This document shows, one piece after another, positions 1 through 38,702 of a DNA stretch of 38,702 bases (positions are counted from its first letter, which is position 1; each line of letters opens with the position of its first letter). This stretch comes from a virus. Position numbers and translations under genes: made by a program. The notes under the pieces are model-generated. The model searched no databases and had not been told where the DNA came from. It saw only the letters and a list, made by a program, of their open reading frames with translations. Where the stretch lies: IMG/VR virus record IMGVR_UViG_3300042558_002638, positions 1 to 38,702 of that record, one strand, 5' to 3'.

Positions 1-388
1 GCGGCGTTTCCGCAACCGCCTCGGGCAAGATTCGCGCAGGCTGAGAAAACACCTGGCGCTCGACTGCGGGGGAGGCACCGCAGGAGTTCGTGGCGGCACG
101 TGGCCGCGATGGGGAAGCCGCCCGCGCACCGGAAACGGGAAGTTCTCGATTGCTGCGGACGGCAGGCCGCGCCACCACGGCACGGCTTTTCGGTGACGCG
201 CGGCGCCCGGCCACAAGGCCGAGAAACTTCGCGCGGTATGAAATGGCATGCAGGCTGCGCCCCATGCGAGCGGCAATCTGTGCGGCGGTCAGAAACCCGC
301 CATAAATGGCCCGCAGCGTCGCGTCATCTGCCTTAGTCCAAGACTGCGACGCGGCAAAATTGATCGGCGACCCGCGCGATTGCAAGCG
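1..388. repeat. Left copy of the 388-bp contig-end overlap
   Basis: This segment is repeated at 38315-38702 in the same orientation with five substitutions (127, 133, 152, 159, 261). It lies inside the GcrA-like gene, which reads in frame through both copies. That is what a circular or circularly permuted genome gives when an assembler runs past its own start. A physical terminal repeat is possible, but the mismatches and the position inside a gene make it less likely. Confidence 0.9.
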
Positions 389-526
389 CAAGCGACGCGC
401 CCGGCCTATCACGCTGTTCTTACTGATGCCCATGCGGGTGCCGATCTCAAGCGTGGTAAAGCCCGCGTTCCAATCGGCGGTAAGCTGCGCGTCGCGCTCG
501 TCTGTCCAAGGTGAAGGGCCGCTCAT
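1..526 (-). CDS. GcrA-like regulator, N-terminal part (continues at 38702)
   Basis: Minus-strand gene that starts at 526 and runs off the left edge; its remainder is at 38103-38702, giving 245 aa in all. The ATG overlaps the stop of the upstream HTH gene (ATGA), which fixes the start. Residues 7-45 read WTDER..AQLTADWNAG followed by a helix-turn-helix with SKNSVIGRARRL, very close to the N-terminal DNA-binding domain of the alphaproteobacterial cell-cycle regulator GcrA. Residues 63-104 repeat the same architecture (WTKADDATLRAIYGG, then a second HTH with SLHAISYRAKFLGL), so this protein has two such domains where cellular GcrA has one. GcrA works with sigma70 at promoters, often those methylated by CcrM; here a methyltransferase gene follows immediately. 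Function in the phage is inferred. Confidence 0.8.
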   Translation of the reverse strand, partial: MSGPSPWTDERDAQLTADWNAGFTTLEIGTRMGISKNSVIGRARRLRLQSRGSPINFAASQSWTKADDATLRAIYGGFLTAAQIAARMGRSLHAISYRAKFLGLVAGRRASPKSRAVVARPAVRSNRELPVSGARAASPSRPRAATNSCGASPAVERQVFSQPARILPEAVAETP

Positions 527-729
527 TTCGCCGGTCTCCATTCCAAAATAGCGCCGATTTGTTCCACGCTCCATTTTCTGCGGCGCATCATAGCACGCAA
601 CGTAGCATGATACCGATACGGCACTCCTTGCGAGCGCCATTTTTTCACGGCGCCAGGCGTTGAACCAACAACCTGCGCCAGCTTCGCCGGACCACCAAAA
701 GATGCGACCATGTGTTCGGTGTCTTTCAT
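523..729 (-). CDS. Cro-like HTH regulator
   Basis: A 68-aa protein and the first leftward gene. Residues 10-45 (FGGPAKLAQVVGSTPGAVKKW..QGVPYRY) form a helix-turn-helix of the small Cro/YdaS-like type common at phage divergent control regions, so it probably binds the 736-807 region and represses one or both promoters. The ATG lies about 7 nt after the -10 box of the leftward promoter. Its mRNA would then have almost no leader, as for lambda cI made from PRM; no Shine-Dalgarno sequence is visible. An internal ATG at 711 is a weaker alternative. The stop overlaps the start of the GcrA-like gene (ATGA). Confidence 0.75.
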   Translation of the reverse strand: MKDTEHMVASFGGPAKLAQVVGSTPGAVKKWRSQGVPYRYHATLRAMMRRRKWSVEQIGAILEWRPAK

Positions 730-735
730 GAGCCT

Positions 736-765
736 ACCCTACGCCAGAAAAAATATCCGCGTCAA
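736..765 (-). promoter_or_regulatory. Leftward early promoter
   Basis: On the minus strand TTGACG (765-760) is followed by an 18-nt spacer and TAGGGT (741-736). Transcription would start close to 729, at the start codon of the HTH gene. The same two hexamers occur on the other strand, which supports both. The -10 is imperfect (three of six consensus positions), so an activator may be needed. Confidence 0.6.
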
Positions 766-784
766 GGGAAAAAATATCTTGACG
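747..784. promoter_or_regulatory. Candidate operators between the divergent promoters
   Basis: Two exact copies of GAAAAAATATC (747-757 and 768-778) are spaced 21 bp apart, two helical turns. An inverted repeat CGTCAAG / CTTGACG (760-766 and 778-784) carries both -35 boxes. Sites of this kind suit the HTH protein encoded at 523-729, but binding is inferred. Confidence 0.5.
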
Positions 785-807
785 GAAAGATTTTTTAGGC
801 ATAGGGT
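779..807 (+). promoter_or_regulatory. Rightward early promoter
   Basis: TTGACG (779-784), a 17-nt spacer and TAGGGT (802-807) precede the 839-8382 operon. A strong Shine-Dalgarno GGAGG (829-833) stands before the first ATG at 839. The hexamers are identical to those of the leftward promoter. Confidence 0.65.
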
Positions 808-838
808 TAGCCCACCGCAACCCGAACCGGAGGCACCA

Positions 839-1210
839 ATGCTTAAGCTACTCCCCACGCAACCGCTTGAACCGCCAGCGCAGCATGAAGCGCTGGTTAG
901 TCTGGCGGGTTATTGCACCCGGCTTGAAAAATGCCCGGATGACAGAAACGGCAATTGGCACGAAGCGGCAACCACCGCTTGGTCCGCGATGCTGCAATTC
1001 GAGCGCATGGTAGCGCAGCTGATTGACATCAGCGCCGCTGCGCCAAGTCAGGCCGCATCCGAGGCGATTGATTATGCGATTGATCAGCTTGTGGAAGCCG
1101 CTGGAACCTTGACCGTCGAAGCTGAACGCCGCGCGGAAGATGATGCTGTAAACGGCGGATTCTATTGCGAAATTGATAATTGGAACATTCGCCGGGGTGG
1201 CGCGGAATGA
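839..1210 (+). CDS. Hypothetical early protein
   Basis: First gene of the rightward operon, 123 aa. The start at 839 is set by GGAGG five bases upstream; the frame is open further 5-prime but that part lies over the promoter. The protein is acidic and mostly helical, with an Ala/Glu-rich stretch from about residue 60 and an ending GGFYCEIDNWNIRRGGAE. I do not recognise a family. As the promoter-proximal gene it should be among the earliest phage products, a position often held by host-takeover proteins; that is positional inference only. Confidence 0.7.
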   Translation: MLKLLPTQPLEPPAQHEALVSLAGYCTRLEKCPDDRNGNWHEAATTAWSAMLQFERMVAQLIDISAAAPSQAASEAIDYAIDQLVEAAGTLTVEAERRAEDDAVNGGFYCEIDNWNIRRGGAE

Positions 1211-1371
1211 CCGAAACCCCCGTCTGGATCATCGTCCTCTGCCCGCTGATCCTGATTTTCCTGGCTTGCCTTGTCTTTGGCCCTGGCGCTGTCTCTGCCG
1301 CGTTTGAAGCGCTGTTTCATGGCGCGGCATGGATTGTGGCGGTTTGGGTTGCAGTGCTGGAGGCGGTGTGA
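1207..1371 (+). CDS. Small membrane protein
   Basis: A 54-aa protein overlapping the previous stop (ATGA). Residues 6-27 (VWIIVLCPLILIFLACLVFGPG) and about 38-53 (FHGAAWIVAVWVAVLEAV) are hydrophobic, so it is probably a two-helix inner-membrane hairpin. No family is recognised. Its place in the early operon, far from the endolysin at 8484, argues against it being the main holin; an exclusion or host-membrane role is possible but unproven. Confidence 0.65.
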   Translation: MTETPVWIIVLCPLILIFLACLVFGPGAVSAAFEALFHGAAWIVAVWVAVLEAV

Positions 1372-1616
1372 TGAACGCTGCCCAAGTCGCAAACGTGGCG
1401 CACATTCACGCGGAATTTGTGCTGGAAGCGCGCCGCCTTGAGGGTTCTGCTGACCGGCACGAAAGCGCTGATCCCGACCGGGCATCACAAGCGCGTGATG
1501 ACGCCGCGCAATACCGCGCCAAAGCGTCCGCGATTGAGGCGCTGCTGCAAGCGGCAGGCGCGCAAGTGCTGATCCCTGAGCCGGGACAGCTTTCTTTGTT
1601 TGGAGATGGGCAATGA
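1371..1616 (+). CDS. Hypothetical helical protein
   Basis: 81 aa, with its start overlapping the upstream stop (TGATG). It is Ala/Arg/Glu-rich and almost entirely helical in appearance, ending in IPEPGQLSLFGDGQ. The QLSLF stretch resembles a beta-clamp-binding peptide (consensus QL[S/D]LF), which would let the protein contact the host DNA polymerase III sliding clamp. That is inference from one short motif. No family is recognised. It sits immediately before the recombination genes. Confidence 0.65.
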   Translation: MNAAQVANVAHIHAEFVLEARRLEGSADRHESADPDRASQARDDAAQYRAKASAIEALLQAAGAQVLIPEPGQLSLFGDGQ

Positions 1617-2161
1617 CCGCCGAGGAAATCGCCGCCACGCTCCGCGAAGCCGTGCGCGCCGTGCAAGTGCCGGCCACCATGCCGGACTATGATCTTCACC
1701 CGATGCGCCGGGCGCTGATCGGCGCCAAGTGCGAACGCACCAGAACCGGGGAAGCGAATAGCTTTGACGCCACCATGTCCGCCACGCTGGATGCGATTGT
1801 GGCGATGGAAGCTGCCGAGACAGAAGCCAAACGCGCTGTAATGGACTTGACGCGGCTGCATGCGGAATTGACGCGCGGCGCGGCGCAGCTTCGCGAGGCC
1901 ATGCGCGTTGCCTTGGCAGCCTGTGGCGACCCCGGCGCGGCCATTGCCGAAAGCAAGCACCACCGCGCCACGTTGCGCTTGAACGGCGCTAAATCGGCAG
2001 AGATCACCGATGAGAAGGCGCTGCCCGATGATTGCTGGCGCATGAAGCGCGAACCGGACAAGGCGCGGATTAAGGCGCGCTTGGCGAAAGGCGACAAAAT
2101 CAAAGGCGCCGTGCTGGTCACTGCGCCGCCCTCTTTAGTGATAACCTCAAAGGAAAAATGA
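1613..2161 (+). CDS. Gp157-like phage protein
   Basis: 182 aa, start overlapping the previous stop (ATGA). The N-terminal two thirds are helical (about 20-120). The C-terminal 50 residues (LRLNGAKSAEITDEKALPDDCWRMKREPDKARIKA..KGD.IKGAVL, shown in parts) follow the pattern of the siphovirus Gp157 family: a short strand, then a proline-rich turn, then K-x-D-K-x-x-I-K-x-x-L-K-x-G. That family is usually encoded next to phage single-strand annealing or SSB genes, as here, and its biochemical role is not settled. Confidence 0.65.
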   Translation: MTAEEIAATLREAVRAVQVPATMPDYDLHPMRRALIGAKCERTRTGEANSFDATMSATLDAIVAMEAAETEAKRAVMDLTRLHAELTRGAAQLREAMRVALAACGDPGAAIAESKHHRATLRLNGAKSAEITDEKALPDDCWRMKREPDKARIKARLAKGDKIKGAVLVTAPPSLVITSKEK

Positions 2162-2162
2162 A

Positions 2163-3011
2163 ATGAGCGTAACCCTTCACAAAACCTCGCTGGAGCCGAC
2201 CACGCTCCAAGAAGCCATGCGCTTCTCTGACATCCTGGCAAGCTCCACCATGGTCCCGCGCGATTTTCAGGGCAAGCCTGGCAATGTGCTGGTCGCAATC
2301 CAATGGGGGCGGGAAGTCGGTCTTGGGCCTTTGCAGGCGCTGCAAAACATCGCCGTAATCAATGGCCGGCCCTCGATTTGGGGCGATGCCGCGCTTGCGC
2401 TGGTGCGGGGGCATCCTGACTGCGCCAGCGTTCAGGAAGGCGCGGAAGGCGAAGGCGATGCCCGGCATGGCTGGTGCGAAGTCACGCGCCGAGGCGAACA
2501 ACCCCAGCGCCGGACATTTTCCATTGCCGACGCCAAGCGCGCCGGGCTTTGGGGCAAGTCCGGTCCTTGGACGCAATACCCGGATCGCATGTTGCAGCTA
2601 CGGGCGCGCGGCTTTGCTATTCGTGACGTGTTCCCGGATGCGCTGAGGGGCGTTCTAACGCGCGAGGAGGCGGAGGACACGCCCCCCGAGCCTCGCCATG
2701 TGGAAAATCTCGCCGCCGCCGCCGCACCCGCCCCAGCGCCCGCCGCAAGCCCGGCAAACGAGGCTCTTCCGCTGATTGATCCTCACGCTAAAGAACATGC
2801 CTTTGCCAATGTGGAAATTTGGCACAAGGCCGCGATGCGCGCGATTGGCATGTTGGCGCATGATCCCGCCGCGTTGCGCGCATGGGCTGATGCGAATGTC
2901 GGCACCTTTAAAGTGGTCGCGGCTCGCTACCCGCAAACTGTGCCAGATGTTCACATGGCTATTGCGGAACACCTTAAAGATGAAATCTTGGAACAGGAAC
3001 CCGCAGAATGA
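2163..3011 (+). CDS. RecT-like single-strand annealing protein (probable)
   Basis: 282 aa. The core (about 30-170) holds FQGKPGNVLVAIQWGREVGL, then LQALQNIAVINGRPSIWGDAA, then RTFSIADAKRAGLWGKSGPW and QYPDRMLQLRARGFAIRDVFPDAL. This pattern is typical of a phage protein group usually annotated as RecT-like recombinases, which anneal complementary single strands during replication and recombination. An Ala/Pro linker (about 185-205) leads to a variable C-terminal segment. The next gene encodes a protein with an SSB-type tail, which supports a recombination role. I see no dedicated 5-prime exonuclease next to it. Family assignment is from pattern memory; a profile search would settle it. Confidence 0.65.
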   Translation: MSVTLHKTSLEPTTLQEAMRFSDILASSTMVPRDFQGKPGNVLVAIQWGREVGLGPLQALQNIAVINGRPSIWGDAALALVRGHPDCASVQEGAEGEGDARHGWCEVTRRGEQPQRRTFSIADAKRAGLWGKSGPWTQYPDRMLQLRARGFAIRDVFPDALRGVLTREEAEDTPPEPRHVENLAAAAAPAPAPAASPANEALPLIDPHAKEHAFANVEIWHKAAMRAIGMLAHDPAALRAWADANVGTFKVVAARYPQTVPDVHMAIAEHLKDEILEQEPAE

Positions 3012-3259
3012 GCGGATACGATAACACGAACAAGGGCATTCTTGGCCGTAATGACCGGAAAACCCAAGACATGCACCCGGACTTTTCCGGCTCGATCAAC
3101 GTCGAAGGCCGGGAGTTTTGGCTTTCCGGCTGGGTGAAGGAGCGCAAGGACGGTTCCGGGCGGTTCTTTAGCCTATCGGTCAAGCCGAAGGATGGCGCCA
3201 GCGCGCCAGCCGCGCCAAGTCAAAATAACGCTGATCTTGACTCGGATATCCCCTTCTGA
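3008..3259 (+). CDS. Small SSB-like protein with acidic DIPF tail
   Basis: 83 aa, starting within the stop of the annealing protein (ATGA). The body (HPDFSGSINVEGREFWLSGWVKE, then GRFFSLSVKPK) looks like a compact beta-rich domain known from many phage hypothetical proteins. After a disordered Ala/Ser/Pro stretch it ends in DLDSDIPF. An acidic tail ending DIPF is the signature of bacterial SSB C-termini, which recruit replication and repair proteins. With the annealing protein upstream this suggests a ssDNA-binding or SSB-mimic role (inference); the fold should be tested. Confidence 0.65.
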   Translation: MSGYDNTNKGILGRNDRKTQDMHPDFSGSINVEGREFWLSGWVKERKDGSGRFFSLSVKPKDGASAPAAPSQNNADLDSDIPF

Positions 3260-3753
3260 TGCCGGAACCTTGCAAAGATTGCGGCGCAATGCCTAGCACT
3301 ACCCGCTTTTATGCGGGAGTGCCGCAACGCTGCGCCGAATGCCACAAGCGGCGCGTGCGGGAAAACCGCGCCGTCAAGGCCGATTACTACCGAGATTTTG
3401 ATGCCATGCGATACGTTCGCGATTATGAAAAGCGCCGCGCATCGCATCAAAGTTATGCCCAAACAGAACGCGGTAAGGAAGCTATGCGGCGTGGAAGCGC
3501 CGCATACATTGCGCGCAACCCTGAGCGTAGGGCGGCGCATATTTCTTTGGGTAACGCATTGCGCGATGGAAAGGTTATTCGTCCGGCGGCATGTCAAGCG
3601 TGCGGCTTCAAAGGCCGCATTCAGGGGCACCATGACGATTATGCCAAGCCGCTAGATGTCCGGTGGCTTTGCGTTCCGTGTCACACCAAGGCACACCACG
3701 GCGAGCGCGCCGTTGTTGTTGTGAAAAGGCAGCATCAGGAGCCATCCCCATGA
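3259..3753 (+). CDS. HNH-like zinc-finger endonuclease
   Basis: 164 aa, start overlapping the upstream stop (TGATG). Two zinc-binding halves are visible. The N-terminal one has CKDCG (5-9) and CAECH (25-29). The C-terminal one has CQACG near 112, GHHDDY near 122 and WLCVPCHTKAHH near 134-145. The second half matches small HNH or homing-type endonucleases in which the GHHDDY histidines and the CxxCHxxxH lie on a beta-beta-alpha-metal site. The middle is Arg-rich (ENRAVKADYYRDF, EKRRASHQSY), suitable for DNA contacts. It could be a free-standing homing endonuclease or a recombination nuclease partner; the sequence cannot decide. Confidence 0.65.
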   Translation: MPEPCKDCGAMPSTTRFYAGVPQRCAECHKRRVRENRAVKADYYRDFDAMRYVRDYEKRRASHQSYAQTERGKEAMRRGSAAYIARNPERRAAHISLGNALRDGKVIRPAACQACGFKGRIQGHHDDYAKPLDVRWLCVPCHTKAHHGERAVVVVKRQHQEPSP

Positions 3754-3881
3754 CCGGCGGCTTTTATCCCGGCCCTGGCCCTGATCGGCAATACACGCCG
3801 ATCACGCGCAACCAGGCGCTGGCAATCTTGGCAATCTGCGGCGCTATTTTGGCGCTGGCTGTTTTGGGGGCGGTGATATGA
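3750..3881 (+). CDS. Small single-pass membrane protein
   Basis: 43 aa, start overlapping the HNH stop (ATGA). The N-terminal 20 residues are Gly/Pro-rich and polar. Residues 24-43 (ALAILAICGAILALAVLGAVI) form one strong transmembrane helix running to the C-terminus. Longer in-frame starts exist upstream but lie inside the HNH gene. Function unknown. Confidence 0.6.
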   Translation: MTGGFYPGPGPDRQYTPITRNQALAILAICGAILALAVLGAVI

Positions 3882-4291
3882 AAATCCGTGAAGGCGCGTA
3901 TTACCGGACGCGGGGCGGTTATGTTGTTGGGCCGATGAAAATTAACTTAGATGATCCAGATCGCCCTTGGTGCGACCAGACTGACATGGCGTGGCCTGAT
4001 AATGGAAAATATGACGATGACCCAGATCTAAAAACTGACATAAATGGGGACTGCCTTGACCTTATCAGCGAGGTCTATGTCAGCGACACGCCGCCAGGTT
4101 TGACGGCAACCACCATTACAAATCAGTCTTACGCGATGCCGGAAGCCAAAACCCTGCGCGATGAATTTGCGATGGCTGCGCTGACCGGGTTGCTGGCGAA
4201 CGCTGTTGATGATGGCAGTATGGGCGCTGAGGATTGGGCCAGCGATGCCTACCTTTTTGCTGACAAAATGCTGGAGGCGCGGAAGAAATGA
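3878..4291 (+). CDS. Hypothetical protein with C-terminal DEFAMAAL module
   Basis: 137 aa, overlapping its neighbours by ATGA. The N-terminus (IREGAYYRTRGGYVVGPM) looks like a small beta-rich phage domain; the middle is acidic. The last 45 residues (LRDEFAMAALTGLLA, then WASDAYLFADKMLEARKK) form a short helical module. The same module ends the leftward protein at 36690-36962 (DRFAGYALIGLLA, then AVEAWRQADAMLKERD), so the two genes share a domain across the two transcription units. Function unknown. Confidence 0.7.
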   Translation: MKIREGAYYRTRGGYVVGPMKINLDDPDRPWCDQTDMAWPDNGKYDDDPDLKTDINGDCLDLISEVYVSDTPPGLTATTITNQSYAMPEAKTLRDEFAMAALTGLLANAVDDGSMGAEDWASDAYLFADKMLEARKK

Positions 4292-4491
4292 CTGAGGAAG
4301 AATTACGCAAGGCAATGATGAACGCCGCGCCCAAGCCTTCACTTGAAGCGCGCCTGGAATGGCTAGAAGCTGACGCATCGGCGCAGCGCGCGGCTATCTG
4401 CAAGCTGGAGCGATCTGTGTTTATCCATAGTTGCAGCGTGGCCGTTCAGGGTGCGGCGATCACTTGGCTGATATGGAAGGTGCTGACATGA
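4288..4491 (+). CDS. Small protein with coiled coil and C-terminal membrane helix
   Basis: 67 aa. Residues 15-42 are charged and helical (LEARLEWLEADASAQRAAICKLE), and residues 47-66 (SCSVAVQGAAITWLIWKVL) are hydrophobic enough for one membrane helix. This arrangement resembles small phage tail-anchored proteins of unknown role. Stop overlaps the next start (ATGA). Confidence 0.6.
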   Translation: MTEEELRKAMMNAAPKPSLEARLEWLEADASAQRAAICKLERSVFIHSCSVAVQGAAITWLIWKVLT

Positions 4492-4916
4492 GCATAACCA
4501 CGGAAGAAGCGGAAATTTTTGCGGCAAAATGTAGCGTACTGGGTATGGCCAATTCTGCCGCTGCCCTCCGCTCCCTCGCCGCCGAGCGTGATGCTTTGCG
4601 GGCCGAAGCCGAAAGGCTGAAGGCTGGTGGGTGCGCGCGGGATCATGGCCTTGTGATGCACTTGGACGCGGGCAATGCAGCGTCCTATCCCGGCATCGTC
4701 ACCAACGGCCTCACGACTTGGACGGACCTGAGCGGGAAAGGCACCACGCAATTCTGCGCTGATGCTGTTGCGCTGAAGGCCGAGAACGCGCGGATGAAGG
4801 AAGTTTTGGAAAGGTTGGCGCGCCTGGGGAATGGGCCGCATTATGGAAACAGCGACGGTAATATGATCGCACGCGCCGAACTTGAGCGACTTTCACGGGC
4901 GGGAGGAAAGAAATGA
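4488..4916 (+). CDS. Chimeric early protein with embedded LamG-like fragment
   Basis: 142 aa. The N-terminal 45 residues (SITTEEAEIFAAK, then ALRSLAAERDALRAEAERL) are paralogous to the next gene (TITTEEAHKLW, then ALRSLAAERDALQAEAKRL), and the C-terminal part (ALKAENARMKEVLERL) resumes the same coiled-coil theme. Between them residues 55-84 read GLVMHLDAGNAASYPG then TTWTDLSGKG. This is the start of the LamG-like virion protein encoded at 23774-24451 on the other strand. At DNA level 4647-4694 matches 24391-24344 at 46 of 48 bases, and 4717-4732 matches 24333-24318 exactly. The gene therefore looks like a recombinant; the fragment is too short to fold as a LamG domain. Function unknown. Confidence 0.75.
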   Translation: MSITTEEAEIFAAKCSVLGMANSAAALRSLAAERDALRAEAERLKAGGCARDHGLVMHLDAGNAASYPGIVTNGLTTWTDLSGKGTTQFCADAVALKAENARMKEVLERLARLGNGPHYGNSDGNMIARAELERLSRAGGKK

Positions 4917-5383
4917 CCATCACAACGGAAGAAGCGCACAAATTATGGCGCGCGTTATTTGACGCGAACTGGCACAAGGCGGCTGGCGCCCTACGATCTC
5001 TGGCAGCCGAGCGTGATGCTTTGCAGGCCGAGGCGAAAAGGCTTGGCGATGCCTGCAACAATTATCAGGGGCAAGTTTCGCTGATGCAAATGAGACACGC
5101 GCGTCATTTGCCGGCGCTGGAAACGCGCATTGCCCGCCAGCGCCGCGCTTTGGCGAAGCTGTATCGAAAGCGGCATGATAGGAAGGCCGAGCGTGACCAT
5201 TTGGAAAAGACCGCGATGCAAGCGGCGCAGTGCCACGGGCGCGAAACGTTACGGGCTGATGGGCTACAGGTCGAGAACGCGCGGCTGCGGGAAGCTATGG
5301 AGATGGCGCGAGAATGCCTTGAAGACAAGGATGTTATCGGCGCAAAGCAAACTCTGACATTGGCGCTAGGAGAAACACAATGA
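4913..5383 (+). CDS. Coiled-coil early protein, paralogue of its upstream neighbour
   Basis: 156 aa. The start (TITTEEAHKLW) and residues 26-45 (ALRSLAAERDALQAEAKRL) repeat the previous gene. The middle (60-100) is strongly basic (HARHLPALETRIARQRRALAKLYRKRHDRKAERD in parts), and the C-terminal third holds VENARLREAMEMARECLEDKD. The whole protein is predicted helical and coiled coil, like Ea22-type accessory proteins of temperate phages. The basic patch could bind nucleic acid. No enzymatic motif is seen. The preceding gene probably arose from this one or a common ancestor. Confidence 0.65.
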   Translation: MTITTEEAHKLWRALFDANWHKAAGALRSLAAERDALQAEAKRLGDACNNYQGQVSLMQMRHARHLPALETRIARQRRALAKLYRKRHDRKAERDHLEKTAMQAAQCHGRETLRADGLQVENARLREAMEMARECLEDKDVIGAKQTLTLALGETQ

Positions 5384-5580
5384 GCGACATGCCGCCGCCT
5401 GTTGGCTCCGTCTGGCGCACCAAACGAGGGGGGTTTTACGTTGTGAGGTATAACCGGATATCCCCCGCGCAAGCGGGCTGGCATGTGTGGGTTTTCTACC
5501 GCAATAGCCCGTTCAGTCAGAAGGAGTGGGAGAAAATGGGCCTGACATTCGTGAGGGAGCAGAAAGGCAATGGACAATAA
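5380..5580 (+). CDS. Hypothetical small protein
   Basis: 66 aa, start overlapping the upstream stop (ATGA). It begins MPPPVGSVWRTKRGGFYVVRY and is rich in aromatic and beta-forming residues, so it may be a small SH3-like or OB-like barrel. No family is recognised. Confidence 0.6.
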   Translation: MSDMPPPVGSVWRTKRGGFYVVRYNRISPAQAGWHVWVFYRNSPFSQKEWEKMGLTFVREQKGNGQ

Positions 5581-6061
5581 CGGATGGGCCGGACGGCCTG
5601 GGGTGCCGCTGAACCCGGATAGGGATGGGTGGCATTGGGTGGAAAGCGCCGAAGGCCCGGTTCCAGCGCTATGGGCGCGGCCTTTGTGGCGTCATTGCCG
5701 CGATTTCTGGGATCAGCGTTCGCCGGAATGGATGGAGGAACAGCAATGGCGCTACCTCCGCCCATGCTCGCCTGAAGACCTGTCGCCCGCCGAAGTGGAT
5801 GCGCGCATCGCCGCCGCTCACAAGGAATGGCTTGCCGAGTTGAACCACGATACCGATGCGCTGATGGAAGCGGCGCGGCAAAGTGCGCTGGAAGAAGCGG
5901 CGGAGGAAATGGACTGTGCCTGCCCACAACGCGGCGCGGTGCTGGCGAAGCTAGCAAAGGACGGGCCGCTTTCGCATCACTGGCCTTGCGAAAAAAGTGA
6001 CGACTGCTGCGCTTTGCGTGGTGCTGCCATCCGCGCGCTGAAAGGTGAAGGCAATGACTGA
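5570..6061 (+). CDS. Hypothetical protein with Cys-containing C-terminus
   Basis: 163 aa, overlapping the upstream gene by 11 bases; a GAAAGG-type ribosome site precedes the ATG. Residues 18-40 (RDGWHWVESAEGPVPALWARPLW) are Trp-rich and match a motif seen in many phage accessory proteins. A helical Ala/Glu-rich segment (75-115) follows, then a cysteine-containing end (CACPQRGAVLAKLAKDG, CEKSDDCCALRGAAIRAL) that could bind a metal. Function unknown. Confidence 0.65.
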   Translation: MDNNGWAGRPGVPLNPDRDGWHWVESAEGPVPALWARPLWRHCRDFWDQRSPEWMEEQQWRYLRPCSPEDLSPAEVDARIAAAHKEWLAELNHDTDALMEAARQSALEEAAEEMDCACPQRGAVLAKLAKDGPLSHHWPCEKSDDCCALRGAAIRALKGEGND

Positions 6062-6644
6062 ACGCCCGATCCCATTCAAAGGCGAAATGGTCCGCGCCAT
6101 CCTTGATGGCCGCAAGACGCAAACGCGGCGGGCGGTGAAGCCGGTCCCTACCTTTAATGGCGGAGGCGCCTGCCATGATGCAGATGCATTGCAACACGAT
6201 TACGTTGAACCGCATTGGGTTTTTCCCAAAATCTGCAAATACGGCGCCCCCGGCGACATGCTTTGGGTGCGGGAAGCGTGGCGCGCATGGTCACAATATG
6301 ACGACTGGCCACCGTCGCGCCTGCCGCCTGGGGTGGATGTGCAATACATCGCGGATGCAAGCGCGCCCTGGTCAAGCCGTCACCGCTCCCCACGCTACAT
6401 GCCGCGCTGGGCATCGCGCATCACGCTCCACATCACGGATATTCGCGTGGAACGGTTGCAGGATATCTCCGAGGATGACGCGCGGGCGGAGGGTTGCGAT
6501 CCAGTCGTTCACCCGGACGGCGCGGTTGATTGCGGCACTCGGAAAACCACCTTCGCCAAGCTCTGGAACAAGATCAACGGCCCCGGAGCATGGAGCGCAA
6601 ACCCCTGGGTGTGGGCGATCAGCTTTGAAAGGGTGAAGCCATGA
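6054..6644 (+). CDS. ASCH-fold phage protein
   Basis: 196 aa. The sequence follows the phage branch of the ASCH (PUA-like, RNA- or modified-base-binding) fold closely. It has PIPFKGEMVRAILDGRKTQT at the start, then PGDMLWVREAW (about 71), YMPRWASRITLHITDIRVER (about 117), DISEDDARAEG, and a terminal FAKLWNKINGPGAW..NPWVWAISFE. In cellular homologues such folds bind RNA or act on N4-acetylcytidine, and the phage members have no agreed function. Start 6054 is favoured over an in-frame ATG at 6045 because it overlaps the previous stop closely, as elsewhere in this operon. Confidence 0.8.
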   Translation: MTERPIPFKGEMVRAILDGRKTQTRRAVKPVPTFNGGGACHDADALQHDYVEPHWVFPKICKYGAPGDMLWVREAWRAWSQYDDWPPSRLPPGVDVQYIADASAPWSSRHRSPRYMPRWASRITLHITDIRVERLQDISEDDARAEGCDPVVHPDGAVDCGTRKTTFAKLWNKINGPGAWSANPWVWAISFERVKP

Positions 6645-6829
6645 CTAACCTCATCTACACCTCAATTACTCAGGAGGCCCTTGCCGTAGCCGATACGGAA
6701 GCGGCGATGTGGATGCGGTCTGTCACGGGGCGACGGCGCGCGGTGCCCGAGCATGAGGTTCCGAACATGGTTCGCAGCATTATCGTCGCCTACCTGACAC
6801 ACGTCGCGATGAACAAGGTGAAGCCATGA
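6641..6829 (+). CDS. Hypothetical small protein
   Basis: 62 aa, ATGA overlaps at both ends. It is helical, with VRSIIVAYLTHVAM forming a moderately hydrophobic stretch near residues 44-57 that is too short and polar for a clear membrane helix. No family is recognised. Confidence 0.6.
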   Translation: MTNLIYTSITQEALAVADTEAAMWMRSVTGRRRAVPEHEVPNMVRSIIVAYLTHVAMNKVKP

Positions 6830-7137
6830 CTGACCCCGCCACCCTTCTAACCCTTGCCGACCGGCTATCTCAATCGCAAAAAAAGGCATTGATTTGGCTG
6901 GCGGAAAACGACCACTGGCGAAGTGCATGGACGGTGCAGAGGCGCGCAGTCACCCAACAACATCCTGAATTATGGTCGCATCTTCGGGTTTCTGGAAAGA
7001 AACAAATTCTAATTGAAAAATCAGATATGGCCGCGTTGAAAGATTTTATCGTGGCGGAGTGTAGCAACAATCGCTTGTGGGTTTTGACGCCTATCGGCCA
7101 GAAAGTTTATGAAACACTGAGGGAGTTAAGCCAATGA
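6826..7137 (+). CDS. Hypothetical protein, winged-helix-like
   Basis: 103 aa. The first 13 residues (MTDPATLLTLADR) match the start of the protein at 7370, at DNA level as well. The rest is different: SQSQKKALIWLAEND, then a region ending RLWVLTPIGQKVYETLREL. That ending (LTPIGQKVYETL) is typical of winged-helix DNA-binding proteins, where a strand-turn-strand wing precedes the last helix. DNA binding is inferred. The leader appears to be a swapped N-terminal module. Confidence 0.6.
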   Translation: MTDPATLLTLADRLSQSQKKALIWLAENDHWRSAWTVQRRAVTQQHPELWSHLRVSGKKQILIEKSDMAALKDFIVAECSNNRLWVLTPIGQKVYETLRELSQ

Positions 7138-7370
7138 CCAAACACGCTGTAGAATTTTGCTATAAGGAAATGGAACCGCTTTTGCGGCACATTGCCAGCG
7201 CCGTGAAATCCGCGCCGCTTTCGGAAAAAGAGCGCGCTGGCTTAGCCATAATGATTCTGGCGGATATGGCAGGCACAACCTTGGGCATAATTGGGCTTGA
7301 AGCAACGCAAGAAAATATGAGTCAGCTTGGGGAGCTTATGGCGTCGTCATTCTTAAAGGGCATGAACTGA
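7134..7370 (+). CDS. Hypothetical small helical protein
   Basis: 78 aa, helical throughout. A moderately hydrophobic central stretch (LAIMILADMAGTTLGIIGLE, 39-58) could be an amphipathic core rather than a membrane span. It sits between two genes whose first 40 bases are near-identical, so it could have been inserted between module copies. No family is recognised. Confidence 0.6.
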   Translation: MTKHAVEFCYKEMEPLLRHIASAVKSAPLSEKERAGLAIMILADMAGTTLGIIGLEATQENMSQLGELMASSFLKGMN

Positions 7371-7702
7371 TGACTGACCCCGCCACCCTCCTAGCCCTAG
7401 CCGACCGCTGCGAACAGGCAGCGGGGGTGGATCAAAAGGCCGTTATGCTGGCCGTAGTGGACGCGCTTGGGCTACCCTCAAAGCAGCACTACCTCATCGT
7501 GCGCATGATTGAAATCGGCGCTTATGAAAGCGCGGCGATTGCGCTGGTGCCGGAGGGGTGGACATGGGGGAAATTCTTTGGCGGCTCCGCTGAGTGCGTG
7601 AGTATAAGCGGCCCATCTATTCTATTTGAGCGGGGGCTTAGCGATAAGCCTGCGCTGGCTATATGCGCCGCCGCGCTACGGGCAAGGGCTGCAATGGGAT
7701 GA
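7370..7702 (+). CDS. Phage accessory protein (LADRCEQAAG family)
   Basis: 110 aa, start overlapping the upstream stop (TGATG). It begins MTDPATLLALADRCEQAAG, has ALVPEGWTWGKFFGG near residues 58-72 and ends LAICAAALRARAAMG. This combination (LA[DE]RCE..AG, then LVPEG, then ALCAAALRAR) is widespread in phages of alphaproteobacteria and other hosts and has no known function. The gene at 7868 is a paralogue with the same three anchors and a different middle. Confidence 0.7.
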   Translation: MTDPATLLALADRCEQAAGVDQKAVMLAVVDALGLPSKQHYLIVRMIEIGAYESAAIALVPEGWTWGKFFGGSAECVSISGPSILFERGLSDKPALAICAAALRARAAMG

Positions 7703-7875
7703 GTAAGTTTTGGCACGACATGGTTAAGGGAGGTGTTCAAGGACTATGCCTCTACATCTTTATATCAATAATGAAACCAAACCTTTTCGATAGCTTTTGG
7801 AGGCTGGCTCTTGTGTGGTTTTCGATTTTGATTTTTGTCAGAATGGACCGATGGGAATGGAAGAAAGATGAGTGA
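7699..7875 (+). CDS. Small two-helix membrane protein
   Basis: 58 aa, start overlapping the upstream stop (ATGA). Residues 12-25 (GVQGLCLYIFISIM) and 32-48 (FWRLALVWFSILIFVRM) are hydrophobic and separated by a short loop, so it is probably a membrane hairpin with charged ends. It lies between two paralogous genes. Holin-like size, but in the wrong transcription unit for a late lysis gene. Function unknown. Confidence 0.6.
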   Translation: MSKFWHDMVKGGVQGLCLYIFISIMKPNLFDSFWRLALVWFSILIFVRMDRWEWKKDE

Positions 7876-8224
7876 ACGCGATTTAGCCCTTGCCGAGCGC
7901 TGCGAACAGGCAGCCGGGCCGGATAGGGAATTGGATTGTCATATTCACGCGCTCATAGAAGGGCGCAACATCAGGCCCGAACGATGGATTGAGACTGTAC
8001 GACTTCATGACCACGCTGTTCCTCGCTACACCGCCAGCCTCGACGCGGCGGTTACGCTGGTGCCGGAGGGGCATGAGTGGCTGCGTAAGAATGAAATTTG
8101 CATGACCGTCTATCGCGCTCCCACCGACCCGAAAGAGTGGGCGCGACACATAGACGCGCGCGGCGCCACCCCAACACTAGCCTTATGCGCCGCCGCGCTA
8201 CGGGCAAGGTCGGCGATGCTATGA
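7868..8224 (+). CDS. Phage accessory protein (LAERCEQAAG family)
   Basis: 118 aa. It opens MSERDLALAERCEQAAGPDRELD, has YTASLDAAVTLVPEGHEWL near residues 58-76 and ends LALCAAALRARSAML. It is the paralogue of the protein at 7370. Its first 26 bases are identical to the start of the next gene, and its 3-prime end resembles that of the 7370 gene. Both ends therefore look like recombination joints in this part of the operon. Function unknown. Confidence 0.7.
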   Translation: MSERDLALAERCEQAAGPDRELDCHIHALIEGRNIRPERWIETVRLHDHAVPRYTASLDAAVTLVPEGHEWLRKNEICMTVYRAPTDPKEWARHIDARGATPTLALCAAALRARSAML

Positions 8225-8382
8225 GTGAACGCGATTTAGCCCTTGCATTTGCGCAGCAAATTGTCCCAGGCATCACGGACGCGGAGTTATATGAGATTCA
8301 CGACTGCTGGGGCGGTTATTGGCAAATCAATGTGCCGCGCGAAGGTCGCCTCATTCTTTACAATTTTGGCCGACGAATATGA
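8221..8382 (+). CDS. Hypothetical small protein, last gene of the rightward operon
   Basis: 53 aa, start overlapping the upstream stop (ATGA). The first eight codons (MSERDLAL) are identical in DNA to those of the preceding gene. After that the sequence diverges into AFAQQIVPGITDAELYEIHD, then GGYWQINVPREGRLILYNFGRRI, which looks like a small alpha-beta domain. It is either a complete small protein carrying a borrowed N-terminus or the remains of a larger one. Confidence 0.6.
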   Translation: MSERDLALAFAQQIVPGITDAELYEIHDCWGGYWQINVPREGRLILYNFGRRI

Positions 8383-8394
8383 TATGCGTTTCCC

Positions 8395-8449
8395 AAAAAA
8401 GGGGAGCGCTGGACACTGGAGCCGCAGACCCAGCCCTCGCCGCTCCCCT
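8395..8449 (-). terminator. Intrinsic terminator of the leftward late operon
   Basis: On the minus strand AGGGGAGCG (8449-8441) pairs with CGCTCCCCT (8408-8400) and is followed by a T run (8400-8395). The loop is 32 nt and may hold a small inner hairpin. It starts 35 bp after the endolysin stop, where the two convergent transcription units meet. Confidence 0.7.
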
Positions 8450-8483
8450 CCCTTGGCCACGCTCGCGCGCTGCCAAAGCCTTC

Positions 8484-8951
8484 TTACACTGGATAAACCG
8501 CCGCCGGCAGTTCAAAATGCGGCCCGTCCAAAAACGGCCTGCGCCCCGCCGCGCGCCTTTCTGCCACATAGGCGTCCTTAGCCGCTTCTGCGCCGCCCTT
8601 GGGCCAGTCTTGCACCAGCCTGCCCCATGCGCCGCCCCATATCAGCGGGACGCCCTCAGCGCGCGCCGCATCAGCTACGGCGTCGGCCATCGGGTAAAAG
8701 TGCTTCCAATCCCATGACACATCCGTCCCGACCAATGGCGCCAGGTCAACCGCGTGGCCGGTCAGGTGGCGGCTGTTCAGGGTTTGGGTTTTGCCCGCGC
8801 GCATCAATTCGGCTTGCCGCTCAGGCGTCCGCCGCCCGCCGTCAAGCGGCACCCGGAACATCGCGCCGCCTTCCGCCGCGCGCCGCACCACCCGCATAAG
8901 GTCAGGATGCACCCCGGCAAGGCGCAATTCGCAGCGGGCGGAAATGGTCAC
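8484..8951 (-). CDS. Endolysin, M15 (VanY-like) peptidase
   Basis: 155 aa. SRHLTGHAVDL (60-70) gives the Ser-x-His-x6-Asp motif and GPHFEL (143-148) the second histidine; His62, Asp69 and His145 would hold the catalytic zinc. This is the M15 family of L-Ala-D-Glu or D-Ala-D-Ala peptidases, which includes the phage T5 endolysin. It cleaves the peptide part of peptidoglycan at the end of infection. There is no signal peptide, so export must use the holin encoded just upstream; the start overlaps that gene (ATGA). It is the last gene of the late operon. Confidence 0.9.
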   Translation of the reverse strand: MTISARCELRLAGVHPDLMRVVRRAAEGGAMFRVPLDGGRRTPERQAELMRAGKTQTLNSRHLTGHAVDLAPLVGTDVSWDWKHFYPMADAVADAARAEGVPLIWGGAWGRLVQDWPKGGAEAAKDAYVAERRAAGRRPFLDGPHFELPAAVYPV

Positions 8952-9484
8952 GGCTTACCTCCGGTCAGGCGGTCCAAGGTGTCAGATTTGCGGGCACTTC
9001 CAGCGCTGGAACCAAAGAAATACGCCCAAGCCATAACCAGAAGGGTGTCCATTGTGCCCATTGCGCGGGCCAGCAATTCGCGGTTAGCCGAAGGTACAAC
9101 ATCCGTAGTCAAAATATACATCATGCCGGCCCATGCCACAGTCACCACAATAACCAAAACTCGAGGCGTCCAATCTTTCGTTCTGATTTCACGATTCCGG
9201 GCGCTATCCCGATCCTCGGCGGCTATTTTTTCAAGATCAACCTCAATCCGCTCCATTGCCAGTTTGAAATCGTGATCTTGTTTTTTTAGGGCGAGAAGCT
9301 GTTCCGGCGTGGCGCTGGCAATGGCCGCGCTAACCTCCTCCGGTGTCCCGTCCGGGCGCCCTAGAATGGCGTCAGATAGGGCTTGCGCGGCAGTGCCGAC
9401 CAGTATCCCAGCAGGCCCCCCGATCACCTTGGCGATGGTCGGGGCAACGGCCATGATAGGCCGCGCAATGTCTTTCCAATCCAT
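8948..9484 (-). CDS. Holin of the GTA 3-TM type
   Basis: 178 aa. The N-terminus (IMAVAPTIAKVIGGPAGILVG, about 10-31) is hydrophobic, followed by a polar helical section (45-105). Two clear membrane helices then occur near 109-127 (VLVIVVTVAWAGMMYILTT) and 145-160 (TLLVMAWAYFFGSSAG). The layout matches the 3-TM holin family first defined in gene transfer agents of Rhodobacterales, with the conserved DRDSARNREIRTKDWTPR segment before the membrane pair. It would permeabilise the inner membrane to release the endolysin, whose gene overlaps the stop. A Shine-Dalgarno AGGAG precedes the ATG. Confidence 0.8.
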   Translation of the reverse strand: MDWKDIARPIMAVAPTIAKVIGGPAGILVGTAAQALSDAILGRPDGTPEEVSAAIASATPEQLLALKKQDHDFKLAMERIEVDLEKIAAEDRDSARNREIRTKDWTPRVLVIVVTVAWAGMMYILTTDVVPSANRELLARAMGTMDTLLVMAWAYFFGSSAGSARKSDTLDRLTGGKP

Positions 9485-9485
9485 G

Positions 9486-9842
9486 TTAAGGCTCCTGCTT
9501 TGGAAGCGCGTCTTTAGTCATCACGCCAGCCAAGCCGGCGCTTTTCAAAACGTCCATCAGCCTGCCTGCGGCGGACCCGGCCAAGCCCTGCCCGGCTGCG
9601 CTCATCATCATGTTGCGGAGCATGACTTGCTCTTCTGGCGTGGCCATTTCAGGGTTTCGCAATATCGTGCTGAACCGCTGCAAGCCGTTTTCTTGCATGG
9701 GCGCGGCTTGCTCCATGCCAGGATATTGCGGCAACCCCGGATCAGGATTGCCCATCAGGATACGCGCAAGCATGTCCTGCTGCCCAAAGGGCTGCGCGGC
9801 GGAAGGTGGCGCGGCAAGCGCGCGGGCTAGGGAATCGCTCAT
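9486..9842 (-). CDS. Hypothetical late protein
   Basis: 118 aa from the ATG at 9842, chosen because it has GGTGA upstream and sits 4 bp after the preceding stop; the frame is open to 9890. It is rich in Ala, Met, Pro and Gln, with low-complexity stretches (AAPPSAAQPFGQQ) and a helical C-terminal half. No motif is recognised. Position between the tail chaperones and the lysis genes suggests a minor virion or lysis-associated protein. Confidence 0.6.
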   Translation of the reverse strand: MSDSLARALAAPPSAAQPFGQQDMLARILMGNPDPGLPQYPGMEQAAPMQENGLQRFSTILRNPEMATPEEQVMLRNMMMSAAGQGLAGSAAGRLMDVLKSAGLAGVMTKDALPKQEP

Positions 9843-9846
9843 GTGT

Positions 9847-10137
9847 TCACCAATTAAGGAATTTGCGAAGGGCTTCTGCGACTGCGGCAACCGTGACGAT
9901 TACTGCAATCATTTTTTGCATCATCTTCTCTTGATTGGCCCATTGCCGCGCCATTTCATCACGGAATGTCAAAATGGCCTCTTTTTGCGTTTCGCGGATG
10001 GCCGAAATTGACTCCTTGATGTCTTTGTAACGGTCGGCACAAACCCGCTCGTGGTTATCGTGGCGCTCATAAAGAATGGCGATTTTTTGCTCGGCGTCAT
10101 TCATGCGCGGGCCGAAGGATGAATCGTGCGGGTTCAT
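9847..10137 (-). CDS. XhlA-like accessory membrane protein (probable)
   Basis: 96 aa. Residues 12-72 are charged and helical with heptad-like spacing (EQKIAILYERHDNHERV, IKESISAIRETQKEAI); residues 73-92 (MIAVIVTVAAVAEALRKF) form one C-terminal membrane helix. Coiled coil plus C-terminal anchor beside a holin gene is the layout of XhlA-type lysis accessory proteins. GGAGG stands 9 bases before the chosen ATG. The assignment is from layout, not from a diagnostic motif. Confidence 0.55.
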   Translation of the reverse strand: MNPHDSSFGPRMNDAEQKIAILYERHDNHERVCADRYKDIKESISAIRETQKEAILTFRDEMARQWANQEKMMQKMIAVIVTVAAVAEALRKFLNW

Positions 10138-10153
10138 AGCGTCACGGCCTCCT

Positions 10154-10387
10154 TCATGGCAAGATTAAAGCCAATTGGGCGGGCGTCTGTGCGGCAGTCA
10201 GGCGCGGGTCATTGGTCAAATCCCGCAGCCTTTGCCTTTCAGCGGCCACTCGGGCTTGTCCCGCCTGATCACCCATTTCCACCGCACGCATGAATTCAAC
10301 ATCAAGCGCCGCCAGCAGCGGTTCACGCGCGGCACGGATACGGTTGCGCTGAATTTCGATGGCCTTCGCCATGTCAATCTGGATCAT
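10154..10387 (-). CDS. Phage tail-fibre assembly chaperone-like protein
   Basis: 77 aa. The sequence (IDMAKAIEIQRNRIRAAREP, LLAALDVEFMRAVEMGD, RQRLRDLTNDPRL) matches small phage tail-assembly chaperone proteins that follow fibre genes. These contain the recurring pattern K-A-x-x-I-x-R-x-x-x-R-x-x-R, then L-D-x-x-x-x-R-A, then L-R-D-x-T-x-D-P. The start at 10387 has AAGGGAG upstream; the longer open frame overlaps the preceding gene. Confidence 0.65.
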   Translation of the reverse strand: MIQIDMAKAIEIQRNRIRAAREPLLAALDVEFMRAVEMGDQAGQARVAAERQRLRDLTNDPRLTAAQTPAQLALILP

Positions 10388-10643
10388 TTTCGGCTCCCTT
10401 CTGTTCCGCAAACCACGCTTCCGCACCAATGCCATACCCATCCGGCGCGCTGAAATCAGCGGTCCAAGCATCGCGGTAAGTGCGATCTTCCGGGATGGCG
10501 GATGCGGGAATGATGCGGAAGGCTACGCCCGCAGGCACATCCTTGCGCGCGATTTCTTGCAGCGGGATACCGCAGCCCGGCGCGGGGATGATTACCGCGA
10601 TACCGCCGTCATCGGAGGCATATATGATGCGTTGATCATTCAT
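10374..10643 (-). CDS. Tail-fibre assembly chaperone-like protein
   Basis: 89 aa, directly after the fibre gene and overlapping the next gene by 14 bp. IIYASDDGGIAVIIPAPGC, IPLQEIARKDVPAG, and YRDAWTADFSAPDGYGIG follow the pattern of a short beta-rich phage protein usually found between a fibre gene and its chaperone; the RDAWTADF motif is the clearest anchor. It probably helps the fibre fold or attach. Function in this phage is inferred from position. Confidence 0.65.
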   Translation of the reverse strand: MNDQRIIYASDDGGIAVIIPAPGCGIPLQEIARKDVPAGVAFRIIPASAIPEDRTYRDAWTADFSAPDGYGIGAEAWFAEQKGAENDPD

Positions 10644-10657
10644 TTTACTGTTTCCTT

Positions 10658-11881
10658 TTACCGAAAAACGAAAGCTGTCATTACAGAAGAATCTGCGGCG
10701 CCCCCGCCAGACGGACCAGATAATGCCCTAAAACCGCCTGTTGTTTGCCCAACTGTAGTTCGGTGCCCCGAGAAAAACGGCCCACCATCCCAAGTTGCCA
10801 TGACGAATGCGGCATAATTTGCATCAGGCATCGCCGTGATGAAGTTCATCGTGTAATCGCCGACGCCATTATCCGTAATGGAAGACACATTGCCAGAAGC
10901 GCGGATGGCTACAGTGCCAGTGCCGTTGAAGTTCACCCAGGCGCGGCATTTGAAATCTGGCAACAAAGTGCTGCCGCCCGGAATAACGGAAAGCTGCGAG
11001 CCATCCGCTGCGATTTCTTGGCGCGCTATGCCATCAGTGACAATCTGAATGCGGTTAGCGCCGGGTGACATAACCCCTGTGTTGGGATCACCCGAAAAAG
11101 ACACAGAAGGAGCGGCGGCTGTTCCCAAGGGCACAACTATTGCGCTGCCAGGAAGCACATACCCACCAGCCGGCTGATAACTCACCACCACCCAATTTCC
11201 GGAACCAAGCGACCGCGCCACCGCATTGTCACCCGCCGCCGTGGTGATGTTCGCCAACCCCGGCAGGATCAGGCTGGTCGCGTTATGCGTCAGCGTCAGC
11301 GCCGCCGCAAAGCGCAGATTGCGCGTGACGCCGTTTGCAGCCGTGCCAAAAGATGTAATTGTTGTGGTGCCGGTAATTCGCAGATTGTCTGTGGTTTGCG
11401 CGCCAAGGTCAGTCGTGGCAGCGCTGGCTAGGTCCACCCACGGCGAAGCGCTTTGCAAGCCATTAGCACCAAACCGCGCAACCTCAGCGCCCCCGACCGT
11501 GACCGCCAGCGTATCAGCGGCAGGCTGGAACAACCCCGTGTTGGTGTCACCCGACACAAACACCCCAGGCGCCGCCGCCGTGCCTGCAATAACGCCAAGC
11601 GCGCCGGTCGCGGTGTCGCCAGCCTTGGCCAAAGCATAGCTTGTTACCTGCCCTAGCGCCGCCGCGTCAGTGTTGGCGATGGCATTGCCCAGGCCAGTCA
11701 GCCGAAACCCGCCCATGGGGATGTTTGCGGTTGCGGGCGATTCGCCATTGCGGGCCATGCTCCCCGTTAAGGCGGTGGCGATGTCATCCATTTCTGAATT
11801 GACCGTCGCCGCCGTGATAGTGGTGCCCGCAACATAGGGCGCCACCGCACGGTTATAGGTGCCGGAACCGTTACGCGCCAT
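10658..11881 (-). CDS. Short tail fibre protein
   Basis: 407 aa. The N-terminus (MARNGSGTYNRAVAPYVAGT, ITAATVNSEMDDIATAL, MGGFRLTGLGNA) is a common virion-attachment start of podovirus and siphovirus fibres. Two repeats follow (GDTNTGLFQPAADTLAVTVG near 114, and GDPNTGVMSPGANRIQIVTD near 267). Each has the GDxNTG[LV]..P pattern of trimeric beta-prism stalks. The C-terminal 90 residues (from about NFITAMPDANYAAFV) resemble receptor-binding tips. GGAG precedes the ATG. This is the probable host-recognition protein and would decide host range. Confidence 0.8.
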   Translation of the reverse strand: MARNGSGTYNRAVAPYVAGTTITAATVNSEMDDIATALTGSMARNGESPATANIPMGGFRLTGLGNAIANTDAAALGQVTSYALAKAGDTATGALGVIAGTAAAPGVFVSGDTNTGLFQPAADTLAVTVGGAEVARFGANGLQSASPWVDLASAATTDLGAQTTDNLRITGTTTITSFGTAANGVTRNLRFAAALTLTHNATSLILPGLANITTAAGDNAVARSLGSGNWVVVSYQPAGGYVLPGSAIVVPLGTAAAPSVSFSGDPNTGVMSPGANRIQIVTDGIARQEIAADGSQLSVIPGGSTLLPDFKCRAWVNFNGTGTVAIRASGNVSSITDNGVGDYTMNFITAMPDANYAAFVMATWDGGPFFSGHRTTVGQTTGGFRALSGPSGGGAADSSVMTAFVFR

Positions 11882-11927
11882 GCGTGTTCTCCATGACAGA
11901 ATGCCCGCCTTGTGCTATGGGCGGGGG

Positions 11928-12164
11928 ATGATTGAAAGGCTTTTTGAGCTTGCTCTTTACGGCTTAGCGCTTGGCGCAAGCATAGGCTTTGTGGCCGGGC
12001 TTATCTTTGGATTGATAGCCCTTGCGCCGTCATTGGTGGCAAGATGTCGGCCTGCCCCCCGCCGACGCCACCGGCGCGCATTAGCGCTCTTGCAAGCGAT
12101 GCCGAAAGCCGAGATTGAGCGCCTTCCCGTAATTCGCGTGCGACAAGCGCCTCCGCCATCCTAA
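11928..12164 (+). CDS. Possible antisense small membrane protein
   Basis: 78 aa on the plus strand, the only such candidate within the leftward late operon. It starts in the 119-bp gap before the fibre gene and overlaps the last 164 bp of the gene at 12001-14094. Residues 7-40 (ELALYGLALGASIGFVAGLI, then FGLIALAPSLVA) form a long hydrophobic segment followed at once by a basic stretch (RCRPAPRRRHRRA), a classic positive-inside layout. The ribosome site is weak (GGCGGGGG). The overlapped gene looks genuine, so this may be a chance frame; it is kept because the membrane pattern is unusually good. Confidence 0.3.
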   Translation: MIERLFELALYGLALGASIGFVAGLIFGLIALAPSLVARCRPAPRRRHRRALALLQAMPKAEIERLPVIRVRQAPPPS

Positions 12165-14094
12165 TGCGTTCTTCCGGTTGCGTGGTGAATAGCATCCGCG
12201 CGTAATTTGCGGCATTGGTTTCAAGCGCGCTTGCGCCCCCAAGGCGCTGCGCTTGCTGGATGGCGGTTTGCGCGGCAAAATCAGTGCCACCAAAACGCGC
12301 TGCGCGGGCTACCTGCCCAATATCAAAGCCTTCGCTCGGCTCCCTGCCGATGATCCCGGCCATGGTTGGCGCGCGTGGCGGCGCGGCAAGGTCTTCCCGG
12401 CGCGCGGTAAGCGGCATGGTTGGGCTGCCACCTTGCGGGTTCACGGCGCGGTTAGTTTGCGCCATTGAGATTTCCTGATCCATCATGCGGCGAAAGCGGT
12501 CAAAGTCTTGCGGGTCGTCAAAGATTGCCTTTAGGCGTTCGCGCATAAACTCGGTGCCAAACATCTGCCGAAGGCGCGTTGCCTCGGCATTGTCTGCGCT
12601 GGAATTGATGCGGTCCATCAAACCGCGCGCCACCCCAAGCCGGAAAAACTCGCGCTCACTTTCGCCCATGCCGCGCAATTCCTTGGCGGTCATTTCAAAA
12701 TCTTCCGGCCTCATAGCTACCAAACGCCGGCCATCATTGGCGGCAGAAAGCAGCGCCGTGTCGCCCGCATAGGCCGCGCGCGCGGCGGCAAAATCCGGGT
12801 TCAATTCATCAGCACGCGCCAGCAAAGCGCGGCGCAAATTGCCGATTTCACGGCTTTTGCTTGTGGCTTGTCCATTGGCATTGCGGGCGGCCTCTTCCAG
12901 CCGATCAAGCCCACGCTTGGCGGCGTCAATCAATTGCGTCGGGATTGGCCCGTCACCAAGAACGATAGTGCCATCATCCCGCACCGTCATACCATATTGC
13001 GCGGGATTGAATGGGCGTCCTTGCGTTACGGCTTCCCGGCGCAGGCTTTCCATACCCTCAAAAATGCCGCGTTGCACGTCCTTGTCGGTCATGAATTGCG
13101 TTAGGCGCGGATCATCCGGCATTGGGCGCGCATAGGCTTTCGCGTAAAGGTCTTGCGCCGTGTCGCGGCGGTTTTGCACCACGCGGCCAATCGCATCGCC
13201 ATAATCGTCAGCATTTACGATTTCCCGCACTGTAGAACGCAATCGCTCGGCCTGGGCGGGTCCGCCGCGCGCTGCAATCATCTCGGTTGCCATGCGTTGC
13301 CCTTGGCCTGGCATACGCGCCACCGCCGCGCCAGCCTGCCGCACGTTCTCACCGGCAATGTCCACTAAGCCAATCGGCGCTTCGCCAGCCGCGCGGGCAC
13401 GCTGCGCCAATTCGGCGGGGGTCACCACATCGCGCTCTAGGTCACGAAGGAAAAGCCGCTCGGCAGGCGCGGCAGGACTTGCAAGGCCCGTCGCGCGCCC
13501 TGCCATGCCGGCCAAGCGTGATCCCGCCGCAAAGGCAGGCGGAATAGCAGCGCCGATAGCGCCCCCCACTAAAGCGCCTTCTGCCGCGTTCAAGGCGCGC
13601 GGTCCAATGCCGCCTTCACCTTGGCCAAAGCCCGCCGCGCCCCCGTAAGCTGCGCCGGCGCCGGCGCTTCGTAGCGAAGCCGTGCCCAAGGTCCGCCCTG
13701 CCGTAGCAAAGGTGCCCAAAGGCAACGCAACGCCACCCGCAATCTGCCCAGCCATAGACGCAACCGGGCTTTGCTCATCATACGCAACATCGCGGGCGCG
13801 TTCTTCGGCAAGGTTTTGGCCATAGCGTTCGGACCATGTGCCGGGCTGCCCGGTCAGGCTTCCCACTGTCGCACGGCCCGCCGCCGCCAATTCATCGGCA
13901 AGGTTAAAAGTGGCGCCGCGCGCGATTGACCGCACAACCGGATCAGTTAAGCGCAGCGCGGTTTCGCCCATGCCACGCAAGACTGAACCAGTCGTGACCG
14001 GCTCGCGCTGCTGAAATTGCGTCCAGGGGCCAGCCTCTTCCGCTTGCGGCGGTTCGGCGTTTGCAAACAAATCCCAAGGCCCGCTTCCGCTCAT
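12001..14094 (-). CDS. Large internal virion / DNA-ejection protein
   Basis: 697 aa, the largest of three consecutive proteins between the neck and fibre genes. Start 14094 overlaps the upstream stop (ATGA). The N-terminus has PWDLF and PWTQF repeats (near 6 and 24). Residues about 115-215 are rich in Gly and Ala (AGQIAGGVALPLG, GAGAAYGGAAGFGQGEGG, GALVGGAIGAAIPPAFAAGS), suited to membrane insertion. The rest is long, charged and helical. This resembles the P22 gp16 and T7 gp16 class of pilot proteins, which leave the head and cross the host membranes ahead of DNA. I see no lytic transglycosylase motif. Confidence 0.65.
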   Translation of the reverse strand: MSGSGPWDLFANAEPPQAEEAGPWTQFQQREPVTTGSVLRGMGETALRLTDPVVRSIARGATFNLADELAAAGRATVGSLTGQPGTWSERYGQNLAEERARDVAYDEQSPVASMAGQIAGGVALPLGTFATAGRTLGTASLRSAGAGAAYGGAAGFGQGEGGIGPRALNAAEGALVGGAIGAAIPPAFAAGSRLAGMAGRATGLASPAAPAERLFLRDLERDVVTPAELAQRARAAGEAPIGLVDIAGENVRQAGAAVARMPGQGQRMATEMIAARGGPAQAERLRSTVREIVNADDYGDAIGRVVQNRRDTAQDLYAKAYARPMPDDPRLTQFMTDKDVQRGIFEGMESLRREAVTQGRPFNPAQYGMTVRDDGTIVLGDGPIPTQLIDAAKRGLDRLEEAARNANGQATSKSREIGNLRRALLARADELNPDFAAARAAYAGDTALLSAANDGRRLVAMRPEDFEMTAKELRGMGESEREFFRLGVARGLMDRINSSADNAEATRLRQMFGTEFMRERLKAIFDDPQDFDRFRRMMDQEISMAQTNRAVNPQGGSPTMPLTARREDLAAPPRAPTMAGIIGREPSEGFDIGQVARAARFGGTDFAAQTAIQQAQRLGGASALETNAANYARMLFTTQPEERIRMAEALVARELREGAQSRLSASLARALMRAGGVGGGQADILPPMTAQGLSIQR

Positions 14095-15587
14095 TGTGCA
14101 GGCTCCCAATTGTTGCGATCTGCGGGATTACCGCCCCGGAAGCGAAAACCCTGTAAAACCGTGCCCGGCCTAGGTGGCGCAGCCGGCGGCGCTGCGCTAA
14201 ACCCGCCGCGCTGGTTCGTGACGTTGCCGCCCGATTGATCGCCTATCAGAATTGCGTCCTGTTGCAAAAGCTGACGCTCTTCCGTCGAAAAGATTGGACC
14301 AAGCTCGTCAAGCTTTTCCATAATGTCTGATTGCCCGATATTCCGACGCCAAACGCCAGCTTCTTGAATGCGGCGCTCCATCAATCGGCGCCCCATGTCA
14401 ATCAGTTTTAAATTACCCTCTCGGGTATTCCCAAGGCGCGGCGCGGCTTGCAGATAAAGTGCCATATCCCGGTCACTGGTCGAGCCACTGCCAGGAACAC
14501 GCTGCAACGATGCTAATTGGTTCCGCAATGAATTGAGAACTTCGGCCTCAGACGTGCCCTGAATGTCCACCCCAACAGCGCGCGCCGTTTGGCCGATGAT
14601 CGGAAGCAATTGCGCGCCAGTGCCTTCGGGCACTTGCCTAACTGCCTCTTCTGCGCGAATGAACATATTGACCATTTGGCGCGCTTGTTGCGCGGCTTCG
14701 TTGATTTGCTTCAAGGTTTCGGTATCAGCTTTAATCAAAGCGCCTTCCGCCGGGGCAACCGTCACGTTTGTTTGTGGTGCTTGTCCCATGCGCTCCAAAC
14801 GCTTACGCGCCAATTCTTGCGCATCTGGCGACCCAGGCTGAATGCCAGCGGCCCCAAGCAACCTATCAAATTCAGTCGGCGCCGATGGCGCGCGACTGGC
14901 CACGGCAAGCCGCATCCGAAACGCCCGATCTTCCTCACGATCCTGCGCCCGCAAGGCGCGCTCTTCCTGATCCCGCGTTTGCTGGAATAGCATCTGCGCC
15001 GTTGCCCGGACGCGCGGGCTGCTGGAAGACATGCCAGCGATAATTGCCTGCATATTCGCACCACCGCCCGGCTGCGCCATTGCGGGGGCTGCGCTTGGCG
15101 CTGGGCCACCTGCGGGCACGGGCGGGGGCATTGGCATTCCCGGCGCCGCACCGCCTTGCTGGGGCTGCCCAGGCTGTCCAGGCGGGTTCATCAGCGCCTG
15201 CGCCATGGGCGGCGCCTCTGCGCCAAGCGGGATCGGCGGGGGCAATGAACCTAGCGGCGCGGCAAAGGCGCTTTCTGTGGCGGGCGCTTGGCCCCCAGGC
15301 GCAGCGGCTGGCATTCCGCCCCCCATCAGCGCCCGCACCTCTTCTTCCTCTCGGGCGCGCTGCGCGTCGGCAATCGCGCGGATGCGTTCGTCTTCCTTAT
15401 AGCCCATATAACCAGCGATTAGGGCCTGCCCCATTTGCGCCAGTCCGCCCGCGTGGCCCCCGACATTGCGCGGTTTCACGGCTTGCTCAAGCAACCCCTG
15501 GGCAAGCCGCTGGCGCCTGGCAGCGGCTGCCAATTCCGGGTTTTGCAGAAAAAGCGCGCTTTCGCCGCGACCAAAACTTTCGCTCAT
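14091..15587 (-). CDS. Internal virion protein, probably DNA-ejection
   Basis: 498 aa. An N-terminal helical part (1-88) is followed by a Pro/Gly/Ala-rich low-complexity section (about 90-180, with PPPIPLGAEAPPMAQAL and PGQPGQPQQGG) and a long charged helical region. Such low-complexity linkers are frequent in podovirus proteins packed in the head and ejected with DNA. Gene order (neck, three such proteins, fibre) matches P22 gp7, gp20 and gp16. Identification rests on order and composition, not on a motif. Confidence 0.6.
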   Translation of the reverse strand: MSESFGRGESALFLQNPELAAAARRQRLAQGLLEQAVKPRNVGGHAGGLAQMGQALIAGYMGYKEDERIRAIADAQRAREEEEVRALMGGGMPAAAPGGQAPATESAFAAPLGSLPPPIPLGAEAPPMAQALMNPPGQPGQPQQGGAAPGMPMPPPVPAGGPAPSAAPAMAQPGGGANMQAIIAGMSSSSPRVRATAQMLFQQTRDQEERALRAQDREEDRAFRMRLAVASRAPSAPTEFDRLLGAAGIQPGSPDAQELARKRLERMGQAPQTNVTVAPAEGALIKADTETLKQINEAAQQARQMVNMFIRAEEAVRQVPEGTGAQLLPIIGQTARAVGVDIQGTSEAEVLNSLRNQLASLQRVPGSGSTSDRDMALYLQAAPRLGNTREGNLKLIDMGRRLMERRIQEAGVWRRNIGQSDIMEKLDELGPIFSTEERQLLQQDAILIGDQSGGNVTNQRGGFSAAPPAAPPRPGTVLQGFRFRGGNPADRNNWEPAQ

Positions 15588-15590
15588 GGA

Positions 15591-16475
15591 TTAACGTCCC
15601 CCACCGCCGGCTGTCGGCCTTGGTGCCCCGCTACCAAACCCACCGCTTGCCCATCCGCCAAGTGCCGCCGCTCCAAGCCCATACAACCCGCTAAGTTGCG
15701 TTTGATAATTTTGCATTCGCTGGCTGTATTGGTTTTGCAACGCCGCTTGCTGCATCCCAACCGCGCCAAGGTAATCCGTTGGCGCCACGTTTGTCTGCGG
15801 CGTGTTGGTGAATTGCGGCGTCCCGACCATCTGTCCGGTAAGCAACCCGGTAGCCTCATTGATGGGCTGCGACCGCAAGGCAAGTTGTTCCTGCAAGCGT
15901 TGCTGGCGAAGCGCCGCCATGCGGTTTTCTTCCTGGCCAGCCGCGCCAATCACCGCAAGGCGCTGGTCCGCCACTTGCCGCTCGTAATCGCTCATCGCGT
16001 TGCGATACGCCTCAGATCCAAGCATGATGCCCTGATTGGCAAGGCGCGTTTCCATCGCGGCCCGATCTCGCTCAAGTTGCGGCTGCAAGCGTTCCATTAA
16101 GGCCCGCTCAACAGCGTCACGGCCCATCGCCGTGTCACCATAAGCGCCGGGGTCAAACTCAAAAGGCCGCGAAAGCCGATCTTGCACCGCGCCAAGCTGA
16201 TTAACCGCCGCAGTGCCATAAAGCGATTGCGCTTGGTTGCTAAGGTTCAGCGCCTCTTGTTCTGCCGGGGATAGCGTTTGCGTTGCCGTAAAGCGCGGAG
16301 TGCCATCATCCCAAGTGCCTGTTTGGGCATAGGTCAGATTGCCGTATGGCGTTACCTGATTGACCGCGTTTAAGCCAAATTGCGTGATTGCGGTTTCGCG
16401 GTTGGTTTGTGACTGCGCCCGTGAAACGGCGGCAGGATCAGGCGCGGGCGGCGCGCTCGGTGCCCTTTTACCCAT
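15591..16475 (-). CDS. Internal virion protein, probably DNA-ejection
   Basis: 294 aa. The start (MGKRAPSAPPAPDPAAVSRA) and the segment INQ-like VNQVTPYGNLTYAQTG are typical of a phage protein family found just after the neck genes in podoviruses. A Gln/Arg-rich helical centre (about 115-210, ERDRAAMETRLANQGIMLGS) and a Gly-rich tail (AAALGGWASGGFGSG) follow. It is the first of three candidate ejection proteins and is preceded by a gp13-like gene, as in T7-type order. The functional label is inferred. Confidence 0.6.
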   Translation of the reverse strand: MGKRAPSAPPAPDPAAVSRAQSQTNRETAITQFGLNAVNQVTPYGNLTYAQTGTWDDGTPRFTATQTLSPAEQEALNLSNQAQSLYGTAAVNQLGAVQDRLSRPFEFDPGAYGDTAMGRDAVERALMERLQPQLERDRAAMETRLANQGIMLGSEAYRNAMSDYERQVADQRLAVIGAAGQEENRMAALRQQRLQEQLALRSQPINEATGLLTGQMVGTPQFTNTPQTNVAPTDYLGAVGMQQAALQNQYSQRMQNYQTQLSGLYGLGAAALGGWASGGFGSGAPRPTAGGGGR

Positions 16476-16929
16476 GATGAGAAGTCTCCTTATACCAGCG
16501 CGACCGCTGCCATTCGCTTCGCAACATTGCGCAGATTACCGCGTGAATTTTTGGCCCGAAGTGGTGCCGAAGCGTTGCTTCTGGTTTGAGGCCGACGCCC
16601 TTGTTAAAACGCAGCGTCCGCGCCGCATTGTGCGGGCTGGCAGCCCATAGCTTGTTTGCGTTGGCCACCGTGAAGGCATAACCAAAGATGCCTTCCAAAA
16701 CCTCACGCCCAGCCCATTGCGGGCTATCCGCCGCAATGGAAGCCTGCAAAGTGCGGGCCTGATCCTGCCAATCGTGAAACACCACCACCGCCGCAATATG
16801 CCCCTCACGCAACACCGCCGTCGCTTGGCAGGGACCAAAGCCAACATCGCCAACATGCTCAATCCGGCGTCCGCACCATTGCGCCAGCGCGTCATTCTCG
16901 CGCGCATCGCGTGGCCAATATAGCGTCAT
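16468..16929 (-). CDS. GNAT-like protein resembling T7 gp13
   Basis: 153 aa. AVLREGHIAAVVVFHDWQ (about 38-55) looks like the beta-strand pair of a GNAT acyltransferase fold. WAGREVLEGIFGYAFTVANA and LWAASPHNAARTLRFNKGVG (about 72-113) have the helix-strand-helix layout in which the N-x-x-x-x-R-x-x-x-x-x-G segment would stand at the acetyl-CoA site. The T7 gp13 family belongs to this fold and is likewise encoded just before internal virion proteins. It may assist core assembly rather than acetylate. Confidence 0.65.
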   Translation of the reverse strand: MTLYWPRDARENDALAQWCGRRIEHVGDVGFGPCQATAVLREGHIAAVVVFHDWQDQARTLQASIAADSPQWAGREVLEGIFGYAFTVANANKLWAASPHNAARTLRFNKGVGLKPEATLRHHFGPKIHAVICAMLRSEWQRSRWYKETSHHG

Positions 16930-18461
16930 AGCGCGGTCGCCTGGGCTGGCTCCATCAGCACGTCAAAAGCACTGACCGCCATGGTCGCACCGGAACTTGC
17001 CATTTTCATCCGCACTGCCGCGCAACGTCCCAAGGCATGAACGCCAAGCCATTGTTGCGTTACCTGCTCTTGGTTTGCGCCCCAAACATCAATATCCCAA
17101 ACCGCCGAATCCCAAAGCGTCCCGAAGCCCGTAAAGCTGGTTGATCCGGTCGGTTCCTTGTTGCCAAAATCAACATCAAGCGTGATGCGTGGCGATGGCA
17201 AGCCATTGGATAGAAAAACAGGACGCAACTGCAAAAACCGCTTTAAGCCGCCCCGATCCTTGAAATACTGAAACGCAGTTTTCATATCTGACGCAATATC
17301 AGCGCCATTGTCAGAGCCGCCTACATCAGCGCGAAAAACCCGCGTCGAACCGCCGAAATAAATCTCATTCCCTAGCATAGACCATGAAAAAGCATTTTGC
17401 CCGGTAAAGCGGCACCACGCGCCCGTGATGGTGTTCATCACAAGTTGGACGCTTTGCGTTGCCGAAATCGGCACATTAAACAAGCCCCAGTTGCCAGCCG
17501 GATAGCTAATAGCCTGCCATCCAAAATTTGTCCTGTATGCCCGCACGTAAGTCGAAAATAATTCCCGAATGCGGTCAGTAATGGTAGCGGTATTTGCGGC
17601 GGCACGGTCCACATTGATTGCCTGCAAAAGCGAAATCACCCCGTCATCTGTGATCAGCGCAGCATCGCCGCCAACCCTAAGAAAAGCCCGGTCTCCAATC
17701 GGCGCCCCCACCCGAAACACGCCAATCAAAGCCCATTCGGAAGCCGTGCCGGGATCAGTGCCTTGGTAAATCGCCACCTCGCCTTTGTCAGAAACAAAAG
17801 CCAGAAAGTCATCCGGCCCACTGCCGGCATCCTGCGAAAGCGGAATAATTGCCTTCAGCCTGCCGCCCATGCGAAACACCGCGCCAAGCGGAAACGCCGT
17901 CGCATTGCCTGAAATGGCTTTTGTCGAAAGATACCACGCATTTGCGCTGTCTTTCTCAATCATCCAAAGCCGCTCTTTATGCGAAGTCAGGCCGATGATG
18001 CTAGATGACGAAACGCTATTGATTGAAGGCGTTGACCACACGCTGCCATTATAAGATCGCATTGCATCGGCGCCATTGCAGCAAACAAGGAACGTCCCGC
18101 CAGACGTGGTTTTTACCACATGTTGCCAGCGCGCATTGGTCAATCCCGACACCACCGCCGCACCAACCGCGCCAGGCGTAGTCACGTCATAAATGCCGCT
18201 GCCAGAAGCCGCGAAAAGGGTATTCGTGCTTCCGCTGGAATACTGCATCAGCGTCTCGACATTACCAGGCAGGCCCGTCACATGGCTTTGATGCCCGCGC
18301 CGTAGCAGCACGTCATTCCCACGCGGAAACCAGTTATCAAGCGTGATAGCGTCCGCCGCGTCCATAGACGCCAGCGCATCGCGCGCATTCAAGCCTTGCA
18401 CCGGGGGCGGAATAGACACAACCCGCGCCGTGCCTGCCGCCTGTTTGGTCGGACGGATCAC
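16926..18461 (-). CDS. Tail nozzle / packaged-DNA stabilisation protein (P22 gp10-like)
   Basis: 511 aa. I prefer the GTG at 18461, which overlaps the upstream stop (GTGA), over a TTG three codons earlier. The protein begins with a P-x-x-G-[LI]-N-x-x-D motif (PPVQGLNARDALASM), followed by NWFPR and repeated beta-blade stretches such as LMQYSSGSTNTLFAASGSG and FRMGGRLKAIIPLS. That is typical of the beta-propeller proteins that plug podovirus tails (P22 gp10, T7 gp12). It follows the adaptor gene, the conserved order. It would close the tail tube after packaging. Confidence 0.75.
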   Translation of the reverse strand: MIRPTKQAAGTARVVSIPPPVQGLNARDALASMDAADAITLDNWFPRGNDVLLRRGHQSHVTGLPGNVETLMQYSSGSTNTLFAASGSGIYDVTTPGAVGAAVVSGLTNARWQHVVKTTSGGTFLVCCNGADAMRSYNGSVWSTPSINSVSSSSIIGLTSHKERLWMIEKDSANAWYLSTKAISGNATAFPLGAVFRMGGRLKAIIPLSQDAGSGPDDFLAFVSDKGEVAIYQGTDPGTASEWALIGVFRVGAPIGDRAFLRVGGDAALITDDGVISLLQAINVDRAAANTATITDRIRELFSTYVRAYRTNFGWQAISYPAGNWGLFNVPISATQSVQLVMNTITGAWCRFTGQNAFSWSMLGNEIYFGGSTRVFRADVGGSDNGADIASDMKTAFQYFKDRGGLKRFLQLRPVFLSNGLPSPRITLDVDFGNKEPTGSTSFTGFGTLWDSAVWDIDVWGANQEQVTQQWLGVHALGRCAAVRMKMASSGATMAVSAFDVLMEPAQATAL

Positions 18462-19162
18462 AGCGGCCAAGACCCGTCTTGAATGCTCGGCACGCGCGGC
18501 GCCGGGTCATATTCACCACCCATGCTCACCGTGCGCTTGCCACCGTCGCGGCCTATGGTTTGGTTCACTTGCGCTTGATATTCCTGCAATTCGTCAGCAT
18601 AGGGCAAACGGTTGCGCTTCAACCACCGCCAGATGATGCCGAGCGTGATCAATTCTTCATTGAGCAACGCCGTATTGGCATCGTTCGCCCAGGCGTCAGC
18701 TTCGCCTAAGCCGTCGCTATTCGTGTCAACCCAAAACCGCGACACATACTCAAAGCGGATATTCTCGCCCGCTGGCGGGTTTGGAATGATCAGGAAGGCG
18801 TTGCCACGCTGCCTGAAATGCAACCACGGCGGCCCCACAAGCGAAGCCTTCAATTGCTGCCATTGTTGCGGATCAACCGGCCCGATCAGGCTACGGTTTT
18901 GGGTATAATTCCAAGCAGTCTCATTGATGAAGCGATCAAAATCAGCCGGGATTGCGCCCGGCTGCGCCTCTGCGGCGACTGTGGTGAAGCTGCTTTCTTT
19001 GGTCAGGTTTTGCCATGCCACCCGCCGCGCCAATTCGCGCCCTTCTTGCGTCGCCAAGGCGCGCATGACGCGGATGTTGTCATCACCCGATGACATGACC
19101 GCGCTCGGCACTTGAATGCCCAGCCTATCGCAAGCCGCTTGAACCAGCGTGAGTAATGACAT
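18458..19162 (-). CDS. Head-to-tail adaptor (P22 gp4 / T7 gp11-like)
   Basis: 234 aa. It starts MSLLTLVQAACDRLGI and contains TQEGRELARRVAWQNL (about 54-69), PADFDRFINETAWNY, and toward the end EELITLGIIWRWLKRNRLPY then ADELQEYQAQVNQTIGRDGG. These are characteristic of the adaptor or tail-tubular-A family that docks below the portal. Its stop overlaps the nozzle gene start. Confidence comes from the motif order and its place between coat and nozzle genes. Confidence 0.75.
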   Translation of the reverse strand: MSLLTLVQAACDRLGIQVPSAVMSSGDDNIRVMRALATQEGRELARRVAWQNLTKESSFTTVAAEAQPGAIPADFDRFINETAWNYTQNRSLIGPVDPQQWQQLKASLVGPPWLHFRQRGNAFLIIPNPPAGENIRFEYVSRFWVDTNSDGLGEADAWANDANTALLNEELITLGIIWRWLKRNRLPYADELQEYQAQVNQTIGRDGGKRTVSMGGEYDPAPRVPSIQDGSWPL

Positions 19163-19173
19163 TTCCGCACCCC

Positions 19174-19767
19174 TTAACCAAGCGCCGCCGCAACGCCTTC
19201 CGGCTTTCGGGCGCGCTTTTTGTCGGCTTCCTTGGCCATTTCATCGGCCAATTCCAGCGCCTCGTTGCGCTCTTTCTCCAAGGCTTCCACCTTCTGACGC
19301 AGCGCGGCCAATTCTTCCGAGACCGGCGCCAGATTGGCCCGCGCATCAAGCAACGCCTTGGCTTTGGCGCGCATTCCAATAATGCCGGGGATCGGCATCT
19401 TGTTTAGCGCCGCCTCTTCCGCATTGGCCAAATCTTCGACACTGCGGATTTCAACCTGCGCCAAAACGCGGACCATTTCTTTCGTAGCGAATGGCGCAGC
19501 GTCCAAAGGCATTCCGATAACCGGCGCATCTTGGCCTTCCTTCCAGCGTTCGTAATAGGGCTTGATCACCGCCCAAATTTCTTCACCGACAACGCCCTTT
19601 TTCAACCGCGACACCTTTTCGGCAACGGTTGAACGCATGCTATCGCCCTTTTTCACCCACCGCACCCAATCGGCGGCTTTCATGTCGGCGCCTTCGCCGC
19701 TGTATTCAGTCCAGAACTCAATCGGCATTATGGCCACAGGCTCGCGGCTTTGTCCGGTTCCACTCAT
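19174..19767 (-). CDS. Hypothetical structural-region protein
   Basis: 197 aa. Residues 98-140 (VRVLAQVEIRSVEDLANAEE, MPIPGIIGMRAKAKALLDAR) resemble a helix-hairpin-helix or DNA-binding helical pair. The following 45 residues (EELAALRQKVEALEKERNEA) are a coiled coil, and the end is basic. Such proteins are common after the coat gene in podoviruses and have no agreed function. An intrinsic terminator lies just upstream, so its transcription may be lower than that of the coat gene. Confidence 0.65.
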   Translation of the reverse strand: MSGTGQSREPVAIMPIEFWTEYSGEGADMKAADWVRWVKKGDSMRSTVAEKVSRLKKGVVGEEIWAVIKPYYERWKEGQDAPVIGMPLDAAPFATKEMVRVLAQVEIRSVEDLANAEEAALNKMPIPGIIGMRAKAKALLDARANLAPVSEELAALRQKVEALEKERNEALELADEMAKEADKKRARKPEGVAAALG

Positions 19768-19779
19768 AACGTCATCTCC

Positions 19780-19811
19780 AAAAGAAAGGCCGGGGATTGA
19801 TTTCCCCGGCC
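19780..19811 (-). terminator. Intrinsic terminator after the coat/decoration genes
   Basis: Minus-strand GGCCGGGG (19811-19804), an 8-nt loop, and CCCCGGCC (19795-19788) form a perfect 8-bp stem followed by TTTCTTTT (19787-19780). It stands 10 bp after the stop of the 160-aa gene, inside the late operon. Partial termination here would raise coat and decoration mRNA over the downstream neck and tail genes. Confidence 0.85.
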
Positions 19812-19821
19812 CCGTTAATCA

Positions 19822-20304
19822 TCAGATCGTCACGCCCTGAATGGCGTAATTCATAACCGCCGGCGCCGTGCCAGCGCTTGCAGCGCGCGCCGCAGTCAAA
19901 ACAATGCCATCGCAGGCAATGGAACCCGCAGTGCCATCATCATCAAGCTGGCCAGCCGTGGCGGTCGTGTTCAAGCGCACATTCGCCGCGCAGGACGCGG
20001 CCACCTGCACGTTGCACACGCCCTTCACTTGCACCCAGCCGAAGCTACTGGCCGCAATAGTGACGGGCGCAACGCCAAGCAGATCACCACGCGCGTCGTT
20101 CGACGTGCTGACCATGACGGCGGCATAAGCTTCGTCAATGGTGGCAACAAAGTTTGCCGTAATCCCGCCGACACCGGCTTGGACATAGACATACTCATTG
20201 CCAGTCTGGTCAATATGACGGTCGCCAAGGCCAAAGCCCTTACCTTGCGTCAATTCGGAGGCAGTTACGGGGTTAAGAATATCAACCCCAATCAGCGTAG
20301 TCAT
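19822..20304 (-). CDS. Head decoration / capsid-stabilising protein (probable)
   Basis: 160 aa, immediately downstream of the coat gene. The protein is rich in Ala, Thr, Val and Gly and looks all-beta. It begins TTLIGVDILNPVTASELTQG and has LGDRHIDQTGNEYVYVQAG then the strand-rich ANVRLNTTATAGQLDDDG. Small beta proteins after coat genes with this 'polar start, Y-V-x-V-Q-A' pattern usually decorate or stabilise the capsid. A strong terminator follows, consistent with high expression. Confidence 0.65.
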   Translation of the reverse strand: MTTLIGVDILNPVTASELTQGKGFGLGDRHIDQTGNEYVYVQAGVGGITANFVATIDEAYAAVMVSTSNDARGDLLGVAPVTIAASSFGWVQVKGVCNVQVAASCAANVRLNTTATAGQLDDDGTAGSIACDGIVLTAARAASAGTAPAVMNYAIQGVTI

Positions 20305-20322
20305 GTGTCGTTCTCCTTTCGA

Positions 20323-21291
20323 TTACGACGCGTCAATAAGGATGCCTTGCAGGCTCCGGTTGGAGCAAACAAGCTGGCCTTGCCAGAACATCGGGATCAC
20401 AACCGCGTCCTGATTGATGGAGACTTTCTCATCGTCCACCGTCCAGTTTGCGTCGCGATGCGCGATCAATTCCAGGTAGTTGGTATTGAGGAAATACATC
20501 CTCTCTGCCGTTTTCCCGAAATTGGCGTTATCGTCAAAGATCACGTCCGAATCCACGTATTTGAGAGACCGGAAGCCCGCATTGCCTTCATCGGCAGAAG
20601 CATAGCGCTGCAAATCTTGCAGGCTTTCCCAATAGGCCGAGAAGAAATCGTGCGTAGACACGATCAGGTCAGGCTTGTCGCCACCACGGACGCAAGACAG
20701 ATAAAGCGCGTTCATTTCGCCCTTAATCGTGTTTTTCGTCCAACTGTTGCTGCCCGCGATTTCGCGGAATTGGTTGCGCCAGAAGGTGTAGGTCGCGCTA
20801 TCAATCCCGCCTACGGTGCCTTGACCGTTGGTTTGAATGATCAGTGCAAGCCCGCCAAGCTGGTTTGCCAGCGCGCCAGACGAATACAGATCAACCGACA
20901 TGTTATTCGCCGCCGTGCGCTTGGCGTTCTGAATGCGCGCTTCCGCCAGGTCAATCAGCTTGCTGGAACCCGAGTTCATGCGAAGCTCGCGGCCCGAAGC
21001 GGTAATATGCACCGCCGCTTGCACCCAATCGAACTTTGCAGCCGACACAACATCGGAAGCAGAGATGTTCAGCGCGTCATAGCCCGAGTAGCGCTGATAG
21101 GTGCCGTTTTCCTGATAATCCAGGGGGCGCACGATCTCATATCCGCCATCAAGCACGGTGCGCACTCGCCCCCGGCGATTGAGCCGGTTGTAAAGCGCGT
21201 TATTCTTGCTGACGTTATTTGAAATCTCAGTCGGATGGTTTCGAAGGGTCGTTGTGACCATTTCGGTAAATGTAGCGTTCGGGGACGGCAT
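20323..21291 (-). CDS. Major capsid (coat) protein
   Basis: 322 aa. FTEMVTTTLRNHPTEISNNV then SKNNALYNRLNRRGRVRTV and YEIVRPLDYQENGTYQRYSG near the N-terminus are typical of a large group of phage HK97-fold coat proteins. So are KPDLIVSTHDFFSAYWESL (about 206) and the end ERMYFLNTNYLELIAHRD then QDAVVIPMFWQGQLVCSNRS LQG. It follows the scaffold gene and precedes the decoration gene. No N-terminal protease-removed delta domain is apparent, in keeping with a separate scaffold as in P22. Confidence 0.9.
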   Translation of the reverse strand: MPSPNATFTEMVTTTLRNHPTEISNNVSKNNALYNRLNRRGRVRTVLDGGYEIVRPLDYQENGTYQRYSGYDALNISASDVVSAAKFDWVQAAVHITASGRELRMNSGSSKLIDLAEARIQNAKRTAANNMSVDLYSSGALANQLGGLALIIQTNGQGTVGGIDSATYTFWRNQFREIAGSNSWTKNTIKGEMNALYLSCVRGGDKPDLIVSTHDFFSAYWESLQDLQRYASADEGNAGFRSLKYVDSDVIFDDNANFGKTAERMYFLNTNYLELIAHRDANWTVDDEKVSINQDAVVIPMFWQGQLVCSNRSLQGILIDAS

Positions 21292-21322
21292 TGCCGTTCA
21301 CTCCTTTGCTGAAGGTTGCGGA

Positions 21323-22342
21323 TTAGCCTGTGAGTTTCCGGTAAGTGGCTTCCAAGCTGCTGCGAATGTTTGGCGGCGTGCCGGGAGAACCCGACACCGC
21401 GCCACGGCTCCGCATGTTAATCGAAGCGGCTTTCTTGGCGTCCGCTGCCTTGGTGGCGGCTTCTGCCTTAGCCTTCGCCGCGCGTTCGGCTTCCTCGGCT
21501 GCTTGCACTTTGGCCCATACCGCATCATTCATGCGAACGGCTTTGGTGTAAGCATCTTCCAGCCCTTGCGCTGCACCGGACGCAATCAATCGGCCCATGT
21601 CCGCACGAACATCGGCAAAGTGTGGCCGTAGCGGCTTGCCGCTGGCGTCCTTTGCCTGTTCAAATTGGGAAATGGTGGATTGAAGCGTCTCGGCCTGTTG
21701 GCGTTCGATATGCTGCTTGAGTTGCGTTACCTCACTCACTAAGGCGTGTTGCATTTGATCCACCGGCGCGGCAGGTTGCCCCGCTTGACCGGCAAAATGC
21801 GCGCGAAGATCGATGCCGCGCTGCCCGGCGAACCATTCAATGAAACGCAATGGATCGCGCCCGGCCTGAGTAGAGACATTAACGAGCATTTGAACGGCTC
21901 GCGGAATGTCGCCATACTCGGCTACAAGCGCGGTTTTGTTTTCACCAATGGCTTGCTCGATTGCGTCATAGAGCGAAGCGCGCTGCCCTTTTTCCGTGAT
22001 GGCTTTGTGGGTTTGGCTTTCCCGATCCAGCACGTAGCGCTGAACATCGGGCGGAAGCGTTGCCCATTTGGCTTTCACCTCGGCGGACCAAGAGGAAGGC
22101 GGCTCGATGGCCTCGGCTTGAGGTTCTGCCGCCTTCGCTTTCTCGGGCTGGTCCGGTGTTTCTGGCGCGGTTTCTGGCGCCGTATCTCTGGCCTTGAAAC
22201 GCCCATCGTCGCCGCGTTCTTCCGCTTTCGCCAACACGCTTTCAAGCGTGTCTCGGATCGAAGGCTTAGCAGCCTCGGCGGGCGCGGCAATGGGTTCCGG
22301 CGCAGTTTCTTCCACCGCCGGTTGCTCAAGTATCTCTGACAT
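21323..22342 (-). CDS. Scaffolding protein
   Basis: 339 aa, directly upstream of the coat gene. It is acidic and Ala/Glu/Pro-rich at the start (EQPAVEETAPEPIAAPAEAA), helical and Gln-rich in the middle (PPSSWSAEVKAKWATLPPDV, QHALVSEVTQLKQHIERQQA), and basic near the end (AKAKAEAATKAADAKKAASI). Composition, helix content and a basic C-terminus for coat binding agree with podovirus scaffolds. The WSAEVKAKWATLPPDVQ-x-Y segment is a frequent marker of this group. Confidence 0.8.
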   Translation of the reverse strand: MSEILEQPAVEETAPEPIAAPAEAAKPSIRDTLESVLAKAEERGDDGRFKARDTAPETAPETPDQPEKAKAAEPQAEAIEPPSSWSAEVKAKWATLPPDVQRYVLDRESQTHKAITEKGQRASLYDAIEQAIGENKTALVAEYGDIPRAVQMLVNVSTQAGRDPLRFIEWFAGQRGIDLRAHFAGQAGQPAAPVDQMQHALVSEVTQLKQHIERQQAETLQSTISQFEQAKDASGKPLRPHFADVRADMGRLIASGAAQGLEDAYTKAVRMNDAVWAKVQAAEEAERAAKAKAEAATKAADAKKAASINMRSRGAVSGSPGTPPNIRSSLEATYRKLTG

Positions 22343-22354
22343 GGGTTCTCCTGC

Positions 22355-22621
22355 TTAGTCCCGCCTCAAAGGCAGGTTTCGCGGGTTTGCGAATTTCTCA
22401 CTGCGATAGCCGCCGCGCCATTCGGAGGGGTCAACCTCGCGGCTATTGGTCCGCTTCAAATGCTCGCGGCGCGCGGCCCGACCATCAATCCAGCCATCGC
22501 CAAGCGGGGATTTATATGCCGGCAGGTCACGCATGATGCCGGGCACGTCAGGCGCAGCGCGCGGTTTATCTGTCACTTCTTCTAGGCGAAGCGTGTCACG
22601 ATTCCAGCGATAGCGGGGCAT
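22355..22621 (-). CDS. Hypothetical small structural-region protein
   Basis: 88 aa. It begins MPRYRWNRDTLRLEEVTDKP and contains YKSPLGDGWIDGRAARREHL then REVDPSEWRGGY, a pattern found in many podoviruses between portal and scaffold genes. It is basic and has no recognisable catalytic motif. It may be a minor head or assembly factor. Confidence 0.65.
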   Translation of the reverse strand: MPRYRWNRDTLRLEEVTDKPRAAPDVPGIMRDLPAYKSPLGDGWIDGRAARREHLKRTNSREVDPSEWRGGYRSEKFANPRNLPLRRD

Positions 22622-23085
22622 TACATCACCATTAAAAAGACGGTCAGATCGTCATCATCGGCCCAAGCGCGGGCTTGCAATTCCGCAATGCCGCCCAAAA
22701 GCGCGGAAATGCGGTCAATCGTGGCCAGGTCGCGCGCTTGCCGATCAAGCGCCGCAATCTCGGCCCTGAAATCTTCCGGCGCGGCCCTTTGGGCGTCTGC
22801 CAGCGCCTCTTGCACGTCAAGTTGTGCGCTTGGCGCCTTGGTTTGGGCAAGGCCCTCTGCCGCTTCGTATGCGGCTTGCAAGGCTTGCCGGAAACGCCGC
22901 CCGCGTTCATCTTCCAGGCGTTGCCGGCGCTTTTCGCGCTTGGCAATGCGCCGAATATCCTCAGTGCGGGCGGGCGCATCATCGCCGCCATCATGCGTGT
23001 CAACGGAATCAGGAAAGATAATCCGCAGATCGCCATTACTGGTGACGCGCGTATCACCAGCGCCGGTAATCCGAAAAGTTGGCAC
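22621..23085 (-). CDS. Hypothetical protein, beta start and coiled-coil body
   Basis: 154 aa from a GTG start at 23085, 3 bp after the upstream stop. Residues 1-30 (TFRITGAGDTRVTSNGDLRI) are strand-rich. From about 38 a strongly charged helix follows (RRIAKREKRRQRLEDERGRR), ending in the acidic DDDDLTVFLMVM. No family is recognised. It lies in the head-gene block. Confidence 0.6.
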   Translation of the reverse strand: MPTFRITGAGDTRVTSNGDLRIIFPDSVDTHDGGDDAPARTEDIRRIAKREKRRQRLEDERGRRFRQALQAAYEAAEGLAQTKAPSAQLDVQEALADAQRAAPEDFRAEIAALDRQARDLATIDRISALLGGIAELQARAWADDDDLTVFLMVM

Positions 23086-23088
23086 GGA

Positions 23089-23367
23089 CTAGAACGCCAA
23101 TTCAATCGCCAACGCCACCGTAGCAGCGGCCAAGGCTGGCCAGGCCATATCGCGTAATGCGCGGGGCTTCCATTGCCACGGCGCAATGCGGTTGCTTCCA
23201 AAGTGTTCCTCAGACTGACGGCGCTCCCGTCCAACATAAAACCCAATGGCAAAGAAAGCGCCAATAAGTCCAGGCAAGCCAATCAAGGCGCACGGGATAC
23301 CAATAGCCGCAGTCAGCGCAGCGCTAATCAAGGCATGGCTTAGGCCGGGCGGTATTTTGCGGGTCAC
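23089..23367 (-). CDS. Membrane protein in the head-gene block
   Basis: 92 aa, GTG start overlapping the previous stop (GTGA). Three hydrophobic segments are visible, about 10-29 (SHALISAALTAAIGIPCALI), 31-46 (LPGLIGAFFAIGFYVG) and 75-91 (WPALAAATVALAIELA), with a basic loop between the second and third (RERRQSEEHF). Membrane proteins embedded among head genes are sometimes holins or superinfection-exclusion factors. Nothing in the sequence chooses between these. Confidence 0.65.
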   Translation of the reverse strand: MTRKIPPGLSHALISAALTAAIGIPCALIGLPGLIGAFFAIGFYVGRERRQSEEHFGSNRIAPWQWKPRALRDMAWPALAAATVALAIELAF

Positions 23368-23777
23368 GCCAGACCCCCAAGACTATCATTGCCGTTGCCG
23401 CCTATCAGCGTGTCGTTGCCGGTTGTGGCTGCAAGGCTTGGCGCAGGCTGGCGCCACGGCAGCGGCAGCGTGATTGGCTCAACCTGTTTTTGCTCGATCT
23501 GCTGACGCACCATATCTTCATAGGCCTGGCGCTGCTCGCCCATGGCGCCGTGAACCCACGACAAGACCTGTTCTTCTGTCAATTGCCAATACGGCGTGAA
23601 ATCTGTGGCCGGGTCATAGACAAATTCTTGGGCGCCAGTCACGCTCGCCGTAATGTTCTGCTCCCGCCCCGTCACTTGCCATTCAGCGCGCACCACAATC
23701 GCGCCATTCGGGCGCTGCTGGTCCAACTCGGAATTGCTCAAAATGGCAAATAGGTTTGCGATTTTCCATTCAATCAT
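23364..23777 (-). CDS. Hypothetical virion-region protein with RTX-like tail
   Basis: 137 aa. The main body has VVRAEWQVTGREQNITASV then FTPYWQLTEEQVLSWVHGAM and IEQKQVEPITLPLPW, which is a common phage pattern (a beta-rich start, then LTEEQV..WV..A[LM]GE, then a terminal PLPW). After PLPW most such proteins stop. This one continues with about 30 residues that include GNDTLIGGNGNDSLGG, two consecutive GGxGxDxL-type nonapeptides as in RTX calcium-binding repeats. The tail could bind Ca2+ but is short for a beta-roll on its own. ATGA and GTGA overlaps tie it to its neighbours. Confidence 0.65.
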   Translation of the reverse strand: MIEWKIANLFAILSNSELDQQRPNGAIVVRAEWQVTGREQNITASVTGAQEFVYDPATDFTPYWQLTEEQVLSWVHGAMGEQRQAYEDMVRQQIEQKQVEPITLPLPWRQPAPSLAATTGNDTLIGGNGNDSLGGLA

Positions 23778-24451
23778 AAGCCGAACCTCGCTCTGTTGGC
23801 GTTGAAGTTTTGCGTAATTTCCGCCGCCGAAAGCGCGCGGTTGTAAATTCGGGAAATGGCAATATTGCTCTGCGAATACTGAGAAGCATTTGGTTCGCCG
23901 CCAATCGTGACCGGAACCGTTTGATTTGTAACAGAACCTGTACCCGAAATAATGGACGCGGCATTAACGTAGATGGTTCGGCTACCGCCTGCCGTCATGG
24001 TCAAGACGGCTTGACGCCAAACGCCATCGCCAGCGTTTATGCCAGTAGATAGGAATACGGTTGACGGCCAATCATAGGAACCAAGTGTGTTGTTGAGCAA
24101 AAACAAACTATAGGCCAACTGCTTAACCAATAGCCCTCGATAAGCACTATTTGCGCTTGTGGCTTTGAACCATATTTCAAGTGTATAGGTGGAAACTTGG
24201 AGGCTGGCAGCGTTACCGCTATCCACATAATCATTCACGCCATCAAAGACGATCTGCCCGCCATCTGCCGCGCTATAGGTCGGCCCATTGGTAAGCGTCC
24301 CGTTATTCCCGCTACCACTCAGGTCCGTCCAAGCCGTGCCGCTGCCGGGATAGGACGCTGCGTTGCCCGCGTCCAAGTGCATTACAAGGCCGCTGGTGAC
24401 GATGCCACTTGGAGCAGCAGCGGTGCCGAGAAGGAGTTGCTGTATCGTCAC
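23774..24451 (-). CDS. LamG/concanavalin-like virion protein
   Basis: 225 aa. SGLVMHLDAGNAASYPG, TAWTDLSGSGNNGTL, YSAADGGQIVFDGVNDYVDS, TYTLEIWFKA, and the end IAISRIYNRALSAAEITQNF follow the LamG/concanavalin A-like jelly roll found in many phage surface proteins and glycan-binding domains. The first 18 residues (TIQQLLLGTAAAPSGIVTS) may be an attachment peptide. It probably sits on the capsid or head as a fibre that binds carbohydrate, but this is inferred from the fold. A fragment of this gene has been copied into the early gene at 4488-4916. Confidence 0.75.
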   Translation of the reverse strand: MTIQQLLLGTAAAPSGIVTSGLVMHLDAGNAASYPGSGTAWTDLSGSGNNGTLTNGPTYSAADGGQIVFDGVNDYVDSGNAASLQVSTYTLEIWFKATSANSAYRGLLVKQLAYSLFLLNNTLGSYDWPSTVFLSTGINAGDGVWRQAVLTMTAGGSRTIYVNAASIISGTGSVTNQTVPVTIGGEPNASQYSQSNIAISRIYNRALSAAEITQNFNANRARFGL

Positions 24452-24912
24452 GTCAAGCCACCGCCCGAAATGACAAAGGTATTAGTGCCAACACAAAGGA
24501 TAGAAGCCAAGCCACGCTGCGCCAATGTCCGGTTGCCGGTTGTTGCCGTCCCTACCAAATACATCGTCACGCCAGCACCTTGCGTGATGATCTGATTGGA
24601 AGCGCTATTATTGTAAATGCTGATGGCGTCACCAACCGAAAAAACGCCGCTGTTAATCGTTACGCCGCCAGTCGTGATTGATATATGTTTGCCAGCATCG
24701 GTGGCAACCAAAACATAGGCCGCAGTTTGAGCATTTTGCGGGATGCGCCGCAATTCACCTTTTGCATCACTGACTGAATTGAAGGTCGGATTGCCCGATA
24801 AAATCTGCGCTTTGGTGGCCTTCCGCGAAATACCGCCTTGGCTGGTCTCGAAAACATCGCTGTCATTCGTGCTGGCGACCGGCGGCAAGCCATCAATCGT
24901 AACATTCGCCAT
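24448..24912 (-). CDS. Head-fibre-like beta protein
   Basis: 154 aa. It starts NVTIDGLPPVASTNDSDVFE then TSQGGISRKATKAQIL, a typical anchor for phage head fibres and appendages. It continues as a beta-rich region (VLVATDAGKHISITTGGVTI, VGDAISIYNNSASNQIITQG, TMYLVGTATTGNRTLAQRGL) that looks like a trimeric beta-helix or prism. Stop overlaps the LamG gene (GTGA), suggesting the two parts act together as an anchor and a binding head. Confidence 0.65.
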   Translation of the reverse strand: MANVTIDGLPPVASTNDSDVFETSQGGISRKATKAQILSGNPTFNSVSDAKGELRRIPQNAQTAAYVLVATDAGKHISITTGGVTINSGVFSVGDAISIYNNSASNQIITQGAGVTMYLVGTATTGNRTLAQRGLASILCVGTNTFVISGGGLT

Positions 24913-24914
24913 GA

Positions 24915-27173
24915 TCAGTTCAACACTGTCTCAACGCCCATGGCACGCCCATCAGGACCACGCACCACACGTTTAGGCGCAGACATGGAAGCCGCAAGTT
25001 GCTGCAACGCCTGCGCCTGCACCTGTGCCGTTCTGGCGTGCTGTTCCTGTATTGCCTGAAGGCTCTGCCCTAATGCGGCCAATGCCGCTGCTAATTCGCG
25101 CATATTTGCCTCATTTTCGCCCATTAAAGCTTCACGGTCAGGCAGAAGCGCATCCCGCCGCGCTTCTGCCCGAGCCATTTCAGCATCCTTTAATTGCTGA
25201 ACTTGCAGGGCTTCATTAAAAGCCGCTTCCCGCTCTTTAAGGTCCAACTCGCGCTGCTTAAGCGCAAAGTCCCGGTCGGCATTTTGGGCTTCCATTGCCA
25301 GCTTTTGCGTGTCGGCTTGCTCTTTCGCTTGCGCTTCTGCCGCCGCGCCCTGATCCTGTTGCGGCGCCGGTTGCGCGGCAATCTTGCCCATGCGCTCTAG
25401 CGCGTCTTCCGCCTGGCGCCCTAGCTTGAAATTGCGCGCGAAGGCGGTCAGCAAGTCCGCCACAACATCCATAGGCATAGCGCCAGCTTGCACTGCCGGT
25501 CCTACCGCTTGGATAAACCCGCCAAAGCCCTGCACAAACTCCGCCGCGTTCGTCTTCAAACGCGCAACATCGGCTTGCACCGTGCTATCAGTCTCAATGT
25601 CCACCCGATAGCCGCGCATGGCATCCGACCGCAACACTTGCAGCACTTCATCCCATGACGGAACGGTTAGCACTTGCTCAATCTCGGGCGGCACTGGCTG
25701 CCCGGCCTGTTGCGCCTTCATCGCGGCTTGCTGCGCCATCAGCTTCTGTTGCGCTTGCGGCAGGTCAACGCCGGTCATCAAGCCTAGCGTTTCAGGTTCA
25801 AACTTCTCGCCAATCAATTCCGCCATCAGCCGCACGGCATCGCGCGCCATACGCTGCACTTCGGCTTGCCGGTCCTGAATGCGGATCGAACCAAACTGCG
25901 CCTTGATCTGTTGCGCCGTGGCAGTCTCACTCGCCACGCTGGCGCCACGCACAATGTCCGATAGGCCCGTGATTTCGTAAATGGTAGCCTTCAACGCCTC
26001 GCGATGCTGCATAAGCTGGACAATGACAGACACCAGCGTTTCAAGCGGCGCGTGCCAGATTGCCTTATCAAGGCCACGGTCGGCAAACTGCATCGCGTTC
26101 TCGACCGCGATAAATTCGCCGTCCTTAGCCCGCGCCAGGCTCTCAAATTCCGCAATGTCAGCAGCGCGCAATCCGCGATACCGGCATTGCTCGACAAGCT
26201 TATCAATCCGCCGCGTGACGTGATCAAGCTCTTCCGCCTGATCCTTGTAGAGCGAATACGGCACAACCGGCACAAGGCTACCGCTATCCACCACGTCATA
26301 GATCGGGCGCGGCGTTGGCCAGAAATCTTGAAGCCCAAGCGGATCATCAACCCGCTTTAGGATTTTGGAAGGCAGCGAAGGCGCGACAAATAGAACCTCG
26401 CGATCTTCCTTATCCCATATCTCATAGACCGTGCCGCGCTTGAAAACGTCCGGCACGTCGCGCGGGTCAGAATTGCGCGCCCGCGCGTCATCCGTGATAA
26501 TGTCAAGCGGCATGGTGGCGCCAAGGTCGCCAAACCGATCTTCCAATTCATCGCGCGTCAAGCGATGCTCAAAGCCAATCCAAGGAACCTCTTCCCACTT
26601 GCGACCCGGCCCGATGATGAAATCTTGCCAATTTACATGCTCAAGGCAAACCTTCTGAAACACGATGCGCGGCGCGGCAGGCTGGGCAGCCTCTTCCGCG
26701 TATTCTTCCGCCTTTTCCTGTTGCTCTTCTTCCGTTTCCTCGAAGGAAGGCTCATAGCGCACGCGCAACACGCCACGCCCGGCAAGCACGCTATCAAACA
26801 CTGCTGACCGCATGTTGCCGCCAAAATCATAGGCGTCGAAGGAATAGCTCAGGCTGCGTTCCAACACCTGCGCCGCCACCTTGCCAATCGCATCAGCATC
26901 GCCAAAGCGGCGCCGCACGTCCGGGATGGGCGTCGAATTGTAGATGGCAGGCAACGTAATTTGCGTATTGGCATACAGGATGTTGAATTTCTTACCTTGC
27001 TGGTTTTCCTTGTCGCCGCGATAGCGGTCGCGCGCTTCGCCAGCCGCCTTGCGCCATGCTTCCTCGTTCTTTCGCGCCAGCGTAATGCTATCAAGCCAAA
27101 GGCGCGCAAGGCCAGCGTCATCCTCGCCAGCGTCTTCGCGGTCTTCATAGGCTTCGCTGGCGCTATCGCTCAT
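24915..27173 (-). CDS. Portal protein
   Basis: 752 aa, close to the 725 aa of P22 gp1. NEEAWRKAAGEARDRYRGDK, FNILYANTQITLPAIYNSTP and IPDVRRRF at the N-terminus are typical of podovirus portals, as are VPWIGFEHRLTRDELEDRFG (about 197), YEIWDKEDREVLFVA and HREALKATIYEITGLSDIVR GASVASETATAQQIKAQFGS (about 390-435). A long Gln/Ala-rich coiled coil ends the protein (from about 600, EAQAKEQADTQKLAMEAQNA), matching the P22 barrel. Twelve copies would form the ring through which terminase packs DNA. Confidence 0.9.
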   Translation of the reverse strand: MSDSASEAYEDREDAGEDDAGLARLWLDSITLARKNEEAWRKAAGEARDRYRGDKENQQGKKFNILYANTQITLPAIYNSTPIPDVRRRFGDADAIGKVAAQVLERSLSYSFDAYDFGGNMRSAVFDSVLAGRGVLRVRYEPSFEETEEEQQEKAEEYAEEAAQPAAPRIVFQKVCLEHVNWQDFIIGPGRKWEEVPWIGFEHRLTRDELEDRFGDLGATMPLDIITDDARARNSDPRDVPDVFKRGTVYEIWDKEDREVLFVAPSLPSKILKRVDDPLGLQDFWPTPRPIYDVVDSGSLVPVVPYSLYKDQAEELDHVTRRIDKLVEQCRYRGLRAADIAEFESLARAKDGEFIAVENAMQFADRGLDKAIWHAPLETLVSVIVQLMQHREALKATIYEITGLSDIVRGASVASETATAQQIKAQFGSIRIQDRQAEVQRMARDAVRLMAELIGEKFEPETLGLMTGVDLPQAQQKLMAQQAAMKAQQAGQPVPPEIEQVLTVPSWDEVLQVLRSDAMRGYRVDIETDSTVQADVARLKTNAAEFVQGFGGFIQAVGPAVQAGAMPMDVVADLLTAFARNFKLGRQAEDALERMGKIAAQPAPQQDQGAAAEAQAKEQADTQKLAMEAQNADRDFALKQRELDLKEREAAFNEALQVQQLKDAEMARAEARRDALLPDREALMGENEANMRELAAALAALGQSLQAIQEQHARTAQVQAQALQQLAASMSAPKRVVRGPDGRAMGVETVLN

Positions 27174-27174
27174 A

Positions 27175-27408
27175 TCAATAGAGCGCCACGATATTCGTAG
27201 AGGTTGTAACGGCCATCACGCGCCGCGCGCTTACCGGCAAAACGCCAATCGGAACGGCGGTAAAAGTGATGGCATCACTTCGGCCCGGCATTTGCACCAC
27301 TACATTTCCGCCCGCGCTACCCACATAAAGCGCCTTGCATGGGCCAAGCTCTGTGGTATCCGAGGGCACAACCGCCGCCGCGCCTTCCGCTAAAAAAGTC
27401 CCGCTCAT
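27175..27408 (-). CDS. Small structural protein between terL and portal
   Basis: 77 aa. SDTTELGPCKALYVGSAGGN, VVVQMPGRSDAITFTAVPIG, and VSARRVMAVTTSTNIVALY follow a frequent small phage protein with the pattern P-C-[RK]-A-L-Y-V-G, V-Q-M, then I-x-[AL]-L-Y. It is beta-rich and probably a spike, decoration or head-assembly component. ATGA overlap with the terminase stop. Confidence 0.65.
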   Translation of the reverse strand: MSGTFLAEGAAAVVPSDTTELGPCKALYVGSAGGNVVVQMPGRSDAITFTAVPIGVLPVSARRVMAVTTSTNIVALY

Positions 27409-28748
27409 TCGTATTCCCCTCTCATTGCCGCGCGCCGCTGCAAGTGTTGCCGCGCCAACTCGCCAAGGTTGATCTGTATCCCGCCAGGCGCTGCCTGAAT
27501 GGCAAAGCGCGGTTGCTCGGGCGGTTTGTCAGGTCGCAATTCACGCCATGCCATCGCCATATAGCGAAAGGCGTCCGCCGTGTGACTGGTCCAATCGTGG
27601 CGCGGCTCATCCCGAAACACGCGCTTTTTTTCGTCAAAATCCGCCCGGTATTGGCGCAACGCCTCCAAGCCCTCGCGGCACTTGCTTTCGTCAAACCAGC
27701 ACCGCGCCATGGTCACGCGCGCCGCGTTGATCCCGTCCATGACCTTGCCAGGCCGCAACACGCGCGGCACTCGCCCGGTTAATTCCCGAAATGTCTCAAT
27801 GCGCGTCCGGCCCGTTCCTAAATCGCGCGCCTTAGCATCATGTGGCAGGTAATCGTGCCCATATTGATAACCCTTGGCATTCAACACCGCCGCATAGTGG
27901 GGCAAGCCGTGGCCATTGGCCTCATAGTGATCAATCACCCTAATCTGGTTTGCCGCCACCTGGAAGAACCAAATGGCCGTGCTGTCGCCAACGCCTAAAT
28001 CCCAGGCAGTATGCACCCGCAAGACCGGATCAGCCGGCACATGGCAAATGCGCCCGGCTTCCTCAGCCTGGGCAATCTCGCGCCCGTAATAAGCGCCGAT
28101 GATCGCCGCGTCGAAACTGCATTCCCATTCTTGGGCATATTGCTCCGGCGTCATTACCGCCCGCGCGGCTTCCAACTCGCCTGGGGCGATTAGGCCCGTC
28201 TCCGAGGCGCGTAACATGGCCCGGAACCAGCCGGGGGCCGATGCCCCCTCCCATATTTCCCAGAAGGCATTTCTGCCCTTGGGCGTCCCGATAAACGTCG
28301 CCCAGCCTTCCCGGTCAGCCAGCGCGGGACGGATAACCTCCGGCAAAATGGCCGGCGGCATGTCTGCATATTCATCTAGCACCACGCCATCGAAATACAG
28401 GCCGCGCAACCGCTCATAGTTTTCGGCCCCATAAAGCCGGATGCGCGCCCCGTTTGGCAGGTCGCATCGCAACTCGCTCTCGTGCCATGCCGCGCCCGGT
28501 ATTGCTCGCGTGAACTGCTTCACATAGCCCCAGGCAATGTCTTTGGCTTGGACATAAAGTGGCGCCACATAGGCGAAGCGCGGGTTAGGCTTGGTGCATC
28601 GCAAGGCCGCGTCAACCAAGTCCGCCACACACGCCACCGTCTTGCCCGCGCGCCGATGCGCGACAAGGCAAGCCCAGCGTTCCCGCCGCCGATGAAATGG
28701 CGCAAATTGCTCCCGCGCCCGATAGCTTAAGTCAATCACGCGCGACAT
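27405..28748 (-). CDS. terL: Terminase large subunit
   Basis: 447 aa. The ATPase has a Walker A variant HRRAGKT (31-37), Walker B GVVLDEYAD with Asp125-Glu126, and the coupling motif GTPKGRN (154-160). The RNase H-like nuclease has Asp250 in AWDLGVGDSTAIW, acidic residue Asp304 in HDAKARD, and Asp392 in HTADAFRY. The protein is thus complete. It cuts concatemeric DNA and drives it through the portal. The WDLGVGD form of the first nuclease motif groups it with terminases of many podoviruses and temperate phages. It follows terS by 2 bp. Confidence 0.95.
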   Translation of the reverse strand: MSRVIDLSYRAREQFAPFHRRRERWACLVAHRRAGKTVACVADLVDAALRCTKPNPRFAYVAPLYVQAKDIAWGYVKQFTRAIPGAAWHESELRCDLPNGARIRLYGAENYERLRGLYFDGVVLDEYADMPPAILPEVIRPALADREGWATFIGTPKGRNAFWEIWEGASAPGWFRAMLRASETGLIAPGELEAARAVMTPEQYAQEWECSFDAAIIGAYYGREIAQAEEAGRICHVPADPVLRVHTAWDLGVGDSTAIWFFQVAANQIRVIDHYEANGHGLPHYAAVLNAKGYQYGHDYLPHDAKARDLGTGRTRIETFRELTGRVPRVLRPGKVMDGINAARVTMARCWFDESKCREGLEALRQYRADFDEKKRVFRDEPRHDWTSHTADAFRYMAMAWRELRPDKPPEQPRFAIQAAPGGIQINLGELARQHLQRRAAMRGEYE

Positions 28749-28750
28749 GG

Positions 28751-29140
28751 TTAATCCTCCGCGCGGGGCACTCCGGTCACAATGGTGAAGGCCAGCGGCG
28801 CGTCAGCATCGCCAGAAACGGTCTGTTTGGTCTCAGGCGGCATAATGCGGTTTAGCAAAGCCTCCGCCGCCGCATGACCTTGAGGGTGCGCCGCGTCTTT
28901 TGCCCGCGCAAGCTGCGCCTCAAGGATCGCATCCTTATGCTCTGCAATCTTTGCCTTGATCTCCGCTGCCACTTCCTTGCCGGCTGATTTTGCCTCGCCG
29001 GACGGCTGGTGATTTGCGGCAAAGGATTTCGCCGCGCCTGCGCCTGGCCCGTAGCCTGCGCCGCTTGCTGAAGCGCCGCTTGCTGGACCGCCATGGCCGG
29101 GGCCGTTACCCTTCGGACGAGTCGTCCTTGTGCGGCCCAT
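28751..29140 (-). CDS. Terminase small subunit (probable)
   Basis: 129 aa from the ATG at 29140, whose first bases overlap the stop of an 11-codon ORF (TGATG). It starts GRTRTTRPKGNGPGHGGPAS, a Gly/Pro-rich basic stretch typical of TerS N-termini in this phage group. A helical section follows (KSAGKEVAAEIKAKIAEHKD, ILEAQLARAKDAAHPQGHAA), then NRIMPPETKQTVSGD; the last pattern (NR-x-x-P-x-x-K-x-T-x-x-G) is common at the C-terminus of small terminase subunits. It recognises the packaging site, which is often nearby. A longer frame from 29188 exists but lacks support. Confidence 0.7.
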   Translation of the reverse strand: MGRTRTTRPKGNGPGHGGPASGASASGAGYGPGAGAAKSFAANHQPSGEAKSAGKEVAAEIKAKIAEHKDAILEAQLARAKDAAHPQGHAAAEALLNRIMPPETKQTVSGDADAPLAFTIVTGVPRAED

Positions 29141-29175
29141 CAGTATTTCTTGCCGCCCTTCTTTTTCGTGCCCAT
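29140..29175 (-). CDS. Micro-ORF of 11 codons, coupled to terS
   Basis: ATG at 29175 with GGAG 7 bases upstream, encoding MGTKKKGGKKY, then TGA overlapping the terS ATG (TGATG). The terS start has no convincing ribosome site of its own, so ribosomes finishing this peptide would restart on terS. The peptide carries six lysines in eleven residues and could in addition bind nucleic acid. It is too short for gene callers. Supported by the ribosome site and overlap only. Confidence 0.5.
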   Translation of the reverse strand: MGTKKKGGKKY

Positions 29176-29189
29176 CGTGCTTCTCCATG

Positions 29190-29212
29190 AAAAAGCCCGA
29201 AGCCTTGCGGGC
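29190..29212 (-). terminator. Intrinsic terminator / attenuator between ribozyme and terS
   Basis: Minus-strand GCCCG (29212-29208), an 8-nt loop, and CGGGC (29199-29195) form a GC stem followed by TTTTT (29194-29190). It is 15 bp before the micro-ORF. Full termination would separate an upstream ribozyme-bearing RNA from the late mRNA; partial termination would make it an attenuator. The 5-bp stem is short, so read-through is likely. Confidence 0.6.
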
Positions 29213-29253
29213 CTTGGGCGGTTAAAGTGGTGGGCCTAGGTAGCCATTTATTC

Positions 29254-29324
29254 CCCGGCTGGGGCTACTCCACGAGACGCCTAAGCGTTTCGCCGTTAAG
29301 GCTCATCAGTCGCAAAATGCCGGG
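29254..29324 (-). ncRNA. Type I hammerhead ribozyme
   Basis: Read on the minus strand: CTGATGA (29309-29303), stem II GCC-loop-GGC (29302-29292, 5-nt loop), GAAA (29291-29288), stem III ACGC-UUAG-GCGU (29288-29277), then C at 29276, giving the GUC cleavage triplet (29278-29276). Cleavage is expected between 29276 and 29275. Stem I closes with the 3-prime side 29275-29267 against 29310-29318 (nine pairs, four of them G-U), then a 7-nt bulge and a distal helix CCCGGC (29324-29319) / GCCGGG (29259-29254). All invariant core positions of the hammerhead are present, and both ends lie in stem I, making it type I. A competing hairpin (29268-29263 with 29245-29240) could switch it off. Activity is inferred; the motif itself is directly visible. 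Confidence 0.85.
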
Positions 29325-29373
29325 CCAGATGCTCCATTGTTCCCCACCTTGGGAGCCAACGACTCTACCCTTT

Positions 29374-29398
29374 GCCTTGTCGGGCTCCGGGCGCAAAA
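29374..29398. repeat. 25-bp direct repeat, copy 1
   Basis: Identical to 29483-29507, 109 bp apart, in the same orientation. On the minus strand the unit contains GCCCGGAGCCCG, itself a short internal repeat, and this copy can extend into a hairpin (GGAGCCCGAC against GTCG-TT-GGCTCC, 29389-29353). It lies between a promoter-like sequence and the ribozyme, upstream of terS, so a packaging (pac/cos) or protein-binding site is possible. Confidence 0.8.
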
Positions 29399-29482
29399 AT
29401 AATGACTAAGGGCGCCAAGCCAAGCCTAACGCCCTCGAATGCTCCTCCTGCGCGTGGCAAGTGAGACAGGAAGCGCCAAGCC

Positions 29483-29507
29483 GCCTTGTCGGGCTCCGGG
29501 CGCAAAA
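29483..29507. repeat. 25-bp direct repeat, copy 2
   Basis: Identical to 29374-29398. The flanking bases differ, and this copy lacks the long hairpin extension of copy 1. The stretch 29399-29482 between the repeats holds no coding frame that I can support. Confidence 0.8.
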
Positions 29508-29522
29508 TTCCAGAATATGCCC

Positions 29523-29551
29523 CCCTTACAAATAAATCAGGGGGTTGTCAA
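29523..29551 (-). promoter_or_regulatory. Candidate late promoter upstream of the ribozyme
   Basis: TTGACA (29551-29546), 17-nt spacer, TAAGGG (29528-29523) on the minus strand. The -35 is consensus and overlaps the stop of the preceding gene. The -10 is poor, so a phage activator such as the sigma-region-4 protein may be needed. The predicted start, near 29516, would give a leader of about 340 nt before the terS micro-ORF. Confidence 0.45.
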
Positions 29552-29976
29552 GCGCCTTTCAGTGTTTTCGGCGGCGGACTGTCTACCAAGTCCATATCGG
29601 TTATTTCACAATACAAACCAAGGGCCGGCAGCCTTAGATGCACATACCTAACGCGCTGTGATGCCTCATCGCTTTGGCTTACGTTGAATACAGGCTGCGA
29701 TACTGACCGCAGCTTGCTAATTTCTCTCTGGTATTGCTCGCCAGCTGCGCGCCCCATTTCTGCCGCCATCCGGTCAAGTAGTCGCTCCAAAAGCCCGCTT
29801 GCGGCCATAAATCGCTGGAAGGCACGGTCTTCGATTTCCTGCGATCCCAACGCCATACGCGCGGCCCGCGCTTGCCATTCTTCGCTGCTCTCGCGCGCGA
29901 TGTTCAATTTCGATTTCAGCCCCGCGATTTCTTCGCGGTGTTTGCGGCGCTGGTTGCGCCCGTATCGCTTGGTCAT
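29548..29976 (-). CDS. Hypothetical phage protein (KRYGRNQRRKHREEIA type)
   Basis: 142 aa from the ATG at 29976, which begins MTKRYGRNQRRKHREEIAGL, the usual start of a phage protein family with a long charged helix. The helical part runs to about residue 90 (QIEDRAFQRF-like and LERLLDRMAAEMGR segments) and a beta-rich end (VRYVHLRLPALGLYCEITD) follows. The frame is open to 30111, adding 45 residues that begin at an ATG adjacent to the previous stop; that part may be a separate or fused small ORF. A 16-bp direct repeat stands just before the ATG (29978-29993) and at the stop (29550-29565). Function unknown. Confidence 0.65.
   Translation of the reverse strand: MTKRYGRNQRRKHREEIAGLKSKLNIARESSEEWQARAARMALGSQEIEDRAFQRFMAASGLLERLLDRMAAEMGRAAGEQYQREISKLRSVSQPVFNVSQSDEASQRVRYVHLRLPALGLYCEITDMDLVDSPPPKTLKGA
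29550..29565. repeat. 16-bp direct repeat at the gene end
   Basis: AAGCGCCTTTCAGTGT on the plus strand, identical to 29978-29993. The pair brackets the 142-aa gene almost exactly: one covers its last codons, the other its ribosome site. Confidence 0.85.
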
Positions 29977-29977
29977 A

Positions 29978-29993
29978 AAGCGCCTTTCAGTGT
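29978..29993. repeat. 16-bp direct repeat at the gene start
   Basis: Identical to 29550-29565, same orientation, 428 bp apart. On the minus strand it supplies GAAAGG before the ATG at 29976. Recombination between the two would delete the gene cleanly. Confidence 0.85.
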
Positions 29994-30111
29994 GAATTGC
30001 CCGGTCCTGACCATCACGGCCTAAATGACACCCCTTGGTCCGTGTTAACGCTCGCGCGCTGGTCAGGTCGATCCGCCAGCCGGGCGCCAGCGTAAAGGTT
30101 CCAAGGGGCAT

Positions 30112-30312
30112 TCAGTTACAACGGCGCGGCGCTGGCGTAGCCTCGGCATGATCAGCCCTTGCCACAAGCCAATCTGCCACCTGGTCCGGTATTGGCAGAG
30201 CCCCGCGCGCCCATTGCCTGACCGTGCCCTCGGCATAGCCTAGCTGCCGGGCTAGGCCCCGCTGGGTCCAGTCCAGCAGGGTCAGGCATTGGCGGAAGTG
30301 TGCGGGGGTCAT
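30112..30312 (-). CDS. XRE-family HTH DNA-binding protein
   Basis: 66 aa. MTPAHFRQCLTLLDWTQRGL then ARQLGYAEGTVRQWARGALP and IPDQVADWL form a five-helix Cro/CI-type domain: helix 2 WTQRGLARQLG and recognition helix AEGTVRQWARG. Small proteins with exactly this layout are frequent in phages of alphaproteobacteria. It probably binds promoters nearby, such as those at 30540-30568 and 30863-30891. It starts 3 bp after the upstream small gene. Confidence 0.75.
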   Translation of the reverse strand: MTPAHFRQCLTLLDWTQRGLARQLGYAEGTVRQWARGALPIPDQVADWLVARADHAEATPAPRRCN

Positions 30313-30315
30313 GGG

Positions 30316-30495
30316 CTACAAATACCCGTAAAAAACTGCGCCGCCTTGCCGATGCAATTGAGTCAATCCGGTCAGCATTTCCGGCCCGCACTCGATCCAA
30401 TTCGGGCCAGGCGCAACATCAGCAACGCAAGCTATCACGTTTGTGCAATCGTAATTGCGCTTGGTGTAGGCGGAATTGCGGAAAGTCTTGATCAT
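30316..30495 (-). CDS. Small hypothetical protein (59 aa)
   Basis: Starts at 30495 with GGAG placed 9 bases upstream. It encodes MIKTFRNSAYTKRNYDCTNV, then IACVADVAPGPNWIECGPEM, and ends QGGAVFYGYL. There are three cysteines and an aromatic-rich end, consistent with a small compact domain. It is driven by promoter 30540-30568 and has nearly the same leader as the gene at 30596-30817. The next gene starts 3 bp after its stop. No family is recognised. Confidence 0.7.
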   Translation of the reverse strand: MIKTFRNSAYTKRNYDCTNVIACVADVAPGPNWIECGPEMLTGLTQLHRQGGAVFYGYL

Positions 30496-30539
30496 CGGGT
30501 TATCTCCTCGTTACCGGGCACGATTGCCTCGGTAAAATT

Positions 30540-30568
30540 GTTATACGCAAAGCGCGTTTTCCTGTCAA
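30540..30568 (-). promoter_or_regulatory. Leftward sigma70 promoter A
   Basis: TTGACA (30568-30563), 17-nt spacer, TATAAC (30545-30540): close to consensus, the strongest promoter I see in the window. Just upstream a near-perfect hairpin CAAAAAAC / GTTTTTTG could end transcription of the preceding gene, and direct repeats of GCGCGTTTT (30552-30560, 30579-30587) may be operator half-sites. A GGAG ribosome site and small ORF follow. Confidence 0.8.
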
Positions 30569-30595
30569 CAAAAAACTTGCGCGTTTTTTGACACG

Positions 30596-30817
30596 TTAGG
30601 CCCGAAACACCATTCGAAAGCCGTCTAACCCGCCAAGGTGAACGCCATCGCGCTCCATTACCAGCCGGAACCCAGCCGTGGACATAAGGTGCAGCAGCGC
30701 CGCACGATACTTGGCGAACGTGTCCACATGCACATAGGCGCCCAGCACGGTCACGTCGCGCGTGTTGATGCCAGCCTTGGCAATAATTTGAGCCATTTGA
30801 TCGGACTTGCTGTTCAT
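30596..30817 (-). CDS. Small hypothetical protein (73 aa)
   Basis: Start 30817 is set by GGAG 9 bases upstream; the open frame further upstream crosses the promoter. It encodes SKSDQMAQIIAKAGINTRDV, then TVLGAYVHVDTFAKYRAALL and RLVMERDGVHLGGLDGFRMV. The pattern 'V-T-V-x-G-x-Y-V-H-V-D-T' then a helix is a short alpha-beta domain that is met in other phage small proteins. Function unknown. Its own promoter and leader duplicate those of the next gene downstream. Confidence 0.7.
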   Translation of the reverse strand: MNSKSDQMAQIIAKAGINTRDVTVLGAYVHVDTFAKYRAALLHLMSTAGFRLVMERDGVHLGGLDGFRMVFRA

Positions 30818-30862
30818 CGGGCTATCTCCTCGTTTGCCGGGCTTGATTGCCTCGGTGCAATC

Positions 30863-30891
30863 CTTATACGCAAAGCGCGCATGCGATGCAA
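30863..30891 (-). promoter_or_regulatory. Leftward sigma70 promoter B
   Basis: TTGCAT (30891-30886), 17-nt spacer, TATAAG (30868-30863). From -18 to the -10 it shares GCGCTTTGCGTATAA with promoter A, and its leader to the ATG is also nearly identical. An inverted repeat GCGATGC / GCATCGC (30883-30889, 30902-30908) covers the -35 and may be an operator. An A-tract/T-tract hairpin precedes it, as for promoter A. Confidence 0.7.
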
Positions 30892-30920
30892 GAGAAAAAA
30901 CGCATCGCGCGCATTTTTTT

Positions 30921-31400
30921 TCACATCCCCCATTCATCCGCCACGCGCTGCATCGCCGCCCGGAAAGCACGCACGTCCAAGTCAGGCGGCCAGATATTCC
31001 AGCCGATGACCGTCCGCACGGCCTTGACCAGCGCATCCGGCCCTATCACCCGGTCTGCGCCACGCAGATCGGCCAGCGCCGCCACTTGGGCAGCCGTTGG
31101 CCCATAGGACGCCGCCCCATGCCCGCGCGTGTCCACCTTGGCGCCGGATGCCGTCTCCAGCCGCGTCAGGTAGCGATCCGCCGCCTCGTGCTGTTCGTCC
31201 GTCAGGTGCCCGGCAAGCCATAGCTGATGGTAAATCACCTTGGCCTTCCCAGCCCTCACAGAAGGCCGTGAGGGGTTTTCGGGGTCCGCCCGGTAGGCAA
31301 GCCAAGCCGTGCCGTTCACAAGCCGCTGGGCCGGGCCGAAATCCAGGGTTATGGGCTTTTCAGGTCGCCCGCGCGTGCGCGCGGGTTTCGGTGCTGGCAT
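30921..31400 (-). CDS. Hypothetical protein with AT-hook-like start
   Basis: 159 aa. The start at 31400 is chosen because AGGAGG stands 8 bases upstream; an ATG at 31418 overlapping the previous stop is the alternative. The protein begins MPAPKPARTRGRPEKP; TRGRPEKP resembles an AT-hook. Then come AWLAYRADPENPSRPSVRAG, a helical middle with AADRYLTRLETASGAK, and a C-terminal helix set (VIGPDALVKAVRTVIGWNIW). It may bind DNA, but no family is recognised. Confidence 0.65.
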   Translation of the reverse strand: MPAPKPARTRGRPEKPITLDFGPAQRLVNGTAWLAYRADPENPSRPSVRAGKAKVIYHQLWLAGHLTDEQHEAADRYLTRLETASGAKVDTRGHGAASYGPTAAQVAALADLRGADRVIGPDALVKAVRTVIGWNIWPPDLDVRAFRAAMQRVADEWGM

Positions 31401-31414
31401 GGCGAATCCTCCTG

Positions 31415-31609
31415 TCATGGGGTGTTACCGCGCAACCGGCCTGCAAGGGCGCTGTAGCGGGCGCTAAGGCCCTCTAGGTATTCCCGGCCCGGCTGGTCCA
31501 GGTTCGGGTGCTGCAAGCCGTCCTGGGCGGCTCTGGCGCGGCGCAGGCAATCCTCGGCAAGCGCCTCGTCGGCATGGGCGCGCGCCACTTGGGCGGGGGT
31601 CATGTCCAT
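31415..31609 (-). CDS. Hypothetical small helical protein
   Basis: 64 aa from the ATG at 31609 that overlaps the upstream stop (TGATG); the frame is open to 31651. It reads MDMTPAQVARAHADEALAED, CLRRARAAQDGLQHPNLDQP, GREYLEGLSARYSALAGRLR and seems wholly helical. Function unknown. Confidence 0.6.
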   Translation of the reverse strand: MDMTPAQVARAHADEALAEDCLRRARAAQDGLQHPNLDQPGREYLEGLSARYSALAGRLRGNTP

Positions 31610-32019
31610 CAGCGCCACCGCTTGCCCGAATAGGTTGCACCCTCGCGCCATAGCTTCGGGCCGCTGGACAGGTAGCCCGGCGGCAGGGGCGGGACTTCAT
31701 CCTGCCGGCCTGCCGCGTCATAGGCTTGGCACTCGGCCAGCCATGCGTCAAAAATTGCCTTCCGGCTTTCGTTTCGCTTTGTGTTTTTTATAACCGGGTC
31801 ATCCGGGACGCGGGACATTCCCACCCCTGTCCCGGCGGGACATTGGACCCCCCCCTTTAGGGGGGGGGTTCCAAATTGTCCCGACTGCGGGGCATCAGCC
31901 GGGGGGTAATTGTCCCGATTTGTCCCGATTTGTCCCGGCATGTCCCGGTCACTTTTAGGGGTAAAAAGTGATGGTTGGTTGCGGTAAATTACCATTTTAG
32001 ACTGCCCAAACCGTGTCAT
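31609..32019 (-). CDS. Hypothetical protein whose gene holds the iteron-like array
   Basis: 136 aa. Start 32019 is preferred because AGGGG precedes it; ATG 31995 has no ribosome site. The N-terminal half (about 25-70) is Gly/Pro-rich and of low complexity (DMPGQIGTNRDNYPPADAPQ, SGQFGTPPLKGGVQCPAGTG), and its codons are largely dictated by the CGGGACA repeats. The C-terminal half (KNTKRNESRKAIFDAWLAEC, PPLPPGYLSSGPKLWREGAT) matches a frequent small phage protein following primases. So the repeats appear to have expanded within a coding sequence. Confidence 0.65.
   Translation of the reverse strand: MTRFGQSKMVIYRNQPSLFTPKSDRDMPGQIGTNRDNYPPADAPQSGQFGTPPLKGGVQCPAGTGVGMSRVPDDPVIKNTKRNESRKAIFDAWLAECQAYDAAGRQDEVPPLPPGYLSSGPKLWREGATYSGKRWR
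31804..31947. repeat. Iteron-like GTCCCG array with G/C hairpin
   Basis: GTCCCG or its complement CGGGAC occurs nine times: at 31804, 31811, 31829, 31836, 31878, 31912, 31922, 31932 and 31942. The last four are exactly 10 bp apart. Within the array, C8-TTTA-G9 (31848-31868) with flanking GGA and TTCC makes a perfect homopolymer hairpin. Such a phased array next to the primase-helicase gene looks like a replication origin. Confidence 0.6.
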
Positions 32020-34168
32020 GGTGAACCCCTATTTGTCCCTTTTGGGCAAGCCCATCGGCTGCCCGGTTGAAGGCTTTCTTCTTCGCTTCGTGACTATCGG
32101 CGGTTGATCGCGCGAAAAATGTTTCACGCCATGCGTGCTTACTCGTGGCGACTTGCACCCCAGCTTGTGAGGCTTGGTAAGGCACCGGGACGGGCTGTGT
32201 GGCCATTACGTCATGCAGGATGCGCAGCGCCATGGCCTCGCCGTTGGTGAGGCTGATACGGGGCTTGGTGGGGCGTTCGTCGGTAGGCTCGACCACGCAA
32301 GACGTGACCGGCTTGCCGCGGTGGTTTAGGCCCAGTTCCACGCGCTTGAGGGTAAAGCCGAAAACCCCGTCAATCTCTAGCTCGCGCTGCTTGGTCACGC
32401 GGGCGACGGATGGGCTGTCATTGTCGGCGCGTGAAATCTCGATCTCGGTATCGGTGGCAGCGCGCAGCAGGCTATGGCCACGCGCGCCCTGGGCTTGGTC
32501 TTTGCCGCTATGGTGTATCCACGCCACATGCGCGGCGGTCGCTTGCCGGATGCGGTCGGAATTGGCCACCAGGGCGCCCATGTCTTCCGGGGAGTTCTCA
32601 TTGCCACCGGCCATGGCCCGGCTTAGGGTATCCATGACCACCAGCCCGACCGGGATCGTCATGCGGGCGGCGGCTTCAGCAATGGCGTCAATCAGGCGGG
32701 ACGTGTCCGCTTCCGGGTTAAGCAGGTTCAGGGCGACCGGGATAATGGCGAAGGGGATTTCCTGCCCTGCCAGGCCGCACGTTAAAGCAAAGGCTGCCAC
32801 GCGGTTCTGAATGCCGTGAGCGCCTTCCATGGCGCAGTAAATCACGCCGGCCCTATCCACCTCGCGCCCGCGCCATTCCAGCCCCATCGCCACATGAAGC
32901 GCCAGGTCCGCCATAAAGAACGTCTTGCCGCAGTTGGAGGGGCCATAGGTGACTGACATCGCAGCCTTGATCAGCAAGCCTTCCACAAAGTCTTCCGCCT
33001 TTAGGGCAGGCTTCACGTCTTGGAAATAGATCAGCGGCAGGCCGGTGGGCTTAATGTCCGGGGCTACCTTTTCCGGCTCTAGGCCTATGTCCGGCTCCGG
33101 TTCTGCGCTCCAATGGTCGGGCGCTTGCTCCAGCGGCGGCGGCTCGGGGCGTGTCGGGGCGTATTCCTCCACCACGCGGCGGATCAGCCGGGGCGGCGCG
33201 TCCGGTATGTGCCGGGGCGCCGCCTTGCCGTCTGCAAAACCCCTTTCCAGCGTGTTCATCGCATGGGCAAAGTCTTCGCACTGCCCGCGGATGGAATGCA
33301 CCGCGTCACGCAATGCGGCGATCGCCGGGCCTTCGTGAAGCTCCCCTGCCGTGACAAGCCCGCCGATGGCATAGGCCGCGCGATTGATTGTCGCCCATTT
33401 ATGGCCTTGGCCGGCGTTCCGGATGGCCGCGCATTCCCGCGCCAGGGCTGCCAAGGCATAAGGGGTGCCGTCGCCTGTGGTGACGGCTGTAGGACGTGGC
33501 GCGGGCGTTAAGCCCTTGTAATTGCTTGCGGCCGCACTTTCAGGCCGAGACCGCCCTACCGCCTGTTCATCAAGCTCCGGCGCTTCATCCAGCGCGCGGC
33601 CTTCAATCGCCACCACTTCATGCGAGGGGTTGCTCCGCACTGACCCGTAGTAGTAAGCCTGCGACGCGGTAAAGCTCTCGGTGGCCAATGCCCCCACGAA
33701 AAGCCCATTCAGCCGGGCCACCATGCCAGCGCGGGCCTGTGACGGGATAGAGTGCGCCAGCGGGCAAAGGACGCGCCACCGGGGCGTGTCTTCTGTGTGC
33801 GATGGGCTTGTGTAAATGATGGCCGCGATACCGGCATTAGCGAGTATCTGCCGGGCTCGATCTACCGTGATGGCCTCGCCGTCATAGTCCGCCTCGATCC
33901 CCGTGACGGCAGTTATGTTTTCGTCGTGGCGCAGGCTCCCGCGTGAAGTCCGCACGTCGCCAAACGTCGCCAGCTTTAGCCATGGCAGTTCCGCCTTGCT
34001 GGGGGCGGTGGTGTCGCGCAGCATCGGGATCAGGGCGCGAAGGCTTTGTTCTTGATCGCGTTTTGATTGAGCGGCGTAATCCCGAAAGAATGTGACACTG
34101 AGGGGAATATCCAGCGCCGATCTGCCTGGGGTGTTCATCGTGCCGCCCGTCATTGTCACCGCGCTCAT
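31997..34168 (-). CDS. Primase-helicase (PrimPol-like domain plus RepA-like helicase)
   Basis: 723 aa. The N-terminal domain has TGIEADYDGE (Asp94, Asp96) and TSPSHTEDTPRWRVLCPL (His124), the metal and nucleotide pattern of primase-polymerase-like domains. A helical region (about 250-310) follows, then a RecA/DnaB-type ATPase of the RepA group: Walker A GPSNCGKT (409-416), Walker B VGLVVMDTL (Asp513), and a sensor-like HVAWIHHSGKD (547-557). The C-terminus resembles a winged helix. It would open the origin, unwind DNA and prime synthesis; host polymerase III must do the rest, since no polymerase gene is present. Start overlaps the Mom-like gene stop (ATGA). Confidence 0.85.
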   Translation of the reverse strand: MSAVTMTGGTMNTPGRSALDIPLSVTFFRDYAAQSKRDQEQSLRALIPMLRDTTAPSKAELPWLKLATFGDVRTSRGSLRHDENITAVTGIEADYDGEAITVDRARQILANAGIAAIIYTSPSHTEDTPRWRVLCPLAHSIPSQARAGMVARLNGLFVGALATESFTASQAYYYGSVRSNPSHEVVAIEGRALDEAPELDEQAVGRSRPESAAASNYKGLTPAPRPTAVTTGDGTPYALAALARECAAIRNAGQGHKWATINRAAYAIGGLVTAGELHEGPAIAALRDAVHSIRGQCEDFAHAMNTLERGFADGKAAPRHIPDAPPRLIRRVVEEYAPTRPEPPPLEQAPDHWSAEPEPDIGLEPEKVAPDIKPTGLPLIYFQDVKPALKAEDFVEGLLIKAAMSVTYGPSNCGKTFFMADLALHVAMGLEWRGREVDRAGVIYCAMEGAHGIQNRVAAFALTCGLAGQEIPFAIIPVALNLLNPEADTSRLIDAIAEAAARMTIPVGLVVMDTLSRAMAGGNENSPEDMGALVANSDRIRQATAAHVAWIHHSGKDQAQGARGHSLLRAATDTEIEISRADNDSPSVARVTKQRELEIDGVFGFTLKRVELGLNHRGKPVTSCVVEPTDERPTKPRISLTNGEAMALRILHDVMATQPVPVPYQASQAGVQVATSKHAWRETFFARSTADSHEAKKKAFNRAADGLAQKGQIGVHHDTVWAV

Positions 34169-34800
34169 GCTGCCACCTTTTGCGGTTTTGGATAAGCAAT
34201 GTTTCCCAATTTCAGCCGTAATGCTTTTTTGCGCCCATCTCTATTCAAAGCGCGCCAATACAAATGCTTTCCGTCATCAAAATGCGGCAAAACTTCAACA
34301 CCAAGCTTTTCACTTAAAAGGCGCGGGCTTTGCGTGCCCCATACAGAATTGCACGATCTTCCCGCGTGAAACTTGCCGGCAATTATGACGCCATCCATTC
34401 GTCTGTCCCGCGCGCCGTGATAATTCCAAGATGAAGCCTGATAAATCCCGCCATGATGCTGCTCGGTCTTATCTGCAAAGCTAACCAAAAGATCACCTAG
34501 TTTTTTTTGCACTATATGGCGGACTGTCAAAGAAATTAACCCAGTCAATGGCGGCATGGCCACGCCTTCCACCCTTACCAATCTTGATAACTCCAAGACT
34601 GTTTCGCTCCATCGCGTGGGCGGAATAGAAAAAAAACAAGCGGCAATCGCCGGCCCATAATCACCAAACAACCCTCCGTTTTGATGCCATGTTCCGACGC
34701 ATTGCACGTTGGCCGGTGGGCGCTTTGAATAGTGCCACCGCTTCACCAATTCAGCGCCTTCATCATGCGCGCCAATGCGGAAAAATACACTTTCGCTCAT
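34165..34800 (-). CDS. Mom-like DNA-modification protein
   Basis: 211 aa from the ATG at 34800, which overlaps the stop of the upstream small gene (ATGA). The central region matches the Mom family of phage Mu, a GNAT-fold enzyme that converts adenine to N6-carbamoylmethyladenine. Seen here are LVKRWHYSKRPP (19-29), GPAIAACFFSIPP (49-61), VLELSRLVR (68-76), LTGLISLTVRHI (85-96), LGDLLVSFADKTEQHHGGIY QASSWNYHG (101-129). The final block (V-S-[FY]-A-D then GG-I-Y-Q-A-[SA]-x-W-x-Y-x-G) is the family hallmark. It should hide phage DNA from restriction. The exact chemistry is inferred from Mu. Confidence 0.75.
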   Translation of the reverse strand: MSESVFFRIGAHDEGAELVKRWHYSKRPPANVQCVGTWHQNGGLFGDYGPAIAACFFSIPPTRWSETVLELSRLVRVEGVAMPPLTGLISLTVRHIVQKKLGDLLVSFADKTEQHHGGIYQASSWNYHGARDRRMDGVIIAGKFHAGRSCNSVWGTQSPRLLSEKLGVEVLPHFDDGKHLYWRALNRDGRKKALRLKLGNIAYPKPQKVAA

Positions 34801-34952
34801 TTCTTTGCGCCTTTGCGCTTCCATGTCTCGAAATGCGCCTCGCGTTCCGCGTCCTCTACCGGGTCGGGGACGCGCTCGGCAAGGTTGCGGGCGAAGCGCT
34901 CATAGAAGGCGAGGCGCTCTTCTAGGGTGGAAGGGACGGGTTCGGGGGTCAT
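34797..34952 (-). CDS. Small hypothetical protein (51 aa)
   Basis: Starts at 34952 within the stop of the HNH gene (ATGA) and ends in an ATGA overlap with the Mom-like gene. It encodes MTPEPVPSTLEERLAFYERF, ARNLAERVPDPVEDAEREAH, FETWKRKGAKK: one amphipathic helix pair, acidic then basic. In Mu, mom is preceded by the small translational activator gene com; this gene holds that position but has no Com-type zinc cysteines, so no equivalence is claimed. Confidence 0.65.
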   Translation of the reverse strand: MTPEPVPSTLEERLAFYERFARNLAERVPDPVEDAEREAHFETWKRKGAKK

Positions 34953-35290
34953 GGCGCGGCGATCTCCAGCAAGTCAGCAACCGCCATTTTCTGCCGGGCG
35001 CGTTGTTTGATTCCCGCCCTTCGCATCGGCGCGTCATAGATGTTGTGGCAGCGCTGGCACATGGCCATCAGATTGCCCTCGTCGCAGTTTTCCGGCTGGT
35101 GATCCAGATGCGCTACCGTCAACACCACGCGGCTGCCTGTGATGGGGTGCGGCTCGCCCTGAACGGCAGTGCATCGCCACTCATTCGCGTCAACAAACTC
35201 GCAGCGCCATCCCGCGCGCTCACGAATCCGAACGCTGATCTGTTTCCAGTCCTTCGGGTAGCGCGCTTTGTTTTCGGGTCGGATTGGCAT
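34949..35290 (-). CDS. HNH endonuclease
   Basis: 113 aa from the ATG at 35290 (TAATG overlap with the preceding stop). Cys30 and Cys40 pair with CQRC (78-81) for structural zinc. AHLDHQPENCD (60-70) and NLMAMCQRCHNIYD supply the HNH catalytic motif: His61/His64, then Asn73, then His82. The segment VLTVAHLDH is the standard beta-strand leading to the active site. It may act in packaging, as many phage HNH proteins do, or in homing; distance from terL favours neither. Confidence 0.8.
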   Translation of the reverse strand: MPIRPENKARYPKDWKQISVRIRERAGWRCEFVDANEWRCTAVQGEPHPITGSRVVLTVAHLDHQPENCDEGNLMAMCQRCHNIYDAPMRRAGIKQRARQKMAVADLLEIAAP

Positions 35291-35571
35291 TATTTGACCG
35301 CATCCCACTTTTCCCACATCGGGCAGCCTTCGCCTTCCTTCGCGTCGCGGAGGTTCATGTGTCTTTTGGCCCGCCCGCTCTTAATTCTCGCAAGGTCATC
35401 AGCAACGCCATATCCAACGGCCAACGAGTGCGGCAGGGACGGCCAAGGCAGTTCATTGGTCGGATAATTGCATCGGACGGTCCATGAAGGCGTATAGGAA
35501 CGCTCCCTGTCCGTCGCGTCGGCAAAGCGGCACGTGCGGCAGTTCTTCAGTTTTCGCCATTGCTTTGTCAT
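35290..35571 (-). CDS. Hypothetical cysteine-containing protein
   Basis: 93 aa, ATG at 35571 overlapping the upstream stop (TGATG). The N-terminus (WRKLKNCRTCRFADATDRER) has a CxxC, with further cysteines at WTVRCNYP and EGCPMWE, spaced like a small zinc ribbon. LPHSLAVGYGVADDLARIKS is the only longer neutral stretch. Probably a metal-binding DNA- or protein-contact module. No family is recognised. Confidence 0.65.
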   Translation of the reverse strand: MTKQWRKLKNCRTCRFADATDRERSYTPSWTVRCNYPTNELPWPSLPHSLAVGYGVADDLARIKSGRAKRHMNLRDAKEGEGCPMWEKWDAVK

Positions 35572-36200
35572 CACATCATTTCCAGCATAGCGCTTTTTGC
35601 CTCTTCGTATTGAGGCGAGTTTAGCTTGCGCTTAAGCCGCCATTCCACCTTATGCAAAATCTGCCGCACTCGCTCGCGCGTTACTCCAAAATGCTTTGCG
35701 GTTGCTTCAAGCGTTGAAGCCTCCCCTCCGTCCAATCCGTAGTAGTGTTTGAGCACCGCAATGTTACGCGCGTCACTTTGACCGTCGCCAGTCTTGATTG
35801 CGTCAAGCGCAGACACTAGCAAATCAACCGCTTCCTTTACAATAAGGTTGCGCTCAGGATCGTAGGCGATGGAAGGCGGCGCTTGGTGCATCAATGCCGG
35901 CAGGCTTTCGGCGTCAACGTCGCGCGCGACGCGGTTTGTTTGCAGCGCGCGGCGCAAGAATGGCGCAGGGAATAGGTCTTCTGGCAAACGTTTTAGTGCA
36001 TACCCTATGCGAACAATACTGTCTCGTAATTCGCCGCACGGCTTATATGGAGCGAGTTTCAGGTTAAGGTAATCACCAACCGTGCTGTTATTCACGCAAG
36101 ACGCCCGCGCTAATTCCGTCGCAGTGGCGAAGCCTGCCTGATCCATAGCCCGAAGCATCACCGCATTCTTCACGGTAACGATTACTCGAATGTCTTTCAT
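35571..36200 (-). CDS. HTH / sigma70 region 4 fusion regulator
   Basis: 209 aa, start overlapping the upstream stop (ATGA). Residues 11-80 are an XRE-like domain (NAVMLRAMDQAGFATATELA, RASCVNNSTVGDYLNLKLAP, RIGYALKRLPEDLFP). Residues 145-195 are sigma70 region 4 (NIAVLKHYYGLDGGEASTLE, ATAKHFGVTRERVRQILHKV EWRLKRKL); the T-R-E-R-V-R-Q-I motif is the -35-recognising helix. Regions 2 and 3 are absent, so this is not a full sigma factor. It probably joins host RNA polymerase to redirect it to phage promoters such as those with weak -10 boxes. The fold combination is known in phages of alphaproteobacteria. Confidence 0.8.
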   Translation of the reverse strand: MKDIRVIVTVKNAVMLRAMDQAGFATATELARASCVNNSTVGDYLNLKLAPYKPCGELRDSIVRIGYALKRLPEDLFPAPFLRRALQTNRVARDVDAESLPALMHQAPPSIAYDPERNLIVKEAVDLLVSALDAIKTGDGQSDARNIAVLKHYYGLDGGEASTLEATAKHFGVTRERVRQILHKVEWRLKRKLNSPQYEEAKSAMLEMM

Positions 36201-36541
36201 CTCACATTCCATCCCCATTCCTGCAACATCAGCACCGCGTCATCCTGCGACCGCACAACCGCCACGTCATGGCCCATGCGGCGCAGCATGGCGAGGCAGT
36301 CGTCTTGCGCGGCGCTAGTGCGGCCTTTCTCGGCCTTCACCTCAAGGAACGCCACGCGCTTGTCCGGCCCTACCAGCGTCAGGTCAGGCCAGCCCGTGAT
36401 CATGCCTTCTGCCTTGAGCATTCTGCCGCCGATCACGCTGCGCTTACCGGCATTAGGCGAGTGGTGACACACCACGCCAGACAGGGCCAAACGGCGCTTG
36501 ATGGCGATCTGGATGGCACGCTCTGGCGCGGCGCGGGTCAT
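36197..36541 (-). CDS. VRR-NUC domain nuclease
   Basis: 114 aa, nearly the whole length being the VRR-NUC (PD-(D/E)xK) fold. Signature residues are GWPDLTL (Asp53), VAFLEVKAEKG (Glu67, Lys69) and SAAQDD (Gln79). It begins ERAIQIAIKRRLALSGVVCH, the usual helix-strand lead. Single-domain phage members are structure-specific nucleases, thought to resolve recombination or replication junctions as homodimers. Complete and apparently active. Confidence 0.85.
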   Translation of the reverse strand: MTRAAPERAIQIAIKRRLALSGVVCHHSPNAGKRSVIGGRMLKAEGMITGWPDLTLVGPDKRVAFLEVKAEKGRTSAAQDDCLAMLRRMGHDVAVVRSQDDAVLMLQEWGWNVR

Positions 36542-36693
36542 TGGCCAAGCACCACATCAAGGCGCCGCGACGCCTCCGTAAGCTCTTGCTCGGCAATCAT
36601 CAGGCGCTCAAGCAATCGCAGCATGTCCTCTTTCGCCACCATAACCACGGCAGGACCGGCTGCCACCAGCGCGCGATATTCGTCTGTTGTCAT
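36538..36693 (-). CDS. Hypothetical small protein (51 aa)
   Basis: Starts at 36693 overlapping the upstream stop (ATGA). It reads MTTDEYRALVAAGPAVVMVA KEDMLRLLERLMIAEQELTE ASRRLDVVLGQ in three consecutive blocks: a strand-turn and a long amphipathic helix. Likely to be a dimerising helical protein. No family is recognised. Confidence 0.6.
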   Translation of the reverse strand: MTTDEYRALVAAGPAVVMVAKEDMLRLLERLMIAEQELTEASRRLDVVLGQ

Positions 36694-36962
36694 TGGTCGC
36701 GCTCCTTCAGCATGGCGTCGGCTTGTCTCCATGCCTCAACGGCCATTTCATCGCGGTTGTATGCGTGATGATCTCCGGCAGCCAGCAACCCAATAAGCGC
36801 ATATCCGGCAAAGCGGTCGCGCAATTCGGCGCGCTCTGCCGTGCGTCTGCGATCCACATCTTCCCGATGCCGTTCCATGCGCCATTCAAAATATTCCCGC
36901 CTCGCAGCAGCGCGATCACTGCCATCAATCCAGTGCTTAAAACGCGTCCATAAGTCTTTCAT
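36690..36962 (-). CDS. Hypothetical protein with DRFAGYAL C-terminal module
   Basis: 90 aa from the ATG at 36962, overlapping the upstream stop (ATGA). The N-terminal half is highly charged and helical (DRAAARREYFEWRMERHRED, VDRRRTAERAELRDRFAGYA). The C-terminal half (LIGLLAAGDHHAYNRDEMAV, EAWRQADAMLKERDQ) is the same module that ends the rightward protein at 3878-4291. Function unknown; the sharing suggests a common partner. Confidence 0.65.
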   Translation of the reverse strand: MKDLWTRFKHWIDGSDRAAARREYFEWRMERHREDVDRRRTAERAELRDRFAGYALIGLLAAGDHHAYNRDEMAVEAWRQADAMLKERDQ

Positions 36963-37153
36963 CTCTCTCTCCTCCTCTTCATCCATTCCGCCTCCGCCAC
37001 GCATTCCGTGATATGCAGCGATTGGCCCTCGCGCATTCCCCACCGGACGAAGTTCTCTGCAAGCGCGCAAGTGCGATGCACGACCATGCCCTCTTCGCAT
37101 TGCGCGCCTTCGGGCGGGCAGATCAGGAATAGCAAGATGAAGGCGGGTTTCAT
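36959..37153 (-). CDS. Small secreted or periplasmic protein (probable)
   Basis: 64 aa, start overlapping the methyltransferase stop (ATGA). MKPAFILLFLICPPEGAQC looks like a short signal peptide with a Cys at position 19, though the residues before it (EGAQC) are a poor lipobox. The rest (VVHRTCALAENFVRWGMREG, ITECVAEAEWM) has two more cysteines that could form a disulphide in the periplasm. Longer upstream frames lie inside the methyltransferase gene. Function unknown. Confidence 0.6.
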   Translation of the reverse strand: MKPAFILLFLICPPEGAQCEEGMVVHRTCALAENFVRWGMREGQSLHITECVAEAEWMKRRRER

Positions 37154-38103
37154 CGCGCTACCAACAACGGCGCATCCGCCGTAATGCGTTCCCGCGCAAG
37201 CCGCGCATATTCCGGGTTCAATTCTATGAGCGTGGCGCTGCGCCCGAGCCGATCCGCGACAAGCCCGGTCGTGCCTGCGCCGCCGAATGGGTCCAGAACC
37301 GTATCGCCGGGGCGGCTGCCTGCCTTGATGCACCTCTCAGCGAGGTCTGGCGGCATGGTGGCGAAGTGCGCACCGCGATACGGCTGCGTGGCAATCGTCC
37401 AGACATTCCGGGCGTTGCGGGTTAGCCCTGTCGGGTTTCCCGTCCGTGCCCGACTGCCGCCATCGGCGCACATCGGGTCGGAAACCTTGCGCGCGTCTGT
37501 CCTGTTGTGCCGGTCGTCGCCGGGGAAGTCCGCAGGCTCCGCAATCGCCGCCGCGTCGTAGTAGTAGCTCGCCCGCTTGCTCAGCAGGAACACGTTTTCA
37601 TAGCTGGACGTGGGCCTGTCCCGCACGCTTTCGGGCATCGGGTTTGGCTTGTGCCAAACGATGGCGCTGCGGAGATACCAGCCATCGGCGCGCAGCGCGA
37701 AGGCGACCATCCAGGGGATGCCGAGTAGGTCTTTGGGCTTGCAGCCTTGCGCGGGTCGCCGCGCCGCTTGGTCGCCTGCGCCTTCTGCGTGAAGCCGCTT
37801 TGCGCCGACCCCGCGTTGATTGTCGTCTCGCCCCCCATGCGCGCCGCCTTGGGCTGCATAACTATCCCCAAGGTTCAGCCAGAGCGTCCCATCATCGCGC
37901 AGCACGCGCCGCACTTCCCGGAACACGTCCACCAGCCGCGCCACATAGGCGTCTGGCGTTTCTTCGAGCCCGATCTGCCCAACATGGCCATAGTCGCGCA
38001 GCCCGTAGTATGGCGGGCTTGTCACGCATGTCTGCGCCATGCCATCCGGCAAGCCACGCAGCACTTTAAGGCAGTCACCGATCATAATGGTGGAAGACGC
38101 CAT
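37150..38103 (-). CDS. Beta-class DNA methyltransferase (N4-C or N6-A)
   Basis: 317 aa from the ATG at 38103, which overlaps the GcrA-like stop (TGATG); an ATG at 38142 is less likely. Catalytic motif IV TSPPYYGLRDYG (28-39) comes first, and the SAM-binding motif I DPFGGAGTTG (about 267-276) near the C-terminus, the order of beta-class amino-methyltransferases. SPPY is commoner in N4-cytosine enzymes, while N6-adenine enzymes such as CcrM usually have DPPY, so the base is undecided. There is no cognate restriction gene beside it. It may protect phage DNA or create methylation states sensed by the upstream GcrA-like protein (inference). Confidence 0.85.
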   Translation of the reverse strand: MASSTIMIGDCLKVLRGLPDGMAQTCVTSPPYYGLRDYGHVGQIGLEETPDAYVARLVDVFREVRRVLRDDGTLWLNLGDSYAAQGGAHGGRDDNQRGVGAKRLHAEGAGDQAARRPAQGCKPKDLLGIPWMVAFALRADGWYLRSAIVWHKPNPMPESVRDRPTSSYENVFLLSKRASYYYDAAAIAEPADFPGDDRHNRTDARKVSDPMCADGGSRARTGNPTGLTRNARNVWTIATQPYRGAHFATMPPDLAERCIKAGSRPGDTVLDPFGGAGTTGLVADRLGRSATLIELNPEYARLARERITADAPLLVAR

Positions 38104-38702
38104 CACCCGCGCGCCCAAACCATGTCGCGATTTTTCAGCCATCCCGCAGGCGGCGGATTATTCGCGCTCTTGGCAGGCGGCGCCGCGTAAATCAAAGCAA
38201 AATGCTCCGGGCAGTAAGGCGATTTCAGCCCGCGCGCATTGGCCCGCACCGGTTCATTGCAGGTGCGGTCGCCTATCGGATGGCAGCATTGCGTCCCTAA
38301 AAAGACCCGAGGCGGCGGCGTTTCCGCAACCGCCTCGGGCAAGATTCGCGCAGGCTGAGAAAACACCTGGCGCTCGACTGCGGGGGAGGCACCGCAGGAG
38401 TTCGTGGCGGCACGTGGCCGCGATGGGGAAGCCGCCCGCGAACCGGCAACGGGAAGTTCTCGATTACTGCGGGCGGCAGGCCGCGCCACCACGGCACGGC
38501 TTTTCGGTGACGCGCGGCGCCCGGCCACAAGGCCGAGAAACTTCGCGCGGTATGAAATGGCATGCAGGCTGCGCTCCATGCGAGCGGCAATCTGTGCGGC
38601 GGTCAGAAACCCGCCATAAATGGCCCGCAGCGTCGCGTCATCTGCCTTAGTCCAAGACTGCGACGCGGCAAAATTGATCGGCGACCCGCGCGATTGCAAG
38701 CG
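38103..38702 (-). CDS. GcrA-like regulator, C-terminal part (begins at 526)
   Basis: This piece encodes residues 47-245 of the protein that starts at 526. It includes the second HTH, a basic and proline-rich linker (about 105-180), and a C-terminal module with CCHPIGD near 185-191, a Cys near 194, and YCPEH near 209-213. The order matches the GcrA C-terminal signature (C-x-x-P-x-GD, then C, then YC-x-x-H), the part that contacts sigma70 in cellular GcrA. The stop TGA overlaps the likely start of the methyltransferase gene (TGATG), implying translational coupling. Substitutions between the two contig-end copies cluster in the linker. I am confident of the family and less so of the regulatory targets. 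Confidence 0.8.
   Translation of the reverse strand, partial: RLQSRGSPINFAASQSWTKADDATLRAIYGGFLTAAQIAARMERSLHAISYRAKFLGLVAGRRASPKSRAVVARPAARSNRELPVAGSRAASPSRPRAATNSCGASPAVERQVFSQPARILPEAVAETPPPRVFLGTQCCHPIGDRTCNEPVRANARGLKSPYCPEHFALIYAAPPAKSANNPPPAGWLKNRDMVWARG
38315..38702. repeat. Right copy of the 388-bp contig-end overlap
   Basis: Counterpart of bases 1-388, with substitutions at 38441, 38447, 38466, 38473 and 38575. Four of the five change an amino acid of the GcrA-like protein and one is silent. Joining the two copies restores one uninterrupted reading frame and gives a unique genome length of about 38314 bp. Confidence 0.9.

What the first reader, a model, noticed from the sequence alone, without database searches (positions are those of the whole stretch)
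29254..29324. Complete type I hammerhead ribozyme motif upstream of the terminase genes
Minus-strand CTGATGA, GAAA and the GUC triplet are all present in the right order, joined by a 3-bp stem II and a 4-bp stem III, each with a closed loop, and stem I pairs nine positions. Eleven invariant core bases plus seven closing pairs in one place are far beyond chance for 38 kb. Hammerheads are known in some phage genomes, but one in the leader between a regulatory arm and terS, followed by an intrinsic terminator, suggests RNA processing at the switch to late expression.
Basis: partly seen in the sequence, partly recalled or inferred. Interest (0 to 1): 0.92.

Follow-up and report, generated by a model that had tools for sequence, protein, structure and literature searches.

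The report
Hammerhead ribozyme inside phage pseudoknot RNA
The window carries a convincing self-cleaving hammerhead ribozyme, and it is plugged into one junction of a larger, uncatalogued phage RNA made of two interlocking pseudoknots that many unrelated phages share, often tucked between their tRNA genes.

Summary
A complete type I hammerhead (HHR) lies on the minus strand at 29313-29272, with cleavage predicted between 29276 and 29275. The full descriptor occurs once in the window and in 1 of 1000 shuffles. Rfam misses it at gathering threshold.

The finding is larger than reported. The HHR sits inside a ~135-nt conserved RNA (29361-29227, minus) of two interleaved H-type pseudoknots. Of 87 distinct relatives, 61 carry a canonical HHR in the same junction, 24 lack it, 2 have a decayed core. 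Four scaffold helices and HHR stem I covary (215 double-change cells against 60 shuffled, 0/500). A covariance model built only from HHR-less relatives finds the window at E = 1.7e-10. Twelve relatives are circular permutations with the HHR at the 5' end. Relatives lie in tRNA arrays (14 of 22 tRNA-bearing loci within 20 nt, 1.1 expected) and in varied other places. The family is almost confined to phage (74 viral stretches, 3 in bacterial genomes) and absent from Rfam.

Best reading: a phage small RNA that the HHR nicks or trims. Late-switch mRNA processing is not supported as the general role. Cleavage and function are untested.

The parts
29227..29361 (-). Whole conserved RNA: double-pseudoknot scaffold with the hammerhead inserted in junction J2
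   Evidence: Alignments A3 and A5; covariance model from hammerhead-free relatives hits 29227-29322 at E 1.7e-10; covariation
29357..29361 (-). Conserved CGUUG (CGUGG in most relatives) before helix a, pseudoknot 1
   Evidence: Conserved columns in A2/A3
29352..29356 (-). Helix a, 5' strand GCUCC
   Evidence: Pairs 29335-29331; 5 of 6 columns change on both sides across relatives
29331..29335 (-). Helix a, 3' strand GGAGC
   Evidence: As above
29343..29348 (-). Helix b, 5' strand GGUGGG (crosses helix a)
   Evidence: Pairs 29234-29229; all 5 counted columns change on both sides
29229..29234 (-). Helix b, 3' strand CCCACC
   Evidence: As above
29319..29324 (-). Helix c, 5' strand CCCGGC
   Evidence: Pairs 29259-29254; nearly invariant, compensatory variants in two mycobacteriophages and Pappous
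29254..29259 (-). Helix c, 3' strand GCCGGG (crosses helix e)
   Evidence: As above
29272..29313 (-). Type I hammerhead: stem I 29313-29310/29275-29272, CUGAUGA 29309-29303, stem II 29302-29292, GAAA 29291-29288, stem III 29288-29277, C17 at 29276, cleavage predicted 29276/29275
   Evidence: Sequence; 1 of 1000 shuffles; core kept in 61 relatives with covarying stems
29263..29268 (-). Helix e, 5' strand GUAGCC, preceded by the conserved CGUGGA
   Evidence: Pairs 29245-29240; 4 of 6 columns change on both sides
29240..29245 (-). Helix e, 3' strand GGCUAC
   Evidence: As above
29190..29214 (-). Intrinsic terminator just after the RNA
   Evidence: Consensus scan; stem kept in L012, L034, L037
28751..29188 (-). 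Next ORF (145 aa), small terminase by position only, upstream of terL 27405-28748
   Evidence: No PHROG or Pfam match for this ORF; terL matches both

Best explanation
The site is a self-cleaving type I hammerhead that occupies one junction (J2) of a conserved, phage-specific small RNA. That RNA has the circular order a b a' c [J2] e c' e' b' [J1]: two H-type pseudoknots (b' a b a' and c e c' e') joined head to tail, each with a conserved CGYGG between its junction and its second helix. The phage makes it as a separate small RNA: in the window's lineage from a stretch ended by its own terminator, in others from within a tRNA array. While it is made, the hammerhead cuts at J2. In the window's arrangement this nicks the RNA into two pieces that helices b and c can hold together; in the permuted arrangement the same cut gives the RNA its 5' end. 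What the folded RNA then does, probably by binding a protein or RNA in trans, is not known. Shown by comparison: helices, permutation, hammerhead core, phage specificity, tRNA adjacency. Inferred: cleavage in the cell, free small RNA, trans action.
For: Descriptor 1/1000 shuffles; EhYP relative matches Hammerhead_1 at E 3e-5. 61 of 63 members with a hammerhead-like insert keep the full core while stems covary. Helices a, b, c, e and stem I come out of an unguided scan and covary far beyond shuffles and slid controls. Model from hammerhead-free members finds the window at 1.7e-10 and 12 of 12 records. 12 circular permutations, all with the hammerhead. No constant neighbour gene; tight same-strand packing in tRNA arrays; terminators 8/65 vs 1.1 expected elsewhere. 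Nearly absent from bacterial genomes.
Against: No cleavage, expression or binding data. No Rfam family passes its curated score. No promoter by consensus upstream. Only 19 of 87 members are seen within 300 nt of a tRNA and only 8 of 65 others have a terminator close by, so a free small RNA is not shown for most. 24 members do without the ribozyme, so it is not essential to the scaffold.
Confidence: 0.6

Rival explanations
1. Cis-acting mRNA processing element: the hammerhead cuts phage messages and the pseudoknots shield the new 5'-OH and 2',3'-cyclic phosphate ends, stabilising or separating neighbouring genes.
For: In the window it lies before the packaging genes; in EhYP after a terminator and before tail genes. 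Prophage hammerheads flanking genes were proposed to cut long transcripts (PMC3088659).
Against: 24 relatives have no ribozyme; many sit inside tRNA arrays; no constant downstream gene; a terminator follows directly in the window's lineage; in the common order half the scaffold is upstream of the cut.
Confidence: 0.22
2. Natural allosteric ribozyme: the conserved double pseudoknot senses a metabolite or protein and gates the attached hammerhead.
For: Scaffold loops are almost invariant while helices vary; the hammerhead joins through a short stem I of about 4 bp; compact pseudoknots are common in ligand-binding RNAs (own knowledge).
Against: Ribozyme-free members keep the scaffold; no constant gene as a regulatory target; no ligand evidence.
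Confidence: 0.13
3. Chance resemblance or a dead ribozyme: the core is present but does not cleave.
For: Rfam scores are below curated cut-offs; two relatives, Gaia L046 and L064, do have decayed cores.
Against: 1 in 1000 shuffles; 61 relatives with intact core and covarying stems; E 3e-5 to Hammerhead_1 in EhYP.
Confidence: 0.04

Closest known systems
Hammerhead ribozyme type I (Rfam RF00163 Hammerhead_1)
   Same: Core CUGANGA, GAAA, UH; three helices; stems II and III closed by loops, stem I open
   Different: Short stem I runs straight into a conserved scaffold; 22 of 61 relatives have A.A or U.U at 10.1-11.1; scores below Rfam's cut-off
Phage and prophage hammerheads (Perreault et al. 2011, PMC3088659)
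   Same: Hammerheads in phage intergenic regions, proposed to process transcripts
   Different: No scaffold described in the text I searched; the two phages named there, PaP3 and Bcep176, have no match to the scaffold model
HDV-like theta ribozymes beside phage tRNAs (PMC10879173)
   Same: Small ribozymes next to phage tRNA genes
   Different: HDV-like fold; that paper does not mention hammerheads
T4 rnaC and rnaD, stable RNAs of the T4 tRNA cluster
   Same: Small RNAs of about 120-140 nt placed beside phage tRNA genes
   Different: No match to the scaffold model
Non-circularly permuted hammerheads (Eckert et al. 2023, PMC10085705)
   Same: Hammerhead RNAs with pseudoknots and natural permutation
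   Different: There the ribozyme itself is permuted; here it is ordinary type I and the surrounding RNA is circularly permuted

Membership tests
Hammerhead ribozyme type I | Invariant core C3 U4 G5 A6 G8 A9, G12 A13 A14, A15.1-U16.1, H17 | tested here: met
   29309-29303, 29291-29288, 29277, 29276; kept in 61 relatives
Hammerhead ribozyme type I | Three helices around the core, stems II and III closed by loops, stem I open | tested here: met
   4, 3 and 4 bp in the window; stems vary by compensation across relatives
Hammerhead ribozyme type I | Score above the curated Rfam cut-off (a database rule, not a property of the molecule) | tested here: not met
   None at gathering; best relative 28.7 of 34 bits, E 3e-5
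Hammerhead ribozyme type I | Mg2+-dependent self-cleavage leaving 2',3'-cyclic phosphate and 5'-OH | not testable with these tools
   Needs in vitro transcription
Hammerhead ribozyme type I | Tertiary contact between stem I and stem II loops | not tested
   The scaffold may take over this role; not examined
Double-pseudoknot phage RNA described here | Helices a, b, c, e in the order a b a' c e c' e' b' with conserved CGYGG, AUCUGG and AAUAA words | tested here: met
   Window coordinates in parts; model E 1.7e-10
Any Rfam 15 family for the scaffold | Match at the curated score | tested here: not met
   No such match over the scaffold in the window or ten relatives
T4 rnaC / rnaD | Homology to the scaffold | tested here: not met
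   No model match in the T4 tRNA region

The most novel reading that the evidence does not exclude
A new class of phage-specific noncoding RNA: two fused H-type pseudoknots whose junctions tolerate circular permutation and usually host a hammerhead, acting in trans in the infected cell. In its strongest form the scaffold gates the ribozyme, which would be a natural allosteric hammerhead (I give that form about 0.13).
Probability: 0.5. Interest if true: 0.9.

Novelty: new variant of a known kind. Interest (0 to 1): 0.82.

Why it matters
Hammerheads in phages have had no clear job. Here one is fixed at a defined junction of a conserved RNA, with natural ribozyme-free and permuted versions as built-in controls, so its purpose becomes testable. 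The scaffold is a compact, covariation-backed double pseudoknot with no Rfam entry, shared by phages of Actinobacteria and Proteobacteria and slotted into tRNA arrays. It would add to the short list of natural RNAs known in circularly permuted forms. It also shows a blind spot: these hammerheads fall below Rfam thresholds.

Tried and rejected
Rfam at gathering on the window and ten relatives: no hammerhead, no scaffold family. Minimum-energy folding was uninformative, as expected with pseudoknots (z -1.6, -0.6). T4 rnaC/rnaD as homologues: rejected. PaP3 and Bcep176 as members: rejected by the scaffold model; my own hammerhead pattern scan printed no hit in PaP3 and stopped before Bcep176, so it is not used. 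A constant neighbour gene: not found. Idea that ribozyme-free members are the ones processed by tRNA enzymes: not significant (Fisher p 0.088, non-independent data). Sigma-70 promoter upstream: none by consensus, although a block with TTGACA is conserved in window, L012 and L034. Literature for the consensus words or such a scaffold: nothing in the held library; subscription papers and preprints could not be checked. The first version of the relative-finding pattern had a wrong spacing and was redone (then 33). A first hammerhead parser demanded a 10.1-11.1 pair and undercounted; it was relaxed.

Full report
1. The observation. On the minus strand the window reads GCGA-CUGAUGA-GCC(UUAAC)GGC-GAAA-CGC(UUAG)GCG-UC-UCGU from 29313 to 29272. 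That is a complete type I hammerhead with stem I 4 bp, stem II 3 bp and stem III 4 bp counting A15.1-U16.1, cleaving after C 29276. A descriptor with full core and stems of at least 3, 3 and 4 pairs finds this site alone and is met in 1 of 1000 dinucleotide shuffles. Rfam reports nothing at gathering threshold and only Hammerhead_3 at 18.2 bits, E 0.25, when permissive. On its own this would be suggestive.

2. Relatives settle it. A blastn search found one distant phage match, Enterobacter phage SDFMU_EhYP, over exactly this stretch. There the Rfam Hammerhead_1 model scores 28.7 bits, E 3e-5, and the two sequences differ by paired changes. The most conserved part lay beyond the hammerhead. Searching IMG/VR for conserved words gave 43, at least 120, and 74 stretches. 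Further cultured phages turned up: Pectobacterium Pappous and Taid, Dickeya Setonix, Arthrobacter Constance and Karkharias, Mycobacterium Gaia and phiGD24-3. The same pattern gave only 3 stretches in 84,980 bacterial and archaeal species genomes, all in metagenome-assembled genomes.

3. The larger RNA. After parsing, 87 distinct members remained. All share CGUGG-[a]-CA-[b]-UGACA-[a']-AUCUGG-[c]-A-J2-CGYGGA-[e]-CCN-[c']-AAUAANU-[e']-CUAG-[b'], with small variation, or a circular permutation of it. Helix a interleaves with b, and c with e, giving two H-type pseudoknots, b' a b a' and c e c' e'. They resemble each other (CGUGG and CGYGGA after the junction, a short CC/CA second loop, an A-containing third loop); this resemblance is by inspection only. 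An unguided scan of the alignments returns helices a, b, c, e and hammerhead stem I, together with a few short overlapping alternatives in invariant columns. In 40 hammerhead-bearing members 96.4% of cells pair, 17 of 27 pairs have changes on both sides, and there are 215 double-change cells against 60 in shuffles and 21 to 58 when slid. In 19 hammerhead-free members 100% pair, with 46 double changes against 12. Helix c hardly varies, but the two mycobacteriophages have CCCAGC/GCUGGG and Pappous has CCCGCC/GGCGGG. A covariance model built from the hammerhead-free members alone finds the window at 46.2 bits, E 1.7e-10, despite the insert, and finds all 12 records tested.

4. The hammerhead within it. 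Of 87 members, 61 carry a canonical hammerhead at J2, 24 have a short or different linker, and 2 (Gaia and L064) have a long insert with a decayed core. Thus 61 of 63 hammerhead-like inserts keep every core base while the stems vary by compensation, which argues for selection on catalysis. The pair 10.1-11.1 is G-C in 35 but A.A in 18 and U.U in 4, an unusual recurrent mismatch that may help explain Rfam's blindness. In the 12 permuted members the RNA opens at J2 instead of J1: hammerhead, e, c', e', b', a conserved hairpin at J1, then a, b, a', c. In these the cut produces the 5' end of the scaffold. In the common order it nicks the scaffold.

5. Where it lies. Of 22 member loci in which ARAGORN finds a tRNA, the RNA is within 20 nt of one in 14 (1.1 expected) and within 300 nt in 19 (5.3 expected), always on the tRNA's strand. 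In L153 it fills the gap between tRNA-Gln and tRNA-Arg, and in L005 and L027 it abuts tRNAs on both sides. Elsewhere it lies between capsid and tail genes (EhYP), or near terminase, scaffold, head, helicase or integrase genes. No neighbour is constant. In the window's lineage (window, L012, L034, L037) the RNA, an intrinsic terminator and the gene before terL follow in order; window, L012 and L034 share an upstream block, and L037 has two tandem copies. Outside tRNA arrays, terminators follow in 8 of 65 against 1.1 expected. These positions fit a free small RNA better than a leader tied to one gene.

6. Mechanism. Shown by comparison: the fold, the ribozyme core, the permutation, phage specificity and tRNA adjacency. 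Inferred: cleavage in the cell, release as a small RNA, and action in trans. The most likely course is that the RNA folds during transcription, the hammerhead cuts at J2, helices b and c hold the pieces, and the assembled double pseudoknot binds a host or phage partner. The partner is unknown. The cis mRNA-processing reading and the gated-ribozyme reading remain open.

7. Comparison with what is known. The ribozyme is a type I hammerhead by every sequence and structure criterion I could test; only the database cut-off fails, and activity is untested. Phage and prophage hammerheads are known (PMC3088659), but PaP3 and Bcep176, two phages named there, lack this scaffold. Theta ribozymes beside phage tRNAs are HDV-like and different (PMC10879173). 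T4 rnaC and rnaD are an analogy of location only. Non-circularly permuted hammerheads (PMC10085705) permute the ribozyme itself. I found no Rfam family and no paper in the held library for the scaffold. Prior description outside that library cannot be excluded.

8. Limits. Members were gathered with conserved words, so conservation of those words is partly by selection of the search. Members are related and not independent, and shuffles do not remove that. Gene calls around metagenomic members were crude. The next ORF is small terminase by position only.

Noticed in passing
Hammerheads of L014, L040, L044, L048, L065, L084, L093, L095, L119, L131, L156 (A.A); L002, L022, L032, L145 (U.U): Stem II pair 10.1-11.1 next to the hammerhead core is a recurrent A.A (18 of 61) or U.U (4 of 61) mismatch instead of G-C. 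Activity of this variant is untested and it may hide such ribozymes from searches.
   Followed up: partly
L046:2973-3118 (Mycobacterium phage Gaia) and L064:1383-1520: The hammerhead insert is still there but core bases have changed (GUUGAUAA and CUGACUA): natural presumed-dead versions within an intact scaffold.
   Followed up: partly
L037:2564-2696 and L037:2736-2876 (minus): Two diverged copies of the RNA in tandem in a close relative of the window's phage; the window keeps one.
   Followed up: partly
window 29365-29505 (minus): An insertion of roughly 110 nt relative to L012 and L034, bounded by repeats of TTTTGCGCCCGGAGCC, lies between the conserved upstream block and the RNA.
   Followed up: no
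L001:2996-3164 (Enterobacter phage SDFMU_EhYP): AAGAGCACUG upstream of the hammerhead and CAGUGCUCUU after helix c could pair and close the permuted RNA.
   Followed up: no
L005:2968-3382 (minus): A viral contig whose dense tRNA array also holds a bacterial-type RNase P RNA gene, 266 bits.
   Followed up: no
window 35571-36218, 37150-38142, 34165-34824 (minus): A protein with sigma-70 region 4, an N6/N4 DNA methylase and a Mom-like DNA modification protein in the same phage.
   Followed up: no
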